Shown here one piece after another: positions 1 through 62,005 of a DNA stretch of 62,005 nucleotides (positions are counted from its first letter, which is position 1; every line of letters begins with the position of its first letter). The DNA comes from Myxococcales bacterium (GTDB lineage Bacteria > Myxococcota_A > Polyangia > Nannocystales > Nannocystaceae). Under the pieces are notes generated by a model, which ran no database searches, was not told where the DNA came from, and was given only the letters and a program-made list of their open reading frames with translations. Where the stretch lies: contig JAAZXR010000025.1 in assembly GCA_014240065.1 (NCBI GenBank), positions 1 through 62,005 on the forward strand, written 5' to 3'. The translations under genes and the position numbers were made by a program.

Positions 1-2
1 AT

Positions 3-2720
3 ATTGACGTGAGCGACGGGGAGGTGTGCGATGCGGTCAGCCTGGGCGGCGAGGACTGCGACACCCAGACGGGGGGGGCGTCACCCTTCGGGACCCTCGC
101 GTGCGCAGGAGACTGTTCGACCTTCGACACCACGGGATGCTCGGCGTCGTCGACGGTGCAGCCCCTGTGGTCGAATGCGGCCAACTGGAACGAGTATCTT
201 GAGATCGATTACACCAGATATGTAGCGGGTTTCGACGCATCAACGCCCGACGTGGGGTGCGACCATGCGGAGGACAAGTACTACTTCTCGGAGGCGAATC
301 CGCTGAATCCAAACTCCGGCCCGAGCGTCGTATGTTACGAAGGGTGGCGGATCTTGACCTATGAGACGACGGCCTTCGGAGCAGACTGCGGCGTGGACAC
401 GCTCTCGACGAATTTCGGCACTGCCGGGCTTCTTGCGTGCGAGAGTGATGTACCGAGCAATTCGATCAGGGTCATATTCATTGCCGGCGGTGAGCTCGGT
501 GAGTACATCGATACGAGCGATCCATGTGTCCCGAAATGGGTAGACAACAGCCTGACGATCACCCATACGACCCTGGGGTCTACGATTGCACCACCTGGCC
601 CATGGTGGAACAATCCCGTGGTCCTGTTCGAGGACACGCCCAGTCTCGCGAGCACGGGGGGGCTCTCGGGAGGCGAGAATCCGGTCATCGTGGGCACGAG
701 CTGCGGGTTCTTGAATGTGACCACCGATACGAGCGCCGACGGCCCGCTCAGCATTTTGTCGTACGGTTCGCCACCGCTTTATTTCAACGGTAACCTCACG
801 CTAAATTCGACAGTGTATGTGGACGGCCCCCTGGAAATCTGGAATCAGGGTGGATTGGGCGCGTTGATCGACATCACCGGTACGGGGACAACATTGCGCA
901 TGGTGGATCTGGTAGGGAGCGGGCCGGCCGACGCGGATGTCAGAATTTCGGGGTCGGCATCCAACACGAAGATTCTTCCTGGATTGATAGGGGGAGGGGG
1001 GGGGTCGTCGGTGATCGCAGTTGAGTCGCTCTCACCCAACGCCTCCGGCATCGAGATCCACCCTCCCACCAGCGATCCGGGGGCCGAGATCAGGATCGCC
1101 ACTGGTGGCGCGACACCATCGGGGGTTGACCCTGGCTATCCCCGGGTGCTGCTCAAGTCAGGGACGATTCCAGGGGGGCTCACGTTGAGCGGCCCGGATG
1201 TGCAGATCAGCGGGGTCACGAGTCCAGGTCGCTTGTATATCGGCAGCGCTGGGAGCCCCAGCGCTGGTACGAGGTCATCCCAGATTATTAATTCGAGTTT
1301 TGAGGGTCTCGATCATCATCCGACGGCGAGCTTGGTGACCCTGCAGAACGTGACGTTCGTGGTGGACGAGGTGTTCGGTGCGTTGTTCCGGATTCCGGCC
1401 AACGCCGTCGCGTCTCGCCTATTTTTCCAAAACGCCGACAGCGACACCGACGGATCTTTCGAAGACCTCTCTGTTGAGGTTGGAGATGGTGCCGTCGTCC
1501 AGGGCGTGAGCATCCGTACCATTGGCGGTGCCGGCGGCGCAGGGGGGCCGCCCGCCCTCACAACCGCGCCGGTCGTCACCTGGGGGCCGAAGCTGGGGAG
1601 CGTTTGGGTGGACGGAGACCCCACGGCGACCGCGTCGAGCTTGTTCTCCACGGGAACACAATCCACTCCGGTGGCCGGGAACGGGGGGTTGATCGAGCTC
1701 TGGGATGTCATTTTAAATGGTCAATACCCACCATCGGGCATCGAGGAGGAGCTCAAGTGGGACGCGGAGACTGGAGTTGTAGCCGGTGAAATGTACGTGT
1801 CGCAGTACACGTGGCCGGACGGGACATGCAACGTCGAAGGCGTGACGGACGCGGCGTTCTTGATCGATCCATTGGTGTTCCCCGCCTGTGTGTCGACCGA
1901 CGTCGGGCTCCTGAAAATCAACGGGATCAACGAAGACGGACTGACCGATTTTCCGGCGCTCTCCAGTTCGGGCGAACAGACGTGGGCGCAGTATCTTGAG
2001 GAGGTCATCCCACTCCCTGGCCTTGCCTGCGGGGATGGATTGGTCTATGGGGCCGAGCTTTGCGACGACGGGGGGCCGTCGATGACTTGCGACGTTGATT
2101 GTACGCCCGCCGAGTGCGGGGATGGACTCATCAACGTGGCCGCTGGCGAACAATGTGACGACGGCAACGGCTTCGACAATGATGGGTGTTCCTCGGCTTG
2201 TGTACCTGAGAGCTGTGGAAATGGGACAATTGAATCGCCGGAGCAGTGTGACGACATGGGGCAGTCCTCCACATGCAACTCAAGCTGTCGGGGCACGTTC
2301 TGCGGTAATTTCTTCGTTGAGACCGACCCCATGGTCGAGGAATGCGACGATGGACCCAGCGGCAGCCTCACATGTACAAGCGAGTGCAAAATAAAAGCCT
2401 CGCCAGTGACGCGGGAGCGCCCGCACGCCTTCCACCAGGCGTGGATGGACTCACAGCAGGCCTGCGACCGGTTCCTGGCAGGGAGCTCCTTCAGCGGAGC
2501 TTCGGAGTGCCAGACGACCGTGCTGATGGGTGCTTATGAGAAATTGCAGGACGCGGTGGGGGGCGTGATTGTGGGTAACGAGAACGGGATTTGCGAGGCA
2601 GGGGAAACCTGTGAAGTCCTGACCGAGATTGGATACCACTACTTCACAGCGAGCCCGATGACAGAGTATCTCTTCGATGGGAATGTGATCACCGACATCA
2701 CGCTGACTGACCCGATATAG
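3..2720 (+). CDS. Cys-rich repeat surface/secreted protein, 5' end missing
   Basis: The reading frame is open to the left edge. The first in-frame residues (IDVSDGEVCD) are the middle of a Cys-rich repeat of the CGNGxIDxGExCDDG type, so the GTG at 9 is not the true start and the gene begins outside the window. The visible 905 residues hold a long Gly/Ser/Thr-rich, beta-rich central part, possibly a beta-helix. A block of four more Cys-rich repeats lies at about residues 675-800 (for example CGDGLINVAAGEQCDDGN), followed by a tail of about 100 residues. Repeats of this type (DUF4215-like) are typical of exported myxobacterial proteins and are thought to be disulfide-bonded. No membrane anchor is seen at the C-terminus. 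Function unknown. Confidence 0.85.
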   Translation: MDVSDGEVCDAVSLGGEDCDTQTGGASPFGTLACAGDCSTFDTTGCSASSTVQPLWSNAANWNEYLEIDYTRYVAGFDASTPDVGCDHAEDKYYFSEANPLNPNSGPSVVCYEGWRILTYETTAFGADCGVDTLSTNFGTAGLLACESDVPSNSIRVIFIAGGELGEYIDTSDPCVPKWVDNSLTITHTTLGSTIAPPGPWWNNPVVLFEDTPSLASTGGLSGGENPVIVGTSCGFLNVTTDTSADGPLSILSYGSPPLYFNGNLTLNSTVYVDGPLEIWNQGGLGALIDITGTGTTLRMVDLVGSGPADADVRISGSASNTKILPGLIGGGGGSSVIAVESLSPNASGIEIHPPTSDPGAEIRIATGGATPSGVDPGYPRVLLKSGTIPGGLTLSGPDVQISGVTSPGRLYIGSAGSPSAGTRSSQIINSSFEGLDHHPTASLVTLQNVTFVVDEVFGALFRIPANAVASRLFFQNADSDTDGSFEDLSVEVGDGAVVQGVSIRTIGGAGGAGGPPALTTAPVVTWGPKLGSVWVDGDPTATASSLFSTGTQSTPVAGNGGLIELWDVILNGQYPPSGIEEELKWDAETGVVAGEMYVSQYTWPDGTCNVEGVTDAAFLIDPLVFPACVSTDVGLLKINGINEDGLTDFPALSSSGEQTWAQYLEEVIPLPGLACGDGLVYGAELCDDGGPSMTCDVDCTPAECGDGLINVAAGEQCDDGNGFDNDGCSSACVPESCGNGTIESPEQCDDMGQSSTCNSSCRGTFCGNFFVETDPMVEECDDGPSGSLTCTSECKIKASPVTRERPHAFHQAWMDSQQACDRFLAGSSFSGASECQTTVLMGAYEKLQDAVGGVIVGNENGICEAGETCEVLTEIGYHYFTASPMTEYLFDGNVITDITLTDPI

Positions 2721-2939
2721 GATGTTGTGGGCCGCTCGTCAGCCGGCGTGCACGGGCGGCGCTGGCAGCTGCGGTGGTGTGCGCCGGCAGATAGCAGTGA
2801 GCGAGGAGCTGCGTGCGATCGCCTCCCTCGACCATTGGCGCGGAGCGTGCGGCGTGATTGTCTGAGCGATGGCGCCCACGAAAAAACGACGGCGCGATTA
2901 TCAGCGCGACGGGGGAGCCGCCGCGGTCGCCGCTGAAGT

Positions 2940-3290
2940 CTAGTGCAGGCGCTCTTGAGGGAGCGTGGCCCCCGCCTCGGGGATGAAGCGCAAGAACCGA
3001 AGTCCCACGCCGCACAGGGACTGCAGCTCGCCGGCGTCGTCGGAGAACTGGAAGTAGTAGTGGTTGCGCACGCGGGCCATGGCGCACATGGCCGCGTCGT
3101 CGCCCGGGAACTGGAAGCGCACGATGATCTTGGTGTTCAAGGGCAGCGGCTCGTGCATCTCCACGAACATGCCGCCCTCGGAGATGTTGCGGGCGATGTA
3201 CCAGCGGTCCCCGAGCTCGTCGCAAGACAGGAGCACGCGGAAGACTTTGTCGATTCGCTGGGAGTTTCGTCGCTCGGGGGTGACGTCCAT
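2940..3290 (-). CDS. PilZ domain protein (probable c-di-GMP receptor)
   Basis: A 116-residue single-domain protein. It begins MDVTPERRNSQRIDK, which carries an RRxxQR-like version of the PilZ RxxxR motif. A typical PilZ beta-barrel segment follows (NISEGGMFVEMHEPLPLNT), then the hydrophobic strand IIVRFQFPG. PilZ domains bind cyclic di-GMP through the RxxxR arginines and a D/NxSxxG motif; here the latter reads NISEGG. The frame stays open upstream to about 3374, but ATG 3290 places the PilZ start at the N-terminus as in the family. No strong Shine-Dalgarno sequence precedes it. It lies 108 bases downstream of a small membrane protein in the same direction and could share its transcript. Confidence 0.8.
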   Translation of the reverse strand: MDVTPERRNSQRIDKVFRVLLSCDELGDRWYIARNISEGGMFVEMHEPLPLNTKIIVRFQFPGDDAAMCAMARVRNHYYFQFSDDAGELQSLCGVGLRFLRFIPEAGATLPQERLH

Positions 3291-3398
3291 GGGTGGATCT
3301 TGGACGGGTACGAGAGTGAAGGCAAATATCCTACATCTAACTACCATTGAGCACACACACGCAGTTTCCCGCACGACCAGACGCTCAAGGTTATGTAA

Positions 3399-3866
3399 TT
3401 ACAGTCTTTTTATCGCCCACGCGGCCCCGACGACGGCGGCGATCTGAACGAAAAGCGCGATACACGCTGCCGCGGCGACGAATTGGATGCCGCCTCGCAG
3501 GAGTGGTCGGCCAACCCGGCGACCGAATGCAAAGCCAGCCACAGCGAGGGCGACCCCGGGCCAAGCGGGGGAGAAGTCCCAGAGGGTCACGGCCCCCGCC
3601 CAGGCCACGGCGCCCGCCGTGAAGGTGAGCGGCACGATGGCAAGAATCGTGCTCGGAGGCGGCGGCGCCCCGTCGCGGGCGCTGCCGCCGGGAGCATCGG
3701 GGGATGCGAGTGGCGTCGAGGACACGGCCGCATTGTGCCAGAATATGGTGCGCGTCGGCAGTGAGGGGCGCTCAAGAAGGGGCGCCGCGGGCGTCGCGGT
3801 GCGCACGGGTTCCGGTGCGGCCCGTTCGCGCGTGGTCCGCTTGCTATCCGGGCCGCATTCGACCAT
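3399..3866 (-). CDS. small membrane protein, function unknown
   Basis: About 155 residues. The first 80 or so are Pro/Ala/Arg-rich and probably disordered. Three hydrophobic stretches follow: ILAIVPLTFTAGAVAWAGAV, WPGVALAVAGFAF and FVAAAACIALFVQIAAVVGA, with Arg-rich loops between them, as in a small inner-membrane protein. I recognise no family. The frame also opens from 3893, which would overlap the start of era on the other strand. ATG 3866 leaves the two genes divergent with 16 bases between starts. It is the only long frame here whose product looks like a protein; the opposite strand is merely a 5' extension of era. Moderate confidence. Confidence 0.5.
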   Translation of the reverse strand: MVECGPDSKRTTRERAAPEPVRTATPAAPLLERPSLPTRTIFWHNAAVSSTPLASPDAPGGSARDGAPPPPSTILAIVPLTFTAGAVAWAGAVTLWDFSPAWPGVALAVAGFAFGRRVGRPLLRGGIQFVAAAACIALFVQIAAVVGAAWAIKRL

Positions 3867-3869
3867 AAC
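3841..3869 (+). promoter_or_regulatory. candidate sigma70 promoter for era-der
   Basis: TTGCTA (3841-3846), a 17-base spacer and CATAAC (3864-3869). Only 13 bases separate the -10 box from ATG 3883, so the leader would be very short, and no Shine-Dalgarno sequence precedes era. The match is modest (TTG core, ATAA core) and it lies over the start of the divergent membrane-protein gene. Tentative. Confidence 0.3.
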
Positions 3870-3882
3870 CCTCGATTCTCGC

Positions 3883-4845
3883 ATGAGTTCCACCGATCCA
3901 AAATCGTCTGACGCCTACCGCTCGGGCTTCGTCGCGCTGTGCGGCCGGCCCAACGTGGGCAAGAGCACGCTGCTCAACGCGTTGATCGGAGATCGCGTGG
4001 CCCTGGCGACTCGCTTCCCGCAGACCACCCGCGAGCGCATGCTCGGCATCTGGAGCGGCGAGGAGTTTCAGGCGGTGCTCGTGGACACGCCGGGGATCCA
4101 CCGGGCAAAATCGGCGCTCAACAAGTTCATGGTGGGCGAGGCGATCAAGGGGGCGCGGGATGTGGACCTGGTGCTGATGCTCGCGGAGATGCCCAATATC
4201 CCCGACGCGGAGGCCGCGGCCCAATGGGAGCCGGGCCCGGGCGCCAAGGCTGCGCTCGCCTCACTCGTGGAGACGGGGCGTCCGATCGTCTTGGTGCTCA
4301 CGAAGTGCGACATGGTCAAAGACAGAGATCTCGTTCTGCCGATCATTGAGACCTGGCAGCGCCATCACGACTTTGAGACGGTCGTGCCGACCTCCGCTGT
4401 CAAAGGGAAGGGGCTCGATGTGCTGGAGCGGGAGGTGCTCGCGCGGCTCCCCGCCGGCCCCGCCTACTACGATCGAGAGCAGCTCAGCGACAAGGATATG
4501 CGCTGGCACGCCTCCGAAATTGTGCGCGGGACGATTTTCGCGAAGCTGCGCGACGAGCTCCCCTACGCCTGCGCCGTCGTGGTGGAGCGGTACAAGGAGA
4601 CCGAGGCCGGCGATCGCATCCACGCGACCGTCCACGTGGACAAACAGAGTCAAAAGGGCATGGTCATCGGGAAGAAGGCCAGCATGATCAAGGACATCTC
4701 CTCCCAGGCGCGCGAGCGGATCGGGCGACTCACGGGGCGACCGTGTCAGCTGTTCTTGGACGTGAAGGTGAGCCCGGGGTGGACCGAAGATCCCAAACAA
4801 CTTGAGCGCCTCGGCTACGCGGATCACGAGGAGGACCGGGGATGA
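3883..4845 (+). CDS. era: GTPase Era
   Basis: 320 residues, the usual Era length. The GTPase domain shows G1 GRPNVGKS (residues 21-28), the TT switch I residues at 48-49, G3 DTPG (68-71), G4 TKCD in place of NKxD, and G5 TSA. The C-terminal KH RNA-binding domain has the GxxG-type stretch GMVIGKKASMIKDI and ends LFLDVKVSPGW. Era binds 16S rRNA near the anti-Shine-Dalgarno end and assists 30S assembly. The frame is open far upstream, but residues before MSSTDPKSS show no similarity to Era, so ATG 3883 is chosen. The stop overlaps the der start (ATGA), which indicates translational coupling. The region before G4 holds a short insertion (WEPGPGAK). Confidence 0.96.
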   Translation: MSSTDPKSSDAYRSGFVALCGRPNVGKSTLLNALIGDRVALATRFPQTTRERMLGIWSGEEFQAVLVDTPGIHRAKSALNKFMVGEAIKGARDVDLVLMLAEMPNIPDAEAAAQWEPGPGAKAALASLVETGRPIVLVLTKCDMVKDRDLVLPIIETWQRHHDFETVVPTSAVKGKGLDVLEREVLARLPAGPAYYDREQLSDKDMRWHASEIVRGTIFAKLRDELPYACAVVVERYKETEAGDRIHATVHVDKQSQKGMVIGKKASMIKDISSQARERIGRLTGRPCQLFLDVKVSPGWTEDPKQLERLGYADHEEDRG

Positions 4846-6293
4846 GCGGCGAGTTCGACGAGGCGAGCCTCCTCGAGGGGCTCGACGAGGAGCACGGCGC
4901 GCCGGGGCCCTCGCAAATTGTGGCCATTGTTGGCCGGCCAAACGTGGGCAAGTCCACGCTGTTTAACCGGCTGACCCGCAGCCGCAAGGCGATCGTAGAG
5001 GACCGCCCGGGGGTCACCCGAGACCGGCTGTATGGCATCGCGACCTTCGATGAGTGCAGCTACGTGGTGGTGGACACCGGGGGCCTCGATCCCGAGTTGA
5101 ACACGGGCCTGCCCAAGCACATCCGGCTGCAAGCCGAGGTCGCGATTCAAGAGGCCGATCTGATCTTGTTCGTGGTCGACGCGGTCGACGGGCCGACCGG
5201 CGCGGACGCGGAGATCGGTCAGCTGCTGCGCAAGTCTGGCAAGCCCTTGCTGGTCGTGGCGAACAAGGCCGACAACCCCGAGCGTGAGGTGGCAGGGCTC
5301 GCCGCGAACGAGCTTGGCTTGGGCGAGGTGTTGCCGGTGTCGGCGGCCCACGGTCGAAACGTCGGCGAGCTGTGCGAGGCCATTTTGGAGCGACTCCCGC
5401 CCGGCGCGCAAGCGGACACGCTGATTCCAGAGGGCACCCGAATCGCCTTCGTCGGCCGGCCCAACGCGGGCAAGTCGACCCTGGTGAACGCCATGCTCGC
5501 CGAGCCGCGGGTCATCGTCTCGAGTGAGCCGGGGACCACCCGCGATCCGATCAACTTGCCCTTTCGCTACAAAAACCGCGATCTCGTCTTGATCGACACG
5601 GCGGGACTGCGCCGTCGCAAACAGGTGGCGCGAGCGATGGAGAAGATCGCGGCGATCCGCTCCATTCGAACCATTGAACGCACCCACGTCTGTGTGTTGG
5701 TGATCGACGCGACCGAGGGTGTGCGTGATCAAGATCAACGCATCGCGAGGATGGCGTTTGAGCGCGGCAAGGCCATCGTCGTGGCGCTGCACAAGTGGGA
5801 CTTGGTGGTGCACGAGGGCCAAGAGGCTCGCGACGCGCTTGAGCAGGCCAAGGAGGCCTTGGCGTTCTTGGAGTCGCCGATCATCGTGAAGAGCTCGGTC
5901 GTGGGCGCCGGAAGGGACGAAGGGGCCGGCAAAACGTTCGAGCTTGAGAAGCTGTTGCAAGCGTGTCTCACCACGGCGGCGGCGTTGGAGCGGCGGATCT
6001 CCACCTCCGATCTCAATGACGAGCTGCAAGCGGCCGTGCGCGATCACAACCCGCCCATGCACAAGAGCAGACCCGTGAAGCTCTACTTTGCGACCCAAGC
6101 AGCGTCTGCCCCGCCGCTCATCGTGATCTCCGCCAATCGCGGGCGATGCTTGGCGCCGGCGTGGGAGCGATATTTTATCCGTCGGCTGCGTAAACGCTGG
6201 GGGCTATTTGGCGTCCCAGTCCGCTTGGTGGTCCGTGGGCGCGGCAAGGGCAACAAGGAGCGCGGCTCCGGTGGACGCGGCGGCAAGCCATGA
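4842..6293 (+). CDS. der: ribosome assembly GTPase Der (EngA)
   Basis: 483 residues with the tandem GTPase domains unique to Der, which matures the 50S subunit. Domain 1: G1 GRPNVGKS at 31-38, G3 DTGG, G4 NKAD. Domain 2: G1 GRPNAGKS at 205-212, G3 DTAG, and G4 HKWD at 317-320, where most Der proteins have NKWD. The C-terminal KH-like domain is present and ends in a basic, Gly-rich tail (RGRGKGNKERGSGGRGG). It overlaps era by four bases (ATGA), so the two ribosome-assembly GTPases form one operon. In E. coli der instead follows yfgM-bamB, whose homologues lie about 4 kb further on here. Confidence 0.96.
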   Translation: MSGEFDEASLLEGLDEEHGAPGPSQIVAIVGRPNVGKSTLFNRLTRSRKAIVEDRPGVTRDRLYGIATFDECSYVVVDTGGLDPELNTGLPKHIRLQAEVAIQEADLILFVVDAVDGPTGADAEIGQLLRKSGKPLLVVANKADNPEREVAGLAANELGLGEVLPVSAAHGRNVGELCEAILERLPPGAQADTLIPEGTRIAFVGRPNAGKSTLVNAMLAEPRVIVSSEPGTTRDPINLPFRYKNRDLVLIDTAGLRRRKQVARAMEKIAAIRSIRTIERTHVCVLVIDATEGVRDQDQRIARMAFERGKAIVVALHKWDLVVHEGQEARDALEQAKEALAFLESPIIVKSSVVGAGRDEGAGKTFELEKLLQACLTTAAALERRISTSDLNDELQAAVRDHNPPMHKSRPVKLYFATQAASAPPLIVISANRGRCLAPAWERYFIRRLRKRWGLFGVPVRLVVRGRGKGNKERGSGGRGGKP

Positions 6294-6390
6294 CGTTCGG
6301 CGCGAAGCCCTAACGTTCCGCGCGAAGCACGCGCGCGCGGAGTTCCCTGTCCACGAAGGGGACGAGCGCGGTTGGCACGCCGGCTCGAAA

Positions 6391-6416
6391 CCGCCAACAG
6401 CGTTGGCGGGTCTTTC
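6391..6416 (+). terminator. probable Rho-independent terminator after der
   Basis: A perfect 8-bp GC-rich stem (CCGCCAAC / GTTGGCGG) with a 3-base AGC loop, followed by GTCTTTC. The T tract is short, so termination may be partial. It lies about 100 bases after the der stop and ahead of the VWA lipoprotein gene. Confidence 0.5.
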
Positions 6417-6539
6417 ACGGATGATCGCTTTACCCCGTTGGATTCATTTGCGATCTTCTTGGCGCCTGACTTGCTTTAAGAAGTATAGGAACCGCAGCGT
6501 TCGTCGCACGAGCGCTCACAAGGACAAAAAGGAATTACG

Positions 6540-8276
6540 ATGCGCGCACGCCAACACGCCCCCTTCTCATACTCTGTCGCTCTCGTCACCGCGGTGGCGG
6601 CCATCGCTGGCTGCAACCCGCACGTACTACAGGCGGTGGAGCTCGACTCGACGGCCGTCGACGAGAACGTCCTCCAACTTCAGGTCAACAAAGACGTGGA
6701 CGTACTCTTCGTCGTGGACAACTCGGGCTCCATGGCCCAAGAGCAGATCACGTTGTCCGAGAACTTTAACGCGTTCATCGAGGTGTTGGAGGAGGACGAC
6801 GTGGACGCCAACTACCGCATCGGCGTGACCACGTCGGACAACTCGAACGCAGTGTGTGCCACCAGCGGCATCAACGACACCACGCCCGAGGGCGGGAAGC
6901 TGGTCCTCTCTTCGTGCACGACGCGCCCGACGCAGTTTACGTGGCCAAAAGATGTTGTAACGGTGGAGGTCTACGATGAGGCTTGTACGGCCCTATGTCC
7001 CGAGTCCATCGGCAACGCGATCACGGTGTTGCCCACCAAGACCGCCGTGGACGACGAGGCGAAGCCTCGGCCATGGATTCAGAGCATCGAGGGAGTGTCC
7101 AACCTCTCGATCGACGGCGGCGACACCGCATGGACTGACATGGTGCAGGCCTTCCGATGCGTGGGTCCACAAGGAGTCGACGGGTGCGGTTTTGAGTCTC
7201 AGCTAGAGAGCCAGTACAAGGCGCTGGCATTGGCGAAGGTGGGGAGCTCGGAGCAGTTCGGGTTCCTCCGCGACCAGGCAATTTTGGCGGTCGTGCATGT
7301 GACCGACGAAGCAGACTGCTCGGCGAACGCCAGGGTGGATCAGCTGGTGTTTAGCAACTCCGCGAGCGACTCTCCGTTTTGGAACGCGACCAACGCGTCG
7401 TCAGCGATCTGCTGGAACGCGGGGACGAAGTGTGAAGGCACAGGGGATCCGTACACCAGCTGCACCTCGCAGAGCTACAACTTCGAAGGCGCGGAGATCG
7501 GTGACGACTATGATTCTGGCAACCCAGACGCCGAGCAGCAGGTGCTGTACCCGCTGAAGCGCTACCTCGACCAACTGACGAACATCGAGAATGACAAGGC
7601 CATCTTGCAGGGTCCAGAGGACGCCATCGTCTCCATCATCGGCGGGGTCCCAGAGGGCTACTCCACTGGGATGGCGGACCTCGTGTACCAGGCCGCGACG
7701 GACACTGCGACCATCGGGGGCACACACCAGACGTTTGGCATCGACTTCGGCTGCTCGTCGATGGTCGGCGGTGAGGTGCAAAACGCGGTCCCCCCCGTTC
7801 GACTTAGGGAGTTTGCCGAGGCGTTCTACGCGCCCATACCGGACTCGGATCTCACGTCGAACCTCTTCTCCATCTGCGCCGGCAACTACGGCCCCGCGCT
7901 GGAGGCTGTAGCCGAGGCGATTAAAACTCAGATCAAGCCGGGGTGTTTTGAGTCCTGCGTCGAGGACGTAGGGACGGAGGACGGACTTCAGGTGCAGTGC
8001 AAGGTCACCCAAGAGGTGCCTCTCGATGGGGGCGGGTCGCAAACCGACACCATCGCCAAGTGCAGTGTGACCGCGGCCGAGGATCCTGCGAATCCCATCG
8101 GCGTGTGTTACACGGAGTTGACGGGCGCCGCCATGAGCCCGCTGTGTGTCGAGGAGGGCTGGAACCTTGAGTTCACCATCACCCGCAGCGCCAACTTCCC
8201 GGTCCCCGGTGGGACCCTCGTCAGCGCCAACTGCCAGCTGTCGGACCGCCCGGCGGAAGACTGCCCGAACCTCTAA
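6540..8276 (+). CDS. von Willebrand factor A domain lipoprotein
   Basis: 578 residues. It has a lipoprotein signal peptide with lipobox AIAGC (Cys25), and a VWA domain starts at about residue 52. The MIDAS motif DNSGS occupies residues 60-64 (VLFVVDNSGSM), so metal-dependent ligand binding is expected. Many Cys residues suggest disulfides outside the cytoplasm. The last 110 or so residues form a separate module containing AEDPANPIGVCYTELTGAAM and EEGWNLEFTI, which recurs in the next gene. Start ATG 6540 has a good ribosome site (AAGGA, 6 bases away). VWA lipoproteins are numerous in Myxococcota; most are of unknown function and presumably take part in surface adhesion or complex assembly. Confidence 0.88.
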   Translation: MRARQHAPFSYSVALVTAVAAIAGCNPHVLQAVELDSTAVDENVLQLQVNKDVDVLFVVDNSGSMAQEQITLSENFNAFIEVLEEDDVDANYRIGVTTSDNSNAVCATSGINDTTPEGGKLVLSSCTTRPTQFTWPKDVVTVEVYDEACTALCPESIGNAITVLPTKTAVDDEAKPRPWIQSIEGVSNLSIDGGDTAWTDMVQAFRCVGPQGVDGCGFESQLESQYKALALAKVGSSEQFGFLRDQAILAVVHVTDEADCSANARVDQLVFSNSASDSPFWNATNASSAICWNAGTKCEGTGDPYTSCTSQSYNFEGAEIGDDYDSGNPDAEQQVLYPLKRYLDQLTNIENDKAILQGPEDAIVSIIGGVPEGYSTGMADLVYQAATDTATIGGTHQTFGIDFGCSSMVGGEVQNAVPPVRLREFAEAFYAPIPDSDLTSNLFSICAGNYGPALEAVAEAIKTQIKPGCFESCVEDVGTEDGLQVQCKVTQEVPLDGGGSQTDTIAKCSVTAAEDPANPIGVCYTELTGAAMSPLCVEEGWNLEFTITRSANFPVPGGTLVSANCQLSDRPAEDCPNL

Positions 8277-8543
8277 GGGAAGGGGAGGTCTCCAAGGCTC
8301 GCGCATCCAAGATGTGCGGGCCTTTGTGCGTGGTGGGCCGCAGCGTGTCGCGCCTATCAGATATCTTCGGCTACACACGCCCGACAGATTTCGCGAGGGG
8401 GTAGCAATGGCGTTGGCACCGTGTCGGCGCCACGACGTGAAGGACGTCTTCTGGGCAACGGGTGCTCCAAGAAAAGATTGAGAAAAAGCGCCCGAAGGTC
8501 TCTTTCATCGTGACTGGTATGCACGTTGCTTTTGATACGGGGC

Positions 8544-9107
8544 ATGGTGGGAGATTCCGTTCATGCGCGTTATTTGTTTCGTTCCTCGTTGATGGGCGTC
8601 GCGTTGCTCGGTTCATGGGGATGTGGAACGGAGGGTGGGCTTGATGGTCTCGAGATGTCTGCAAAGACGCCCCTCGTGTCCCATCAACTCGACACCTCGG
8701 GGCTGTGTGAGGACGAGGAGTCTGGGTTCCCGCCTGCCTCAAAAATCCCGCCCAGCTGTTTCGAGGGGTGCGCGCTCGATGCCACCGAGGCGTGGGGATT
8801 TGATCCCGCGTGCGAGTTGACGCAGCTGATTCTCAGTGACGCCGTTGGGGCTTTCTTTCACTCAACGACCATGATTCCCCGGTGTGACGAGCTGCCCGCG
8901 GAGGACCCGGCGAATGAAGCGGGGGTCTGCTACAGGGCGTTGACCGGCGCGGCGATGAGCCCCGTGTGCATCGACGAGGGCTGGAACCTCGAGTTCACCA
9001 TTACGCGGGACCCGAACGCCCCGGCGCCCCCCTGCGGGACATTGATCGTGGCCACCTGTGAGGCCATCGCCGCGGGCCCCGACGGATGTGCGGGGATAGG
9101 TCCGTAG
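8544..9107 (+). CDS. small exported protein repeating the C-terminal module of the VWA lipoprotein
   Basis: About 187 residues from ATG 8544; a TTG at 8526 is also in frame. The N-terminus (RYLFRSSLMGVALLGSWGC) looks like a signal peptide ending in a weak lipobox. The C-terminal 70 residues closely match the end of the upstream VWA protein: AEDPANEAGVCYRALTGAAM, then a Cys, then DEGWNLEFTITR, then CGTLIVATCEA. The gene therefore carries that module without a VWA domain. It may come from tandem duplication followed by loss, or it may be an independent use of a Cys-rich binding module. Both genes run the same way, with 267 bases between them. Function unknown. Confidence 0.75.
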   Translation: MVGDSVHARYLFRSSLMGVALLGSWGCGTEGGLDGLEMSAKTPLVSHQLDTSGLCEDEESGFPPASKIPPSCFEGCALDATEAWGFDPACELTQLILSDAVGAFFHSTTMIPRCDELPAEDPANEAGVCYRALTGAAMSPVCIDEGWNLEFTITRDPNAPAPPCGTLIVATCEAIAAGPDGCAGIGP

Positions 9108-9146
9108 CTAATTGTGGTGTGATCACGCGGGCTTTTGCTCACCACC

Positions 9147-9452
9147 TCAGTCGCCATCGAGGATGTCGCGCACGGCCTGGACCTTGCCGTCGATGGAGCT
9201 GGCCTTGTCGGTGCGCGTGCCGAGCTTGACCGTTGTCGAAAGGCGCGGGCAGCCCTCGGCGTGCAGGGTCTCGTGCACGGTCTGAAGCGCCGCGAGCACG
9301 TCGGGGAGCGGACCCTCCACGTTGGTGCCGTAGGCGTGCAGGTGAACCTTGAGGCCGGACTCGGCGAGCAGCTGGTGGGCGCGGGCCACCTCGGCGCGGA
9401 CGCTGACGCTGCCGGTGAGGGGGATGACGCAGATATCGGCCACGGCGTGCAT
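9147..9452 (-). CDS. MTH1187-family thiamine-binding protein
   Basis: 101 residues, the full length of the family (DUF77, YkoF-like fold). Characteristic features are ADICVIPLTGSVSVRAEVARA at the start, then LHAYGTNVEGPL and LSTTVKLGTRTDK. Members form tetramers of ferredoxin-like folds and several bind thiamine or a related pyrimidine. The role in this organism is not shown: no thiamine biosynthesis or transport gene is next to it, and I see no TPP riboswitch upstream. It converges on the preceding gene and is followed upstream by a barrel-protein gene in the same direction, 52 bases away. The identification rests on conserved sequence pattern over the entire length. Confidence 0.85.
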   Translation of the reverse strand: MHAVADICVIPLTGSVSVRAEVARAHQLLAESGLKVHLHAYGTNVEGPLPDVLAALQTVHETLHAEGCPRLSTTVKLGTRTDKASSIDGKVQAVRDILDGD

Positions 9453-9504
9453 CGTTTAAGCCTGAGGTACCGTGGAGCGCTTCGCAAGCCGTGGCGGTGG
9501 CTCC

Positions 9505-10542
9505 CTACCAACGGACGCCGAGCCGGAGGCCGACGGTGAGCAATTGGGGGAGGCCGTTGGCGCCGTCGGAGATCGAAGAGAGGAGCCCAAAATAGCGGAT
9601 CTGGGCGCCCAGGCTCCAGCGCACACCGAGCAGCACGTCCACGGCGAGAGAGAGGTTGAATTGGGGGACCACAGTCGCTTCACAGGTGCCCTGCGCGCCG
9701 CAGGCCAGCCCGAAGTCGCACACACCGCCACTCAAGCACGGGCGGCCCCGCTGGCCGTCGACGAGTCCTTCTGGCGAGCTCATGATCATGCCGCCGCCGC
9801 CGACGTCGACGGTGCTGACGACGCGGCCCAAGTCGAGGGGGTAGACCAGCGAGGCGCCGAACAGCGTGGCGTGGTAGCGGCCTGCGCTCGCGATGGGCGT
9901 GCGTGGTGCGTCGGACTGCGACGAGGTCTCCTCGCCGACGGGGTGGGCCGAGTAGCTCGCGAGCAGGCGAATAAAGAGCCAACGAAGCGCGCGAAGCTCT
10001 GCTTCGATGGTGGCGCCGCCGCCGCGGCGTACCCGGTTCTCACGCCCGACCAACGGGGCCTTGATGGCGGCGTACTGGGGGCTCACCGTCAGTTGAAAGG
10101 TGCGGCGGGTGTTGGTGCGCCGAAATTTTGTGGGGGGTGGCGCTGCGCCACGATATGGACCCCATCCACCGAGAGGACTGCGCAGCTGTGGGGTCGAGTT
10201 GGGATCGGCAGGCCGGGGCAGGGGCTCGGGGCGGTGGCCGCGCTGTGAGGGCTCACGGGGCATTTCCTCCTGCTCTGCCTGCGCGGGGATCCGCGTCGTC
10301 CGCGGCGCGGCCGTGGGGCTTGTGGGAGCGCTAGGCGCGTCGTTCACGGGGCCGCTGGTTGCGGCGGGTTGTGTTGGGGCGGGGGCCGCATGGACGGCGC
10401 GGACGCGAGCGTGGGCGGGCCACGAAAGGCCCGCGAGGCAAGAGACGGTCGCGCCCCGCAGCGCACGACGCAGGATCCGCCGGCGCCGGCCCCCACCGCG
10501 ACGCCACGCACGCTGCTCGCGAGAACCCGAATAGCCGCCCAT
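9505..10542 (-). CDS. predicted outer-membrane beta-barrel protein
   Basis: 345 residues from ATG 10542. The N-terminus is strongly basic (RRGGGRRRRILRRALRG), then a hydrophobic stretch ending PAHARVRA, plausibly a signal peptide. A Pro/Ala-rich linker of about 90 residues follows. The second half shows alternating beta strands (FQLTVSPQYAAIKAPL, ATLFGASLVYPLDLG, LSLAVDVLLGVRWSLGAQIR) and ends LLTVGLRLGVRW, with the aromatic last residue usual for barrels. A Cys-containing loop (CLSGGVCDFGLACGAQGTC) probably carries disulfides. The frame is open further upstream but would run across the divergent gene at 10622. TATAAC lies only 7 bases before the ATG. Family unknown. Confidence 0.7.
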   Translation of the reverse strand: MGGYSGSREQRAWRRGGGRRRRILRRALRGATVSCLAGLSWPAHARVRAVHAAPAPTQPAATSGPVNDAPSAPTSPTAAPRTTRIPAQAEQEEMPREPSQRGHRPEPLPRPADPNSTPQLRSPLGGWGPYRGAAPPPTKFRRTNTRRTFQLTVSPQYAAIKAPLVGRENRVRRGGGATIEAELRALRWLFIRLLASYSAHPVGEETSSQSDAPRTPIASAGRYHATLFGASLVYPLDLGRVVSTVDVGGGGMIMSSPEGLVDGQRGRPCLSGGVCDFGLACGAQGTCEATVVPQFNLSLAVDVLLGVRWSLGAQIRYFGLLSSISDGANGLPQLLTVGLRLGVRW

Positions 10543-10621
10543 CCTCCCCGTTATAGCCCACTTCCCGGGTGGTTCGGGCCCACGGTGGACATCCTCCGCG
10601 GGAGTCGGTAGACACTCAACC

Positions 10622-11554
10622 GTGACTGAATCCTCACCGGAAGATGGCAACAAGCGGACGTCGCCCGGCGATGGGGCACCGGCGGAAGGCAAGCCGCTCC
10701 CGACATGGAATCGTAGCCGGACGAAGCGCAAGAAAGGCGCCACGGTGGACGAGGAGGACGCGTTCCAGCGTGGGATGCGGGAGGGATCGAAGGCGGCAAA
10801 GAGCCGCTGGCGCCTGCTCGTGCTGTCCGGTGTGGCGGCGGTCATGCTGCTCGGCGCGGGCCTGTTCGCCCTGAACAAGTCGAATGAGTCGGCGGCGGAG
10901 CGGACCCGCGCGTTGTCCAAGGTGGGCGCCATTGTCGGCCGTGGCGTGGTCGTGGACGAGGACCAGCTCCCCCCCGACCTGTCGCGGGCCACTCCCGATC
11001 CGCTGTTTACCTCGCAGGAGGCGAAGCAGGAGGCGTACGAGAACTACCTTTCGGAGCTGGAGTCAGACCAGAACGCATCCTCCCTGGCGCTCATGTTACG
11101 CGCCGCGGAGCAGCTTCGGCGCGGGGACTCCGAAGGCGCCGTGACGAATTACGACGCGTTCATCGCTGAGGCTGGTGACGACCACCCGTTGTTTTTCCTC
11201 GCCGCCGAAGGCAAGGGCATCGCGCTCGAGAACAGCGGCAAGCTCGATGAGGCGTTGAAGGTCTACGAGGGGTTGGCCGGCCGAAGAGGGTCCTTCTTCC
11301 GCGACATGGCGCTGTGGCACCAAGGCCGGACGCTCGAGGCGCTCGGACGGACGGAGGACGCGCGGGGTGTGTATCGCACCTACGTCGAAGAGTTCCCCGC
11401 GGAGGTGTCTTCACTCGCCCGCGAGCAGGTGCGTGAACGCCTCGAACAGCTCGATCCCGCCGCGCTCGACGCGGACACCCCGCCGACCGGGGCGGCTCCG
11501 GCCGACGACGCAGGCGCGGGGGTCGGGCCGAACGCGCCAAAAGCGGGAGGATGA
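10622..11554 (+). CDS. YfgM-like membrane-anchored TPR protein
   Basis: 310 residues from GTG 10622. A charged cytoplasmic N-terminus of about 60 residues is followed by one transmembrane helix (LLVLSGVAAVMLLGAGLFAL) and then periplasmic TPR-like helices, with repeats visible around ALMLRAAEQLRRGDSEGAV and IALENSGKLDEALKVYEGL. In E. coli, YfgM is an ancillary subunit of the SecYEG translocon working with the chaperone PpiD, and yfgM lies directly before bamB. The same order is kept here: the stop overlaps the start of the BamB-like gene (ATGATGA region). The resemblance is in architecture and gene order more than in clear sequence identity, so the YfgM assignment is an inference. Confidence 0.72.
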   Translation: MTESSPEDGNKRTSPGDGAPAEGKPLPTWNRSRTKRKKGATVDEEDAFQRGMREGSKAAKSRWRLLVLSGVAAVMLLGAGLFALNKSNESAAERTRALSKVGAIVGRGVVVDEDQLPPDLSRATPDPLFTSQEAKQEAYENYLSELESDQNASSLALMLRAAEQLRRGDSEGAVTNYDAFIAEAGDDHPLFFLAAEGKGIALENSGKLDEALKVYEGLAGRRGSFFRDMALWHQGRTLEALGRTEDARGVYRTYVEEFPAEVSSLAREQVRERLEQLDPAALDADTPPTGAAPADDAGAGVGPNAPKAGG

Positions 11555-12792
11555 TGCGAGCGTCGCGACCCAAGCCTCCGCGGTCGTCGCGTCGTGTGCG
11601 TCGTGTGCGTCGCGCGTCGCGTGGGCTCATGGTGTCGCTCGCGGCCTATGGGATGAGCTGCACCCCGCGCGGAGAGACCTCGTCGCTCCTGTATCCGGAG
11701 ACGGGCACCGCGGCGCGGGCTGTCGTCCAGGTGATCTACGCCGGTCAAGTATCGGCGCTCGACCAGTGGGTCTTGCGGCCCGACGAATACGGCGCGGTGG
11801 TCGTGGACCATCAGCGGAACTTGATCTATGTGGGCGGTCGAGAGGGCCGGCTGATCGCAGTTGGGATCGACGACGGGATCCCGCGATGGGAGCGTGATAT
11901 TGGCGGGTCGATCAGCGGCCATCCGCTGCTTTACGACGACCGACTGCTCCTGCTCGGGACCGACGACGGCGTCCTGCACGCCATCGATCTAGAGACGCAC
12001 GAGGACGTGTGGTCGTACACGACGGACGGGCTGCTCCGCACCGCGCCCATCGTCCTCAATGGCGTGGTCTACTTCTCAAATTCTCAAAATCGAGTGTTCG
12101 CGCTCGACGTCCGCACGGGGACTTGGCGTTGGCAGTACGAGCGACCCCAGCCGTCGGGGTTCACGATTTACGGGCGCGCTGGGGTCTCGCTTCAGTCCGG
12201 GAGCGACGTGATGGAAGGCGATATCTTGTACACTGGATTCGACGACGGCCGCGTCGTCGCGCTGGACACCTCCTCAGGTGAGGCGCTGGCGATCGCAGAT
12301 CTCTCCGCGATCATGGAGGATGAGTTCAGTGACGTAGACACGACGCCGCTGCTCGATGCCGATGAAGGGCAGGTGTTGGTCGCCGCCCAGAGTCGAGGCG
12401 TCCACGCCCTCAGCCCGGAGACACTGGAGGTCCAGTGGGTCGCGCCCGTCCAAGGGGTGAGCCACGTCAGCCACGGAATCGCCGGCACCTACGTCGCGGT
12501 GTCATCCCTCGAAGGGGTCGTCTGTCTACAACATGACGGGGCAGAGCGGTGGCGGGCTCGAATGAACCCAGGGGCCCTCTCTCGACCCGCCTTGGTGGGA
12601 GAGACCCTGTTCGTCGCCCACTCAGAGGACGGACTGCTCGCCCTCGACGCGCGCACTGGGGAGCTCCTCGCCGGCTTCGACGTGGGATCTGGGATGACGG
12701 CGCCGCCGACCTTCGACGCCGAAGATCGCCGCCTCTACGCGACCTCGAATCGAGGTCGGCTATTTGTCTTCCGCGTCGAAGACGACATCTAG
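11551..12792 (+). CDS. BamB-like PQQ-repeat beta-propeller lipoprotein
   Basis: 413 residues. A very Arg-rich leader (RRVRRVRRASRG) precedes a hydrophobic segment and a probable lipidated Cys (AYGMSC). The remainder is a series of PQQ-type propeller blades with the AxDxxTGxxxW signature, for example LIAVGIDDGIPRWERDI, LHAIDLETHEDVWSYTT, VFALDVRTGTWRWQYE and LLALDARTGELLAGFDV. BamB is the propeller lipoprotein of the outer-membrane protein assembly (BAM) complex, and its place right after a YfgM-like gene supports that role. Other PQQ-repeat lipoproteins exist, so the assignment is likely but not certain. Its last 33 bases overlap the end of the convergent gene. Confidence 0.8.
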   Translation: MMRASRPKPPRSSRRVRRVRRASRGLMVSLAAYGMSCTPRGETSSLLYPETGTAARAVVQVIYAGQVSALDQWVLRPDEYGAVVVDHQRNLIYVGGREGRLIAVGIDDGIPRWERDIGGSISGHPLLYDDRLLLLGTDDGVLHAIDLETHEDVWSYTTDGLLRTAPIVLNGVVYFSNSQNRVFALDVRTGTWRWQYERPQPSGFTIYGRAGVSLQSGSDVMEGDILYTGFDDGRVVALDTSSGEALAIADLSAIMEDEFSDVDTTPLLDADEGQVLVAAQSRGVHALSPETLEVQWVAPVQGVSHVSHGIAGTYVAVSSLEGVVCLQHDGAERWRARMNPGALSRPALVGETLFVAHSEDGLLALDARTGELLAGFDVGSGMTAPPTFDAEDRRLYATSNRGRLFVFRVEDDI

Positions 12793-13857
12793 CGCGCGCA
12801 TTTCTTGGATAGCGGCGGCGATGGCGGGCGGCGTCGCGGTGAACGCAGATCGGCGCACGCGCCGGATCGAACCATCCTCGAGCGTGAGATAAACGTCGCC
12901 CCGTGATTGTCTGGCCTCCGGCCGCGGGATCGCGTCTGCCAGCGCGGGGATTCGGATCGTCGCCCAGCGGACCCCGGCGTCGGCCACGGTGATCTGAAAG
13001 AGGGCGTCGCCTCCCTCACGGCCGATGTACGAGGACTGAAGGCATACGCCTCGCCGCTCGTCGCAGGTCCACCCTCGGACTGTGGTGATCTGGAACGCGG
13101 GGACATGGCCCGCGACGATCAGTCCGGCCTCTTCCGCGAGCACCGTCAGCGATCGCAGGCACGAACGACGGGGCGCGACGCCGCTCCCATCCGAGCGCGG
13201 GGAGCCGTCGGCTGTAACCTCACAGCGATCGATGTGGCCGAGGACCACGAGGTGCGCGTCGCCGCCGATCTCCACGGAGCGCGCGGTGGGGGCGTGGAGG
13301 GTCGCGGGAGGCGCGGCGAAGAGGAGCACACGGCTCGCGAGGGGGCGGGCCAGGACGCCGCGGGTTCGATTCGCGCGGACGATGTCGTCGAGGCCCACGG
13401 GGATCGCTCGCAGGTCTTGAGGATCGTCGGACAGGGTGTGGACGCTGACCGCCGTCACCCGGGCGCGGCTTCGGAGGGATCGAGCCGTCGCCGGGGCGGC
13501 GGCCGTGGGGTCGAATCCTTCGACGGAGGGGGGGCGGGGGGCAGGTGCTCCGTACAAGGTCCGGGAGATCCACGCCCACACCGAGGCGAGCGACTTGACC
13601 GTCGCCACGGGCACGACGTCGCTGTCGAGGTGGAGAGGAGGCGGCGGCACACCGTCGGCGGGGGCGAGCTCGTCGCGTGCGCTCAAGCGCGCCTCCGCGG
13701 GCCCTCGCAGCGCCGCACCGAGCAGATAGATCGTGGTCGCCTCGTGCGGTGAAGGCTCGGCGGCGGCCGGCGTCGGAGCGAGCGACGTCGCGAGCGCCAG
13801 CGACGAAGCGACGACCCACCCTGCAGGCGAAGGTCGGCCGCCACGAGAGGGCGTCAC
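12760..13857 (-). CDS. secreted protein of unknown function
   Basis: About 365 residues from GTG 13857. The frame is open to 14130 but would then run over the end of the peroxiredoxin gene. The GTG start gives a good signal peptide (GWVVASSLALATSLAPTPAA, cleavage near AAAEPS). The mature part is rich in Pro, Ala and Arg with several Val-rich strands (LASRVLLFAAPPATL, DAHLVVLGHIDRCEV, AGLIVAGHVPAFQITTVRGW). It includes Cys residues likely to be paired in the export compartment. I recognise no family or catalytic motif. It is 115 bases downstream of the peroxiredoxin gene in the same direction and overlaps the 3' end of the bamB-like gene by 33 bases. Confidence 0.65.
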   Translation of the reverse strand: MTPSRGGRPSPAGWVVASSLALATSLAPTPAAAEPSPHEATTIYLLGAALRGPAEARLSARDELAPADGVPPPPLHLDSDVVPVATVKSLASVWAWISRTLYGAPAPRPPSVEGFDPTAAAPATARSLRSRARVTAVSVHTLSDDPQDLRAIPVGLDDIVRANRTRGVLARPLASRVLLFAAPPATLHAPTARSVEIGGDAHLVVLGHIDRCEVTADGSPRSDGSGVAPRRSCLRSLTVLAEEAGLIVAGHVPAFQITTVRGWTCDERRGVCLQSSYIGREGGDALFQITVADAGVRWATIRIPALADAIPRPEARQSRGDVYLTLEDGSIRRVRRSAFTATPPAIAAAIQEMRALDVVFDAEDK

Positions 13858-13972
13858 GTCGGATCGGGCGCGGGATCCGCGACGCCCGCGAGCCCGACGC
13901 GTGCCGAGGAGCGCGCCGCGGCGCGGCCGATCCCCGTTCTCCTGCCTCTCCTCCGCTTGATCCAATGGCTGT

Positions 13973-14737
13973 TCAGCGCAACTCCTCAAGCACCTGGGCG
14001 GCGTGACCGTCGGCCTTTCGTACGGGTTGGAAGACTCGCTCCACGCGGCCGTCTGGACCGATGATGAACGTGCTGCGGATGATGCCCATATAGGTTCGTC
14101 CGTAGTTGGACTTCTCTCCCCACGCGCCAAAGGCGGCGCTCACAGTCTTCTCCGGATCGGTCAGCAGCACGATCGAGAGTTTGTGCTCGTCGCGGAACTT
14201 CGCGTGTGATTGGAGCGAATCAGGGCTCACGCCGAGGACGGAGATATCGAGGGCTCGAAAACCGTCAAGTTCGCTGAACTGGCACGCCTCCTTCGTGCAC
14301 CCGGGGGTGTTGTCACGTGGGTAGAAGTAGATGACGTAGCGTCGGCCCAAGAGATCATCATTGTTGTAGGTGGACCCGTCGTCCGCTGGGAGCGAGAAAG
14401 CCGGCACCATGTCACCGACGCTGATCGAGGCCGGTGGTGGACCCGCAGGCACCTCTGGGATCAACGCGAGCTGCTCGGGAGCGGTCGTCTTTTTGGTCAC
14501 CTTCTTTTTGGCGGGCGTTTTTTTGGTCACCTTCTTTTTGGCGGGCGTTTTTTTGGCGGCCTTCTTTTTGGCGGCCTTCTTTTTGGTCACCTTCTTTTTG
14601 GTCGGCTTCTTTTTGGTCGGCTTCTTTTTGGCAGCCTTCTTTTTGGGAGCCGTCTTTTTGGAGGCCTTCTTTTTGGAGGCCTTCTTTTTGGAGGCCGTCT
14701 TTTTGGTGGTCTTCTTCGCGGACTTCTTCTTTGCCAT
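13973..14737 (-). CDS. PrxQ/BCP-type peroxiredoxin with a histone-H1-like Lys-rich N-terminal tail
   Basis: 254 residues from ATG 14737, preceded by GAGGAA 8 bases away. Residues 1-86 are almost entirely Lys, Ala, Thr, Pro and Ser in KKxxKK repeats, like the tails of histone H1 or bacterial AlgP/HC1 proteins. Residues 105-254 form a complete thiol peroxidase of the BCP/PrxQ class: YFYPRDNTPGCTKEACQFSE holds the peroxidatic Cys147 and a resolving Cys152 five residues later, the atypical 2-Cys arrangement. Later strands are normal (VLGVSPDSLQSHAKF, FIIGPDGRVERVF). The enzyme reduces hydroperoxides using thioredoxin. The tail would bind nucleic acid, so this could be a nucleoid-associated peroxidase (inference). 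Confidence 0.92.
   Translation of the reverse strand: MAKKKSAKKTTKKTASKKKASKKKASKKTAPKKKAAKKKPTKKKPTKKKVTKKKAAKKKAAKKTPAKKKVTKKTPAKKKVTKKTTAPEQLALIPEVPAGPPPASISVGDMVPAFSLPADDGSTYNNDDLLGRRYVIYFYPRDNTPGCTKEACQFSELDGFRALDISVLGVSPDSLQSHAKFRDEHKLSIVLLTDPEKTVSAAFGAWGEKSNYGRTYMGIIRSTFIIGPDGRVERVFQPVRKADGHAAQVLEELR
14490..14735 (-). repeat. tandem 15/30-bp repeats encoding the Lys-rich tail
   Basis: The DNA for the peroxiredoxin tail is built of 15-bp units of the form CTTCTTTTTGGxxxC (plus-strand reading). Two perfect 30-bp copies lie at 14491-14520 and 14521-14550. Such arrays change copy number by slippage, so tail length probably varies between strains in steps of 5 or 10 residues. Confidence 0.85.
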
Positions 14738-14830
14738 GACGTGGTTCCTCGTGTTTGCGTGTCGCGTGCAGCGCCGCGAGGGGACGAATATACCCCCAAC
14801 GGCGCCGTGGGAAAGGGGCTCTTGCGGGTT

Positions 14831-14859
14831 TTGCATCTCGCGAGACGGGTCGGTACAGT
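14831..14859 (+). promoter_or_regulatory. candidate promoter for the lipoprotein at 14900
   Basis: TTGCAT (14831-14836), 17-base spacer, TACAGT (14854-14859), giving a leader of about 34 bases. The -35 match is only partial. On the other strand TATATT (14787-14792 region) could serve the peroxiredoxin gene, but no -35 box is evident. Confidence 0.3.
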
Positions 14860-14899
14860 TACGCCTCCAACCCGTCCCTTCGACAGGCATTTTGCACCC

Positions 14900-15664
14900 A
14901 TGGCCATCCAATCCGCTCCCGTCCTCTCCTCTTCGTTTTTCCGCCTCGCGTCGACATGTGGGTTGGCCGCGGTTCTCATCAGCGGGTGTACGCCGGCGGA
15001 TCCCTCCGTTGCGGAGAAACTCGAAGAGGCTGCGAAGAAGGACGCGGAAGAGGCGACCCGCGCTGTAAAAAAGAGGGAGCGACCGAGTGACAAACTTCCT
15101 CCCCCCACCGCGGACGAGTTTCGGGCGTGGGATCGCGTCGATCCGGAGGGTGAGAAGCATCTTTATAAGTGGGACAAGAAGAACCTAAAGAAGATGCAGA
15201 CCTACTGGGATGAGCTTCGCTGCTTCGAGCAGCGCATGACGAAGGAGGGAGACGCGGCGCTCGGGGCCGAGCCGATGACACCGGTGTGGGAGAAGTGGCA
15301 TCAGTTCAAGGGCGGCTTCATCCCGTTCATTAATGGGTGGCAGCAGCGGCTGTTTGCCAATGAACCGCGGATTCTGGAGAAGTCGAAGTTCATCGGGAAC
15401 ATCATCGAGGCGCACGAGCTTGTGATGAACGGGTTACCGAAGGCCTACAACCAAGGGGATGACCTCGAATTGAGGAAGGCCAGGGCGCGATGGACCATCG
15501 TGAATGACAAGGTGAAGGCCTATGTCGAGCAGCTTGGCGGCACGTGGCATGAGGTGGATCCAGAGAACGCGAAGGCGCAAAAGAAGTGGGATAAATTTTG
15601 TGAGAAGGCGCTGAAGCCACCGAAGGAGCCGAAGGGGCCGAAAAAACGCACGAACTCCATTTAG
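14900..15664 (+). CDS. lipoprotein of unknown function
   Basis: 254 residues from ATG 14900. A clear lipoprotein signal (FFRLASTCGLAAVLISGC, lipobox LISGC) is followed by a charged helical stretch (EKLEEAAKKDAEEATRAVKK) and then a helical, Trp-rich domain (LRCFEQRMTKEG, WEKWHQFKGGFIPFINGWQQ). The C-terminus is Lys/Pro-rich (KPPKEPKGPKKRTNS). The frame is open far upstream, but that portion is the antisense of the peroxiredoxin repeats and is not coding. It heads a same-direction run with the CcmH-like, FHA and SUKH-TPR genes, separated from the next start by 52 bases. No family recognised. Confidence 0.8.
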   Translation: MAIQSAPVLSSSFFRLASTCGLAAVLISGCTPADPSVAEKLEEAAKKDAEEATRAVKKRERPSDKLPPPTADEFRAWDRVDPEGEKHLYKWDKKNLKKMQTYWDELRCFEQRMTKEGDAALGAEPMTPVWEKWHQFKGGFIPFINGWQQRLFANEPRILEKSKFIGNIIEAHELVMNGLPKAYNQGDDLELRKARARWTIVNDKVKAYVEQLGGTWHEVDPENAKAQKKWDKFCEKALKPPKEPKGPKKRTNSI

Positions 15665-15716
15665 GGGCGAGGTCGGGGCACCTGACACGGTGTTCATGGG
15701 TAAACGCGAGGACACG

Positions 15717-16193
15717 ATGATCATGGCTGCAAGTTGGGCCCCGCCTGGGGTGGGTGGCGAGCCGTCCCTGGCCGCGGAACAGATCGTCCAGTCGCTCAGC
15801 CATGAGCTGATGTCACCCTACTGTCCTGGGAGGACGATCTCCTCGTGTCCATCTCCCAACGCTCGCAAGCTTGAGGAGTTTATTTTAGAGGAGGCGAGCA
15901 ATGGGAAATCGAAGGAGCAGATCGAGCAAGAACTCGTTGCCACCTTTGGTCGGCAGAAACTTGGGTCGCTGACGAGCCCCGCGGTGCTTGGTTTCGCCGG
16001 TGGCATCGGGTTGATCGCCGCGATCGCCATCGCGGTCCTCGGTCGTCGGTGGCGCCGGGGCCTGGCGATCCGCGAGCACGGCGCGGGCGAGTGGGCGCAG
16101 ACAGGCTCCACGCCCGGCGCCGGGGCGGCCGCGCCGTCGGATGATGAGTTGGACCGTCTCAGCGATGCGTTGGACGAAATTGAGGAGTTTTAG
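15717..16193 (+). CDS. CcmH/NrfF-like cytochrome c biogenesis domain protein
   Basis: 158 residues from ATG 15717, with GCGAGG 5 bases upstream; GTG 15690 and ATG 15696 are also in frame. The N-terminal domain matches the CcmH fold: ELMSPYCPGRTISSCPSP has two Cys, but spaced C-x7-C rather than the C-x2-C of classical CcmH. The family helix pattern LEEFILEEASNGKSKEQIEQ follows, then a transmembrane helix (AVLGFAGGIGLIAAIAIAVL) and an acidic tail ending DELDRLSDALDEIEEF. CcmH reduces or presents apocytochrome Cys for heme attachment. No other ccm gene is seen nearby, and no signal peptide is obvious before the domain, so topology is unclear. Confidence 0.72.
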   Translation: MIMAASWAPPGVGGEPSLAAEQIVQSLSHELMSPYCPGRTISSCPSPNARKLEEFILEEASNGKSKEQIEQELVATFGRQKLGSLTSPAVLGFAGGIGLIAAIAIAVLGRRWRRGLAIREHGAGEWAQTGSTPGAGAAAPSDDELDRLSDALDEIEEF

Positions 16194-16248
16194 GGGGTTG
16201 GGCCGCGGGCTTGTGCCGCGTGCTCGGTTGACGTAAGCGGGTGGTTGT

Positions 16249-17736
16249 ATGGAGCTTGTGGTCCACCAACGCGGCGCATCGGCGATCCGCTCACCGCTGG
16301 GCGAGGGACAGACCTCGGTCGGACGGGCGAGTGAGAACGACGTCGTCCTCGCGGCCGCCAAAGTGTCGGGGGAGCACCTCGTGCTCACACGCGGGGGAGC
16401 TGCGCTCACCGTGGAGGACCTCGATAGCACCAACGGGACGTTCTTGAACGGTCGGCGCATCGACGGAGAGGCCGAAGTGTTCGAAGGGGATCGCATCTAC
16501 CTAGGCGACTATGTGGCCTGGGTGGAGGGAGGGATCCGCGCGAGGTCCGAAGGAGGTCGGCTGGCGTTCGAGGATCCGGGAGACGAACTCTTGATGGTCT
16601 CGAGTCCGCCACCCGCGGTCGCCGGAGCGCCCGACGCCTTCGCCAAGTTCGACGACCGCTTCGTGCTTCAATTTTCGCGACTGGTGCGGGAGGGCCTGCG
16701 CCTGGGCGCAGCGCGTGGGAAGATCGTGAGTGAGGAGCAGCTGCGGGCGAGCGTGCTCCCAGCGCAAGTCGGCGCCCAACGGGGCGATCCATCGCAGCTC
16801 GAGCGGTGCGTCAGCGCAGCGCTGGACGCGATCAGGTTTGTGTCTTCGTTTACGCTGGACGCGCTGCCTGAACAGTGGGCGTCGCTGTCGATACGCGAGG
16901 GCGCCTTCCCGCTGGTGCTCGGGGCCGACGGCGCGCGAGTCAGTTGGCGTGAGGCGCGGGCCGTCGCCAACGTGCCGCTGACCCGTGAGTTGGTCGATGC
17001 GCTCATTCGGCGGTTCGCGTCGTCGGTGGGGTTGCTTGACGAATATGACGGCGCGGGGGTCGTCGAGGCGTTCGACGCGCGCGGTGGCTATGGGCGCGGG
17101 TCGTGCGACCTGACGGGGCATCACGGCGCGACGTTTGATCTACGCCGCTCGCGGCGGGGAGGCGGCCCGGGTGTCTCTGGCGATTCGTGGTCGGCCATCG
17201 TGAATGATCTTGTGGTGCCGACGCGGCAGGCGCTCGCCTCCGGTGGGCGGGTCCTGTGGTGTCTGCGAGGACCCGTGCCAGGTTGGGAGGCGATCCAGGA
17301 CTTGCTGGGCGGGGTGAGTGAGTCATCGCAGGTGGTCTGCGTGAGCGACTCGGGGGCCTTGGGGAGGGGGAACTCCGCGGTGACTTCGTTTGCACGCGCG
17401 CGGATCTCTGGTGGCGACGACGGTCTCTCGGAGCGGGTGAGAGCCCAGTTCGCGGCGGGCTGTGAGTTGTTTGTCTCGCACCTCTGGAGACCGGGGACGG
17501 TGGAAGCAGAGGCGATCAAGGAGGCTCTCTTGGGTGGGTGTGGCGCCGTGTTGGTGACGGTCTGGGCGAATTCGGTCGAGGAGGGAGCGCGGCTCCTCGC
17601 GGGCTCCGTCGGCGCCGACCTGGTGCCATCCAAGTTTGATTTCGCGTCGCATATCCGAATGCACATGAACAAGGCCGTCGAGATCGACTCCGTGCGGGAT
17701 CCCGCGTTCGTAGACGAGCGGGGGGAGCGGGGCTGA
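16249..17736 (+). CDS. FHA domain fused to a CpaF/TadA-like domain lacking ATPase motifs
   Basis: 495 residues. Residues about 20-90 form an FHA domain with the usual landmarks (SVGRASENDVVL, SGEHLVL, LDSTNGTFLNGRRI), predicted to bind phosphothreonine. The rest has the layout of a CpaF/TadA secretion ATPase: an N-terminal helical part, VPLTRELVDALIRRF, then a RecA-like core. The core motifs are lost. The Walker A position reads LRGPVPGWEA without the GKT, the GE...RGGEA Walker B/arginine region reads FVSHLWRPGTVEAEAIKEAL, and the HANS box reads VWANSVEEGARLL. It is probably an inactive scaffold or regulator of a secretion or pilus motor (inference). It is followed directly by the SUKH-TPR gene (TGATGA junction). 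Confidence 0.78.
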   Translation: MELVVHQRGASAIRSPLGEGQTSVGRASENDVVLAAAKVSGEHLVLTRGGAALTVEDLDSTNGTFLNGRRIDGEAEVFEGDRIYLGDYVAWVEGGIRARSEGGRLAFEDPGDELLMVSSPPPAVAGAPDAFAKFDDRFVLQFSRLVREGLRLGAARGKIVSEEQLRASVLPAQVGAQRGDPSQLERCVSAALDAIRFVSSFTLDALPEQWASLSIREGAFPLVLGADGARVSWREARAVANVPLTRELVDALIRRFASSVGLLDEYDGAGVVEAFDARGGYGRGSCDLTGHHGATFDLRRSRRGGGPGVSGDSWSAIVNDLVVPTRQALASGGRVLWCLRGPVPGWEAIQDLLGGVSESSQVVCVSDSGALGRGNSAVTSFARARISGGDDGLSERVRAQFAAGCELFVSHLWRPGTVEAEAIKEALLGGCGAVLVTVWANSVEEGARLLAGSVGADLVPSKFDFASHIRMHMNKAVEIDSVRDPAFVDERGERG

Positions 17737-18761
17737 TGACCGGCGAGGAGCGAGAACTTGAGAGAGTCCTGGATAAAGTGGAGGAACGACTCGTCGACGC
17801 GCCGCTTGGATTTCATCAGTGTGGAGCCCCGACCGGGGGTGATGGGCTCGGGGCCTCCGCGCTCTCGAACGGCGCTCAGATGCTCTGGCGTCGATGGAAC
17901 GGCATGGAATTGGCGAATGGGGAGGTCTGTATCTTCCCCGCCGAGCAGCTCGCTCAAGAGACCAAGTCCGCGCTCGGTGCCGGCCTCATCCGTGACGGAG
18001 ATGTGGTCATTGGTGCTCGAGGGGCTGACGTGGTCATCGTGTCCTACGACCCGTGGGAAGAGGGGGCGGAGGTGTTACTCGTGGATGACGACGGGGGTCG
18101 GTCGCCGTCCAACGCGTCGGTCGCCTCATTCGTGCTCGCGCAATTCGCCGAGTTTTCGGTGTTGTACGATGAAGAGGGCGAGTTCCAAGAAGGAATCTTC
18201 GGGGACGACGGAGAGCTGACGTCGGAGGCGCGCCGTCGATTGCTGCGGCGTCACCTCGACTTTGACTCCGACGCGCCGCTCGCTCGGCTGCGCCTCGGCC
18301 AGCTCCTCCGCGACGAAGATGAGGTCCGCGCGGCGAGGCGGGAGTTTTCGCAGGTCCTCAAGCGAGCGCCGAACTACGCCTGGGCTCAATTTGAGGAGGC
18401 GCGGGCGCACCTGACCCTCGGTGAGCGAGACCGCGCCCAGGTGGGGTTCAAGCGCGCCTTGGAGCTCGAGGCTGATGAATTCCTCCGGGTCTATTTCCTC
18501 GCGTGGAGCGCGAGGGCTGCGGACTCAGCCGACGCCCGCGCGGCCTTCGTGGCCCAGGTCGAGGCCGCGAGTCCCGAGTTCGCCGCCAACCAACACGCGG
18601 CCGCGAGAGAGGCGCTCGAACACGGACAGCGTGGACGTGCGGCGGAGCTCATCGAACTCGGCCTGTGCATATCCCCGCGAAGCCTCGGTCTGCTCGAACT
18701 GCGAGGGGCGCTCGATCGCGAAGTGGACGACGACGCCTCGTCTGGCGAAAGCGGGGGATGA
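17736..18761 (+). CDS. SUKH (SMI1/KNR4)-like and TPR protein
   Basis: 341 residues. The first 170 resemble a SUKH/SMI1 domain: an N-terminal helix (ELERVLDKVEERLVDAPLGF), then LWRRWNGMELANGEVCIFPA, which fits the family's YRxxNG...LF pattern, followed by strands up to ASFVLAQFAEF. The second half is TPR-like helices (LARLRLGQLLRDEDEVRAAR, AWAQFEEARAHLTLGERDRA, AFVAQVEAASPEFAANQHAA). SUKH proteins are often immunity proteins or regulatory adaptors. No toxin gene lies nearby, so an adaptor role with the overlapping FHA protein is more likely (inference). There is no signal peptide, so it should be cytoplasmic. Stop and start with the preceding gene share one base. Confidence 0.68.
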   Translation: MTGEERELERVLDKVEERLVDAPLGFHQCGAPTGGDGLGASALSNGAQMLWRRWNGMELANGEVCIFPAEQLAQETKSALGAGLIRDGDVVIGARGADVVIVSYDPWEEGAEVLLVDDDGGRSPSNASVASFVLAQFAEFSVLYDEEGEFQEGIFGDDGELTSEARRRLLRRHLDFDSDAPLARLRLGQLLRDEDEVRAARREFSQVLKRAPNYAWAQFEEARAHLTLGERDRAQVGFKRALELEADEFLRVYFLAWSARAADSADARAAFVAQVEAASPEFAANQHAAAREALEHGQRGRAAELIELGLCISPRSLGLLELRGALDREVDDDASSGESGG

Positions 18762-18795
18762 TCGCGGTCGGACGCGCGAGCTGTTCACGCCCCCG

Positions 18796-19629
18796 CTAGA
18801 ACGCGGAGGGAATTCGCTTTGAGAATGCGATCAGCGACTGGACATCTTCGATGGACAGGCCCACCTGCTCCCAGGTGGGGTCATCGAACAGCGCGCTCCC
18901 GAGGTTGCGACTGCCGAGGTCGAGGTGGTAGGCGAGCCGATCGGCGGCACCGACGATGGCGATTTCAGGCGGGATTCTGGGAGTGTCGATAGCCCCGTGC
19001 ACACAGTGATGCAGCCGGATCGTGTCGGCGACCACATCGGGCAGATTCCACAGATCGGCGACTTGCTCACCGGCGATCGTATGAGCGCTGTGGATCGCGG
19101 AATGGGCAGCTTCGGGTAGAGGACCGTCGAATCCTCCCTTCGCGAGCGCGTGTACGAGGACGGGAGTGCCGATGTCGTGGAGCAGGCCGCACATGAACGC
19201 CCTGGAGGGATCGGCGCCGTTCAGTTTGCAGGTCTCTTTCGCGAGGTGGGCGACGGCGACCGCGTGGAGTTTACAGCTGTCGAGCAAGCGATCATCGACG
19301 TAGCACTTGAATTGTGACTCAACCACCGCTTGCAAGATGAGATCACGCAGGGTCGCTTGACCGAGCCGGAGGGCCGCCTGGCGGATCGAGGCGATCGGCG
19401 CCATCGAATTAAAGATCGCGGAGTTGGCGACCGAGAGCACTCGGCTCGCGAGCGCGCCGTCACACTGAAGAATTGTCAGCAGCTCTTTAACGGAGGCGTC
19501 GGTGGAGGTGAGGATGAGCAGTCGCCTCGAGGTCGTCGGCGCGATCGGGGGGAGGGCAAATTTGTGTTTGCGAACGCGCGCGAGGAGCCGCGCGTACGGC
19601 TGCTCTCGTGTCTCTAAGTTCTGGTGCAT
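18796..19629 (-). CDS. HDOD domain signalling protein
   Basis: 277 residues from ATG 19629; the frame is open to 19683 via a TTG. It is a single HDOD domain: the start region has FALPPIAPTTSRRLL, then SVKELLTILQCDGALASRVL and VANSAIFNSMAPIASIRQAA. A GLLHDIG segment retains His-Asp, and later come EIAIVGAADRLAYHL and an AF C-terminus. HDOD proteins are usually non-enzymatic relatives of HD phosphohydrolases that act in signalling, often linked to c-di-GMP, chemotaxis or, in Myxococcota, motility and growth control. It is monocistronic, convergent with the SUKH-TPR gene and followed upstream by about 200 bases without a gene. Confidence 0.85.
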   Translation of the reverse strand: MHQNLETREQPYARLLARVRKHKFALPPIAPTTSRRLLILTSTDASVKELLTILQCDGALASRVLSVANSAIFNSMAPIASIRQAALRLGQATLRDLILQAVVESQFKCYVDDRLLDSCKLHAVAVAHLAKETCKLNGADPSRAFMCGLLHDIGTPVLVHALAKGGFDGPLPEAAHSAIHSAHTIAGEQVADLWNLPDVVADTIRLHHCVHGAIDTPRIPPEIAIVGAADRLAYHLDLGSRNLGSALFDDPTWEQVGLSIEDVQSLIAFSKRIPSAF

Positions 19630-19826
19630 TGCTGCGCTCACAAACGACCCCGCCACGTTCAGCCATCGCCATCTGAGACGCAAATTTGAGGAAAAAATCG
19701 TTTTTTCATGAACGCGACATCTGCATTGACAGACACGCAGAACAGAATCTGGAGATAATCGGGCCGCCTCGCGCGAAATCGGCAGAGGTAAATGAATTCA
19801 AACGTAGGACATTGTCCTAGTTCCTC

Positions 19827-21410
19827 CTACTGTTCATCAGCAGCAGGCGATGTCCGCTCGAAGAGTCGAGAAGCCACGTAGCTTCCGCCGCCCTCGCGCT
19901 CGGCGATGAAGGTCACAGACGTGCTGTGCGTCGCGCTGGGGATCGGGAGCCCTACGAGCCGCTGCGGGCCGTCGGTTCGGAGGTCGAGAAGTTGGGGTGG
20001 ACCACGCGTACCGAATTCATCCTGGACGGAGACGAGGGCGCGCGCGTTGACGAGCCCAGCCGGCAGCTGGAAGCTGAGGATTCCTTGATCGATGGTGTCG
20101 TCGCGACCGGGCCAACGAGGGAAGAGCAGCTCGAGGGCTCGCGACGTCGCGGACATGGCTCGTGGAAGGATCGACGAGGCCTCCGCACGGAAAATATCCG
20201 CGTCGAGGAACGGAGTGACGACGCCATCAAGGCCGCGTCGCCACGCGAACAGCACGCGGCCGTTTCGCGCCTGCAGATACCCAGAGTCAGCTGGCCACGC
20301 TGTCAGCGCGGCGCCCTCACGTGTCTCGCTCCCGATGTCGGCGTCCTCCAGGAGCTGACTGGCCGCGTCGGTTTTTGAGAGGGAGGGGTCGAGGACTGCG
20401 GCGGCCGGGAGCGTCGACTCGGAGAAATACTCGGAGCGGGTGACGGCGGCGGCCCCTTTTATGGGGTGGAAGAACAGCCCGCGCAGTGAGAGATCAGCGG
20501 TGGCGAAATCGTCGCCCGCCGGGAGCGCGTAGACGCCAGAGCGACCGATATGAACGCGCGCCCACTCTTGCATTGGCAGGCCGCGATCACCGGGCAGCCG
20601 CGACAGCGGCCGAAAGAAGGCGTCGACGTCTCCTCGCGCGTGGGCGGGCAGCGAGATGTCCTGCAGCACGTGGCTCAGGGCGCCCGCGCAGATCAACGCC
20701 ATGGCCAGATGATGTTGCCGCTTGGTTGTTGTCTCGGCCGTCGCCGCAAACTCAAGATGACGAGCGAGGTTCCGGGGAGCGAGCGGGGCGCTGGTGTCAT
20801 CGTACCAGGCGCGGGCGCTCGCGGTCTCGTTGGTCGCGCGGAGCCCAATGAAGCTGTTCAGCGCCGACGCGTCCCGCTGCCGGTTGGACCTGCGAGAGAC
20901 GACGCCGGCGGCGTTCGTGACGCCCTCAGCGGACGCGGAGTCGGCCGCGTAGACAAAATGGCGTGAAATCCGGGTTGGCGGAGAGGACTCAGCGAAGACA
21001 CCGAGGCGAATCCAGCCCAACGCATCGAGTTCCCAGAGGTCACCCGCAACACAGAACCGTTGGGTCTGTTCTGGAGATCCTGGAGGGGGGCAGGCGCCAG
21101 GTCCCCCGAGTGGTCGCGCGCCGGAGGAGCCGGGGAGGTTCGACAGGGTGTGCGCGATGACTACGCGCTCCGCGACGGTGAGCATCGACGGATCGAGGCG
21201 CACGCCGGAGAACAACCCAAAGGCGCCGTCGGACGCCTCCATCCACCGAATCTGAAGGTCGCTCTCAAGCGCGGCGCGCTCCGTGAGAGGCACGTGGATA
21301 GCGGTGGGATCCCAGGCCGCCGCGGTGCGCGGGCTCGCGACGGTGAGCGCCGCGACCGCGAGCGCGAGCGCGCAGGCGCTCCTCAAGTGGGCGCGAGTTC
21401 GGGTGCTCAT
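19827..21410 (-). CDS. secreted zinc-dependent phospholipase C-like protein
   Basis: 527 residues. A signal peptide ends RTAAA and leaves Trp33 as the first mature residue. In zinc-dependent phospholipases C and S1/P1 nucleases the N-terminal Trp is itself a zinc ligand. Residues 247-257 read HVLQDISLPAH, with His247, Asp251 and His257 matching the family's HxxxDxxxxxH zinc motif. ALGWIRLGVFAES and SRHFVYAA match the conserved IRxG and HF segments. A C-terminal domain of about 150 residues is probably beta-rich. The protein likely hydrolyses phospholipids or another phosphoester outside the cytoplasm. Its start overlaps the stop of the preceding lipoprotein gene by four bases (ATGA), so the two are probably translated together. 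Confidence 0.8.
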   Translation of the reverse strand: MSTRTRAHLRSACALALAVAALTVASPRTAAAWDPTAIHVPLTERAALESDLQIRWMEASDGAFGLFSGVRLDPSMLTVAERVVIAHTLSNLPGSSGARPLGGPGACPPPGSPEQTQRFCVAGDLWELDALGWIRLGVFAESSPPTRISRHFVYAADSASAEGVTNAAGVVSRRSNRQRDASALNSFIGLRATNETASARAWYDDTSAPLAPRNLARHLEFAATAETTTKRQHHLAMALICAGALSHVLQDISLPAHARGDVDAFFRPLSRLPGDRGLPMQEWARVHIGRSGVYALPAGDDFATADLSLRGLFFHPIKGAAAVTRSEYFSESTLPAAAVLDPSLSKTDAASQLLEDADIGSETREGAALTAWPADSGYLQARNGRVLFAWRRGLDGVVTPFLDADIFRAEASSILPRAMSATSRALELLFPRWPGRDDTIDQGILSFQLPAGLVNARALVSVQDEFGTRGPPQLLDLRTDGPQRLVGLPIPSATHSTSVTFIAEREGGGSYVASRLFERTSPAADEQ

Positions 21411-22630
21411 GGTGCCCCGTCTCCATCCGCTTCAGCCGGCTCAACCACGGGGCCGTCGTCGCCGGGCTCGAGCTGCTCAAGGAGGTTTCTCCACGCGAGG
21501 TTGGCGAGGAGGATCACCGTCTCGATGTCAGCGCATTGTTCACGCCCACAACTCACGAGCACCGCCAGTTCTTGGGCTGTATCGATGAAGGCGATGACGC
21601 GCACGGCGTCGTCTTCGTAGACGAGGGTCTCGTCGGTCACATCAGCCGAGGACCTCGCGTTCGGGAGGGAGGTGGCCAGCGTCGCGCGGATCGGCTCCAT
21701 CCCGCCTGGCGGTGAAGTCCACACTCGGTAGCTCAGATCGAAGGAGGGATCGCGGCCCGTCGCCTGCAGCGCCACTCCGTGGTAGTAGGACGTGCGCTTG
21801 AGCGCGTCGTTGAGATCGACCGTGGTCAGGGCGCCGTCGTCCCCCGTGCGTCGCTGCACCTCCGCTGCTGTCAAGACGGACGAGACGTCGAGTAGCGCGG
21901 GGGGCTTCGGGCTGTCTTTGGCCGTCGCGGCGGGGTTGGTGCTGGCGCCATCGCCACGGGCAGCCTCCGATGCCCCGATGACGTCCGGGGCGCTGGGCGA
22001 CAGCGCGCCCGATGAGAGCGAGGCCGATCCCCCTCGTCGCCGATAAAGGTCGGTGTTCGCCAAGGAGGCGGCCCACATGGACGACTGTCGAATTTCGCGA
22101 GGACCGGCGAGGACCGCGAGGTGGGTGGCGTGGGAGTGACTCGCTCGCCACTTGGTCAGCCGCACATCATTGTGTCGCATGGTGAAATCGGTCCTCCGCT
22201 CTCCGGTCGCGAGCAGGTCGGACCTGTACCCGACGTATCCTCGCTTGTAGACGAACAGGGTGAAGCCCGTGAGCTGTCGGTGGCGGCCGCGGCGGTGGGC
22301 GCGTGGCCGTTTGATTCGGTATCTCCCCGCCTCATCGGTGTTGATGGGCGTCGTCGTGGCGCCGTCGGAGCTGGAGAATCCGTCCACGTGGTCGTAGCTC
22401 CACACCGCCAACACGGTGGCGTCTGCGATGGGCTCCTCAGTCTCCGCGTCGACAATCTGGCCATCAAACGGTCCGAGGAGACTGACGCCCGTGACCTTGG
22501 TGGAGGCGCCTGCGAACGGGGCCGGTCGAACGAGCGGCGCGCAACCGTACGTGACCGGGACCGCGCAGCACAAGGCGATAACCGGTAGGAGCGTGCGCAC
22601 TGCGACGGTACGGGGATCAATTGGAAGCAA
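21407..22630 (-). CDS. lipoprotein with a carboxypeptidase-regulatory-like domain
   Basis: 407 residues from TTG 22630, preceded by GAGGAA 8 bases away, a better ribosome site than that of the internal GTG 22600. The signal peptide RTLLPVIALCCAVPVTYGC gives a lipobox-like end at Cys30. Residues 48-150 look like a CarboxypepD_reg beta-sandwich (FDGQIVDAETEEPIADATVL, GRYRIKR, FTLFVYKRGYVGYRS). A Ser/Ala-rich linker and a second domain ending CGREQCADIETVILLANLAW follow. The role is unknown. It is coupled by an ATGA overlap to the phospholipase C-like gene and may act as its lipoprotein partner or chaperone (inference). Confidence 0.8.
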   Translation of the reverse strand: MLPIDPRTVAVRTLLPVIALCCAVPVTYGCAPLVRPAPFAGASTKVTGVSLLGPFDGQIVDAETEEPIADATVLAVWSYDHVDGFSSSDGATTTPINTDEAGRYRIKRPRAHRRGRHRQLTGFTLFVYKRGYVGYRSDLLATGERRTDFTMRHNDVRLTKWRASHSHATHLAVLAGPREIRQSSMWAASLANTDLYRRRGGSASLSSGALSPSAPDVIGASEAARGDGASTNPAATAKDSPKPPALLDVSSVLTAAEVQRRTGDDGALTTVDLNDALKRTSYYHGVALQATGRDPSFDLSYRVWTSPPGGMEPIRATLATSLPNARSSADVTDETLVYEDDAVRVIAFIDTAQELAVLVSCGREQCADIETVILLANLAWRNLLEQLEPGDDGPVVEPAEADGDGAP

Positions 22631-22631
22631 G

Positions 22632-22659
22632 TTGACGGTTTCCTCGTCGGGTCGATAAT
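22632..22659 (+). promoter_or_regulatory. sigma70-type promoter for the FHA-PP2C operon
   Basis: TTGACG (22632-22637), 16-base spacer, GATAAT (22654-22659). Both boxes match consensus at five of six positions. Transcription would start near 22667, leaving a leader of about 80 bases before the GTG at 22747. The boxes lie just upstream of the divergent lipoprotein gene. Confidence 0.6.
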
Positions 22660-22746
22660 CTTCCGGACAGGTATGGCATCTATCCTAGCAATCGGAGCCT
22701 GGCAAGCCCTACCACGGAGATGCCAGGACGAGGGGGAGATTTGTCG

Positions 22747-23724
22747 GTGATTCCATGTCCGGTGTGTGGCTCCGCGGTGGACTCGCGTGGGACGAACTGC
22801 GCCGTATGCGAGGCCCGCTTGGTGCCCGCGATGGAGGTGGGGAGGCCGGCCAAATGTGCGCGCTGCGGTTCCCCACTCGCGGTCGGGCAGCACGCGTGCG
22901 GGCGCTGCGGCCTCGCGAGGGAGCGACGATTCCGGCGCCGTGGAACCCATGAGCTGGGACAGTGGAGCGCCGCGGAGGAGACCGTCTACGAGCGAGGTGA
23001 GGAGCCGGAGCCGCTGTTCGCGGCGCCTCCGCCGTCTCCAGGCGGGCAGGCCGAGGTGGCCACGGCGGACTCCATGGAGTTGGTGTCGGTGAAGGCGGAC
23101 GGGGGAGACGGGGCGTCATGGACCATCTGGCCTGGTTCCGTCCTGACAGTCGGCGCCAAGAAGGGGCAGCTGCGCTTCCCGAACGACCGCTTTGTCTCGG
23201 ATCCGCACGCGCGCTGCAGGCGTTTAGGGGACCGACTTGAGGTCGCAGACATGAATTCCCGAAACGGGATCTACACCCGAATAAAAGAGCCGGTCCACGT
23301 ATATCCCGGCGACATGTTCTTGATGGGGCACCACCTCTTGCGGCTGTCCAATCTCCCGACCGACGCGCCCTCACGTGGCCCCGGAGAGGCCGAATGGTTC
23401 GGTACCCCCGCCAGCCCTGCGTGGGGGCGATTGGTGCTGGTGGGCGGGCGAGGGGTGGAGTCAAATATCTATGACTTGCGGGACAAGTCCGTGATCATCG
23501 GCCGCGAGGACTGCCACATCGCGTTTCCCGATGATCGTTTTATGAGCCGCCGTCACGCGAAGGTCGATCTCCGGACATCGAGTGGGGCCATCGGTGTGTT
23601 TCTGGAGGACCTCGGCTCCGCGAACGGCACCTACCTGAGAGTTCGAAACCAGGTTACCTTGGCGGAGGGGGACATGCTTCGAATTGGAGACCAGCTGCTT
23701 CGGTTTGCGAGGACGCCATCGTGA
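22747..23724 (+). CDS. zinc-ribbon protein with two FHA domains
   Basis: 325 residues from GTG 22747, which has GGGGGAG 8 bases upstream; an in-frame ATG at 22720 has no spaced ribosome site. The N-terminus holds a double zinc ribbon: CPVCGS, CAVCEA, CARCGS and CGRCGL. Two FHA domains follow, at about residues 85-190 (LTVGAKKGQLRFPNDRFVSD, DMNSRNGIYTRI) and 220-320 (VIIGREDCHIAFPDDRFMSR, DLGSANGTYLRV). The second keeps GR, SxRH and N; the first lacks the GR and reads SDPHAR, so it may not bind phosphothreonine. The start of the PP2C phosphatase gene overlaps the stop by four bases, so the reader and the eraser of phosphothreonine are coupled. Confidence 0.88.
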   Translation: MIPCPVCGSAVDSRGTNCAVCEARLVPAMEVGRPAKCARCGSPLAVGQHACGRCGLARERRFRRRGTHELGQWSAAEETVYERGEEPEPLFAAPPPSPGGQAEVATADSMELVSVKADGGDGASWTIWPGSVLTVGAKKGQLRFPNDRFVSDPHARCRRLGDRLEVADMNSRNGIYTRIKEPVHVYPGDMFLMGHHLLRLSNLPTDAPSRGPGEAEWFGTPASPAWGRLVLVGGRGVESNIYDLRDKSVIIGREDCHIAFPDDRFMSRRHAKVDLRTSSGAIGVFLEDLGSANGTYLRVRNQVTLAEGDMLRIGDQLLRFARTPS

Positions 23725-24515
23725 AGATTGAGATCTTCGGGAGGACAGAGCAAGGGTGCGTACGCGAGAGCAATGAGGACGCGTTCGCTGTCCTGCACCT
23801 CGACAGCCCGACGCGGAAGTTGGATCCCGACGGGAGGCCCGTGGCGGCGGGGCGCGCGGGCACACTGGTTGTGGTGTGCGATGGGATGGGGGTGACCGGG
23901 CACGGCGACCAGGCCTCGAAGATCGCGTGCGCTCAGTTCGTGGCGCGCGTACGGACCGAAACTCCACGCCTGATCGCGGGTCGAGTGTCGCGGGAGGAGG
24001 TGCTGCGAGTTGCGGTCGATGAGGCCGACAAGGCCATCAGCAACGCTGTGGAGCGCTCCCCGCAGCTTCGCGGGATGGGGACGACCCTCACCGCGGCCCT
24101 CGTCGGAGCAGATGGAGTCCACCTCATGCACGTGGGCGATTCTCGCGCCTATCATTTTCTAGACGGGCGGCTCAAGCAGCTGACCGAGGATCATTCGGTG
24201 ACAGGACAGCTCGTCGCGGCGGGTCGCTTGACGCCGGAGCAAGCGCGGGAATATCCCCATCGGGATCAGCTGTTACAGGCGCTCGGTCGCGGCGTCGAGA
24301 TTGAGGCCCAGGCCGTACGGTTGGAGCTCGGCCGGGGCGAGTGCCTCATGGTGTGCAGCGACGGCCTGACGCGCATGATGCCAGAGGAAGAGATCGCAGG
24401 GGTGCTCGACACCTACACCTCTTCGGTTCGCGCGTGTCGTTCTCTCACCGAGGGGGCGTGTGCTCGCGGTGCGCGAGACAATGTCACCGTATGTATCGTC
24501 CGCCGGATCGAGTAG
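23721..24515 (+). CDS. PP2C-family Ser/Thr protein phosphatase
   Basis: 264 residues from GTG 23721. All metal-binding motifs of bacterial PP2C enzymes are present: RESNEDA with Asp20, VVCDGMG with Asp54, GMGTTLTAAL, HVGDSRAYHF, LTEDHSVTGQLV, MVCSDGLTRMM and ARDNVT. The loop after CDGMG reads VTGHGDQAS where most members have GHxAGE, a slight rearrangement. The enzyme removes phosphate from Ser/Thr using two Mn or Mg ions and would oppose the membrane kinases at 57648-62005 (inference). There is no membrane helix, so it is cytoplasmic. It overlaps the FHA gene and ends 22 bases before a convergent gene. Confidence 0.93.
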   Translation: MKIEIFGRTEQGCVRESNEDAFAVLHLDSPTRKLDPDGRPVAAGRAGTLVVVCDGMGVTGHGDQASKIACAQFVARVRTETPRLIAGRVSREEVLRVAVDEADKAISNAVERSPQLRGMGTTLTAALVGADGVHLMHVGDSRAYHFLDGRLKQLTEDHSVTGQLVAAGRLTPEQAREYPHRDQLLQALGRGVEIEAQAVRLELGRGECLMVCSDGLTRMMPEEEIAGVLDTYTSSVRACRSLTEGACARGARDNVTVCIVRRIE

Positions 24516-24537
24516 CGGTGGCGGCGGTCCGACTCGG

Positions 24538-25353
24538 TCAGTTCCCGAAGAAGAACCCCGACCACAGCCCCAGGATGATCGTGTTGGCCATGGCGGATCC
24601 ACGCTGCGCCGGTGGATGTGTGAGCCACGAGAGCTCCGGCGCGATCGCCCACCCACCCGCACGGCGTGGGCGCCGTCGCTTCGCGTTAGGAAAGAACGCG
24701 TAGCGGGCGCCAAGCCGAAACATCGCGCCGCCAAAGCTCTCAGTTTTCGGCGGCGCGCCGGTGTCAGGGTTGCCTTCGAGCTCGCGCACCGAGCCGAATC
24801 CCGCGCCGAATCCCGCGCGCAAGGAGAGCGGCAGCGTGGGCTTCGGGAAAAACGCGAGGTCCACGAGGAGTCCCCCGTGGGACAGGCGTCGGCCGCGGCT
24901 GACCCGGCTGGACCCTCCGCCACCGAGGATAGAAAAGCCGATAGACATCCACGGGAGGACCACGGTGCCGGCGTCGACGCTCATGGTGACCCCACCGATC
25001 GCATTCGTCTCCGCAGCGCCGCCACCACCTTGACCTGTCGAAGTCTGGTCAAAGGAATCGAGCCGTGGGACGGTCAACGACATCGTGAGCATCCCGCCGA
25101 CGTAGGCGCCCGCGACCCTCGGGGGGGAACTCGGCGATGGGGGGGGGGAACTCGGCGATGGGTCGTCGACGGGCGACGTTGACTCGGGAGACGGCGTCGC
25201 CTCGATAGAACCGCGAGCACCGCGCGCCTCGTCGTCGGCGGTTGGCGGGCCCGCTGGATCCGCGCGGTCTGCTGCCACCTCAGGCGCCCCCGCGAGGCTC
25301 CACGCGAGCGCAATCTTCGTTCCCACGGCCGTAACTCCCACGCCCGGCAGCAT
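24538..25353 (-). CDS. predicted outer-membrane barrel protein with a Pro/Ser linker
   Basis: About 271 residues from ATG 25353; a TTG at 25377 is also in frame. The N-terminus (VGTKIALAWSLAGAPEVA) may be a weak signal peptide. A Pro/Ser-rich linker (SPSSPPPSPSSPP) follows, then Gly-rich beta strands typical of small barrels (GAYVGGMLTMSLTVPRL, WMSIGFSILGGGG, LRAGFGAGFGSV, FRLGARYAFF). It ends NTIILGLWSGFFFGN, so the last residue is not aromatic. The linker DNA carries runs of 7 and 10 G within a 21-bp direct repeat. Divergent from the L,D-transpeptidase gene with about 70 bases between starts. Family unknown. Confidence 0.65.
   Translation of the reverse strand: MLPGVGVTAVGTKIALAWSLAGAPEVAADRADPAGPPTADDEARGARGSIEATPSPESTSPVDDPSPSSPPPSPSSPPRVAGAYVGGMLTMSLTVPRLDSFDQTSTGQGGGGAAETNAIGGVTMSVDAGTVVLPWMSIGFSILGGGGSSRVSRGRRLSHGGLLVDLAFFPKPTLPLSLRAGFGAGFGSVRELEGNPDTGAPPKTESFGGAMFRLGARYAFFPNAKRRRPRRAGGWAIAPELSWLTHPPAQRGSAMANTIILGLWSGFFFGN
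25121..25161 (-). repeat. 21-bp direct repeat with poly-G tracts in the barrel-protein gene
   Basis: GGGGGGGAACTCGGCGATGG occurs at 25121-25140 and again at 25142-25161. The first copy starts with 7 G; the second joins the preceding bases into a run of 10 G (25139-25148). Slippage in either run would shift the reading frame of the encoded linker. Confidence 0.8.
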
Positions 25354-25424
25354 GACGCGAGAGGGCCGAGTGTGCAAGCTCCTTGCAACCGTCGAGTCGG
25401 GTGCTTATCGTTCTGAGCCGCCAA

Positions 25425-27008
25425 ATGAATCACCGCCGCCTCATCGAAATCGTCGGCAGCTTCTTGTTAGGGGCCGGGTGCGTCGCGTTCGTCTATGAGC
25501 TCGCTGGGTCGGGGAGTTTCTTAGGCCCGGTCGACGCCGCGTCGTCCCGCACGCCGGGCGGCGGGGTGTCCGACAGCCCGGAATCCGCGGGTGGCGCCGC
25601 CGAGCTAGCGCTGACGAGGGGAGGGGGAGCAGCGCCCGGAGAGGAGGCGCACCGACCGACCTACGCGCGCTCGAGCGACGGCGGGAGCTACACCGCCTTC
25701 CCTCCCATCTTCAAACTGGCGCGACCGTCGGCGGAGGAGGACGCGTCCGCGTATCCGCTGCACGCGTTGGTGGTGACCTCTGGAATCTTCGTGCGCGAGC
25801 GGGCGGACAAAGATTCTCGACGGCTCGGCATGATGCGCCAGGGATCCCGGATGAGGGTGGCCAAGGAGAAGGTGTTTGGGGGCGGGTGCTCCGGCGGCTG
25901 GCGGAGGGTGTCCACGGGAGGGTTTATGTGCGGCGGCGCAGGGATCTCGGTGGGGTCTGCGGCCCCGGAGGACGGCCTCATCACCTCACGGGCGCCCGAC
26001 GTGGAATCCCCGCTCCCGTTTGAGTATTGGCGGGTCAGTCACGACGCGACGCCATTTTTTCATCGGCTGCCGTCGTTCGCCGAGCAAGAGCGGGCCGACA
26101 ACGCCGGGAAGCAGTGGCTCGACACTCACGGGAGAGCGCCGATGCCGACCCGCGTGACTGAGCGGCCAGAAGAGGTCCCGGCGGCCGTGAAGGAGTACTT
26201 GAACGCGGGCTACTACGTCACGGTCGCGGGGGAGCATGTGAAGAGCCAACGCCGCTTTCTTCGGACCAACCGGGGCATCTACGCGCGCAAATACCAGCTT
26301 CAGCGAGCGGAGGGGTCCACGTTCCGCGGGCAGATAGTCACGGACGCGTCGCCGCTTCCGAAGTACTTCATCCGTCGCTCGTTGGGGATGGAGCGCCGTG
26401 AGTCGGAGGCGAGCGATATCCTCGTCGACGCCGGGGTGACGCCTGAACGGCGCAGCGTGGTCCCGTTCAAACGCCGTGTGCGCATCGGCAACCATGACTA
26501 CTTCGAGACCGAGGACGGCTTGATGATCCGCGCGTACGCGGTGTCGGAGGTCCGCAGTGTCGAGCGGCCCCCAGGCGTGGGCGCCGAGGAGCGCTGGGTT
26601 CATGTCGATCTGAGTGAGCAGACGTTGACGGCGTACGAGGGGGATGAGGCGATCCTCGCGACGCTGGTGTCGACGGGCCGTGAACCGGGGATGACTCCCG
26701 CGGGCGTATTCCGGATTCAATCCAAGTTTATCACCACAGCCATGCGGGACCAGCCGCCAGAAGACGACGCCTACAGCATCGAGGACGTCCCCTGGACTCA
26801 GTATTTTAATCAGAACATCGCCCTCCACGGCGCGTTTTGGCACTCGGGATTTGGGCTCGTTCGAAGCCACGGCTGCGTAAACCTCTCGCCCGCTGATGCG
26901 CGGTGGCTGTTCGGGTTCCTGGATTCCGCGGTGCCGCCAGGTTGGCACGCGGTGATGCCGGGTGTCGGAGACGCGGCGCAGGGGTCCGTGGTCTACGTGA
27001 CGGAGTAA
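25425..27008 (+). CDS. YkuD L,D-transpeptidase with an SH3-like domain
   Basis: 527 residues from ATG 25425; the frame is open from TTG 25383. An N-terminal membrane anchor (IVGSFLLGAGCVAFVYEL) and a low-complexity linker are followed by an SH3b-like segment (TSGIFVRERADKDSRRLGMM). After a long middle region comes the YkuD catalytic domain, starting RWVHVDLSEQTLTAYEGDEA. The active-site motif is His468 ... SHGCVNLSPADA, with Cys484 as nucleophile in the HX13SHGCxN signature. Such enzymes form 3-3 cross-links in peptidoglycan or attach proteins such as Braun lipoprotein to it. It acts on the periplasmic side. It converges on the tamA-like gene with 5 bases between stops. Confidence 0.93.
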   Translation: MNHRRLIEIVGSFLLGAGCVAFVYELAGSGSFLGPVDAASSRTPGGGVSDSPESAGGAAELALTRGGGAAPGEEAHRPTYARSSDGGSYTAFPPIFKLARPSAEEDASAYPLHALVVTSGIFVRERADKDSRRLGMMRQGSRMRVAKEKVFGGGCSGGWRRVSTGGFMCGGAGISVGSAAPEDGLITSRAPDVESPLPFEYWRVSHDATPFFHRLPSFAEQERADNAGKQWLDTHGRAPMPTRVTERPEEVPAAVKEYLNAGYYVTVAGEHVKSQRRFLRTNRGIYARKYQLQRAEGSTFRGQIVTDASPLPKYFIRRSLGMERRESEASDILVDAGVTPERRSVVPFKRRVRIGNHDYFETEDGLMIRAYAVSEVRSVERPPGVGAEERWVHVDLSEQTLTAYEGDEAILATLVSTGREPGMTPAGVFRIQSKFITTAMRDQPPEDDAYSIEDVPWTQYFNQNIALHGAFWHSGFGLVRSHGCVNLSPADARWLFGFLDSAVPPGWHAVMPGVGDAAQGSVVYVTE

Positions 27009-27013
27009 CGACC

Positions 27014-30000
27014 TCAGAATGTGACGCCCACGTCGAATACGACGCGGCCATTTCGGTCATCTGTGGCTCGTCGGTTGTTCTTCGTTGGGACGAGGATGGC
27101 GTATCCGAGCGCCAGCGTGACGACGTTGACGTCCCACTTGATCGCGTTGATCCCGACGCTCTGCCGGTAATCGCGAACGACGCTCAACTGAGACCACTTT
27201 TGTCCGAGGACGCCGAAGTCGTAGAACAAAGAGTGCGCGAGTCTGCCACCGAGGAAGTTGTCGACGGAGGTGACCTGAAGGGCCAATGTGCCGATGGCAC
27301 GGATATGGCCGCCGATGGCGCGAGGCCGGTAGAGGAGCCCTCCGGCGCTCGTCTGCACGGTCTCGATGTCCACGTACATCGTCTCCGGGAGGATGCCGCG
27401 CAGGCCGAGATCTGCTGTGCCGCCGCCATAAAACCGCCACACCTCTGGGACTGTGGTGACTTGACCGGAGGGCCCCTTGAAGGGAAACGCCTCCCCGTAT
27501 CGCAAGCTGTAGCGGAAGTTGAGGCGCTCACTTCTCCCGAGCGGGATGAACTGTTGAAATGTAAACTCGTGCGAGTACCACCAGCTCTTCGCGGGGAGCG
27601 AGGACGCGAGGCGCAGGGCAGCGGAGGCGATGATGCCTTTGGAGGGGTTGAAGGCGTTGTCGGTGTTGGTCCATGAGATTCCCGATTCGAGCACTCCAGT
27701 GAGATCGGAAACCACGGCGTCTCGCCGGCTCAAGAACGCGCCGGTGCCGCCCCCGAGCGGGCGCACGCTGTCTTTGGAGACGTTCGCTAGCTGGGCGATG
27801 TAGCCGGCGTACATGCTCGCTTGACGCCCCACGCGCCACGTCCCACGCAGCTGCGCGAAGGCTGCGTCGAGTCGCCCCCGAGCGGGGGTGACGCGACGCG
27901 AGAACTGGCCGGTGAGCTCAAGATTCAGCGGGCGGCCAAAGATGTGGTTGCGGATGATGGTCGCGCTGGCGTGACGTTCGTAGCACTCGAGCCCTCCGCA
28001 AAAATCGGTGGACGACAGCAGCGGAGTGAGGGGAAACCCCCAGAGCGCCTCAGCCTCGATGTCGACGCCGGTGCCGAACACGTTGGGGAACCGGGGACGA
28101 ACAAAGACATAGAGCGGATTGAGGGTCTGCGCTCCAAGGCCGAACCGAAGCTCCGCGGCGATATCCTTCGCCTCGTCCACCGAGATGACCTGATCGATTC
28201 TGCACTCGCCGGTCGGAGCATCGTCCGCGCAGCTTACGGGGTCGGGATACTCGTACACCCGAGCGCCCGAGATGGTGCCCGTCTCCTGCATCCCGCCGAG
28301 CGACTTGTTCACCCTGTCTTGAGAGTAGTCGGTCCCCGGTTTGAACTTGATCCCACGCCGCAGGACCCATTCCCGGGTCTTGAAGTTCCCCCGGAAGCGC
28401 ACCTTTCCGAACTTCGCCTTTTTCCCCTCGTAGAGCGACAGCGTGGGCACCAGCGCGACCGAAATCTTCCCGCGGTTCGCCTTGCAGAGGCCGCGATCGG
28501 CGACCTCCCGAGGCGTCGCCATGATGATTGGTTCGGCGCTGCTCTGGTTGTCTCCGCCGTAGGACCAGTTGAGTTCGACGTCGGCGAAAGGGTAGCCATT
28601 GTTGAGGTACTTCTCGATGATGGCCTCTTGCGCCAGGGTGTCGATCGCTGTGGAGATGGGCACGTCGCCGGCGCCGTCGCGTGTCACGCCACGCAGCGGG
28701 GTGGCCTCCAGGATTCGGTTCGCGCCCCAGTTCCCCGCGTCCGACGCCTCCGCGCCGAGGACTCTACGGTCGGCGGGAATCGGCGCCTGTAGATATTGGA
28801 TGCTCTCGGTGCGCGCCGTGAGGAACCGTGGTCCCGGTCGGACCGAGACTTGAATATAAAGATCGATTCGATTCGTCTCGCGCAGCGTCTGGAGCCCAAC
28901 CGGGTCGAGCTGCGCCTCCCATTGCGGCCGCCCACCACCTTCGAAGAGTTCATTGAGTCCAAACCGTACATGCTCGCGGGGTTCATTAAACCCGTCGGGC
29001 CAGAACGCGAGCTGCAGCGTCGCGCTCGAGCATAAGTAACCGGCGTCCGCGAAGTCTCCCAAGATGAGCTTGAGATCGTCGAGCGAGGCTTTCTCGCTGA
29101 AGAAGCTGCGGGTCTGGAGACTCCCCGATTTCAGCCACTCCGTCTCTACGCGCTGAACAATCCCAGGCGGGACCCCACGAGGACCGATCAAAGAGAGCGC
29201 TTTGATCCGCGCTTTGGGGCCCTCAACGACAGTGAACCGGAGCTTGTTGGTTTCGCCGCTCGGCTCAAAGAACCCCTCGACCGCCGCGAGGGGGAAGCCC
29301 TTGGACTGGTAGAAACTACGGAGCTTCGCGGCGTCTCGGAGCGCCGTGCGGGCGCTAATTTGCTCCTCCGAACGAGAGAGATTCAGATGCTTGCTCAGTT
29401 CTTGGTCGGAGATCGAGAGGCCTGCGCTGGGATCGGTGGCGTTCTCAAATTCGAGGCGCAGCGGTCGACTCAGGTCCACGCTGATCTGGAGCGGAACGTG
29501 ACGTCCGTCGGGGATCGAGCCCGGCCGGGTGAGGTCAAAGTCCTCGTAGGAGGTGCGAACCTTCGCGCGCATGACGCCGTCCTTCGCGGCCGCGCTGCGG
29601 ACGAGGCGGCCGTAACTGGAAGACGAAGCGAACGTCGATTCCACTCGATCGGTCGCCTCGTCGATGAAATCTCGCGTCACTCGTTTGGGGATGAAGCCGA
29701 GGACGCGCGGTGTAAAGAAACGCTTGATCCACCGGGGGTCAGAGCGGTCCTCAAGCCCGATCACGGTCATATCGCGCGGTAGAAAGAACGTCGGCTTGCC
29801 CTTCGTGAGTTTTAGTAGCAGGTCCGCCTCCTCGGGATCACGGCCGCAGACGAGGAGAATGTGAGCGGTGGCGCGGAGATAGCCGTTGTCGAAGAGGTGA
29901 CGGCGAAGCCGATCGATCTCGCGCCGCTCCCACTGCTGACAGCTGAGATCATCCGCCGCGCAGCTGGAGGTCTGCTGTTTGTTCCGCGCCTTTTTCGGCG

Positions 30001-30847
30001 AGACGCACTGACCTTTGGCGAACGAACCGGGTCGTGAGTCGATGCTGAGCGCCCGTCGAATGCCTCGCTCAGAGAGGGGGAGGGCGCCGCGAACTCGCAC
30101 CCTGCGGATCAGCCGCGCGGGAGCCACTTCGATCCCGAGTTCGCCAGGGCCATTCGCGAACAGCTTGAGGCGCGTGGAGATCCCCTCGGAGCGCGCGACC
30201 AGCTCAGCGAGATGCACGTCACCGGTCATCACGCCGAGGGCGCTCCGCAGCTCCGCCTCGTTGAGGCTCGCGGCATCCTCCGGGAGCCTGAACTCGGTGG
30301 TCAAAATACCTGACAAGACCACGCCCCGATCCGACGACGTCGATGACGCCGCGCGGAAGACGAGCTCATCTCGCGCCTCCACCGTGACGATGATTTGGAG
30401 GCCCGCTGTCGCGATGGTCGCCGCCTGCTCCAGGATCGCTTGGGGCTGAGCGCTCATGATCCTGGCGACGACCTCCACCCCGTCGTCGCGCGATGAAGCG
30501 CGTTCACAGCTGACTGATTCGCGCTCACGCGCCTGGGCGCGGAAGAACTGCAGCAGCTCGCCCAAGGGCCCGTTGAGATCGACGTCTCGGCAGGCGTCGA
30601 GGGCGGCGCCAACGACGGGGGCGTTCGCAGGCGCTTCATCGTTGACCACCTCAGGGGATCCACCGGGCGCGGCGTCCGTCATCGGTGGAGTGGAAATGGC
30701 CACCGCGTCGCGTGGGGTGCACCAACACAGCATCGCGAGCAAGAAGGCCCAGTGAAGTCGCCGGGCCGAAGGCCCTCGGCGGCTGGAGAGCGTCGGTTCC
30801 GCGAGACGAGCTTGGCCCGTCGCCCGCTTGGTCGATGCGGAGATCAT
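27014..30847 (-). CDS. tamA: TamA/BamA-type Omp85 outer-membrane assembly protein
   Basis: 1277 residues from ATG 30847, which overlaps the tamB stop (ATGA). A signal peptide is visible (HWAFLLAMLCWCTPRDAVA). A long periplasmic region has several POTRA-like units, for example IRRVRVRGALPLSERGIRR, IKALSLIGPRGVPPGIVQR and FGKVRFRGNFKTREWVLRRG. The C-terminal barrel holds the Omp85 hallmark NAFNPSKGIIAS and ends VVFDVGVTF, with a terminal Phe. TamA works with TamB to insert or move material to the outer membrane. The protein is more than twice the length of E. coli TamA because of its periplasmic part. The operon with tamB favours TamA over BamA. Confidence 0.87.
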   Translation of the reverse strand: MISASTKRATGQARLAEPTLSSRRGPSARRLHWAFLLAMLCWCTPRDAVAISTPPMTDAAPGGSPEVVNDEAPANAPVVGAALDACRDVDLNGPLGELLQFFRAQARERESVSCERASSRDDGVEVVARIMSAQPQAILEQAATIATAGLQIIVTVEARDELVFRAASSTSSDRGVVLSGILTTEFRLPEDAASLNEAELRSALGVMTGDVHLAELVARSEGISTRLKLFANGPGELGIEVAPARLIRRVRVRGALPLSERGIRRALSIDSRPGSFAKGQCVSPKKARNKQQTSSCAADDLSCQQWERREIDRLRRHLFDNGYLRATAHILLVCGRDPEEADLLLKLTKGKPTFFLPRDMTVIGLEDRSDPRWIKRFFTPRVLGFIPKRVTRDFIDEATDRVESTFASSSSYGRLVRSAAAKDGVMRAKVRTSYEDFDLTRPGSIPDGRHVPLQISVDLSRPLRLEFENATDPSAGLSISDQELSKHLNLSRSEEQISARTALRDAAKLRSFYQSKGFPLAAVEGFFEPSGETNKLRFTVVEGPKARIKALSLIGPRGVPPGIVQRVETEWLKSGSLQTRSFFSEKASLDDLKLILGDFADAGYLCSSATLQLAFWPDGFNEPREHVRFGLNELFEGGGRPQWEAQLDPVGLQTLRETNRIDLYIQVSVRPGPRFLTARTESIQYLQAPIPADRRVLGAEASDAGNWGANRILEATPLRGVTRDGAGDVPISTAIDTLAQEAIIEKYLNNGYPFADVELNWSYGGDNQSSAEPIIMATPREVADRGLCKANRGKISVALVPTLSLYEGKKAKFGKVRFRGNFKTREWVLRRGIKFKPGTDYSQDRVNKSLGGMQETGTISGARVYEYPDPVSCADDAPTGECRIDQVISVDEAKDIAAELRFGLGAQTLNPLYVFVRPRFPNVFGTGVDIEAEALWGFPLTPLLSSTDFCGGLECYERHASATIIRNHIFGRPLNLELTGQFSRRVTPARGRLDAAFAQLRGTWRVGRQASMYAGYIAQLANVSKDSVRPLGGGTGAFLSRRDAVVSDLTGVLESGISWTNTDNAFNPSKGIIASAALRLASSLPAKSWWYSHEFTFQQFIPLGRSERLNFRYSLRYGEAFPFKGPSGQVTTVPEVWRFYGGGTADLGLRGILPETMYVDIETVQTSAGGLLYRPRAIGGHIRAIGTLALQVTSVDNFLGGRLAHSLFYDFGVLGQKWSQLSVVRDYRQSVGINAIKWDVNVVTLALGYAILVPTKNNRRATDDRNGRVVFDVGVTF

Positions 30848-33800
30848 CGCAGCGACGGGACCTCCCAACTTTGACCGAGCTCGAGCGCGTTGTAGTCGCT
30901 CGGATCTAGAATCAACACCCGCTGGCTGTAGTTTCTCCGCCCCGTCCGGAACTCGATGTTGGTGTTCCCGAACAGATCGAATCGCCCGTAGAGGCGGCGG
31001 CTATTTCGGAGCAGCCCCCCGGGGAAGCCCTGGAGGTAGTTCAAGCCGAAGCTGAGCTGTCCCCATCCCAAGTCGAACCACTCGGGTCGAGTGTCGAGTC
31101 TGGCCTCGACGCCAAGCTGCGTCACTCGGGCGCGGATGACAGGGAGCCGCGCCTCCCAGACAGGCGCCTCGTCGTCGATGAAGTCGTTCACGGTGATCTG
31201 AGTGAGGTTGCCGACGAGGGTGAGCGGTCGCGCATACACCAGGGAGCCGCCGCCGGCGCGGCGGACGTCGGCGCGCGCGAGCTCGGGGTTTCCGGCGTCG
31301 AACACGACAAAGTCGAGACATCCGCGGGTCGTGGTGAGCTGCCCGGAGGTGTTGCCTGCGGTGAGGCACTCCCACGTGATCGCGTTGAGCGGGCCCCGGA
31401 CCAGCAGGGACACCGTCTTGAGCTGGTTGTCGATCTTCTTGGGCTCCAGTCCAACGGCGGTCAAATTGACCTCGCTGAGGTTGAGATCATCTTCTACCCG
31501 CACGCTCCCCTGCTCGATGCGATAGGGTTCGCCGAGGATCGGTATGTTGACCTCGCCTCGGTCCAACGTCACCTCTCCGGAGAGCAGCGGATCGGCGACG
31601 GTCCCAGCGATGTCGATCTCCCCGCGAGCCTCGACACCTTTCAGCACGTTGATGTCGGTCCGGAAGGGCGCGTTCGTCCGGACCTTGAGGTCGAGGTTGG
31701 TCTTGCGAAGAAATTCGGGCAGCTGGTCAGGGGGAGCGGGCGTAGGATCCGCAAACGAGATGAGAGAGGCGCGCAGGTTGGCGTCGCGGAGCCATCGGCT
31801 GCGGTCCAAGAACACCTCGCCCGAGACCGAGAGCGCCTTGAACCCATCCATGCGCGCGATCAAGTTGGAGGAGCTCACGGACAGCTCGAGCTCCGGGACG
31901 CCGCTGTTGTCGGTGGAGGTGAACGGGACGCGATCCAAGGCGGACCGCAGGGTCGCGCCGCTCAATTCGTCCAGCGACGGCGAGAGGATCACATCGCCCC
32001 ACAAGGCGACGCTCCCCTGGTTCCCGATCCGCATCGCTACGGCCCCCGACGGGGCGACCCCCGCGCCGCTGGCGCCGAGCCCTCCGATCGAGAGCACCGG
32101 CAAAACGGCTTCTCCGGCGCGGTCCGAAGGCGCCGAGCTGTCAGAGCCACGCCCGGTGCAGGTGCCGTTGACGCTGTCGGCGCACGAATCGAGGCGGATG
32201 GTGCCGTCTGTGACTCGGACGGTGTCGATGGGAGTAGACACGACGAGCGGCGTCGCTGGATCGAAGCGAAGTTCGCCGGACATGGCGGTCAGCGGGACGC
32301 CCGCTTCTTCAGTCATCCTCCCCTCGACGCGGATGTCATTGAGCGCGATTCGCCCGCTGCCCTGCTGCATCAGCTCGGGAGCGAGGGCGGCGATCGTCTG
32401 CCCCGCCAGGTGGCCGTCGGCGCGAACGGAGACCGCTCGCGGGCAGCGAGCGAGCAGGCCGAACTTCGCGTCGAGAGTCAGACGCTCGTCGAACACCGCC
32501 ACGCCGAGCGACGATTCGCCGCTGCCGCCCGCGAAGGTGAATTCGACCTCGTCCATCGCCACGGGGATCGGCGCCTGGGAGAGCGCGACGCCCGCGGGCT
32601 CCGAGGTGTCTGAGAGCGTCGAGGGATCGACCTCGAAGCTGATGGGTGCGTTGGAGCTCAGCCGGACCGTGCCGAAAATATTTGGTGAAGACACCGGGCC
32701 CGTGAGCGTGAGGCCAAGATCGAGGACGCCCTTCGGGTTCAAGATGCCGTACGGCGCGAGCTCTGCGGCGAATCCACGGAGGCTGACACGTCCACGGAGC
32801 TGCGCTCGAGGTCCCTCGGTCCGTGCGGTGGTCCGCGGTCTGGCGCACTCATCCAAGCCGTCGGCGGTCAAAGGGGCGCCAAGGTCGAAAGCACCGTCCA
32901 CCTCCAACCGCTCGCCGGAGGCGACGCCCGTCGCGAGCAACCATGGTTGGTGGAGGGTGAGGAGGTCTCCATCGAGCGTGGCGTTGAGAGCGTTGACGGA
33001 ACACAAGGAGCGCGTCGACGAGCAACGCGCGCGGTTGGGTGCAGCCTCCGGCTCCGAACGCCCGCTGTCAGGGTCGGCGCCGTCGGTGATATTTCGAGGG
33101 TACGCCCACGCATAGTCGATCGATATTTCCGAGGGCAGCAGGCCGTCGGGGCTGTGGTCACGGCATCCGTCCAACAGCGCCTTCGTCGCGCCACAGTAGC
33201 TGGTGTGCAGACGCGCGCCCCCAAGCTCGGCGACGATGGCCTCTCGAAACTTCTTGTTCGCGGATCCGGACAGGACCGTGGCGATGGGGATCTTCGGCGC
33301 GAAGGCCTCTAGGTACGCGTCTATCGGCGCGGGCTCGTCGTCGTTCGATCCAAAGGCGATGACGGCGGCGCCTGTCCACGCGAGCGGGGGGTCCTCCGGA
33401 TTCTCCGCGGAGCTCGAAGCCTCGAAATTGGCCGCGACGTGGAGGCCGTGGCTTGCGGCGGGCGTGAGCCGACCACCGCTCGGGAGGGGGGCCGCGCTCG
33501 CTGCTGTCGCTGGCGTGATCTCGAGCCGCCCGCTCCCGAGCGGCGTGCTGAGGGCGCTGAAGCCGTTGAGGTAGACGCTGCCTTGGACCCTCGGGCTGTC
33601 AAAGTTCCCCTGCAGGTGGAGACAGTCGCCCGCCTCCACGCAGGCGGCGGGGGCCAGCGACTCGCTGGAACGCAGCGAGTTCTTCGATCTCGTCGAGAGG
33701 TTGCCTCGGAGTCGCAGGTCGGGGAACGCGAGATCGGCCAGGCTCGAGAGCGGAATGCGCGAGGCTCGAACATACATGTCGACGCTCGGCTTGGCGGCCG

Positions 33801-36800
33801 CGAACGAGATTTGGCCATGACCCTCGACGCTCCCGTAGGGCACGGTGCCGGCGACCGCGGCTCCGGCGCTGCTCCCGGCGGCCTGCCCATAGTAGGGCGA
33901 CAAGACAGGGTGATACTCGAGGGAGAGCGTGTCTATTTGGAGCCCATTCTCAAGGAAGATGAACCCGAGATTGGCGTCGCGGAACGTGGCCGCGCTGCTG
34001 GACAGCACCTTCGCGGACGCGAACCCGCGGGCGCGAATATCTGAAAACGCGACCTGCCCGCCGTCGCCGTCGTCGATCTTCAACGAGAGCTCCGCCCCGG
34101 CCACATCGACGCCGGTGCCGAGGATGTTCTTGCGGTCCATCCCCTCAAGGTCTGCGCGGAGCTTCAGGGTAGGGACGGCGGCGAAGCCGTCGCCGTCGAA
34201 GAAATTTGCGTCGATATCGAGGGGCCCGGTCCCTCCGAGCAGCTCCGCGTTCTTGGCGCGGAACTGAAAGACGCCCCTGCGGAAGGTGGCGGCTCCCTTG
34301 GTCGCGTCGCTGAGCTCGAGGTTCCCGAGCTTGAGGGTCTTGAACCACATTTCGCGCTCGCTCCCGTCGAGCCGGCCGAGGGGACCCCGGAAGATCATCT
34401 CCCAACCCAGCGCGCTCACATAGGTGGGGAGGCCGAGGGACCCGAAGAAGGCCTCCCCGTCGTTGATGTCGAGGTTGAGGGAGGAGGGTTTGAAGGTGGT
34501 CCAGTCAGACTCAAGTCCGACCGCCCCCGTGATCGATGCGCCGTCGAGCGCGATCTTCAGGTTGTTGATTTGCATCCCCCCGGGGTCCTCGTAGTTGACC
34601 TCCCCATCTATCCGGAACTTCTTCGGGATCCCGTCGTCACTCGGAGAGCGCACGCGGGTCACCTGGATTCCGTCGAGCTTCAGGCGCGTCCTCAAGAACG
34701 AGAGCCCGTCGCTCTCCGTCGGTCGCAGCACCAACTCCCGAACCTTCAACCGACCTGAGGCTCGTCCTTGGAGCGTGGTCGCGAGGTCCGCCGCCTCGAG
34801 AAAGATCTTCCCGGGGTCAACGTCGGTGAGATCGAAGTCGAGCGACGCGAGCAGGGGATCGGAGTCGCCAGAGGGGAGGACGACGTGGTCGTCGGCGCCG
34901 GTGCCCTGCAAGCGCAGGCTGCCGTCGATGGACTCGCCGCGCAGCACGTCGAATCGCACCAACCACCGCTCCGGCAAGGTGGCGTCCCCGGTGAGCGCGG
35001 TCCATGTCGGGGACCAGCTGGTGGGGACCGTGTCTTTGGAGAGGTCGAGCCGCACTCCGATCTCGGTGACGTCCCACGCGGGCTCTTCAAACAGATCTGC
35101 GGCGAGCCCCTCCGCCTCGAGGGTCAGCACGGGGTCGTCGAGTGGACCCACGACCTTGACGCGGCCGCGCGCCTTCTGTCCGGAGAACATCGGTCGATCA
35201 CTCGGTGTCGCGTTCAACACATCGTGGAGGAACCACGACACGAGCGGGCCGAGCTCTTTTGATGAGAGCGCGGCGTTCGCGGTCACGGGTTTCGCACGAT
35301 CTGAGAGCCCGCGGAGGACGCCGGAGAGCGTCGACGGTCCGCCGGCGAAGCGCCCGTGCGCGTCGATCGCCAGGTCGCCGAGGGGGACGTCGGCGACGCC
35401 GTCAGCGATCCTATTGATGGTCACGTTCGCGAGCGGGATCTTGTAGCCGAGGGCGCGGACGTGCCCGTCGACGCCCTCGGCCTTCGCGGTCCAGCGGAGC
35501 GGGAGCAGGTCTGGCGAGCCCTCCTCCGAGATGTGTCCTTCGTAGTGGAGGTCGCCTTCGATGCTGGTGGCGGTCAACTCGATCGCCCAGGTGGAGACCT
35601 CTTCAAACAGCAGCCGAACGGTGGGGTTCGCGAGCTTGAGGCGATCGACTTCGATCCCCAGCGTCTTGGCCCACGGGGGGATGAGGCTATTTTTGGGATC
35701 CACCTGAAACGCGGCGATGAGGCCCACCGTGCCGTCCGGGTCCCCGGGGATCTCTCGGGCCTCCACCATGAATTCGCCGCGCGATTCGATGCGGCTAAAG
35801 TGCAGGATCCACGGGAAGTGCAGGAACCGCGGGATGTTCAGCCAGTTAAGGGGGATGACCTCGCGGATGTTGAGCTCCACCGTCAGCTCTTCCGCGTACG
35901 CCGTCAAGTGGGGGGCCGTCTCCCCGGTCGGGGAGGTGGGCTCGAAGACAGAGACGCCCCGCACCTCAAGTCGATGCGGTTGTCCGGTGAGGGCGTCGAA
36001 CAGCAGCGTCGGCCCAAACTTCACCTCGTCGAAGACCATCCGACCGTCGATGCGGTCGCTGAGGCGATCGGTTAATTTCTCGGCGACGAACTCCCCGTTG
36101 TCGAACATCGACCAATTGAGGTAGGCGTAGGTGGACAGGTAGAGCGTAAGGAGCAGGCTCGCGAGCAGGACGATCGCGCCCAGGGGTAGCCGTACAAAGA
36201 CAAAGCCCACGAGCGGATGCCCGAGTCGTTGCGGGAGAGGGGACTCGCAATACCGGACGTGCTGCGGGTGGAGCTTGGGGATGTCGGATGGAGAAGCGAG
36301 GGCCTCGTTGACGAGGTGCTTCTTGAATTCTTCCATCCCACTTGAGATGCGATGGAAGACGGCGCTGAGCCGCGTGCGCCCGCTGGAGAGGCGCTCGTGA
36401 TGTCCTTGGACGAGGGAGCGGACGCTCTCGCGAACCTCGGGATCGAGGCGTTCAATGGAGCGCTCGATGCACCCCGCCGGCGGGTTCTCAAGTTTCTTTG
36501 TACGCGGGGTTGGCAGGCCGTATCGCACGCGAAGTTGACGGCGGAGCGCGTCTTGCCGGCACGCTCGTCGCAGCAGTTTTAAGAACCGCTCCCGGGTCCG
36601 TTGATGGGTCCACGACTTGGACGCGAGGGTTCGCTCCACATCGAGCGCCTGGTAGGCGCGCAGGAGCACGGCGACGTTCTCGCCGGTCGGGTACAGGTTG
36701 CGGTACCGCCACGACGCACAAAATCGTTCAAGCTCCTCTCGCCCAAGAGAGAGCAGATCGGCCTCAAACTGCCACTCTGGGCCTGGTTTGTCCGCGTCCG

Positions 36801-36804
36801 ACAC
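30844..36804 (-). CDS. tamB: TamB-like translocation/assembly protein with a cytoplasmic N-terminal extension
   Basis: 1986 residues from GTG 36804. A transmembrane helix at about residues 200-228 (LGAIVLLASLLLTLYLSTYA) is followed by more than 1,700 residues of repeating beta structure (DUF490 and AsmA-like), with hydrophobic-groove repeats such as LDIDANFFDGDGFAAVPTL. The C-terminal TamB domain ends DPSDYNALELGQSWEVPSLR. TamB spans the periplasm as a groove and is linked to lipid transport and barrel assembly with TamA. Unusually, about 195 charged, helical residues precede the membrane helix (for example RTRERFLKLLRRACRQDALR), where E. coli TamB has only a few. The coding length and coupled tamA make the call secure. 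Confidence 0.9.
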   Translation of the reverse strand: MSDADKPGPEWQFEADLLSLGREELERFCASWRYRNLYPTGENVAVLLRAYQALDVERTLASKSWTHQRTRERFLKLLRRACRQDALRRQLRVRYGLPTPRTKKLENPPAGCIERSIERLDPEVRESVRSLVQGHHERLSSGRTRLSAVFHRISSGMEEFKKHLVNEALASPSDIPKLHPQHVRYCESPLPQRLGHPLVGFVFVRLPLGAIVLLASLLLTLYLSTYAYLNWSMFDNGEFVAEKLTDRLSDRIDGRMVFDEVKFGPTLLFDALTGQPHRLEVRGVSVFEPTSPTGETAPHLTAYAEELTVELNIREVIPLNWLNIPRFLHFPWILHFSRIESRGEFMVEAREIPGDPDGTVGLIAAFQVDPKNSLIPPWAKTLGIEVDRLKLANPTVRLLFEEVSTWAIELTATSIEGDLHYEGHISEEGSPDLLPLRWTAKAEGVDGHVRALGYKIPLANVTINRIADGVADVPLGDLAIDAHGRFAGGPSTLSGVLRGLSDRAKPVTANAALSSKELGPLVSWFLHDVLNATPSDRPMFSGQKARGRVKVVGPLDDPVLTLEAEGLAADLFEEPAWDVTEIGVRLDLSKDTVPTSWSPTWTALTGDATLPERWLVRFDVLRGESIDGSLRLQGTGADDHVVLPSGDSDPLLASLDFDLTDVDPGKIFLEAADLATTLQGRASGRLKVRELVLRPTESDGLSFLRTRLKLDGIQVTRVRSPSDDGIPKKFRIDGEVNYEDPGGMQINNLKIALDGASITGAVGLESDWTTFKPSSLNLDINDGEAFFGSLGLPTYVSALGWEMIFRGPLGRLDGSEREMWFKTLKLGNLELSDATKGAATFRRGVFQFRAKNAELLGGTGPLDIDANFFDGDGFAAVPTLKLRADLEGMDRKNILGTGVDVAGAELSLKIDDGDGGQVAFSDIRARGFASAKVLSSSAATFRDANLGFIFLENGLQIDTLSLEYHPVLSPYYGQAAGSSAGAAVAGTVPYGSVEGHGQISFAAAKPSVDMYVRASRIPLSSLADLAFPDLRLRGNLSTRSKNSLRSSESLAPAACVEAGDCLHLQGNFDSPRVQGSVYLNGFSALSTPLGSGRLEITPATAASAAPLPSGGRLTPAASHGLHVAANFEASSSAENPEDPPLAWTGAAVIAFGSNDDEPAPIDAYLEAFAPKIPIATVLSGSANKKFREAIVAELGGARLHTSYCGATKALLDGCRDHSPDGLLPSEISIDYAWAYPRNITDGADPDSGRSEPEAAPNRARCSSTRSLCSVNALNATLDGDLLTLHQPWLLATGVASGERLEVDGAFDLGAPLTADGLDECARPRTTARTEGPRAQLRGRVSLRGFAAELAPYGILNPKGVLDLGLTLTGPVSSPNIFGTVRLSSNAPISFEVDPSTLSDTSEPAGVALSQAPIPVAMDEVEFTFAGGSGESSLGVAVFDERLTLDAKFGLLARCPRAVSVRADGHLAGQTIAALAPELMQQGSGRIALNDIRVEGRMTEEAGVPLTAMSGELRFDPATPLVVSTPIDTVRVTDGTIRLDSCADSVNGTCTGRGSDSSAPSDRAGEAVLPVLSIGGLGASGAGVAPSGAVAMRIGNQGSVALWGDVILSPSLDELSGATLRSALDRVPFTSTDNSGVPELELSVSSSNLIARMDGFKALSVSGEVFLDRSRWLRDANLRASLISFADPTPAPPDQLPEFLRKTNLDLKVRTNAPFRTDINVLKGVEARGEIDIAGTVADPLLSGEVTLDRGEVNIPILGEPYRIEQGSVRVEDDLNLSEVNLTAVGLEPKKIDNQLKTVSLLVRGPLNAITWECLTAGNTSGQLTTTRGCLDFVVFDAGNPELARADVRRAGGGSLVYARPLTLVGNLTQITVNDFIDDEAPVWEARLPVIRARVTQLGVEARLDTRPEWFDLGWGQLSFGLNYLQGFPGGLLRNSRRLYGRFDLFGNTNIEFRTGRRNYSQRVLILDPSDYNALELGQSWEVPSLR

Positions 36805-36915
36805 CGGCGTCGAGATTAGCAGTTTCCATACAGTGATCGCAGAAACACACGGTGTTGAGCGATCCTGACGGCGCCGCGGCGAGGGGGAGTGACGGTGGGC
36901 ATCCCCGCGGCCGTG

Positions 36916-36927
36916 GCGAGATCTCGC
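36916..36927. other. 12-bp perfect palindrome upstream of tamB
   Basis: GCGAGATCTCGC, an intergenic inverted repeat with a GAGATCTC core, about 110 bases upstream of the tamB start. The same core recurs at 38658-38669 in another intergenic region. Possible operator; function unproven. Confidence 0.3.
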
Positions 36928-36978
36928 GCGAGGTTCGTTGAAGGATTAACCGCGGGGGCGGTCGGTCCCCACGAGCGC

Positions 36979-37014
36979 AAAAAAAAGAGGGCCTCGATTG
37001 GTGTCGAAGCCCTC
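36979..37014 (-). terminator. Rho-independent terminator of the initiator tRNA gene
   Basis: Read on the minus strand: GAGGGC TTCGA, loop, TCGA GGCCCTC, then eight T. The stem is long and GC-rich with a clean T tract, directly after the tRNA 3' end. This is the clearest terminator in the window. Confidence 0.85.
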
Positions 37015-37015
37015 T

Positions 37016-37092
37016 CGGTAGCGGGGACAGGATTTGAACCTGCGACCTCCGGGTTATGAGCCCGGCGAGCTACCTGGCTGCTCCACCCCGCA
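37016..37092 (-). tRNA. tRNA-fMet (CAT), initiator
   Basis: The minus strand reads TGCGGGGTGGAGCAGCCAGG... and folds into a complete cloverleaf. The anticodon is CAT in the loop CTCATAA, on a stem with three GGG:CCC pairs, the mark of initiator tRNAs. The T loop is TTCAAAT. Positions 1 and 72 are T and T, an unpaired end that corresponds to the C1-A72 mismatch of E. coli fMet. A73 is followed by CCG, so the CCA end is not fully encoded and must be added by the nucleotidyltransferase. The tRNA body without CCA is 37019-37092. Confidence 0.95.
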
Positions 37093-37103
37093 GTGGAGTG
37101 GGC

Positions 37104-37132
37104 GTTGTAGGACCATCTCGGTAGCGGGTCAA
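37104..37132 (-). promoter_or_regulatory. promoter of the initiator tRNA gene
   Basis: On the minus strand TTGACC (37127-37132), 17-base spacer, TACAAC (37104-37109). An A/T-rich stretch (AAAAACGTTCTCGTTTTTTG) sits directly upstream of the -35 box like an UP element. The predicted start is about 5 bases before the mature tRNA 5' end. Confidence 0.8.
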
Positions 37133-37201
37133 CAAAAAACGAGAACGTTTTTGCGACGCCGCCAAGTTGCGGTTATCGCGCGAAGACGTCGTTCCCCGCG
37201 A

Positions 37202-37708
37202 TCAAGCCTCTCGCGCCAGGCTTGCGAGGGAGACGCGTGGAGCCGCCGGCGCCTCCAGCTCGGTCAGGACGGCGAGGGGGGCGTTGATGGCGTCGAGGAC
37301 GAGCATGGATTCGCGCGGGGGATCCGTGGCGCGGTAGTTGAGTTCGCACCAGGAGACTCGGAGCTCGTCGGCGTGTTGGATCGCCACGGGGAGTCCGTGT
37401 GATCGACAAATCAACGGGCGCTGTTCGTACACGCTGCAGCGATCATCGACGAGCAGCGCGCACTTGTCGGCGTGGTCGGGAGCATCCGCCTGGGTTCGGA
37501 GTCGTCGTCGAAGGGCCGGGTTGTCGCGTTCGAGGCCGGCGAGCGCCGCTCGGATCGGCGCCGCTTCCACCTCAAACACGTCAAATCGCCGGTGGCAGCA
37601 CTGCGCACAGCCCTCGGCGCAGGAGAACGCCTGCGGATCGCGCTGCGTTGCGTCATGGAAGTGTGCGTCGACCCTTCGCCGCAATGTCACGAGGTGTTCG
37701 TTGGGCAT
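37202..37708 (-). CDS. YkgJ-family cysteine cluster protein
   Basis: 168 residues. Eight Cys residues in the family layout: Cys30, 34, 37 and 38 (SCAEGCAQCCH), then Cys83, 91, 101 and 121 (DKCALL, RCSVYEQRPLICRSHG, SWCELNY). The YkgJ / FliB-like domain is predicted to bind zinc or an iron-sulfur cluster; its reaction is not firmly established, though some members are linked to protein Lys methylation or to oxidoreductase maturation. There is no signal peptide. It reads toward the tRNA gene on the same strand and has a GAGGGC ribosome site just before ATG 37708. It is 37 bases downstream of the unknown gene at 37746-38576. Confidence 0.88.
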   Translation of the reverse strand: MPNEHLVTLRRRVDAHFHDATQRDPQAFSCAEGCAQCCHRRFDVFEVEAAPIRAALAGLERDNPALRRRLRTQADAPDHADKCALLVDDRCSVYEQRPLICRSHGLPVAIQHADELRVSWCELNYRATDPPRESMLVLDAINAPLAVLTELEAPAAPRVSLASLAREA

Positions 37709-37745
37709 GCCCTCATCCTAACGTCGTGTCCACGAGGACCTGGGT

Positions 37746-38576
37746 CTAGGCCGAAGCCTCGAGGCAGGCGGGGTCGTCCGTGTGGATGGACCACACGGAG
37801 TGCTGAGGGGCGGTTCGGAGCAGAAAACCCTCGTCGGGGAGGCGGCTGACCGCGCTCGAATCGGTGGTCAAAACAACGCACGAGGGAGGCGGATCGACGC
37901 TCGCCTCCACGGCGTGAACGAGGTGGTGGCATGAGAGCGACCCGGCGACGGTCGCGCCGTCGCTGATCAGGAGATCTGTCTCACCTCCGTTCGCCCTCTC
38001 GAGCTTTTCGAGGGTGCGAGCGACGGCGCCGCGAATTTCTTCGGGGCGCGCTGGAACAGACGACAGGCGCTCCCTGGCGTGAAGCTCCCCGATGACCAAC
38101 AGCAACGCCCACTCCGACGCAGACGAGCTAGAGCGCGCCCGCTGCAAGAAATCGGGCAGCTGTGGGGCGAAGCGCGCTTCGAAGTCAGCGCGGGCCGCGT
38201 CGCTGGCGGGAGCGAGGGCGCCGCCGCGTGCGACGCCGACCCAACGGTGGAATCGGGCGACTTCGCCGGGTTTGTCGAGCGGACCGCTGCGGCGCGTGAT
38301 CATGCCCAGCGCGGTGGTGGAAGAGGTGCGCAGAAAATCCTTGGTGAAGGACGCGAGGTCGCTCCTGACGACCGGGCGGGTTTGCACGAGGGTCTCTGCT
38401 CCGGTCACAGACCCCACAGTCCACGCGTACCCGTACGCGGGGCCGTCGCGCTCGACGTTATCCTCGCTGAGGTCCGCCGGTGACTCCCATCCGGCCTGTA
38501 ACAGCGGTGTCACAAGGTCGGGGAGGAGACTCTTGGTGTCGATACGGGAGACTCGAGCCGCAAAATGAACAGTCAC
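37746..38576 (-). CDS. unknown protein, remotely like a class II glutamine amidotransferase without its Cys
   Basis: 276 residues from GTG 38576 (a GTG at 38597 is also in frame). No confident family. The order of segments recalls EgtC/YafJ-type class II amidotransferases: GPAYGYAWTVG near residue 50, a WxxxRP-like stretch (LVQTRPVV), LGMITRRSG, then LLISDGATVAGSLSCHHLVH and a late EGFLLRTAPQHSVWSIH. True members need Cys2 after the initiator Met, and none is present here (MTVHFAARVSRI), so any relative would be inactive in amidotransfer. It precedes the YkgJ gene in the same direction. Treat as hypothetical. Confidence 0.6.
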   Translation of the reverse strand: MTVHFAARVSRIDTKSLLPDLVTPLLQAGWESPADLSEDNVERDGPAYGYAWTVGSVTGAETLVQTRPVVRSDLASFTKDFLRTSSTTALGMITRRSGPLDKPGEVARFHRWVGVARGGALAPASDAARADFEARFAPQLPDFLQRARSSSSASEWALLLVIGELHARERLSSVPARPEEIRGAVARTLEKLERANGGETDLLISDGATVAGSLSCHHLVHAVEASVDPPPSCVVLTTDSSAVSRLPDEGFLLRTAPQHSVWSIHTDDPACLEASA

Positions 38577-38657
38577 GCACCTGCACAGTAGTCGCACCGC
38601 GCCGGCCCCGCTAGTTCAAAGGTGATTTTGTGGTCACAGCGGGGGCGCCGACGCGGA

Positions 38658-38669
38658 GGAGAGATCTCC
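38658..38669. other. 12-bp perfect palindrome in a divergent intergenic region
   Basis: GGAGAGATCTCC, in the 187-base gap between the genes starting at 38576 (minus) and 38764 (plus). It shares the GAGATCTC core with the palindrome at 36916-36927. Possible operator, unproven. Confidence 0.3.
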
Positions 38670-38763
38670 CTATTCAGCCGTGGGAGCCCGGGAGCAGAGG
38701 TTCTCGCCCCGCGAAAAATGAACAATTTTTTCAGCACCGTCCACTCGGGGGTAGCCTGCTCCC

Positions 38764-39684
38764 ATGGAGTCCCGCATCCCCCAGAGGTCGTCTCTTCCCC
38801 GGCGAGGGCATCGGCGCTGGTGGCCTGCTGCCTTGGGCCTCTGGCTCGTGGCGGCGTGTGCATCGTCGGGCGGTCGCGAAGCGCCGGATGGGAACAGCGA
38901 CTCCGCGGACAAATATTACCAGGTCGCGCTGGGATCGTTCCAAAGTGGGATGTACAGCGACGCGGAGCAGAACCTGGATCGGGCGCTCTCCCTCGATTCG
39001 GCCCACGGCAATTCGCTGTATCTCAAAGGGCTGATTTCGCTGGTCGAGGGCAAGGACATGTTGATCGCGGTGGAGCGTCAGGTGTGCCTGAGGGATGACG
39101 CTGCGGAATTGCAGCGTGAGCGCGCCTCTGAGCTGCACCGCGAGTCCCGTGAGTATTTTCGCCGCTCGGTGGAGGCGTTCGGGGAGGACTCCTCGGGGCG
39201 CGGCAGGGCGCTCAATTCCATGTCCGTCGTCTCCTTGTATTTTGGCGATTATGAGACAGCGGTGCTGGAGGCGAGCGAAGCGCTCCGGGAGCAATTTTAT
39301 GGGGCTCGCTACTCCGCGTTGTCGAATCTCGGCTGGGCGTATTTCCAGCAGGAGAAGCTCGTAGAGGCGATGTCAGAGCTTCGCGAGGCGGTGCGGATGA
39401 ATCCGGGACATTGTGTGAGTCGCTATCGGTTGGCCGAGGTTTACTTTGACTACGGGCTCGTCAAGGACGCGGGGGAGCTGCTCGACGCGGTGGTGATGGA
39501 CGAAAACTGCCCGATTCAGGAGGCGCTCGCCCTGAAGGGAGACATCTACGCGTCGCTCGGGAGATCGCGCGACGCCGTGACGGCGTATCGCGAGTGTGTC
39601 CACGCCGCCCCGAGATCTTGCGTCGCAGAGGCGTGCAAAAGTCGGGGTGCTGGTGACGTCCTCGCGCGCGATACGACCCGGTGA
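38764..39684 (+). CDS. TPR lipoprotein of the Tgl/PilF type (pilus assembly)
   Basis: 306 residues. Signal peptide with lipobox VAAC (Cys32; LGLWLVAACASSGG). The mature part is tandem TPRs: YQVALGSFQSGMYSDAEQNL, SLYLKGLISLVEGKDMLIAV, SALSNLGWAYFQQEKLVEAM and YRLAEVYFDYGLVKDAGELL. Tgl of Myxococcus xanthus and PilF/PilW of other bacteria are TPR lipoproteins that assemble the type IV pilus secretin. The next gene is RodZ-like; in E. coli pilF and rodZ are also neighbours, which supports the assignment. An insertion of about 35 residues (LQRERASELHRESREYFRRS) lies between the second and third repeat. No pilus structural gene is in the window. Confidence 0.75.
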   Translation: MESRIPQRSSLPRRGHRRWWPAALGLWLVAACASSGGREAPDGNSDSADKYYQVALGSFQSGMYSDAEQNLDRALSLDSAHGNSLYLKGLISLVEGKDMLIAVERQVCLRDDAAELQRERASELHRESREYFRRSVEAFGEDSSGRGRALNSMSVVSLYFGDYETAVLEASEALREQFYGARYSALSNLGWAYFQQEKLVEAMSELREAVRMNPGHCVSRYRLAEVYFDYGLVKDAGELLDAVVMDENCPIQEALALKGDIYASLGRSRDAVTAYRECVHAAPRSCVAEACKSRGAGDVLARDTTR

Positions 39685-39763
39685 TCTCCCGCCGGTTTGT
39701 TGAGCGGTCCAGGTCGGCACAAGGGCTTGCCGAAGGTGCTCGATTCGGGCGAAACTAGGCGTA

Positions 39764-40555
39764 GTGGCCCACGCTTCCAAAGAACGGGCGCAGACGCTGC
39801 AAACGGCAGGCGCTGAGCTACCGCTGACTCACTCAGAGGTCAGAGAGTTCTTGTCGCTGAACCCTCGCCGAGCGACCGAGCGGATCGAGATCGAAGAATT
39901 CGAAGAGCTCGAAGAGCTCGAAGACTTCGAGGAGCTCGAGGACAAAGACGCCATATTCCTTCGCACGCGGCCAGGAGAGGACATTCTGTCGAACCGCCCC
40001 TTTGGGCTGCGGCGAACCGAACAGTCGGCAGACTACAGGGTGGACGTGGCGAGCCTGCACGAGTCTCGGGGCGACGACGACGACGGCCCCGCGAGTGTGG
40101 GCGCCGAAGGAGCCTCCGCGTGCGAGGGCCTGCCGTATATTGGACAGCAGCTTCGCGCTGGTCGACGCGCGCTCGGCTGGGGACTCGCAGATCTCGCAGA
40201 TCGAACAAAGATCTCCGTGGCGCAGCTAAAACTTATGGAGGAGGGTCGTGAACAGGAGCTTCCAGGCCGGGTGTTTGTGCGGGGATTTGTGCGATGCTGC
40301 GCGCGCGCGCTGGAGCTGGACGCGGACGATCTCGTGGAGCGGCTCGCCGATCCTGCTCCTGCACCGCGAGCGGCGACCGCGGGCGAGAAACTTCGGCAAG
40401 GTCACGCGTTGGTAGGCCAGTGGACCGCCTCCGTGCCCAGGCTTCGGCAGGGGAGCTTCGCGCTTTATGCGTCCATGGCGTTGTTGGTGCTGTTCGTCAC
40501 GCTGTTCGCCCTGGTGAGCGACTTCTTGTCCACGGCGTCCGTGCAGTCGTTGTAG
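39764..40555 (+). CDS. RodZ-like helix-turn-helix membrane protein
   Basis: 263 residues from GTG 39764. A long acidic N-terminus contains EFEELEELEDFEELEDKD. A RodZ-type helix-turn-helix domain follows at about residues 125-195: GQQLRAGRRALGWGLADLAD, RTKISVAQLKLMEEGREQEL, PGRVFVRGFVRCCARALELD. One transmembrane helix lies near the C-terminus (FALYASMALLVLFVTLFALV). RodZ links MreB filaments to the cell-wall elongation machinery; the periplasmic domain of E. coli RodZ is missing here, with only about 10 residues after the helix. The neighbouring PilF/Tgl-type gene matches the E. coli pilF-rodZ order. Confidence 0.8.
   Translation: MAHASKERAQTLQTAGAELPLTHSEVREFLSLNPRRATERIEIEEFEELEELEDFEELEDKDAIFLRTRPGEDILSNRPFGLRRTEQSADYRVDVASLHESRGDDDDGPASVGAEGASACEGLPYIGQQLRAGRRALGWGLADLADRTKISVAQLKLMEEGREQELPGRVFVRGFVRCCARALELDADDLVERLADPAPAPRAATAGEKLRQGHALVGQWTASVPRLRQGSFALYASMALLVLFVTLFALVSDFLSTASVQSL
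39889..39942 (+). repeat. GAA/GAG-rich repeat encoding an acidic tract
   Basis: Imperfect tandem units of GAAGAGCTC and GAAGAATTC type encode alternating Glu-Phe/Leu-Glu-Glu in the N-terminal part of the RodZ-like protein. The tract is expansion-prone. Confidence 0.7.
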
Positions 40556-40589
40556 CGAGGCGCTCCGCCGCGCCGGACTCGCGCGCATA

Positions 40590-40618
40590 TTGGACCCGCG
40601 GCGGGACACGCGTATCAT
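40590..40618 (+). promoter_or_regulatory. candidate promoter for mgtE-recO, possibly leaderless
   Basis: TTGGAC (40590-40595), 17-base spacer, TATCAT (40613-40618). The ATG of mgtE is at 40625, so transcription could begin at or next to the start codon. No Shine-Dalgarno sequence lies between. The -35 match is partial. Confidence 0.3.
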
Positions 40619-40624
40619 GCCACC

Positions 40625-41980
40625 ATGGGGAGTCCGGGGCGACTGCACGAACTAGGGCGCGTGGCGATCGAGGAGCCGCGCCTGTTGAGTCGTGCCTTGG
40701 CACACCTCGACAATGTGCAGGTCGCGGCCCAGCTCGACACGATGGAGATTGGTGCCCAAGATCTCGTGCTTCATGCGCTCGGTGTGGCGCGGCGTCCGTC
40801 CGTGCTCGAACATATGCGGCTCGAGTCGGCGGCCAGCATCGTCGCCCGGATCGCCCCCGACGACGCCGCGGCGATCCTCGAAGAACTCGAACTTGATGAC
40901 ATTACAGACATTCTCCAGCAGCTCGAGCCAGAGCGGCTGCGGGAATTGCTCTCGCGTTTCAACCCCGAGGACATCGAAGAGGTCGAGGAGCTGCTCACCT
41001 ATGACCCCGCGACCGCGGGCGGCTTGATGACGCCGGAGACTGTCTCTGTCCGAGACGAGGCCACCGTCGCGGAGGCGCTGCGCACCGTGCAGCAAAAAGA
41101 CGAGCTCCCGGACCAGGTGTTCTACGTCTACGTCGTGGACGAAGATGAGCGGCTCGTCGGCGTGACGAGCCTGCGCATCCTCGTGACGAGGAACCCCGAC
41201 CTCCCCGTGCGAGAGGTGATGCGGACCTCGTTGGTGAGCGTCACGGTCGACACGGATCAAGAGGAGGTGGCGCATATCGTCAGTCGCTACGACGTCGTGT
41301 CCGTCCCGGTCGTAGATTCGCAGGGCTCCCTGCTCGGCGTCGTCACCGTAGACGATGTGGTGGACGTCCTGCGCGAAGAGGCGACGGAAGATATCTTGAA
41401 GATGGCGGGCGCCGGTGAGGCGATCACCGACACGCAGACCTTCGGGACCTCGTTTCGAGCGAGGCTTCCGTGGCTCATGGGCGCGGCGTTCGGTGGACTA
41501 TTGGTCGCGATCTCCTTGTCGAGGTTTGAGGAGGCCCTGCGGACGGTGCCTGTCCTCGCGCTCTTCATGCCGGTGGTCGCCGGCATGGGCGGCAACGTCG
41601 GGACGCAGTCTTCGACCATCGTGGTGCGCGGACTGGCGGTCGGCTACGTCAACCGCGAGATGCTTCGATCCCTGGTGCTGCGTGAGGTGTCGCTCGGCGC
41701 GCTGCTCGGGGTCGTCACTGGACTCTCGGTGTCAGCCGCCGCGGCGACGTTGGGGTTTGAAGGAATCGAGACCCTACCGCTCGTCGGCGTGCTCACGGGA
41801 GGCCTGGTTGGTTCGATGACGATCGCCGCGGGGGTGGGGGCTGGGATCCCGCTGGTGCTCGAGCGCATGCAGATCGATCCCGCGGTGGCGACGGGTCCAT
41901 TTGTGACCACGGCCGTGGACGTGCTCGGCCTGTTGTTTTATTTCGGACTCGCGACCGTGTTGCTGGAGATGCCAGGTTGA
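40625..41980 (+). CDS. mgtE: magnesium transporter MgtE
   Basis: 451 residues, the normal MgtE length. The cytoplasmic N domain has the superhelical repeats (APDDAAAILEELELDDITDI, LEPERLRELLSRFNPEDIEE) and the linking segment YDPATAGGLMTPE. Two CBS domains follow (FYVYVVDEDERLVGVTSLRI; SVPVVDSQGSLLGVVTVDDV). The membrane domain of five helices starts near residue 283 and has PVVAGMGGNVGTQSSTIVVR, the conserved pore and Mg-binding region. MgtE is a Mg2+-gated channel: bound Mg2+ in the N and CBS domains closes it. The recO start overlaps its stop (TTGA), suggesting co-translation. No magnesium riboswitch is obvious in the 70-base gap upstream. Confidence 0.96.
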   Translation: MGSPGRLHELGRVAIEEPRLLSRALAHLDNVQVAAQLDTMEIGAQDLVLHALGVARRPSVLEHMRLESAASIVARIAPDDAAAILEELELDDITDILQQLEPERLRELLSRFNPEDIEEVEELLTYDPATAGGLMTPETVSVRDEATVAEALRTVQQKDELPDQVFYVYVVDEDERLVGVTSLRILVTRNPDLPVREVMRTSLVSVTVDTDQEEVAHIVSRYDVVSVPVVDSQGSLLGVVTVDDVVDVLREEATEDILKMAGAGEAITDTQTFGTSFRARLPWLMGAAFGGLLVAISLSRFEEALRTVPVLALFMPVVAGMGGNVGTQSSTIVVRGLAVGYVNREMLRSLVLREVSLGALLGVVTGLSVSAAAATLGFEGIETLPLVGVLTGGLVGSMTIAAGVGAGIPLVLERMQIDPAVATGPFVTTAVDVLGLLFYFGLATVLLEMPG

Positions 41981-42768
41981 CGGCGACGCGCGCTCCATGG
42001 ACGGGGGCGACCATCGTCTTGAGGACGACCGGGGTGCGCGAGAGTGATCTCGTGGTGGTCCTCCTGTCTGCGGACCGGGGTCGCGTAGAAACCATCGCCC
42101 GTGGGGCGCGGAAGAGCCGGCGCAGATTCCCCGGCGGGCTCCCCGTCGGCGCGCGGGGGGAGGCGGAGGTCCGCCCGGGCCGCGGCGCCCTCGGTAATTT
42201 GGAGCGTTTCGAGTTCACCCGCGACAATTCGGCGATCGGCAAGGACCTGAAACGCTTCGGTTTTGTGTCCTACCTCTGCGAAATTACAGATCAACTCGTG
42301 AGTGGGCATGGCATCGAGGAGGCCATCTATGACGCCCTCGATGACGCCCTCGATGAGGTGTTGGGACAAGATCCCGACCCCGAGACGCTCCGCAGCTACG
42401 AGCTCAAGCTGCTCGATCATCTTGGCTTGCTGCCGTCGCTGTCGAGCTGCTGCGCGTGCGGAGTGGAGGTGGAGGTGGCCCCGGCGCAGGGGGTGGCTTA
42501 CGACATCCCCCGGGGCGGGGTGTTGTGCCCGGAGCACGCGGGGCGCGCAGCCACGCGCCTCGATCCCAGCGTATTGGTGGTGACGCGAGCGCTCCGAACG
42601 GCGTCGGCGCCGGGGGTGCTGTCAAATGCCCCGCTGACCGTGCGTCGCGGGGTGCGCGATTTGTGTCTGCAAGTGGTCCGGCAGCATCTCGTTCGGCCGC
42701 TTAAGTCGGCGGAGTTTTTCGCCCAGATCGCCAGAGATCGTCGCTCTGTGGCCGTTGGCTGCGGTTGA
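41977..42768 (+). CDS. recO: DNA repair protein RecO
   Basis: 263 residues from TTG 41977, overlapping the mgtE stop. The N-terminal OB fold starts GATIVLRTTGVRESDLVVVL and continues through IARGARKSRRRFPGGL. A helical domain follows, with a zinc-binding cluster CCACGVEV ... VLCPEHAG. RecO anneals single strands and, with RecR, loads RecA onto SSB-coated DNA. The only earlier in-frame start is this TTG, with GGAG about 9 bases upstream. A 12-bp direct repeat (GACGCCCTCGAT twice near 42330) lengthens the acidic helical segment. In E. coli recO follows era; here the two are about 38 kb apart. Confidence 0.93.
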   Translation: MTATRAPWTGATIVLRTTGVRESDLVVVLLSADRGRVETIARGARKSRRRFPGGLPVGARGEAEVRPGRGALGNLERFEFTRDNSAIGKDLKRFGFVSYLCEITDQLVSGHGIEEAIYDALDDALDEVLGQDPDPETLRSYELKLLDHLGLLPSLSSCCACGVEVEVAPAQGVAYDIPRGGVLCPEHAGRAATRLDPSVLVVTRALRTASAPGVLSNAPLTVRRGVRDLCLQVVRQHLVRPLKSAEFFAQIARDRRSVAVGCG

Positions 42769-42802
42769 TCCGCGATGGCCGTGCTGTGGTAAAAGCGCGG
42801 AA

Positions 42803-44443
42803 ATGTCGTCGCCGTTCCCACGCAGCGCTCGCTCGCTGGCCGTCCTCTCTCTCGCAGGCGCCGTGGCGTGCAGCATCGACAGCCCAGGCGACGATCCACC
42901 CGACGACGCGTTGTTCTTTCCGATGGGCATGGCGCTCGATCCGGCGCGGGTCCTCGCGGGCGGGGACACCTGCGCTGTGGATGAGGACTGCGGCGCGTTG
43001 GAAGACGGGTGGGGATGCCGCGTGGGGACGTGTCGCCAGCGCTCTCCCTTGCTCTACGTCGCGGCTGCGAACAGCGACCTTCGGTTCAACGGCGGCGCGC
43101 TTCAGGTGTTCAACCTGGACGGTTTCTTCGCCGCGCTCGCGGACACCGCGAACATCGCCGCGCCGGGAATGAGCGTCGACGACGACGTGCCATGTCGCGC
43201 GGTCGCCACGAGGCCGCAGGTCTCCGAGTGCCTGGAGTCGACGTTCGCGCAGACCTCCTACCCTGCGCATGTCGGCAACTTCGCGACGGACTTGGAGCCA
43301 TGGTTCGATCCGGAGACGGGCCGCAAGCTGCTGCTGATGCCCGTGCGCGGAGATCCGAGCGTCGTGTGGTTCGAGCTGGGCAAGCGAGCGGACGCAGGGT
43401 TCGTGTACTGCGGTCAAGGGACTGGCTTTGGAGAGGACGCGGCGCGCTGCGGTGACGCGTTCCGTCTGCGAAACCTCCGAGATGATCCGTCGCTGGAGCG
43501 GCTCTCCATCGAGCCATACGAACTCACGATCTCCCCGGATCCGACGCGTCCCCTCGCTTATCTGGCGCACACCCTCTCATCGTCGGTCACGTTGATCGGC
43601 CTCCGCGGTCTTCGAAACGCGCCGGTCGGCGAGCAGAACCCGGTCATCGTTGATCGCAGCACGATCTTCGCCGCTCCGGGGGTCATCGCCGGCGGCTACG
43701 CCATCGCCGAGCGCCCGTGCGACGAGGAGGCCGCGCCCGCGTTGTCGGTGGAGTGCGAAGACGGAGACAGCGGGCTGGCCTGCACGTCATGCGCGCGCCC
43801 TCTGCTCTACGGGAGCTTCCGCTTCGCCCGCGCGCTGAGCGAGATGGTGGTGTTCGATCTGGAGGAAGACGAGCTGGCGGCTGACCAGAGCTGCGTCGCC
43901 CCGGATGAGCTCGGGACCTCCGGCGGGCTGGTCTGTGACCCCCAACTCTCGCTCGTCAATCAGTTCTCGCCGGGCGGTCTGGCAGGATCCAGCGGCGGCG
44001 CGGTGCCGCGGTTGGGGTCGGTTAAATTTACCGGCGACGGCGAGACCATGTATGTCGTGCAGAGCTCCCCGGCGGCCTTGCTTCGGGTCAACACCAGCAT
44101 CGGTCCCGACGGAGACGTGCGCCGCGAGCCAACGGGATCCGTCGAGGTCTGCGCGCGCCCAGCGGAGCTGACGCTCTACGAGGACGGGGTTAACTCCTAC
44201 GCCCTGGTCAGCTGCTACGCGGTCGGGCAGGTCTACATCGTCGATCTCAACGGCTTCCAGGTGGTGTCTGTGACTCAAGTAGGCACGGGACCACACCGAA
44301 TGACCGTGGACCTGGCTCGGGAGGCCGTGTTTGTCGGGAACACCTTGGACGCGACGATCAGCGTGATCGATATGGGCGACGGACGCGCGACCCGCTTTTC
44401 TGAGATCGGCCGACTGGGTCTGCAAGAACCCTACTCCGGATAA
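42803..44443 (+). CDS. Cys-containing beta-propeller-type lipoprotein
   Basis: 546 residues from ATG 42803 (an in-frame start at 42755 precedes a poor signal). Signal and lipobox: SLAVLSLAGAVACS, Cys23. The mature protein has a Cys cluster (CAVDEDCGALEDGWGCRVGTC) and then repeated strands with YVTN-propeller character: LLYVAAANSDLRFNGGALQV, TMYVVQSSPAALLRV, VGQVYIVDLNGFQVV and FVGNTLDATISVIDMGDG. Surface lipoproteins of this kind are common in Myxococcota and mostly uncharacterised. It is separated by only 3 bases from the next gene, a second large lipoprotein, so the two form an operon and probably one surface complex (inference). Confidence 0.82.
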   Translation: MSSPFPRSARSLAVLSLAGAVACSIDSPGDDPPDDALFFPMGMALDPARVLAGGDTCAVDEDCGALEDGWGCRVGTCRQRSPLLYVAAANSDLRFNGGALQVFNLDGFFAALADTANIAAPGMSVDDDVPCRAVATRPQVSECLESTFAQTSYPAHVGNFATDLEPWFDPETGRKLLLMPVRGDPSVVWFELGKRADAGFVYCGQGTGFGEDAARCGDAFRLRNLRDDPSLERLSIEPYELTISPDPTRPLAYLAHTLSSSVTLIGLRGLRNAPVGEQNPVIVDRSTIFAAPGVIAGGYAIAERPCDEEAAPALSVECEDGDSGLACTSCARPLLYGSFRFARALSEMVVFDLEEDELAADQSCVAPDELGTSGGLVCDPQLSLVNQFSPGGLAGSSGGAVPRLGSVKFTGDGETMYVVQSSPAALLRVNTSIGPDGDVRREPTGSVEVCARPAELTLYEDGVNSYALVSCYAVGQVYIVDLNGFQVVSVTQVGTGPHRMTVDLAREAVFVGNTLDATISVIDMGDGRATRFSEIGRLGLQEPYSG

Positions 44444-44446
44444 CCT

Positions 44447-47400
44447 ATGAGGCGCATAAGAATCAGCTGTCGGGCGGCGATATTGAGCGGCCTCTTTTTC
44501 GGGCTCGCGGGATGTGGAGACGAGAGCAACCCTGACGTCCCAAACAGGGTGTTGGACCGCCCCGTGGACCTGGCGCTGGCCTGCGTGGAGGTGCGATGCG
44601 AGGGGAGCGAAGAGGAGGGCTGCGAGACCGCCGCGCTGCCGGTCGCGTTCTGCGAGGGGGAGTCCAGCGGCTGCGATGTGCGTGACGCACCCCACCTGAT
44701 CGGAGCGGTCGCGAATTCCGAGCGCAACGAGATCGCGTTCTTCCAGCAGTGCTCTGGTAGCCTGGTAGATCTGGATCGACGCACGCCCGGATATCAGTTC
44801 GTCCCCACTGGAGCGCTGCCTTCGGCCGTCGTGAGCGCCGATGATTCGTGCTGGATCGCGTCGGCAAACGCCGGGAGCTGTAACGTCTCTGTGCTGGACA
44901 CCCGCGCGGTGGCGGCGGCCATGTTCGACGTGGACACCGCTGAGACTGGGCTGTCTGGGGCGGTGTCCACCATCGCGCCGCAGCGATTCGATCTGGACGC
45001 GGGGGGCTGGCGGCCGCTGGCGGCCCGGGTGGGCGCTATTTTGAGCGTGCCGTCGGGGCTGTCCCTCAGCACGAATATCCCAGGCGTCACCGTGCCGGAC
45101 GCCTCTCTTTGTCCGGCGGGTCGAGCCAAGAGCGCCTACGTCACGTTCCCGACCTGTGACCTCGTCGCGGAGGTTGATCTCAACACCCAACACATCTTGC
45201 AGAGCTTTCAGTTCGTCGAGGATGAAGACGGCGAGTGGACAGTGCTCGACGCGGGGATATCGCCGGTGTGTTCCGTGGACTGCGCGGGACAGATCAGCCC
45301 GGGGATGGACGAGGGAATCTCGGAGGTCAGCGCGGCCACGCTCGCGCCGACCTCCTTGGAGCTGATTCAACGCCACGTGCAGCAGTCGAGCGACGCCCCC
45401 CTCGACGGGGCAGATTTCGCGGTGGAGGGACAAGCGCTGCTCGTCGGAGGTCAAGGCTCCGACACGCTCTTTGAGATCCTGATCGATGACGACGGGGACT
45501 GGTTCCCGGACGCGAACCAGCTTGAGCTGTTTGAGGCCGGGGGCATCAATTCGATTCACGTGGCGCCGGCGGTCGATTTTGACGTTGAGGGCCGGGTGTG
45601 CGTGGGAACGGAGGGGCAGGCGATCGATCCTCACCAGTTCATCTACGCGGTGGTGGGCGATGGATCAACCCGGGTCGTGGACCGCGCGCTCGCGGCGGAT
45701 CGGTCCTTTATTGGCGTCGAGTGCGACACCCAGGTCGATCCCACGCTCTTTGACGTCAACGAGGCCTGCGTCCCTGCGCCCGCAATTTCTGGCGCAGCCG
45801 TGCCGTTCCAACGCCGTCAATTGGCACGGACTCCCGGGCTCGTCGCACCGGGCGGCGCTCGCTACACGGACTGGGCGTTCATGAAGAAGCGAGGCGAGGT
45901 GGTCGGGGAGGAGTCTTCGTCGGTCCCGCAGGTCGGGACCTGCGGCTCGGTCCTCGGCGTGGGGGTGACGGACGTGGGCGGGCTCACGTTCTCGATCTTC
46001 GATCAGTACCAGGGGCTGCCGGAGGCGCTGGGGGGAGATGACGACATCCCCGATCTTTCGCTGCTGAACCCCTACCTCGGCACGCACATGCTGCAGGCGG
46101 AGATATCTCCGGCCGCGGCGGCCAACGATGTCCTCGGAGAGTGGGAGAACGGGAGCCTCAACTACGGGGCGCTGCCGCGGATGGTGGACACTGGCCTCAT
46201 CCGACAGCTGCCGACAGGGAGCGGGCTGTCGCGCGTCCTCTCCCCGGGGCTGCGGCTCGTGGATTTCGCGTACACGGCGACGTATTCCCCCACCACTTCT
46301 CGCTCGCTGTTGTTGGGCTCGATCGCCAACGAGGACAAGATCGCGGGGGAAGACGACCTCGACAGCACCACGGAGGGTCCGTTGCAACTCGAGCCAGTGG
46401 TGCGCCCGTGGGTTCGCGACTACCGCGGATGGCCCACGGGGAGCTGGGAGCTTCAATGGGAAGGTTCCATCCCGAACACTGCGTCCTCGACCGGGCTTCT
46501 TTCTTGCGACAATCCGGGGTGGGAGGATGTGACGTGCAAGCCCGTTGAGCCTGACGACGCGCGGCTGTCCGATCCGTCCGCGAGCTTTTGCGACGACGGA
46601 GTTATCGCGGGAGACAAGTTGGTCCTGATCGGTTGCGACGAGGACTCAGACTGCGGCATCGCGGGGGCCTGTCTGCTCGCGGCGACCGTTGGGGCCGAGA
46701 GCAGCGGCATCTGCGTCGCGGCCAGCGCCTTGGACGAAGACCCACAGCTACGCGAGGCGTGCACGGAGTTCACTGAAGACCCGTGTGGAGAGGCATATCG
46801 CGAGTTTTTGATCACGCGGGCGTTCCAGTCGGAGCTGTGGATTCAGTCGCTTCCGCGGCGTGAGATGAGCTTCCTGCGAGGTCCAGATCCCGAGGATCCG
46901 GACGGATCAGGCGTGACCGCGTGTGATCCGGAGGGCGGAAATATCGGAGACGCATGCTCGGTCGATGAAGACTGCCCCAGCGGGCTCGACCTGTCCTGCG
47001 TGCTCGGGGAGTGCCAGTGTGTCTCGCCGCTTGAGGAGGTCATCGGCCCCATGATCTGCGGCCCGGAGCAGCCCGAGGCCGGATGTGAGACCCACGCGGA
47101 GTGCTATGACTTGCTCGACAACCAGCCCGAGGATCCCACGCCGGCGGCGGACGGGCAGCGCAACCAGGACTTCTTTTGCGTCGATCAACGTTGTCGCAGG
47201 GCCTGTGAAGACGAGGAGGAGTGCCTCCTTCGGAGACTGCCGGGGCCCCGTTGCTTCAGCGAGTTCGTCCGTTATTCGATCAGCGCCCGGAACTCGTTCG
47301 TCGTTGACGGCCCGGGAGCGCTGGATTTCTTCTCGGATCGCGTGCGTACGGACCCGGACACGTTGGAGTGCCTCGAAACCGAAGGGGCGACCGAAAACGT

Positions 47401-47968
47401 GTCGACGCTGCTCACGTCACGGGTGCCGCTCGGCCCCGACGAGCCCAACCTAGGCCTCCCGCAGTGCCCCGCCGGCCTGCCGTCATCGACGAGCCCGAAC
47501 CCCTGCGTGATCACGACACCGCGCTCAGATTCGGCGTCCTCTCAGTTCCACACCTTCACCTATCAAGGGGATCCGGTGACGGCCGTGAGGGTGAGCACCC
47601 CGGTGGGCTCGTTCGTTCTCGATCTCGTCGACCTGTTCACCTTGGGCTCCTCGCTGCCCGATGAACCGGGCGTTCTGTGGCCAGCCTCGTACCGCGAGTT
47701 TTATCGTGGTCGCTTGCCTCGGGGCTACCGCATGAATTTTGGGACGCTGCAGGCGACCGCGCCCCTCAACCTCTTCGGCCTCAGCGCGGATGGACTCAAC
47801 CCCTTGTACTATCCGGTGAGGATCGTTCCATCGCCGGATTTGACGGAGATGTTCATCGTCGACGCGACGGGATCCGGGAGTCAGTTTGGACTGCGGGGGC
47901 AGGTGCTCAAGGTGTTCGTGAATGGGATCTCCACGGTGGGTGACACGACCTTCGACGGCGTCCGGTAG
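44447..47968 (+). CDS. very large Cys-rich lipoprotein
   Basis: 1173 residues. Signal with lipobox LAGC (AILSGLFFGLAGCGDES). The first 400 residues contain propeller-like strands (SCWIASANAGSCNVSVLDTR, FVEDEDGEWTVLD). From about residue 710 come Cys-rich segments with a DxDC pattern: CDEDSDCGIAGACLL, CSVDEDCPSGLDLSCVLGEC, CETHAECYDLL. The end resembles the end of the preceding protein in style (PDLTEMFIVDATGSGSQFGL). There is no catalytic motif. With dozens of Cys residues it should be heavily disulfide-bonded on the cell surface. It follows the previous lipoprotein by 3 bases. Confidence 0.82.
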   Translation: MRRIRISCRAAILSGLFFGLAGCGDESNPDVPNRVLDRPVDLALACVEVRCEGSEEEGCETAALPVAFCEGESSGCDVRDAPHLIGAVANSERNEIAFFQQCSGSLVDLDRRTPGYQFVPTGALPSAVVSADDSCWIASANAGSCNVSVLDTRAVAAAMFDVDTAETGLSGAVSTIAPQRFDLDAGGWRPLAARVGAILSVPSGLSLSTNIPGVTVPDASLCPAGRAKSAYVTFPTCDLVAEVDLNTQHILQSFQFVEDEDGEWTVLDAGISPVCSVDCAGQISPGMDEGISEVSAATLAPTSLELIQRHVQQSSDAPLDGADFAVEGQALLVGGQGSDTLFEILIDDDGDWFPDANQLELFEAGGINSIHVAPAVDFDVEGRVCVGTEGQAIDPHQFIYAVVGDGSTRVVDRALAADRSFIGVECDTQVDPTLFDVNEACVPAPAISGAAVPFQRRQLARTPGLVAPGGARYTDWAFMKKRGEVVGEESSSVPQVGTCGSVLGVGVTDVGGLTFSIFDQYQGLPEALGGDDDIPDLSLLNPYLGTHMLQAEISPAAAANDVLGEWENGSLNYGALPRMVDTGLIRQLPTGSGLSRVLSPGLRLVDFAYTATYSPTTSRSLLLGSIANEDKIAGEDDLDSTTEGPLQLEPVVRPWVRDYRGWPTGSWELQWEGSIPNTASSTGLLSCDNPGWEDVTCKPVEPDDARLSDPSASFCDDGVIAGDKLVLIGCDEDSDCGIAGACLLAATVGAESSGICVAASALDEDPQLREACTEFTEDPCGEAYREFLITRAFQSELWIQSLPRREMSFLRGPDPEDPDGSGVTACDPEGGNIGDACSVDEDCPSGLDLSCVLGECQCVSPLEEVIGPMICGPEQPEAGCETHAECYDLLDNQPEDPTPAADGQRNQDFFCVDQRCRRACEDEEECLLRRLPGPRCFSEFVRYSISARNSFVVDGPGALDFFSDRVRTDPDTLECLETEGATENVSTLLTSRVPLGPDEPNLGLPQCPAGLPSSTSPNPCVITTPRSDSASSQFHTFTYQGDPVTAVRVSTPVGSFVLDLVDLFTLGSSLPDEPGVLWPASYREFYRGRLPRGYRMNFGTLQATAPLNLFGLSADGLNPLYYPVRIVPSPDLTEMFIVDATGSGSQFGLRGQVLKVFVNGISTVGDTTFDGVR

Positions 47969-48043
47969 CGCGCGATGGTGAGGGCGTGAGGCGAGGACCG
48001 GCGTATTTCCCCCATCCTTTGGCCGCCAACTCGGGGTGAGCGC

Positions 48044-48853
48044 GTGCGAATTGCAGAGCAGACGAGAGGGGGATACGATGGGACCTCCAGGTTCCAAGTG
48101 CCCTTCAGGATCAAACTCGGTGCGCAGTCGATTTTGGTGCCAGTCCAAGAGAATCTCACGCTCGGCCGGCATCCAGACTGCTGGTTGCAACTTTCGGCGG
48201 ACCTCGTCAGTCGGGTGCACGCGGAGCTCGGCGTGGTCGACGACCGGCTCCTCGTCACGGATCGAGGCAGTCGTAACGGCACCTATGTCAACGGTGAGAG
48301 GATCGAGGGGCAGCTTGAGTTGCGACACGGTGACGAGCTCCGGATCGGGCGCGAGAAGATTGTCGTCTCCGTTCTCTCTCCGGAGGATTCTGTCGCCAGC
48401 TTCGAAGAGTTGATCTCGCAGACGATGGGCATGGGGGACGACGCAGGCTTCGCGAGCCTGGTCGGGCAGCTCGTGGGCAAGAGCCTGAAACTCGGTAAGG
48501 TGAAAGACGCGGAGCGGTATCTGCGGAGTATGCTCGTGCAAATTCGCGCGGGCACATTTCACGAGAGTGATGGTGTGATCAGGGAATTCGTGAGAGGGGC
48601 GCTCGGGGTCGCGGAGCAGGCGAATGAGTTCGGATGGATGGACCGAGTGCTGCATCTGTACGCCGAGAAAGGGTGGATCATGAATTCTGCCCTCCTCGAT
48701 GACGTGGAGCGCGTGGCGGCGCTCCAAGCGAACGTCCCCGTCGGCGGGATCGAAGCCTACGAGACCATGCTTCGGAGCAGGCTTCGGCGCAGTCCGAGCG
48801 ACGACCTACACGCGATGATCGCTCGGGTGGCGACGTTGCGCGACGCACACTAG
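48044..48853 (+). CDS. FHA domain protein with a helical C-terminal domain
   Basis: 269 residues from GTG 48044. Residues about 20-110 form a canonical FHA domain: LTLGRHPDCWLQL, LVSRVHAELGV, TDRGSRNGTYVNGERI, HGDELRIG. All phosphothreonine-binding residues (GR, SxxH, RN) are present, so binding is expected. The remaining 150 residues are alpha-helical (FASLVGQLVGKSLKLGKVKD, AERYLRSMLVQIRAGTFHES) and resemble no family I can name, perhaps TPR-like. Cytoplasmic, with no membrane helix. Same direction as the lipoprotein pair, 75 bases downstream, and convergent with the OmpA-family gene. Probable ligands are products of the Ser/Thr kinases (inference). Confidence 0.85.
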   Translation: MRIAEQTRGGYDGTSRFQVPFRIKLGAQSILVPVQENLTLGRHPDCWLQLSADLVSRVHAELGVVDDRLLVTDRGSRNGTYVNGERIEGQLELRHGDELRIGREKIVVSVLSPEDSVASFEELISQTMGMGDDAGFASLVGQLVGKSLKLGKVKDAERYLRSMLVQIRAGTFHESDGVIREFVRGALGVAEQANEFGWMDRVLHLYAEKGWIMNSALLDDVERVAALQANVPVGGIEAYETMLRSRLRRSPSDDLHAMIARVATLRDAH

Positions 48854-48869
48854 CGGGGGACGACGCACG

Positions 48870-51134
48870 CTACTGTTCGCCGGTGTATTCGCGGACGCGG
48901 AGGACCGTGCGGTTGTTTTTGCGACGACCCGCCTCGGTGAGGTTGACCGCCACAGGTTGAGAGTCGCCGAGGCCGCGGGCCTTGATCCGCGCCGGGTCGA
49001 CGCCCTGGCCGCTGAGGTAGGAGACGACGGATTCCGCGCGGTTCTTGGAGCGCGCGCGAGGGTTGCCGCGGTCGTCTGTGTGAACCTGTATTTCCACGAG
49101 CACGTACTCCGGGTGATACTTCAAGAACGTCGCCAGCTCGTTCAAGATCTCATGGCTCGACGAGGACACAGTTGAACCGCTGTAGCGGACGCCGCGCTTG
49201 AGCCGGATCCGCGAGGAGCTGCCGCTCACGTTGGGCGTCTCGGGGGGCGTGTCACGTTTGAGGGTCCCGCTGACGGTGACGGATTCGGCGTCGACGGTGA
49301 AGCTGACAGACAGGGGCTCAAAACCCTCCGCGGTGATCATCGCCTGGTACTCACCGTAGTTGAGGGAGAGTCGAATCCGTCCCGCCTCATTGATGACGAA
49401 GCTCTCATCGACGGCGCCGCCCGTGACGCGCATGGACGCGGCGACGCCGGCGCCTGTTTCGTCGGTGAACGTGCCGTCGAGCAGACCCGCGGACGGCTCG
49501 GGCTCGGGCTCGGGCGCGGCCAACGTGAACGTGACGACGGCGTCCTCTCCCCCAAGCACCTCGGCGGTCTGGGTCATGGTCTCGCCCGACGCCGTGGTGA
49601 GCACGACGTCTGCGGGGCCGGGGGGGAGCGAATAGCCGACGAAGTTTCCGGCCACATCAGTGAGGATCACGCTGCCGCCAGACGAGGGGATGGAGATCCG
49701 CGCGTCACCGACGGGGACGCCCGCGGAGTCGATCACGGTCCCGACGACGCGCCCCGTCGGAGGGGGAGGCGCCGCGACAGGCTCCGCCTCTTCCACGGGC
49801 TGCTCTTTCACGACCGCGGCGGGATCGAAGGCCCATCCGATGCCAAGGATGACCTGATAGGGCGGTGTCGGAGGGCCGTACTCGTAGTTTGGAGACGTCG
49901 TGCCGATGTCGACGGCGGCGTCGAGGTGGAGGCCGGCGTAGACGTTGGCGCGCACGCCTAGGGTGAGCCACGAGGCCATGCGCGGGACCGGGCTCTCACC
50001 CCCGATCTCGGTGAGCTCGAGGAAATCGTCGTTTTGCTTGGTCGCGATATCGAAGGAGTATTCGAGGATAGGATCGATACCGAACTTCCTGTCTTTCCCG
50101 AATCGTACGGGGGCGTCTACCGCGAGGCGCGTACGCACCCGGGGTTGCATGGCGCCGAGCCCAAATCTGGCGATCTCTCGGCTCGGGAGGTCGTCGATGA
50201 GACCGAAGTTCGCGACCTTGTAGCTGTTGTCTTGGAAGTATCCGATGTTCGCGGTGAGGCGCATCGGGATCGCCCGCTCGGTGAGAAAGCGTAGGTCTGC
50301 GCCGATGATCGCGTCGACGTAGAAGCCGACGCGATCGGTGACGATCTTGCCGGCACCGCTGACGAGATTGATCCCGAGGGTTCCACCGATGCCCACGCCG
50401 CCCCCTCGGACACCGCGCCACGCCCCCTTCACGCCGAGGTCCATGTCCCCGAGCGCGTAGATCGAGGTCGGGTCGAGTCGAATTGGGGTGTCTCGGACGT
50501 TTCGGTTTGCGACACCGTGCAAGGCGAAGAAAACCTCCGTGTATTTGGTGAAGGTGAACCCGAGGTTGACCGTGTTCCGGAGCCGCGAGTGTGTGTCAGG
50601 TCCGTAGACCGCGTCATCGACGAACAACCGCTTGGATTTGAAGATGTCCGTGTGCACGCCGAAACGGAAGCTATATTTGGCGCCGACGCGGGGGAGCTGG
50701 GTGTAGAACAGACCGACGCTCCCGCGGGTCGTCTGCATCAGCGGCTCTTCGCGCCCCATGACGAGGGTGGGATCGTCGGCGTTTGCCTGCTCGGGGTCGG
50801 GGTCAGCGTCGGGCTCGGGGTCGGCGCTTGGCTGCTCGGCGTCGGGCTCGGGGTCGGCGCTTGGCTGCTCGGCGTCGGCGTCAGCGGGCGGCGACGCGGC
50901 GGCGCCGGTGGCCGCTGGCACGGGGGCCGTTTGTGCGGAGCTCGCGTCGGGGCCAGGCGGGGCGGTCGGGGCACCTCCCGCGGCGTCGGCGGGTGGGACC
51001 TCCGGTTCAAGCGCGCCCCCGGGAGGCGGGAGCTTGGGCGGTGCCGCCGTGGCTTCGTTGCTCGTCAAGGTGAGCGCGGAGAACAATACCGCGCTGAACA
51101 TAGGAGGGAACGCGAGCGAAGACAGTCGGCGCAT
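48870..51134 (-). CDS. OmpA-family outer-membrane protein with barrel and peptidoglycan-binding domain
   Basis: 754 residues from ATG 51134; the frame is open to 51830, but upstream sequence is antisense to the next gene. A signal peptide ends LTSNEATAA. An acidic Pro/Ala-rich linker contains two perfect AEQPSADPEPD repeats. A barrel-like region follows (SVGLFYTQLPRVGAKYSFRF, YTEVFFALHGVANRNV, LTLGVRANVYAGLHLDAAVD). Next come two beta-sandwich repeats of the CarboxypepD_reg kind (GRVVGTVIDSAGVPVGDARI; DGTFTDETGAGVAASMRV). The C-terminal OmpA domain binds peptidoglycan (IQVHTDDRGNPRARSKNRAE, DPARIKARGLGDSQPV). It is a probable envelope-tethering porin-like protein. GGAGGG lies 14 bases before the ATG. 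Confidence 0.88.
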   Translation of the reverse strand: MRRLSSLAFPPMFSAVLFSALTLTSNEATAAPPKLPPPGGALEPEVPPADAAGGAPTAPPGPDASSAQTAPVPAATGAAASPPADADAEQPSADPEPDAEQPSADPEPDADPDPEQANADDPTLVMGREEPLMQTTRGSVGLFYTQLPRVGAKYSFRFGVHTDIFKSKRLFVDDAVYGPDTHSRLRNTVNLGFTFTKYTEVFFALHGVANRNVRDTPIRLDPTSIYALGDMDLGVKGAWRGVRGGGVGIGGTLGINLVSGAGKIVTDRVGFYVDAIIGADLRFLTERAIPMRLTANIGYFQDNSYKVANFGLIDDLPSREIARFGLGAMQPRVRTRLAVDAPVRFGKDRKFGIDPILEYSFDIATKQNDDFLELTEIGGESPVPRMASWLTLGVRANVYAGLHLDAAVDIGTTSPNYEYGPPTPPYQVILGIGWAFDPAAVVKEQPVEEAEPVAAPPPPTGRVVGTVIDSAGVPVGDARISIPSSGGSVILTDVAGNFVGYSLPPGPADVVLTTASGETMTQTAEVLGGEDAVVTFTLAAPEPEPEPSAGLLDGTFTDETGAGVAASMRVTGGAVDESFVINEAGRIRLSLNYGEYQAMITAEGFEPLSVSFTVDAESVTVSGTLKRDTPPETPNVSGSSSRIRLKRGVRYSGSTVSSSSHEILNELATFLKYHPEYVLVEIQVHTDDRGNPRARSKNRAESVVSYLSGQGVDPARIKARGLGDSQPVAVNLTEAGRRKNNRTVLRVREYTGEQ
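50807..50872 (-). repeat. perfect 33-bp tandem repeat in the OmpA-family gene
   Basis: Two identical 33-bp copies, 50807-50839 and 50840-50872, encode the 11-residue unit AEQPSADPEPD twice. Degenerate copies flank them. Copy number is likely to differ among strains. Confidence 0.9.
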
Positions 51135-51368
51135 CTGCGGCTGATCGTCCCTCCGCAGGCCGCAGTTGTCAAACGTGCGGGACAATAAAATCACAGGTTT
51201 CTGGCACGCCGAGGGGCTCGGATGGTGTCGATGTTCGGCCCCGGGCGAATCGAGACGCAGGCGGCCCCTATGTGGACTGCCGGTGATCTGGCAGCGCACC
51301 CGCCAAGAAGGATGATTTCGTGGCACAGTGGAAGCGCAGGAACGAAGTCGCTGGTAGAGTGACCGCCG

Positions 51369-54368
51369 GTGCCCCGACGATTTGGCAGAGGGATTTACTC
51401 CAGCGGGGTCCGGCGTTGGATGCTCTTCCTCTTCGGATGGGTCACGTTGTTGGCAGGATCCGCGCGGGCTGACTCCCCGTCCGACGGGCTGGCGACCGGC
51501 GTCCTGTCGCCGCAGGAGGCGCGGGTATCCCAGGTGCGGGTCAGCCTCACCGTGGAACCGCACGCGAGCCGCGACGGGGGGGCCGCGGTTCATCGCAACA
51601 GGGCCGTGGCCCGAGGGAGGGCGCGCTACGTGCTCGAGGCTCCTCGCTCCACCGACAGCACCCTGATCTTGTTGGACTTCGCCGCGCACTTGCGAGAAGA
51701 ACCTCGCGAGCTCGACCAAATTCGGCTGGAGAGCTACGCGGACGGACCATGGCAGGGATCCTTCACGAACATTCTTCAGGCCCGGGTTGGCCGGCGGATG
51801 GTCGCGGTCGCCGCGAACGAGCATGGTCACTTTGAAATCGAAGTTCGCTCAGGCGAGCGGGAGGTGGAGCTCGAATACGAGGTGATCATGCCGCGCCGCA
51901 CGTGGCCGTTTGGATGCGCGCGCGGCAGATGCAGCTTGGTTGGGGCGGGCGCCCCGCTCCCGAGCGCGCGGGCGAGAGGGAGCGCGCGGCTAGGCCGACA
52001 CGAACGGGTCGTGGCGGCGGCGCGCTGGCACGTCGAGGCGCGCTTCAAGGCGGGCGCGCGGGTGCCGAAATCGACCGCCCGGGGGGAGGAGTGGGCGCAG
52101 CAAGAGCGTCCCTTCGTCAGCGACACGCCGCTGTTTTCAGGCGGCGACCTTCTCTATCCGATGGTGACGTGGGGAGGGCCATGGCTTGAGGCCCATGAGC
52201 TGTATCGCGGCGTAAATATCGAGGTGCTCTCCACTGTGCATCGACCCCAAGACAGGTTCCCGAACGAGACGAAGGGGCAGCTGTATCCGGACGCTGTGGG
52301 CCACGTCCTCGCGCTCGCGAAGGAGGCGATCAACGTCGCAGCGATCGCTGGGATCGAGCCGTCGGCGGGCACGACCCTGCGGGTGGTGCACGGCCCGTTC
52401 CGTTCCGCCATCGCCGCTGGCCATCCGAGCGTGGTGTTTGTGAGCGATCGAGCGTTTCAGGTGTTCCCCTCAAAGAAGGTCAGGAAATTCCATGAGGCCG
52501 CCGTCGCGCGCGCGGTGCTCGAGACCGTCGTCGGAGGGTTCGTCACCGGGCGATACGACGAATCTACGTCGCTGTGGGTGTCGGGGATGCTCTCGTACGC
52601 GCTCACCCAGGCCTGGCAGATTCGTAGGGAGAATCCCGACGAGTTCGCGGAGGAGATCCTCGGGAGGGTGAGCTTCATGCCCGCCGTGGATCGGTTCTTG
52701 TACACCTCGCAAGCGCAGTTCGCGAACAGTTATTTCCGCGGGTCAGAGGATCCGATGCCGGTGCGAAATGATCCTCGATACTTCGCGAACACGTTGCCCA
52801 CGGGCCGCCGGATTCACGAGAAGGCCACCGACTTGATGGGTCTAGACGCGGTGTCCGAGTTTTATCGCGCGCTCATCACAGAGCCGTCGGCGTCGCCTCG
52901 CACCTTGCTTGAGCGGGCCTACGGCTACACCCTCGACTGGTTCTTCGAGCAGTGGCTCGGTCCATTGGTGGCGTCCGATTATGGCGTGAAGGCGCTGGAG
53001 TCAACGCCTGATGGAGCGCGCTTCGCTCATCGGCTCACCATCATCAAATCGACCGATCGACCAGTGGTGGAGCCGCTGCAGATCCGTGTGCTGCTGCGTT
53101 CGGGGGAGGTCGTGCCGCTGGTGTGGAACGGCGAGAGCGCCCCCGACGATCCGCCCGCGCCGGAGACGGTCGAGGCCGACGGGGGACTCCGCGTGGAGCA
53201 TGTCTTCGAGTTTAGCACCGAGGCGCCCGTCAAGTCCGTCCTGCTCGATCCCAAGCAACGAATCGTACAGACCTCCCGGATCGCGACCTCGCGCGGAGGT
53301 CGGACAGACAACTCGGACCCCCGCTTCAATGATCTGGAGCCGAAGCGAGGTCGGTTCGTCTACACGGGGATCGGGATCAACGTCGCTGCGTCCGAGTTTG
53401 CGAGCGCGAAGACGCCGATCGCGCGGACCAACGCTGTGAGCGCTTTCTTGGCGTTCGAGGCGAGCCTGCGCCGCGACATGCGGCGCACCGCGAACTTCTC
53501 CATTTTTACGGACCGAGAGACGATCGTGGGGGTGGGGGCGGCGGGGAACTTTTTTTTCCTTCGACCGCGAAATCGCCAGCGGCGACGGCTGTCGCTGCGG
53601 GTGGGCGGCGGCGCCTCGTGGCTGAACCGGCAAGGCCTCGACGAGTCGCGAGGCGTTCGAATCGCGCAGTCCATAAGCTTGTTGGACAACACCACCCGCT
53701 TCGGCTGGTGGCCGGAGTCAGGTCACGTGCTGGAGCTGGGCGTGTCGAGCGGGCAGACCTTCCTCGACGCGGACCCCGAGCCGCTGCGCGTGACGCTCGG
53801 TGTCGGCGGCGGATGGGTGCAGTATTGGCGGATCGCGCATGAGCACGTGATCGCCACGGCGCTGCGGGTCGGAATCGTCAGCCCGCTCGTGGGGCAGATG
53901 CAGTTCAGGAGCCTCCTTCGAGTCGGAGGAATCGGCGGGCTCGCGGGGTTTGGCGCGAACGAGGTCTTTGGGAGGGGGGTCGCCAGGTTACAGCTTGAGT
54001 ACCGGCACCTGCTGCTCCGTCACCTCTCTGTCAACGGGCTGCACGTGGCGTGGTTCAGGGGCCTCGGCGGAGTCGTGACCGGCGGGGTGGCGTCGTCCAG
54101 CTCGTGCGCGGGGCTGGATGGATGGTTTGACCGCAGGTCGTGGTATGGGACCGCCGGCTACGCGGTGCAGGCCCAGGTCCAGATCCTCGGGGCGTTGCCG
54201 CAGCTCATTAGGGTCGAAGCGTCAGTCCCGTTCGGGCGGCGGACGACGGAGTGTCTTGGTGCTACGCTGCCCGACAAGATCGCGACCAGCCAAGGGCTGC
54301 CCGCGAGCAGCGCGTCCTCAGTCTTGCCGCCCTTGAGCGTCAATGTGACCTTTAATCACCCATTTTGA
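51369..54368 (+). CDS. outer-membrane protein: M1-peptidase-like domain without HExxH, fused to a C-terminal barrel
   Basis: 999 residues. Signal peptide MLFLFGWVTLLAGSARAD. Residues about 40-230 form a beta-rich domain. Residues 280-560 have the layout of an M1-type (gluzincin) peptidase: a helix with FHEAAVARAVLETVVGGFV, SLWVSGMLSYALT, and later YGYTLDWFFEQWLGP. The zinc motif is gone: the only HE, at 375-376, continues AAV rather than xxH, and the WLNEG Glu is replaced (WVSGM). From about residue 655 a barrel-like region runs to the terminal Phe (SLRVGGGASWL, VTLGVGGGWVQYW, LQLEYRHLLLRHLSVNG, NVTFNHPF). Presumably non-catalytic; the fold call is an inference. The next gene starts at its stop. 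Confidence 0.75.
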   Translation: MPRRFGRGIYSSGVRRWMLFLFGWVTLLAGSARADSPSDGLATGVLSPQEARVSQVRVSLTVEPHASRDGGAAVHRNRAVARGRARYVLEAPRSTDSTLILLDFAAHLREEPRELDQIRLESYADGPWQGSFTNILQARVGRRMVAVAANEHGHFEIEVRSGEREVELEYEVIMPRRTWPFGCARGRCSLVGAGAPLPSARARGSARLGRHERVVAAARWHVEARFKAGARVPKSTARGEEWAQQERPFVSDTPLFSGGDLLYPMVTWGGPWLEAHELYRGVNIEVLSTVHRPQDRFPNETKGQLYPDAVGHVLALAKEAINVAAIAGIEPSAGTTLRVVHGPFRSAIAAGHPSVVFVSDRAFQVFPSKKVRKFHEAAVARAVLETVVGGFVTGRYDESTSLWVSGMLSYALTQAWQIRRENPDEFAEEILGRVSFMPAVDRFLYTSQAQFANSYFRGSEDPMPVRNDPRYFANTLPTGRRIHEKATDLMGLDAVSEFYRALITEPSASPRTLLERAYGYTLDWFFEQWLGPLVASDYGVKALESTPDGARFAHRLTIIKSTDRPVVEPLQIRVLLRSGEVVPLVWNGESAPDDPPAPETVEADGGLRVEHVFEFSTEAPVKSVLLDPKQRIVQTSRIATSRGGRTDNSDPRFNDLEPKRGRFVYTGIGINVAASEFASAKTPIARTNAVSAFLAFEASLRRDMRRTANFSIFTDRETIVGVGAAGNFFFLRPRNRQRRRLSLRVGGGASWLNRQGLDESRGVRIAQSISLLDNTTRFGWWPESGHVLELGVSSGQTFLDADPEPLRVTLGVGGGWVQYWRIAHEHVIATALRVGIVSPLVGQMQFRSLLRVGGIGGLAGFGANEVFGRGVARLQLEYRHLLLRHLSVNGLHVAWFRGLGGVVTGGVASSSSCAGLDGWFDRRSWYGTAGYAVQAQVQILGALPQLIRVEASVPFGRRTTECLGATLPDKIATSQGLPASSASSVLPPLSVNVTFNHPF

Positions 54369-54391
54369 GCAAGGTGGCGAGCGAACGACAT

Positions 54392-55954
54392 ATGCGAGAG
54401 AACCCCGCGGATTCGAGAAATCGGTTCAAGAGTCGCGCGCTGTTGGTGGGGTTGCTCGTCCTCGAAGCCATGATTCGCGCGCCGGCGTTCACACAGGGTG
54501 GCTTCGTGTCACACGACGTCGCCGGGATTTTGTACTCCGCGATGGTGTTTCACGACGGTGGGCTCCCCTACGTTGACACCGTGGAGTTGAAGGCGCCCGG
54601 GTCATTTTATCTGGCGTGGGCGTTCGCGGGACCGGACGGCCGAGACATCGCGAAGTTCCAAGTGATCGCCAACCTCTGGGCGATGTGCGGGACGTGCCTC
54701 GTGTTCACGATGATGACGCGGGCGCGCGGGATCCTCGCGGGGACCGTGGCGGGGTTGGTGTACACGCTGCAGCAGCCGTGGCTTGACAGCATGGACGCCA
54801 ACTATGTCACGTGGGCGAACACCCTCCAGGTCGGGGCGTTCGCGGCGGTCTGGCGCAGCCCGGAGGCGGGCGCGAGCGTCCGCGCGAGAGCCTGGTTGTG
54901 CGCGGGGCTGTTGGCGGCGGCCGCGGCCCTGTGTCGGAGGCAGGCGAGCTTCATCCTGATCCCCTTGGTGTGGTGCGCTGTGGTGATGCCCGCGGGAGCA
55001 GCTTGTCTCCCCGGGCTCCGCCGACGCCGGCTCGTAGGTCTTGTGCTTGGCGGCGTCGCGCCGTTCCTCGCGGTGTTCGTGCACTACGCGTCGCACGGGG
55101 AGGGCGGCGCCTTTGTCCGCGCGTATGGGTTCAATGAGTGGGGGTGGAGCTACATCTCAGCGGCGGGCCGAGGGGGGAGCACGCTGCTGGAGGGATGCCT
55201 GGCGACAACTTTCTTTTTGGCCTTGCCTCTTGGCTTGGTGGCGCCCGCTGCCGCGGGGGGGCTGGGCCGCGCGAGGCGGTGGGGCCCGTTGGTCGTGTGG
55301 CTCGTGAGCATGGTCGCCGCCGCGTGGATCGGCGGGCGGTTGTACAAGGGGTACTTCGCGCTCACGCTGGCTCCCGCGGCCATGTTGAGCGGCGCGGCGA
55401 CGGCGACGCTCGTTCGCTCGTGGAGACGCGGGGTGCGGCCTGGCCGTCTCGGGCGCGCGCTCGCGCTGGCGGTCACCATGACTGTCGGCGTGCTGTCGTT
55501 GCGTAGCGGGCTGCTCCTCGAGGAGGTGCGCGCGGCCCGACACCTCCCACGAGACGCGGGCGCGCGGCGCATCGCGTCGCACGTGGCCGCCCACACCACG
55601 CCTGAAGACACCATCTGGGTGTGGGGATGGCATCTGTGGGATCTGTATCCGCTGGCGGGTCGGCTGGCGGGGAGCTCCATCTACAAATCGTTGGGCGTCC
55701 TGACACCGGCCAACGACGACAACTGGCGCAGCGGGGCGCGGCCGCTGCGGTTCATGGAATCCGCGCGATCCGAGCGGCTCCTGCGAGAGCTGCGAGCCTC
55801 GCGGCCGCGCTATATCGTCCTCGGTTCGACGGTCCCACACCGTGAGTTCAAGGCGCTCCGCGAGCACTTGAGGCGCGCGTACGCGCGAGATCGCCGGGTG
55901 AGGGTGGGGCGCGTGGAGATCTGGAGGTTACGGGACACGAGGCCCGCGCGATGA
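54392..55954 (+). CDS. GT-C family membrane glycosyltransferase
   Basis: About 520 residues from ATG 54392; TTG 54365 and GTG 54374 are also in frame and would overlap the preceding stop. The protein is polytopic with roughly ten hydrophobic helices. The first loop contains SHDVAGILYSAMVFHDGGLP followed by YVDTVELKAPG, the pattern of GT39/ArnT-like enzymes with an acidic residue for the polyprenyl-phosphate sugar donor and an xPYxD...P motif. Such enzymes move sugars from lipid carriers to lipids, proteins or polysaccharides on the periplasmic face. The acceptor is unknown. It follows the pseudo-peptidase barrel gene immediately and is convergent with hutH. Confidence 0.78.
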   Translation: MRENPADSRNRFKSRALLVGLLVLEAMIRAPAFTQGGFVSHDVAGILYSAMVFHDGGLPYVDTVELKAPGSFYLAWAFAGPDGRDIAKFQVIANLWAMCGTCLVFTMMTRARGILAGTVAGLVYTLQQPWLDSMDANYVTWANTLQVGAFAAVWRSPEAGASVRARAWLCAGLLAAAAALCRRQASFILIPLVWCAVVMPAGAACLPGLRRRRLVGLVLGGVAPFLAVFVHYASHGEGGAFVRAYGFNEWGWSYISAAGRGGSTLLEGCLATTFFLALPLGLVAPAAAGGLGRARRWGPLVVWLVSMVAAAWIGGRLYKGYFALTLAPAAMLSGAATATLVRSWRRGVRPGRLGRALALAVTMTVGVLSLRSGLLLEEVRAARHLPRDAGARRIASHVAAHTTPEDTIWVWGWHLWDLYPLAGRLAGSSIYKSLGVLTPANDDNWRSGARPLRFMESARSERLLRELRASRPRYIVLGSTVPHREFKALREHLRRAYARDRRVRVGRVEIWRLRDTRPAR

Positions 55955-55970
55955 GCGACGCCGGCAGCGT

Positions 55971-57518
55971 TCAAGAGAAGTTGAGCGCGGGCAGGTCGGA
56001 GGCCTCGCGCAGCTCGCCGCGGAGGATCGCGTCGGTCAGGGCCTCGAACTCGTCGGTGTAGCTGCGGTCGCCCTCGTGTGGCGCCACGTGCTGGCGTATC
56101 GCGGCGTGGACTCTCTGGAGCGCGGGGCTCGTCGGCTGATCGCGGAGATCGATCGCGCGGGCGGCCGTCACCGCCTCGATCGCGAGCACGCCGGCGACGT
56201 TCCGCACGACGCTGGCCATTTTGCGCGCAGCGATCGGTCCCATGCTCACGTGATCTTCTTTGCCGGCTGAGGTTGGGATCGTGTCCACGGCCGCCGGCAT
56301 GCTGAGCGATTTACACTCGCTCGCGAGGGCCGAGGCGGTGACGTGCGCCATCATCAGTCCACTCTCGAGCCCCGGGTTGTCGGCGAGGAACGCGGGGAGT
56401 CCCCGCGAGGAGTCGGGGTTCATGAAGCGATCGATGCGTCGCTCGCTGATGGTCGCGAGGCTCGTGAGCGAGGCGGTCGCATGGTCGGCGGGGAGGGCGA
56501 CGGTCGCCGCGTGGAAGTTGCCCCCCGAGACCACGTCGAAACCACCGTCGGCGCGAGCGAGGACGAGGGGGTTGTCGGTGAAGCTGTTGAGCTCCGTCTC
56601 GATCGCCCCGCGGACGTAGGTCAGCGCCTGGCGGACCGCGCCGTGGACTTGAGGCATGCAGCGGAGGGAGTAGGCGTCTTGGACGCGTCCACAGTCGACG
56701 TGGCTTTGGTTGAGGCTGGATCCGTCGACGAGCGCCGCGAGGTTGGTGGCGACCTGGATCTGTCCCGGGTGGGGCTTGCCGGCGTGGATCCGAGGATCAC
56801 AGGTGCTGATCGTCCCGAGGTGAGCGTCGAGGCTCATGGCCCCGATGATGTCCGCCGCCGCCATGAGCTCGAACGCGTCGACCGCGGCGAGGGCCGCGAT
56901 CGCCGTCGTGACCTGGGTGCCGTTGATCAGGCTCAGGCCCTCTTTTGGACCGAGAGAGAGCGGCTCAATGCCCGCCGCGGCGAGAGCGTCGGCCGCGGGT
57001 ATCCGTGCGGCGCCGTCGCAGATGAATCCCTCACCAATGAGCGGGAGGGCGAGGTGGGCGAGCGGGGCGAGATCGCCGCTCGCGCCGACGCTCCCTTGGG
57101 ACGGGACCTCTGGGATGAGGTTCGCCTCGAGGAGGGCGAGGAGTTTTTTTGGGACGCAGGGCCGAACGCCGGAGGCGCCGAGCGCGAGCGTGTGGGCGCG
57201 CAAAAATAGCAAGCCGCGGGTGACGTCATCGGCCAGCCGCGGCCCCACTCCGACCGCATGGGATCGGAGCAGATTACCTTGAAGAGGCGCGAGCGCCTCG
57301 GGCGCGATTCGGGTCTCGCTCAACGCACCGAATCCAGTGTTCACTCCATAGATGATCTGACCGTCCGCGAGGGCGGCCTCAAGCTGCGCTCGGGTCTTCG
57401 AGAGCGCCGCGAGAGCGCCCTCATCCAGCTCGGTCGGCTGCCCGCGCCGACTCACGGAGGCGACGTCGAAGATGGAGACCGGAGAGCCGACGAGAACGGT
57501 TGCTGTTTGCTCGGACAT
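55971..57518 (-). CDS. hutH: histidine ammonia-lyase
   Basis: 515 residues, the family length. The catalytic MIO cofactor forms from Ala146-Ser147-Gly148 in GSVGASGDLAPLAH. The N-terminal loop has IYGVNTGFG (Tyr57 is the catalytic Tyr). Downstream blocks include NGTQVTTAIAAL, LDAHLGTISTCDPRIHAGKP, QDAYSLRCMPQVHGA, SGGNFHAATVALPADHAT and TIPTSAGKEDHVSMGPIAAR. The enzyme converts L-His to urocanate, step one of His degradation. None of hutU, hutI or hutG is adjacent, so the gene is orphaned here. The VNTGFG and SAGKEDHVSMG blocks favour His over Tyr or Phe as substrate. Upstream, 129 bases separate it from a divergent kinase gene. Confidence 0.92.
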   Translation of the reverse strand: MSEQTATVLVGSPVSIFDVASVSRRGQPTELDEGALAALSKTRAQLEAALADGQIIYGVNTGFGALSETRIAPEALAPLQGNLLRSHAVGVGPRLADDVTRGLLFLRAHTLALGASGVRPCVPKKLLALLEANLIPEVPSQGSVGASGDLAPLAHLALPLIGEGFICDGAARIPAADALAAAGIEPLSLGPKEGLSLINGTQVTTAIAALAAVDAFELMAAADIIGAMSLDAHLGTISTCDPRIHAGKPHPGQIQVATNLAALVDGSSLNQSHVDCGRVQDAYSLRCMPQVHGAVRQALTYVRGAIETELNSFTDNPLVLARADGGFDVVSGGNFHAATVALPADHATASLTSLATISERRIDRFMNPDSSRGLPAFLADNPGLESGLMMAHVTASALASECKSLSMPAAVDTIPTSAGKEDHVSMGPIAARKMASVVRNVAGVLAIEAVTAARAIDLRDQPTSPALQRVHAAIRQHVAPHEGDRSYTDEFEALTDAILRGELREASDLPALNFS

Positions 57519-57647
57519 AAACCGCGCTGAGACTACACTGGGTCCGGTTTTCTTGCATTGATGACCGCATTGACGGCCTCCACGCCCTCAGCGTAACCTC
57601 ACACGGTCCTTGATGCTCCTTCGCGCTCCAGATGCTGAGGCCGCCCG

Positions 57648-60092
57648 ATGATGCGGTGCCCAACGTGTGGGATGGTCTTCCCCGAGGGGAGGTTCTGTCC
57701 CGTGGACGGGCAGGGGCTCGTGGCGGCGCCAAACGTGCCGCCAGCCGAGCCGGGCTCGGCGCCATCGCGCGCGGCACCAGCGGGGGCTCCCGTCGCGCCG
57801 CCACCGTACGGACGCGAGGCCGCTGGGACCGGGGGGGGGAGGCTCGGAGAGGCACCGCCCGCGGCGCCCGCCGGCTTTGGTGTCCCGCCGAAGTCGCCGG
57901 TCGGGAGCGGACCTCATGCCGCCCCGCCGAGCTCAGTGGAGGTCGCGCCGCGGCGACTCTCCGCCGTCGTTGGCGCGGAATCGGTTGGCCCTCGCGCAGC
58001 GGCCCCGGTCGCGCCGGCGCGCCGCGTTCCAGCGGCGACCGACGCCGCTGTAGACTCCCCGGCGATCGACCCGGTGCCGGCGTTTCGAGCGCCGCCGCCT
58101 GCCCCTGTCTCGGGACAGGCGCAGGGAGGCAGCCTCGATGCCGCCGCCGCGGTAGACGATGCCGCCAGCGTCGCAGACGGCGCCGTGGGATCCTCTGTGG
58201 AACACGCTGAGGAGGACAGCGCGAGTCGGCGCACACCGGCCGGCGCTGAGGCCTCGTCGATGGAGGCCGGCCCGATCCGCGAAATTACGGAGGAGGTCAG
58301 GAATGGGGACGCGACGATCGGCGACGCGTCGGTGCAAAGCAACAAGCAGCAAAAAGACACCTCGGCGAGCCTGGCGGGCACCGTTCTTGAGGGGAGGTAC
58401 GAGCTCGTTGATGTGATCGGCGCGGGCGGCATGGGGATCGTTTACCGAGCGCGACACCTCGCGATCGGCAACGATTTGGCCATCAAGGTGCTCCGATCGC
58501 CGTTGGTCGCGGACAACCAGATCGCGACGCGCTTCTTGCAAGAAGCACGGTTCGCTTCGTCCATTCGCCACCCAAATGTCGTACCAATTTTTGATTATGG
58601 GGAGGCCCCCAACGGCGCTCCCTACTACGTGATGGACATGTTGCGGGGGAAGACCCTCGGCGATGCGATCGACGAGAGTGCGCTGGGCTCGATCGCTGAG
58701 ATCATCGAGTTGGGCATTCAGATCGGTGAGGGGCTGAAGGCGGCGCACACCGTCAACATCATCCATCGCGATCTGAAGCCCGACAATATTTTCCTCGAAC
58801 CGTCGGCCGAGGGGAAGACGCAAGCGAAGATCATCGACTTTGGGATCGCGCGGCTGCAGGGGTCGGCGCGGCGGCTGACATTGGAAGGTGCGGTGGTGGG
58901 GACGCCTGCATATATGGGGCCCGAGCAGGCGAGGGGGATGCCCGTAGATTTCCGAACGGACCTCTACGCCGTCGGCGTCATGTTGTTTGAGATGTTGACG
59001 GGCCGGCTGCCGTTTCAGGCGAAGAACAGCATGGCGGCCCTCGCGAGTCAGGTGTACGAGCGACCGCCCACGCTGTCGCAGATAAAGATGGAGCTCAAGC
59101 CGTATCGACGGCTCGAGGCCATCGTTGAGCGTTTGCTGGAGAAGGATCCGTCAAGCCGTGTACAGAGCGCGTCGGAATTGGTGTCGTTGCTTCGCGGGCT
59201 CGATGACGAGGTCGCGGCGGGCCAAGGAGCGCGGCCGCGGCCAGAAAAAGACACCGTGTCGATGGGGTCTGGCGACCTCATCAACCCCGAGAGCGACGCC
59301 GCTGCCGCGCATCCCGATTCGAACACAGGCGGCTATCGGGGCGCGCATCGACGGGCAGACAAGGGGCACGGGGGCTTGGAATCGACATTTCCCCCCGCCG
59401 ACACCTACGCGCCGGGGGGGGAGCTGGGGAGCTTTGTTGAGCGGGACAGTGATGTCGAGCTTGAGAAGAACAGGTCTTCATTAACAGACGACTCCATGTA
59501 CGACGCGGAGCTTGAGCACGCGCTCGGGATCGGACCGAGGCTGTCGGTGCCTTGGGTTACGCGTATTTTCTTTGGGGTGTTTGTCGTGGCGGCAACGACC
59601 GTGGGGGTCAAGTACGCGACGCGCTCCCAGCACGCCGAATCTCGGCCGTCCTCGGCGGTCGACCACGCGGGCTCGAGGTCGCGAAGCGACCCTGCGCCGA
59701 CCGAGCCTGAGGAAGTCCCGGCGGTGGATCCGGATACGAACAGGGCGGACCTAGCGTCCGGTGAGACGACCGCAGCAACTGATGCAAATGACGGCGAGCC
59801 AGTCCCCGAGGAGGATCTTGCGGAGCCGGCTCCTCCGGGCGACGACCAGACCACGGAAGTCGCGCCATCAGCGTCGCGCGGAGCCCGCGGGGGAACATCA
59901 CGCACCGCATCTCGGCGTTCGAAGCCGAAGACAAAGCCCGCCAAACAGCGTTCAGGCGCGACTAAGCCGAATCCACTGCCTTCGCCGAGCGAGTCGGTTG
60001 CGTCGGATGGAGAACCTCCGACGCAAGTACCCTCGAAAAAAGAGAAGCCTCCGGCCGTGAGCTTCGATGATTTGAAGGATCCTTTTTCGTAG
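57648..60092 (+). CDS. membrane Ser/Thr protein kinase with an N-terminal zinc ribbon
   Basis: 814 residues. The first 25 residues form a half zinc ribbon (CPTCGMVFPEGRFCPVDG), then a Pro/Ala-rich linker of 200 residues. The kinase domain spans about 249-525: glycine loop GAGGMGIVYRA, AIKVL with the catalytic Lys, HRDLKPDN (His at about 372), DFGIA, and the activation loop ending GTPAYMGPEQARG. All catalytic residues are present. A transmembrane helix follows at about 636-658 (VTRIFFGVFVVAATTVGVKY), then a Ser/Thr/Pro-rich extracytoplasmic tail with a basic stretch (RRSKPKTKPAKQRSG). The family acts in growth, development and secretion control. The second kinase starts 53 bases downstream. 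Confidence 0.93.
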   Translation: MMRCPTCGMVFPEGRFCPVDGQGLVAAPNVPPAEPGSAPSRAAPAGAPVAPPPYGREAAGTGGGRLGEAPPAAPAGFGVPPKSPVGSGPHAAPPSSVEVAPRRLSAVVGAESVGPRAAAPVAPARRVPAATDAAVDSPAIDPVPAFRAPPPAPVSGQAQGGSLDAAAAVDDAASVADGAVGSSVEHAEEDSASRRTPAGAEASSMEAGPIREITEEVRNGDATIGDASVQSNKQQKDTSASLAGTVLEGRYELVDVIGAGGMGIVYRARHLAIGNDLAIKVLRSPLVADNQIATRFLQEARFASSIRHPNVVPIFDYGEAPNGAPYYVMDMLRGKTLGDAIDESALGSIAEIIELGIQIGEGLKAAHTVNIIHRDLKPDNIFLEPSAEGKTQAKIIDFGIARLQGSARRLTLEGAVVGTPAYMGPEQARGMPVDFRTDLYAVGVMLFEMLTGRLPFQAKNSMAALASQVYERPPTLSQIKMELKPYRRLEAIVERLLEKDPSSRVQSASELVSLLRGLDDEVAAGQGARPRPEKDTVSMGSGDLINPESDAAAAHPDSNTGGYRGAHRRADKGHGGLESTFPPADTYAPGGELGSFVERDSDVELEKNRSSLTDDSMYDAELEHALGIGPRLSVPWVTRIFFGVFVVAATTVGVKYATRSQHAESRPSSAVDHAGSRSRSDPAPTEPEEVPAVDPDTNRADLASGETTAATDANDGEPVPEEDLAEPAPPGDDQTTEVAPSASRGARGGTSRTASRRSKPKTKPAKQRSGATKPNPLPSPSESVASDGEPPTQVPSKKEKPPAVSFDDLKDPFS

Positions 60093-60145
60093 ATAGGCGA
60101 TTTAGGCTACCTTGAGACTGCAGCCCCCAAACTGAGGCTTCGACT

Positions 60146-62005
60146 ATGTCAGAAGGAAACGAGACGAACGAGAACGTCGGTGGCACCATGATCGCGGAGC
60201 CAGGCACAAGCGCGCAAGTTGCAGCAGCCGCGGCCGCCGCAGCGCCACCACCAGAGGAGACTCCAGAGGCAGCGCCCGCACCGGCGGCCGCAGCAGAGGG
60301 GCCAGTGGACACACTTGTGGGGGTGGTGCTGGCCGGTCGCTACAAGGTCGTCAAAAAGCTCGGCGAAGGTGGCATGGGAACGGTGTACGTCGGCAAGCAC
60401 ACGACGATCGGCAAGAAGTCGGCGATCAAGGTGCTGAGCTCCGAATTCGCTCACAAGCAAGACCTTGTCGATCGATTCTTGCAGGAGGCGAAGGCTGCGT
60501 CGATGATCAGCCAAGAGAACGTGGTGGAGATCACGGACTTCGGAGACACGCCGGACGGGTCTGTGTTCTTCGTCATGGAATTCCTCGCGGGCGAAGACCT
60601 GTCGGGCACCGTCGAGTCAAACGGACCTCTCTCGTGGGAGCGGGTCAAGCCGATCATGCTCCAGATCTGTAACGCGCTGCAGGCCGCGCATGACGCGGGG
60701 ATCATTCACCGCGACATGAAGCCGGAGAACTGCTTCCGGATTAAGCGGGGGCAAAATGAGGACTTCATCAAGGTGCTCGACTTCGGCATCGCGAAGGTGA
60801 CGTCGGAAGAAGGCGACGGAGGTAAGGGCCTCACTCGGACGGGGATGATCTTTGGGACGCCCGAGTACATGTCACCAGAGCAGGCGCAGGGTCAAAAAGT
60901 CGATCATCGCGTGGACGTCTACGCGACCGGCGTCATCATGTATGAGCTGTTGACCGGTCGAGTGCCGTTCACGGCGGACACCTTCATGGGCATCTTGACC
61001 AAGCATATGTTCGAGATTCCAGAGGCGCCAACGACGGTGATGCCTGATCTGCAGGTCCCCCCCGATGCCGAGGCCATCATCCTCAAGGCGATGCAAAAGG
61101 ATCGAGAGTACCGGTTCCAAAGCATGGCGGAGATGGGCGAGGCCATCGAGCAGGTTGGTTCGGGGGGCGCGGCAGTACAGGTTGTCAGCGAAGAGATCAA
61201 TCGGCCTCCAACCGAGGGGCATATGGATTTTCGTGGAGGTCCGACGATCGGGACGACGGCGATGCCCGGTGCTGTCTCGGCGACAACGGCGCCTCCGATC
61301 ACCGGCCCCTACGGGACGGTGCCGCCTCAAAAATCGAATCTCGGTGTCATCATTGTCGGGTCGTTGGTACTCGCCGGCATGGGTTTTGGCGGGTTGACGA
61401 TATTTAATAGCCAACAGGACCTCGCTGCGAAGATGGAGGCAGACCGCCAGGCGCAAGAGGATGAGCGACAGGCGAAGGCGGAAGCCGCGGAAGCCGAGAA
61501 ACTCGCGAGAGAGAAGGCAACTGCGAAGGCAGAGGAAGTGACGCCCCCGCCAGCGGAACCCGGGGTGGTCAATGTGGCGATCCTCATTCGGGCGAAAGAC
61601 TCGAAGGGCAACGTGGTCAACGCAAATATCCTGGACGCTCGAGATGAGTCCTTGCGCGGCGTGGCCAACTCACCCACGGGCTTTAAGCTGAAAACTGGTA
61701 CGGATCCGTTCGAGGTAATCCTTCGCGCGCCAGGGTTCGAAGACCTCACAAAGTCGGTGCTTCCAGACATGGATCGTGAATACGATCTGCTCTTAACGCG
61801 CGAGAAAAAGAAGCGAGACTCGAAGCGGCGAACCACCAAGACCAAGACCACGGAGAGTGGGTCCAATTTGCCCTCTGTTGGTGATGCGCCCAAGGCCAAG
61901 CCCAAGCCCAAGCCCAAGCCCGCGTTCGACCCGGACCGCGGCTGCGTGAACCACGGCTGCCGCAAACAAGCGACGGGCGCGGACGCCATACCGTGCAGGG
62001 GCTGC
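60146..62005 (+). CDS. membrane Ser/Thr protein kinase, 3' end outside the window
   Basis: The frame opens at ATG 60146 (GAGG 8 bases upstream) and stays open to the last base, giving 620 residues with no stop. An Ala/Pro-rich N-terminus precedes the kinase domain: GEGGMGTVYVG, SAIKVL, HRDMKPEN (His188), DFGIAK, then GTPEYMSPEQAQG. All catalytic residues are present. A transmembrane helix lies at about 399-421 (GVIIVGSLVLAGMGFGGLTI), followed by a charged coiled coil, then a PEGA-like beta domain (VVNVAILIRAKDSKGNVVNA). The C-terminus has repeated KP and, at the edge, a Cys group (GCVNHGCRKQ ... PCRGC). It sits 53 bases after the first kinase, so the two are probably co-transcribed. Confidence 0.92.
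   Translation, partial: MSEGNETNENVGGTMIAEPGTSAQVAAAAAAAAPPPEETPEAAPAPAAAAEGPVDTLVGVVLAGRYKVVKKLGEGGMGTVYVGKHTTIGKKSAIKVLSSEFAHKQDLVDRFLQEAKAASMISQENVVEITDFGDTPDGSVFFVMEFLAGEDLSGTVESNGPLSWERVKPIMLQICNALQAAHDAGIIHRDMKPENCFRIKRGQNEDFIKVLDFGIAKVTSEEGDGGKGLTRTGMIFGTPEYMSPEQAQGQKVDHRVDVYATGVIMYELLTGRVPFTADTFMGILTKHMFEIPEAPTTVMPDLQVPPDAEAIILKAMQKDREYRFQSMAEMGEAIEQVGSGGAAVQVVSEEINRPPTEGHMDFRGGPTIGTTAMPGAVSATTAPPITGPYGTVPPQKSNLGVIIVGSLVLAGMGFGGLTIFNSQQDLAAKMEADRQAQEDERQAKAEAAEAEKLAREKATAKAEEVTPPPAEPGVVNVAILIRAKDSKGNVVNANILDARDESLRGVANSPTGFKLKTGTDPFEVILRAPGFEDLTKSVLPDMDREYDLLLTREKKKRDSKRRTTKTKTTESGSNLPSVGDAPKAKPKPKPKPAFDPDRGCVNHGCRKQATGADAIPCRGC

Follow-up and report, generated by a model that had tools for sequence, protein, structure and literature searches.

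A zinc-less M1 peptidase-like module joined to an Omp85/BamA-type barrel in Nannocystaceae and their relatives

The gene at 51369..54368 (+) of the window, by which is meant the whole 62,005-nucleotide stretch of Nannocystaceae DNA analysed here, is best explained as encoding an outer-membrane protein with an Omp85/BamA-type barrel and a catalytically dead M1 aminopeptidase-like module, a reading to which we would give a probability of roughly 0.6. In two phyla the fusion has been conserved in the form of a pseudo-enzyme family. A search for homologues with and without the HExxH zinc motif, as proposed in the initial annotation of this DNA, recovered dead forms in those two phyla and an HExxH-bearing sister group elsewhere.

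Domain architecture of the fusion protein

The reading frame starts with GTG, encodes 999 amino acids with a C-terminal Phe999, and is present as one copy in the source genome; its description draws on the ORF, its translation, an AlphaFold2 model and VIA-align. Residues 1-34 (51369..51470, +) look like a signal peptide, judged by eye from the translation and from a helix in the model: a basic n-region with Arg is followed by a hydrophobic helix (residues 14-30) and by A-R-A preceding D35. The protein has only four Cys (183, 188, 913 and 962), which are conserved within Nannocystaceae, and the pairs C183/C188 and C913/C962 would fit two disulfides and an oxidising envelope location.

Sequence searches with the window protein returned no Pfam family at E<=1, no NCBIfam family and no PDB chain, and a profile of 20 homologues matched one PDB chain, a BamA, at E 0.19 only. 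The fold assignment was thus made from the AlphaFold2 model, built with 28 aligned sequences as input (mean pLDDT 78.3, pTM 0.71, with low-confidence segments of pLDDT under 50 at 425-459 and 629-657). The 50 best Foldseek rows were all M1-type aminopeptidases (best E 2.2e-15), and VIA-align, which re-examined the top 1000 Foldseek chains, placed M1 chains over residues ~48-651 and BamA chains over ~662-997. Among the former were tricorn factor F3 (1z1w; Z 21.5, rmsd 6.3, 412 aligned, model residues 51-651) and a cold-active aminopeptidase (3cia_B; Z 18.2, rmsd 4.4, 346 aligned); with rmsd values as large as 4-6 Å across several domains, these superpositions speak to the fold and not to a precise site. 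A search of viral structures turned up a single clear M1-like protein, from Tupanvirus (E 5.7e-12), which is no surprise for this fold.

From the model and the profile alignments, residues ~48-628 are predicted to adopt the M1 aminopeptidase fold of domains I-III. These comprise a domain I-like beta domain (residues ~48-275; 51510..52193, +) holding the conserved Cys pair C183/C188, a domain II-like, pseudo-catalytic domain (residues ~276-533; 52194..52967, +) and a domain III-like all-beta domain (residues ~534-628; 52968..53252, +), the first two delimited by the model, VIA-align and profile alignment and the third by the model and profile alignment. The initial annotation had called for structure prediction and had suggested that the middle domain resembled an M1 peptidase; the predicted fold, M1 domains I-III and a BamA-type barrel, agrees with the M1 likeness, but the match spans the whole N-terminal part rather than a middle domain. 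Soluble M1 aminopeptidases (PepN, tricorn factor F3, ERAP1 and LTA4 hydrolase) share the fold of domains I-III, whereas the window protein is without their catalytic residues and carries a membrane barrel. An inactive aminopeptidase-like fold within a scaffold is also found in TAF2, a TFIID subunit, although TAF2 is eukaryotic, nuclear and has no barrel.

The barrel occupies residues ~661-999 (53349..54365, +; alignment, model and VIA-align), includes the conserved Cys pair C913/C962, and ends in Phe, as had been noted at the outset. Its matches to the BamA chains 9ccg_A (Z 21.3, rmsd 3.2, 268 aligned), 8xnb_A (Z 18.7, rmsd 4.2, 266 aligned, model residues 668-996) and 8bo2_A (Z 18.2, rmsd 4.2, 265 aligned, model residues 662-997) place the modelled barrel in the Omp85/BamA type, a refinement of what had been described only as an outer-membrane barrel. 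Pfam Omp85 is matched by relatives and not by the window copy: by 2 of the 28 sequences in alignment A2, by 6 of the 26 in the wide myxobacterial alignment A5, weakly by 3 of the 18 in the zinc-competent alignment A3, and by a protein of the Candidatus Manganitrophus group (L058) at 1.1e-8, above the cut-off. The same L058 protein matches Peptidase_M1 at 0.0048, below the cut-off, and so ties both domain names to the fusion family by sequence. In the alignments LAGF (53940..53951, +) stands where Omp85 proteins have the loop-L6 motif, without the Arg of (V/L)RG(F/Y), and many relatives have LRGY or LRGF there. DSSP finds 14 barrel strands in the window model, not 16, and about 16-17 in the active homologue L077; five of the 14 follow L6, and BamA has five strands after L6. 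When the barrels of A2 and A3 were compared on their own, the L6 region was aligned at E 6e-4 with an HH probability of only 28%.

No POTRA domain was found in the model, where residues 534-660 form strands only, with no helix of length 4 or more, so that the domain III-like beta domain and a linker would occupy the POTRA place. BamA and TamA, whose likeness to the window protein is that of the barrel fold only, have POTRA repeats where the latter has a pseudo-M1 module. Since POTRA is absent, and since POTRA-less Omp85 subfamilies are described in the accessible text of PMC4104836, the protein would be filed in the Omp85 superfamily by its modelled barrel type only.

The lost zinc site and a zinc-competent sister group

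The same domain order, M1 domains I-III followed by the barrel, occurs in proteins of about 1000 aa that are zinc-competent, a sister group common among Calditrichota- and Bacteroidota-like genomes. Alignment A3 gathers 18 such loci, labelled Calditrichota, KSB1, Neomarinimicrobiota, Kryptonia and Bacteroidota (L060, L077 and L078, for example). All 18 match Peptidase_M1 and have HExxH-x18-E, the latter by choice, as the loci were selected for HExxH and L066 and L068, which are without it, were left out. Like the window protein's relatives they often have an LRGY-type motif; they differ from the window protein in keeping the zinc site, a GGMEYP-type motif and an invariant Tyr, and 6 of the 18 end in Phe. 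The L077 model (pLDDT 84.8) matches the M1 fold at Z 32.5 (rmsd 2.8, 453 aligned); its VIA list is filled by M1 chains, and its barrel rests on DSSP strands. In L066 and L068, KSB1/Bacteroidetes-labelled M1-barrel ORFs, HExxH is replaced and WLDEG has become WLYRG while Tyr is kept, apparently through a separate, independent inactivation.

Profile alignment of A5 with A3 (E 3.4e-28, 792 columns) runs from domain I to the barrel end, at template column 988 of 1001, and together with a tree links the dead and the zinc-competent fusions, which on these grounds appear homologous. In the tree of 61 rows, for which Nannocystaceae were thinned to 10 rows and pieces under 600 aa dropped, active and dead forms are split with an SH-aLRT of 100 and Nannocystaceae form one group; resting on SH-aLRT only, with an odd letter make-up in 51 of the 61 rows, the split is no dated or rooted history. 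Counted as profile matches regardless of zinc motif, a match at 1e-50 is present in 68 of 79 genomes of the phylum of the L060 genome, extending from the M1 part to the barrel end in 26 of the 79; for the phylum of the L081 genome, 104 of 148 genomes match, with at least 11 full-length from M1 through the barrel. Among the matches listed for 188 Myxococcota genomes there was no active M1-barrel fusion: none of these extends past profile column 615, and the barrel begins only beyond it.

Measured against these relatives, the window protein has lost the M1 catalytic site. Profile alignment of the M1 parts of A2 and A3 (HH probability 99.3, E 2.7e-20) sets H375-E376 against the first two letters of HExxH, with the second His lost; a gap of about ten residues in the HExxH helix leaves the superposition of H375 unsure. 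In place of HExxH the protein has the remnant H375-E-A-A-V379 (52491..52505, +), of which H375 is 96% conserved in 45 homologues and the second His position is not. W403-V-S-G406 (52575..52586, +) replaces WLxEG, which is WLDEG in the zinc-competent relatives, and the third-ligand Glu has become Gly406; with HEAAV and WVSG, the protein does not have the HExxH-x18-E site. The GAMEN-type motif is likewise absent, GGMEYP of L077 aligning with an AAGHPS stretch in which the Glu is replaced by Gly351, and Leu476 aligns with Tyr468 of L077, invariant in A3, which we take to be the catalytic Tyr of the M1 family. The original suggestion of a peptidase domain without its zinc site, drawn from the missing HExxH, is therefore extended by the comparison with zinc-competent relatives to the third ligand, the GAMEN Glu and the catalytic Tyr. 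HExxH occurs nowhere in the window protein, but its absence alone was rejected as evidence: only 148 of 5000 shuffles of the protein's letters contained HExxH, and at so low a chance rate the bare absence carries little weight and it is the aligned site that counts.

Distribution, selection and gene neighbourhood

Profile matches were found in 42 of 59 relatives, made up of 28 of 29 Nannocystaceae genomes (a count that includes the source genome and some copies cut by contig ends, most being full-length open frames) and 14 of 30 genomes from other families of the class. Across Myxococcota, 69 of 282 genomes match at 1e-5, and named carriers include Nannocystis exedens, Plesiocystis pacifica, Enhygromyxa salina and Paraliomyxa miuraensis. 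Candidatus Manganitrophus belongs to a phylum, presumably Nitrospirota, of which 10 of 148 genomes match. HExxH is absent from all 28 sequences of A2 and all 15 Nitrospirota ORF pieces; it occurs in one of the 26 sequences of A5, at residue 53 of a stop-to-stop ORF and far from the domain. The Nitrospirota forms retain the first His and, in most cases, the third-ligand Glu (WVAEGLAD, WLIEGMAD) but have no HExxH, and represent a partial state of zinc-site loss. In Candidatus Manganitrophus GAC4 (L057, 7334-9920) the gene is broken into neighbouring ORFs of 239 and 649 aa; the related L058 genome has it in one piece.

Compared with a same-genus copy that is 80.8% identical over 657 codons (residues 342-999), the window gene gives dN/dS values of 0.05 for domain II, where dS is saturated at 2.35, 0.13 for domain III and 0.09 for the barrel. 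On this codon comparison, ratios of about 0.05-0.13 show that the dead domain is maintained by purifying selection.

Downstream lies an ORF at 54365..55954 (+) for which the label of GT-C (PMT_2-like) glycosyltransferase is plausible, as 7 of 10 aligned orthologues match Pfam PMT_2 (best E 8.2e-6) and the window copy does not. That this gene begins at the stop codon of the fusion gene, as first noted, holds in the source genome, where a possible TTG start at 54365 overlaps the TGA at 54366-54368. An association of the two genes across genomes, which was to be checked, is borne out in part: a GT-C gene is downstream in 10 of the 24 Nannocystaceae loci that have sequence on that side (in L049 and L054 there is no such sequence), at a distance of 2.5 kb in L048, and is missing from six Nannocystis loci. 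The most conserved family neighbour is instead a divergent gene for an OmpA-domain protein with carboxypeptidase-regulatory-like domains (48870..51161, -; a start near 51.16 kb was chosen, the longest ORF reaching 51830), found in 17 of the 24 Nannocystaceae loci with upstream sequence (L031 and L050 having none). The six Nannocystis loci and L056 have neither the OmpA-domain nor the GT-C gene.

Other neighbours were also seen. In Nannocystis a gene for a cysteine-rich repeat protein stands in the place of the OmpA gene, and in L036, L041, L048 and L056 a cysteine-rich repeat protein is divergent from the fusion gene (with nine DUF7107 stretches in L048). A histidine/aromatic amino-acid lyase gene (55971-57518, -; Lyase_aromatic, E 6.9e-178) adjoins the GT-C gene and is conserved in several relatives, while upstream an FHA-domain protein (48044-48853, +) and a 1173-aa ORF with no Pfam match (44447-47968, +) have relatives at the corresponding position in other Nannocystaceae. 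Beyond the family, 15 distant regions were compared, of which L161 and L162 were in effect excluded, the GC-based ORF picker having given almost no ORFs and no marked homologue in them. In the 13 distant loci with a marked homologue, no neighbour was common to Nannocystaceae and other myxobacterial families, and gene context thus gives no function. Three of the 13 (L149, L152 and L154) have a patatin-like gene cluster adjacent to the fusion gene or close to it, and the L152 member meets Pfam Patatin; the position of the cluster near a pseudo-M1/Omp85 gene is reminiscent of PlpD, in which patatin and Omp85 are fused.

Location and possible role of the dead module

Where N-terminal modules of Omp85 proteins have been studied, POTRA domains among them, they lie in the periplasm. 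In Pseudomonas aeruginosa PlpD, which likewise has an enzyme-fold module N-terminal to an Omp85 barrel, the patatin domain was once thought to be secreted and, according to the accessible text of PMC11116518, was shown to stay in the periplasm. From Omp85 topology and PlpD together, the pseudo-M1 module is very probably periplasmic by analogy, and the proposal that the dead peptidase is fixed at the cell surface is not supported. PlpD differs from the window protein in having a patatin lipase module and POTRA, where the latter has a zinc-less M1 module and no POTRA; Pfam matched no patatin domain in the window protein, which is predicted to have the M1 fold instead.

Positioned in the periplasm beside the barrel gate, the module could hold an extended polypeptide in its former substrate cleft near the gate, or dock a partner there, and the barrel could be an accessory device that helps to assemble or translocate the envelope proteins of these bacteria or to maintain the outer membrane. 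Because the domain and its cleft-region residues are conserved and catalysis is lost, polypeptide or partner binding would be the likeliest use. That the module is a binding or scaffold module replacing POTRA domains is put at somewhat less than even odds. An accessory in assembly or translocation is the general role suggested for uncharacterised Omp85 subfamilies in the accessible text of PMC4104836. More tentatively, the de-zinced cleft may be a chaperone-like pocket in which extended envelope polypeptides are caught before being handed to the barrel, a task that would otherwise fall to POTRA domains; such a use would be ancient and shared by at least two phyla, active cousins may trim the translocated substrate, and L066 and L068 would be a second inactivation.

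Next after the binding or assembly reading comes a PlpD-like role in maintaining lipids or LPS; the N-terminal domain would then regulate or dock a lipid enzyme and not bind a polypeptide. Deletion of plpD alters membrane lipids, as given in the accessible text of PMC11116518. The patatin-like cluster near the homologue in three of 13 distant loci points the same way, but this neighbourhood is not common to Nannocystaceae. Patatin genes are in any case common, and the M1 fold is not known to act in lipid transport; this alternative is considered unlikely. Less probable still is a surface-exposed or secreted dead peptidase that serves as a peptide receptor or adhesion scaffold. The barrel anchor, the retained M1 fold and the terminal Phe would suit it, but the fusion protein showed neither a second anchor nor a surface-display motif, and Omp85-type N-terminal domains face the periplasm, where the patatin domain of PlpD stays (PMC11116518, accessible text). 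About as improbable is continued enzymatic activity in that cleft, by way of a new metal site or of chemistry that needs no metal. Conservation of H375 (96%), R381 (91%), D360 (93%), D441 (96%) and D488 (96%) in 45 homologues indicates that the cleft region is constrained, but across these homologues a single His is conserved in the whole protein, and in domain II no Cys is, so that a new metal site is unlikely; the GAMEN Glu, the third ligand and the Tyr have been lost, and the Nitrospirota forms, with their first His and mostly their third-ligand Glu, do not keep the second His. A decaying relic without function, which the loss of all catalytic residues might suggest, was rejected on the dN/dS of about 0.05-0.13 and is almost certainly wrong, 28 of 29 family genomes carrying the gene, mostly as full-length open frames.

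A putative binding module of M1 type can be set beside the Omp85 modules already named, one of which includes PF00149, the calcineurin-like phosphoesterase fold, unrelated to M1. Heinz and Lithgow (2014), in the accessible text of PMC4104836, divide the Omp85 superfamily into ten subfamilies by the domains before the barrel, naming patatin, "Metallo" (PF00149 with Omp85), lipoprotein and POTRA-less forms; the "Metallo" subfamily resembles the present fusion in having a metal-enzyme fold before an Omp85 barrel, and the word "peptidase" has 0 occurrences in that main text. A literature search run without most subscription journals found no published description of M1-Omp85 proteins and no name for the zinc-competent fusions.

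At the outer membrane, proteins are assembled or translocated by Omp85-type barrels, whose N-terminal modules have a part in deciding the substrates. An M1 module that is dead in two phyla and zinc-competent elsewhere would be a further type of Omp85 module. Its forms would also make up a natural series from active to inactive, with three zinc ligands kept, two in Nitrospirota and one in myxobacteria, and would allow a test of whether the cleft of a peptidase can stand in for POTRA domains, for which Nannocystis exedens, Plesiocystis pacifica and Enhygromyxa salina are culturable. In this family a peptide-cutting enzyme has probably been turned into a binding module inside the cell envelope.
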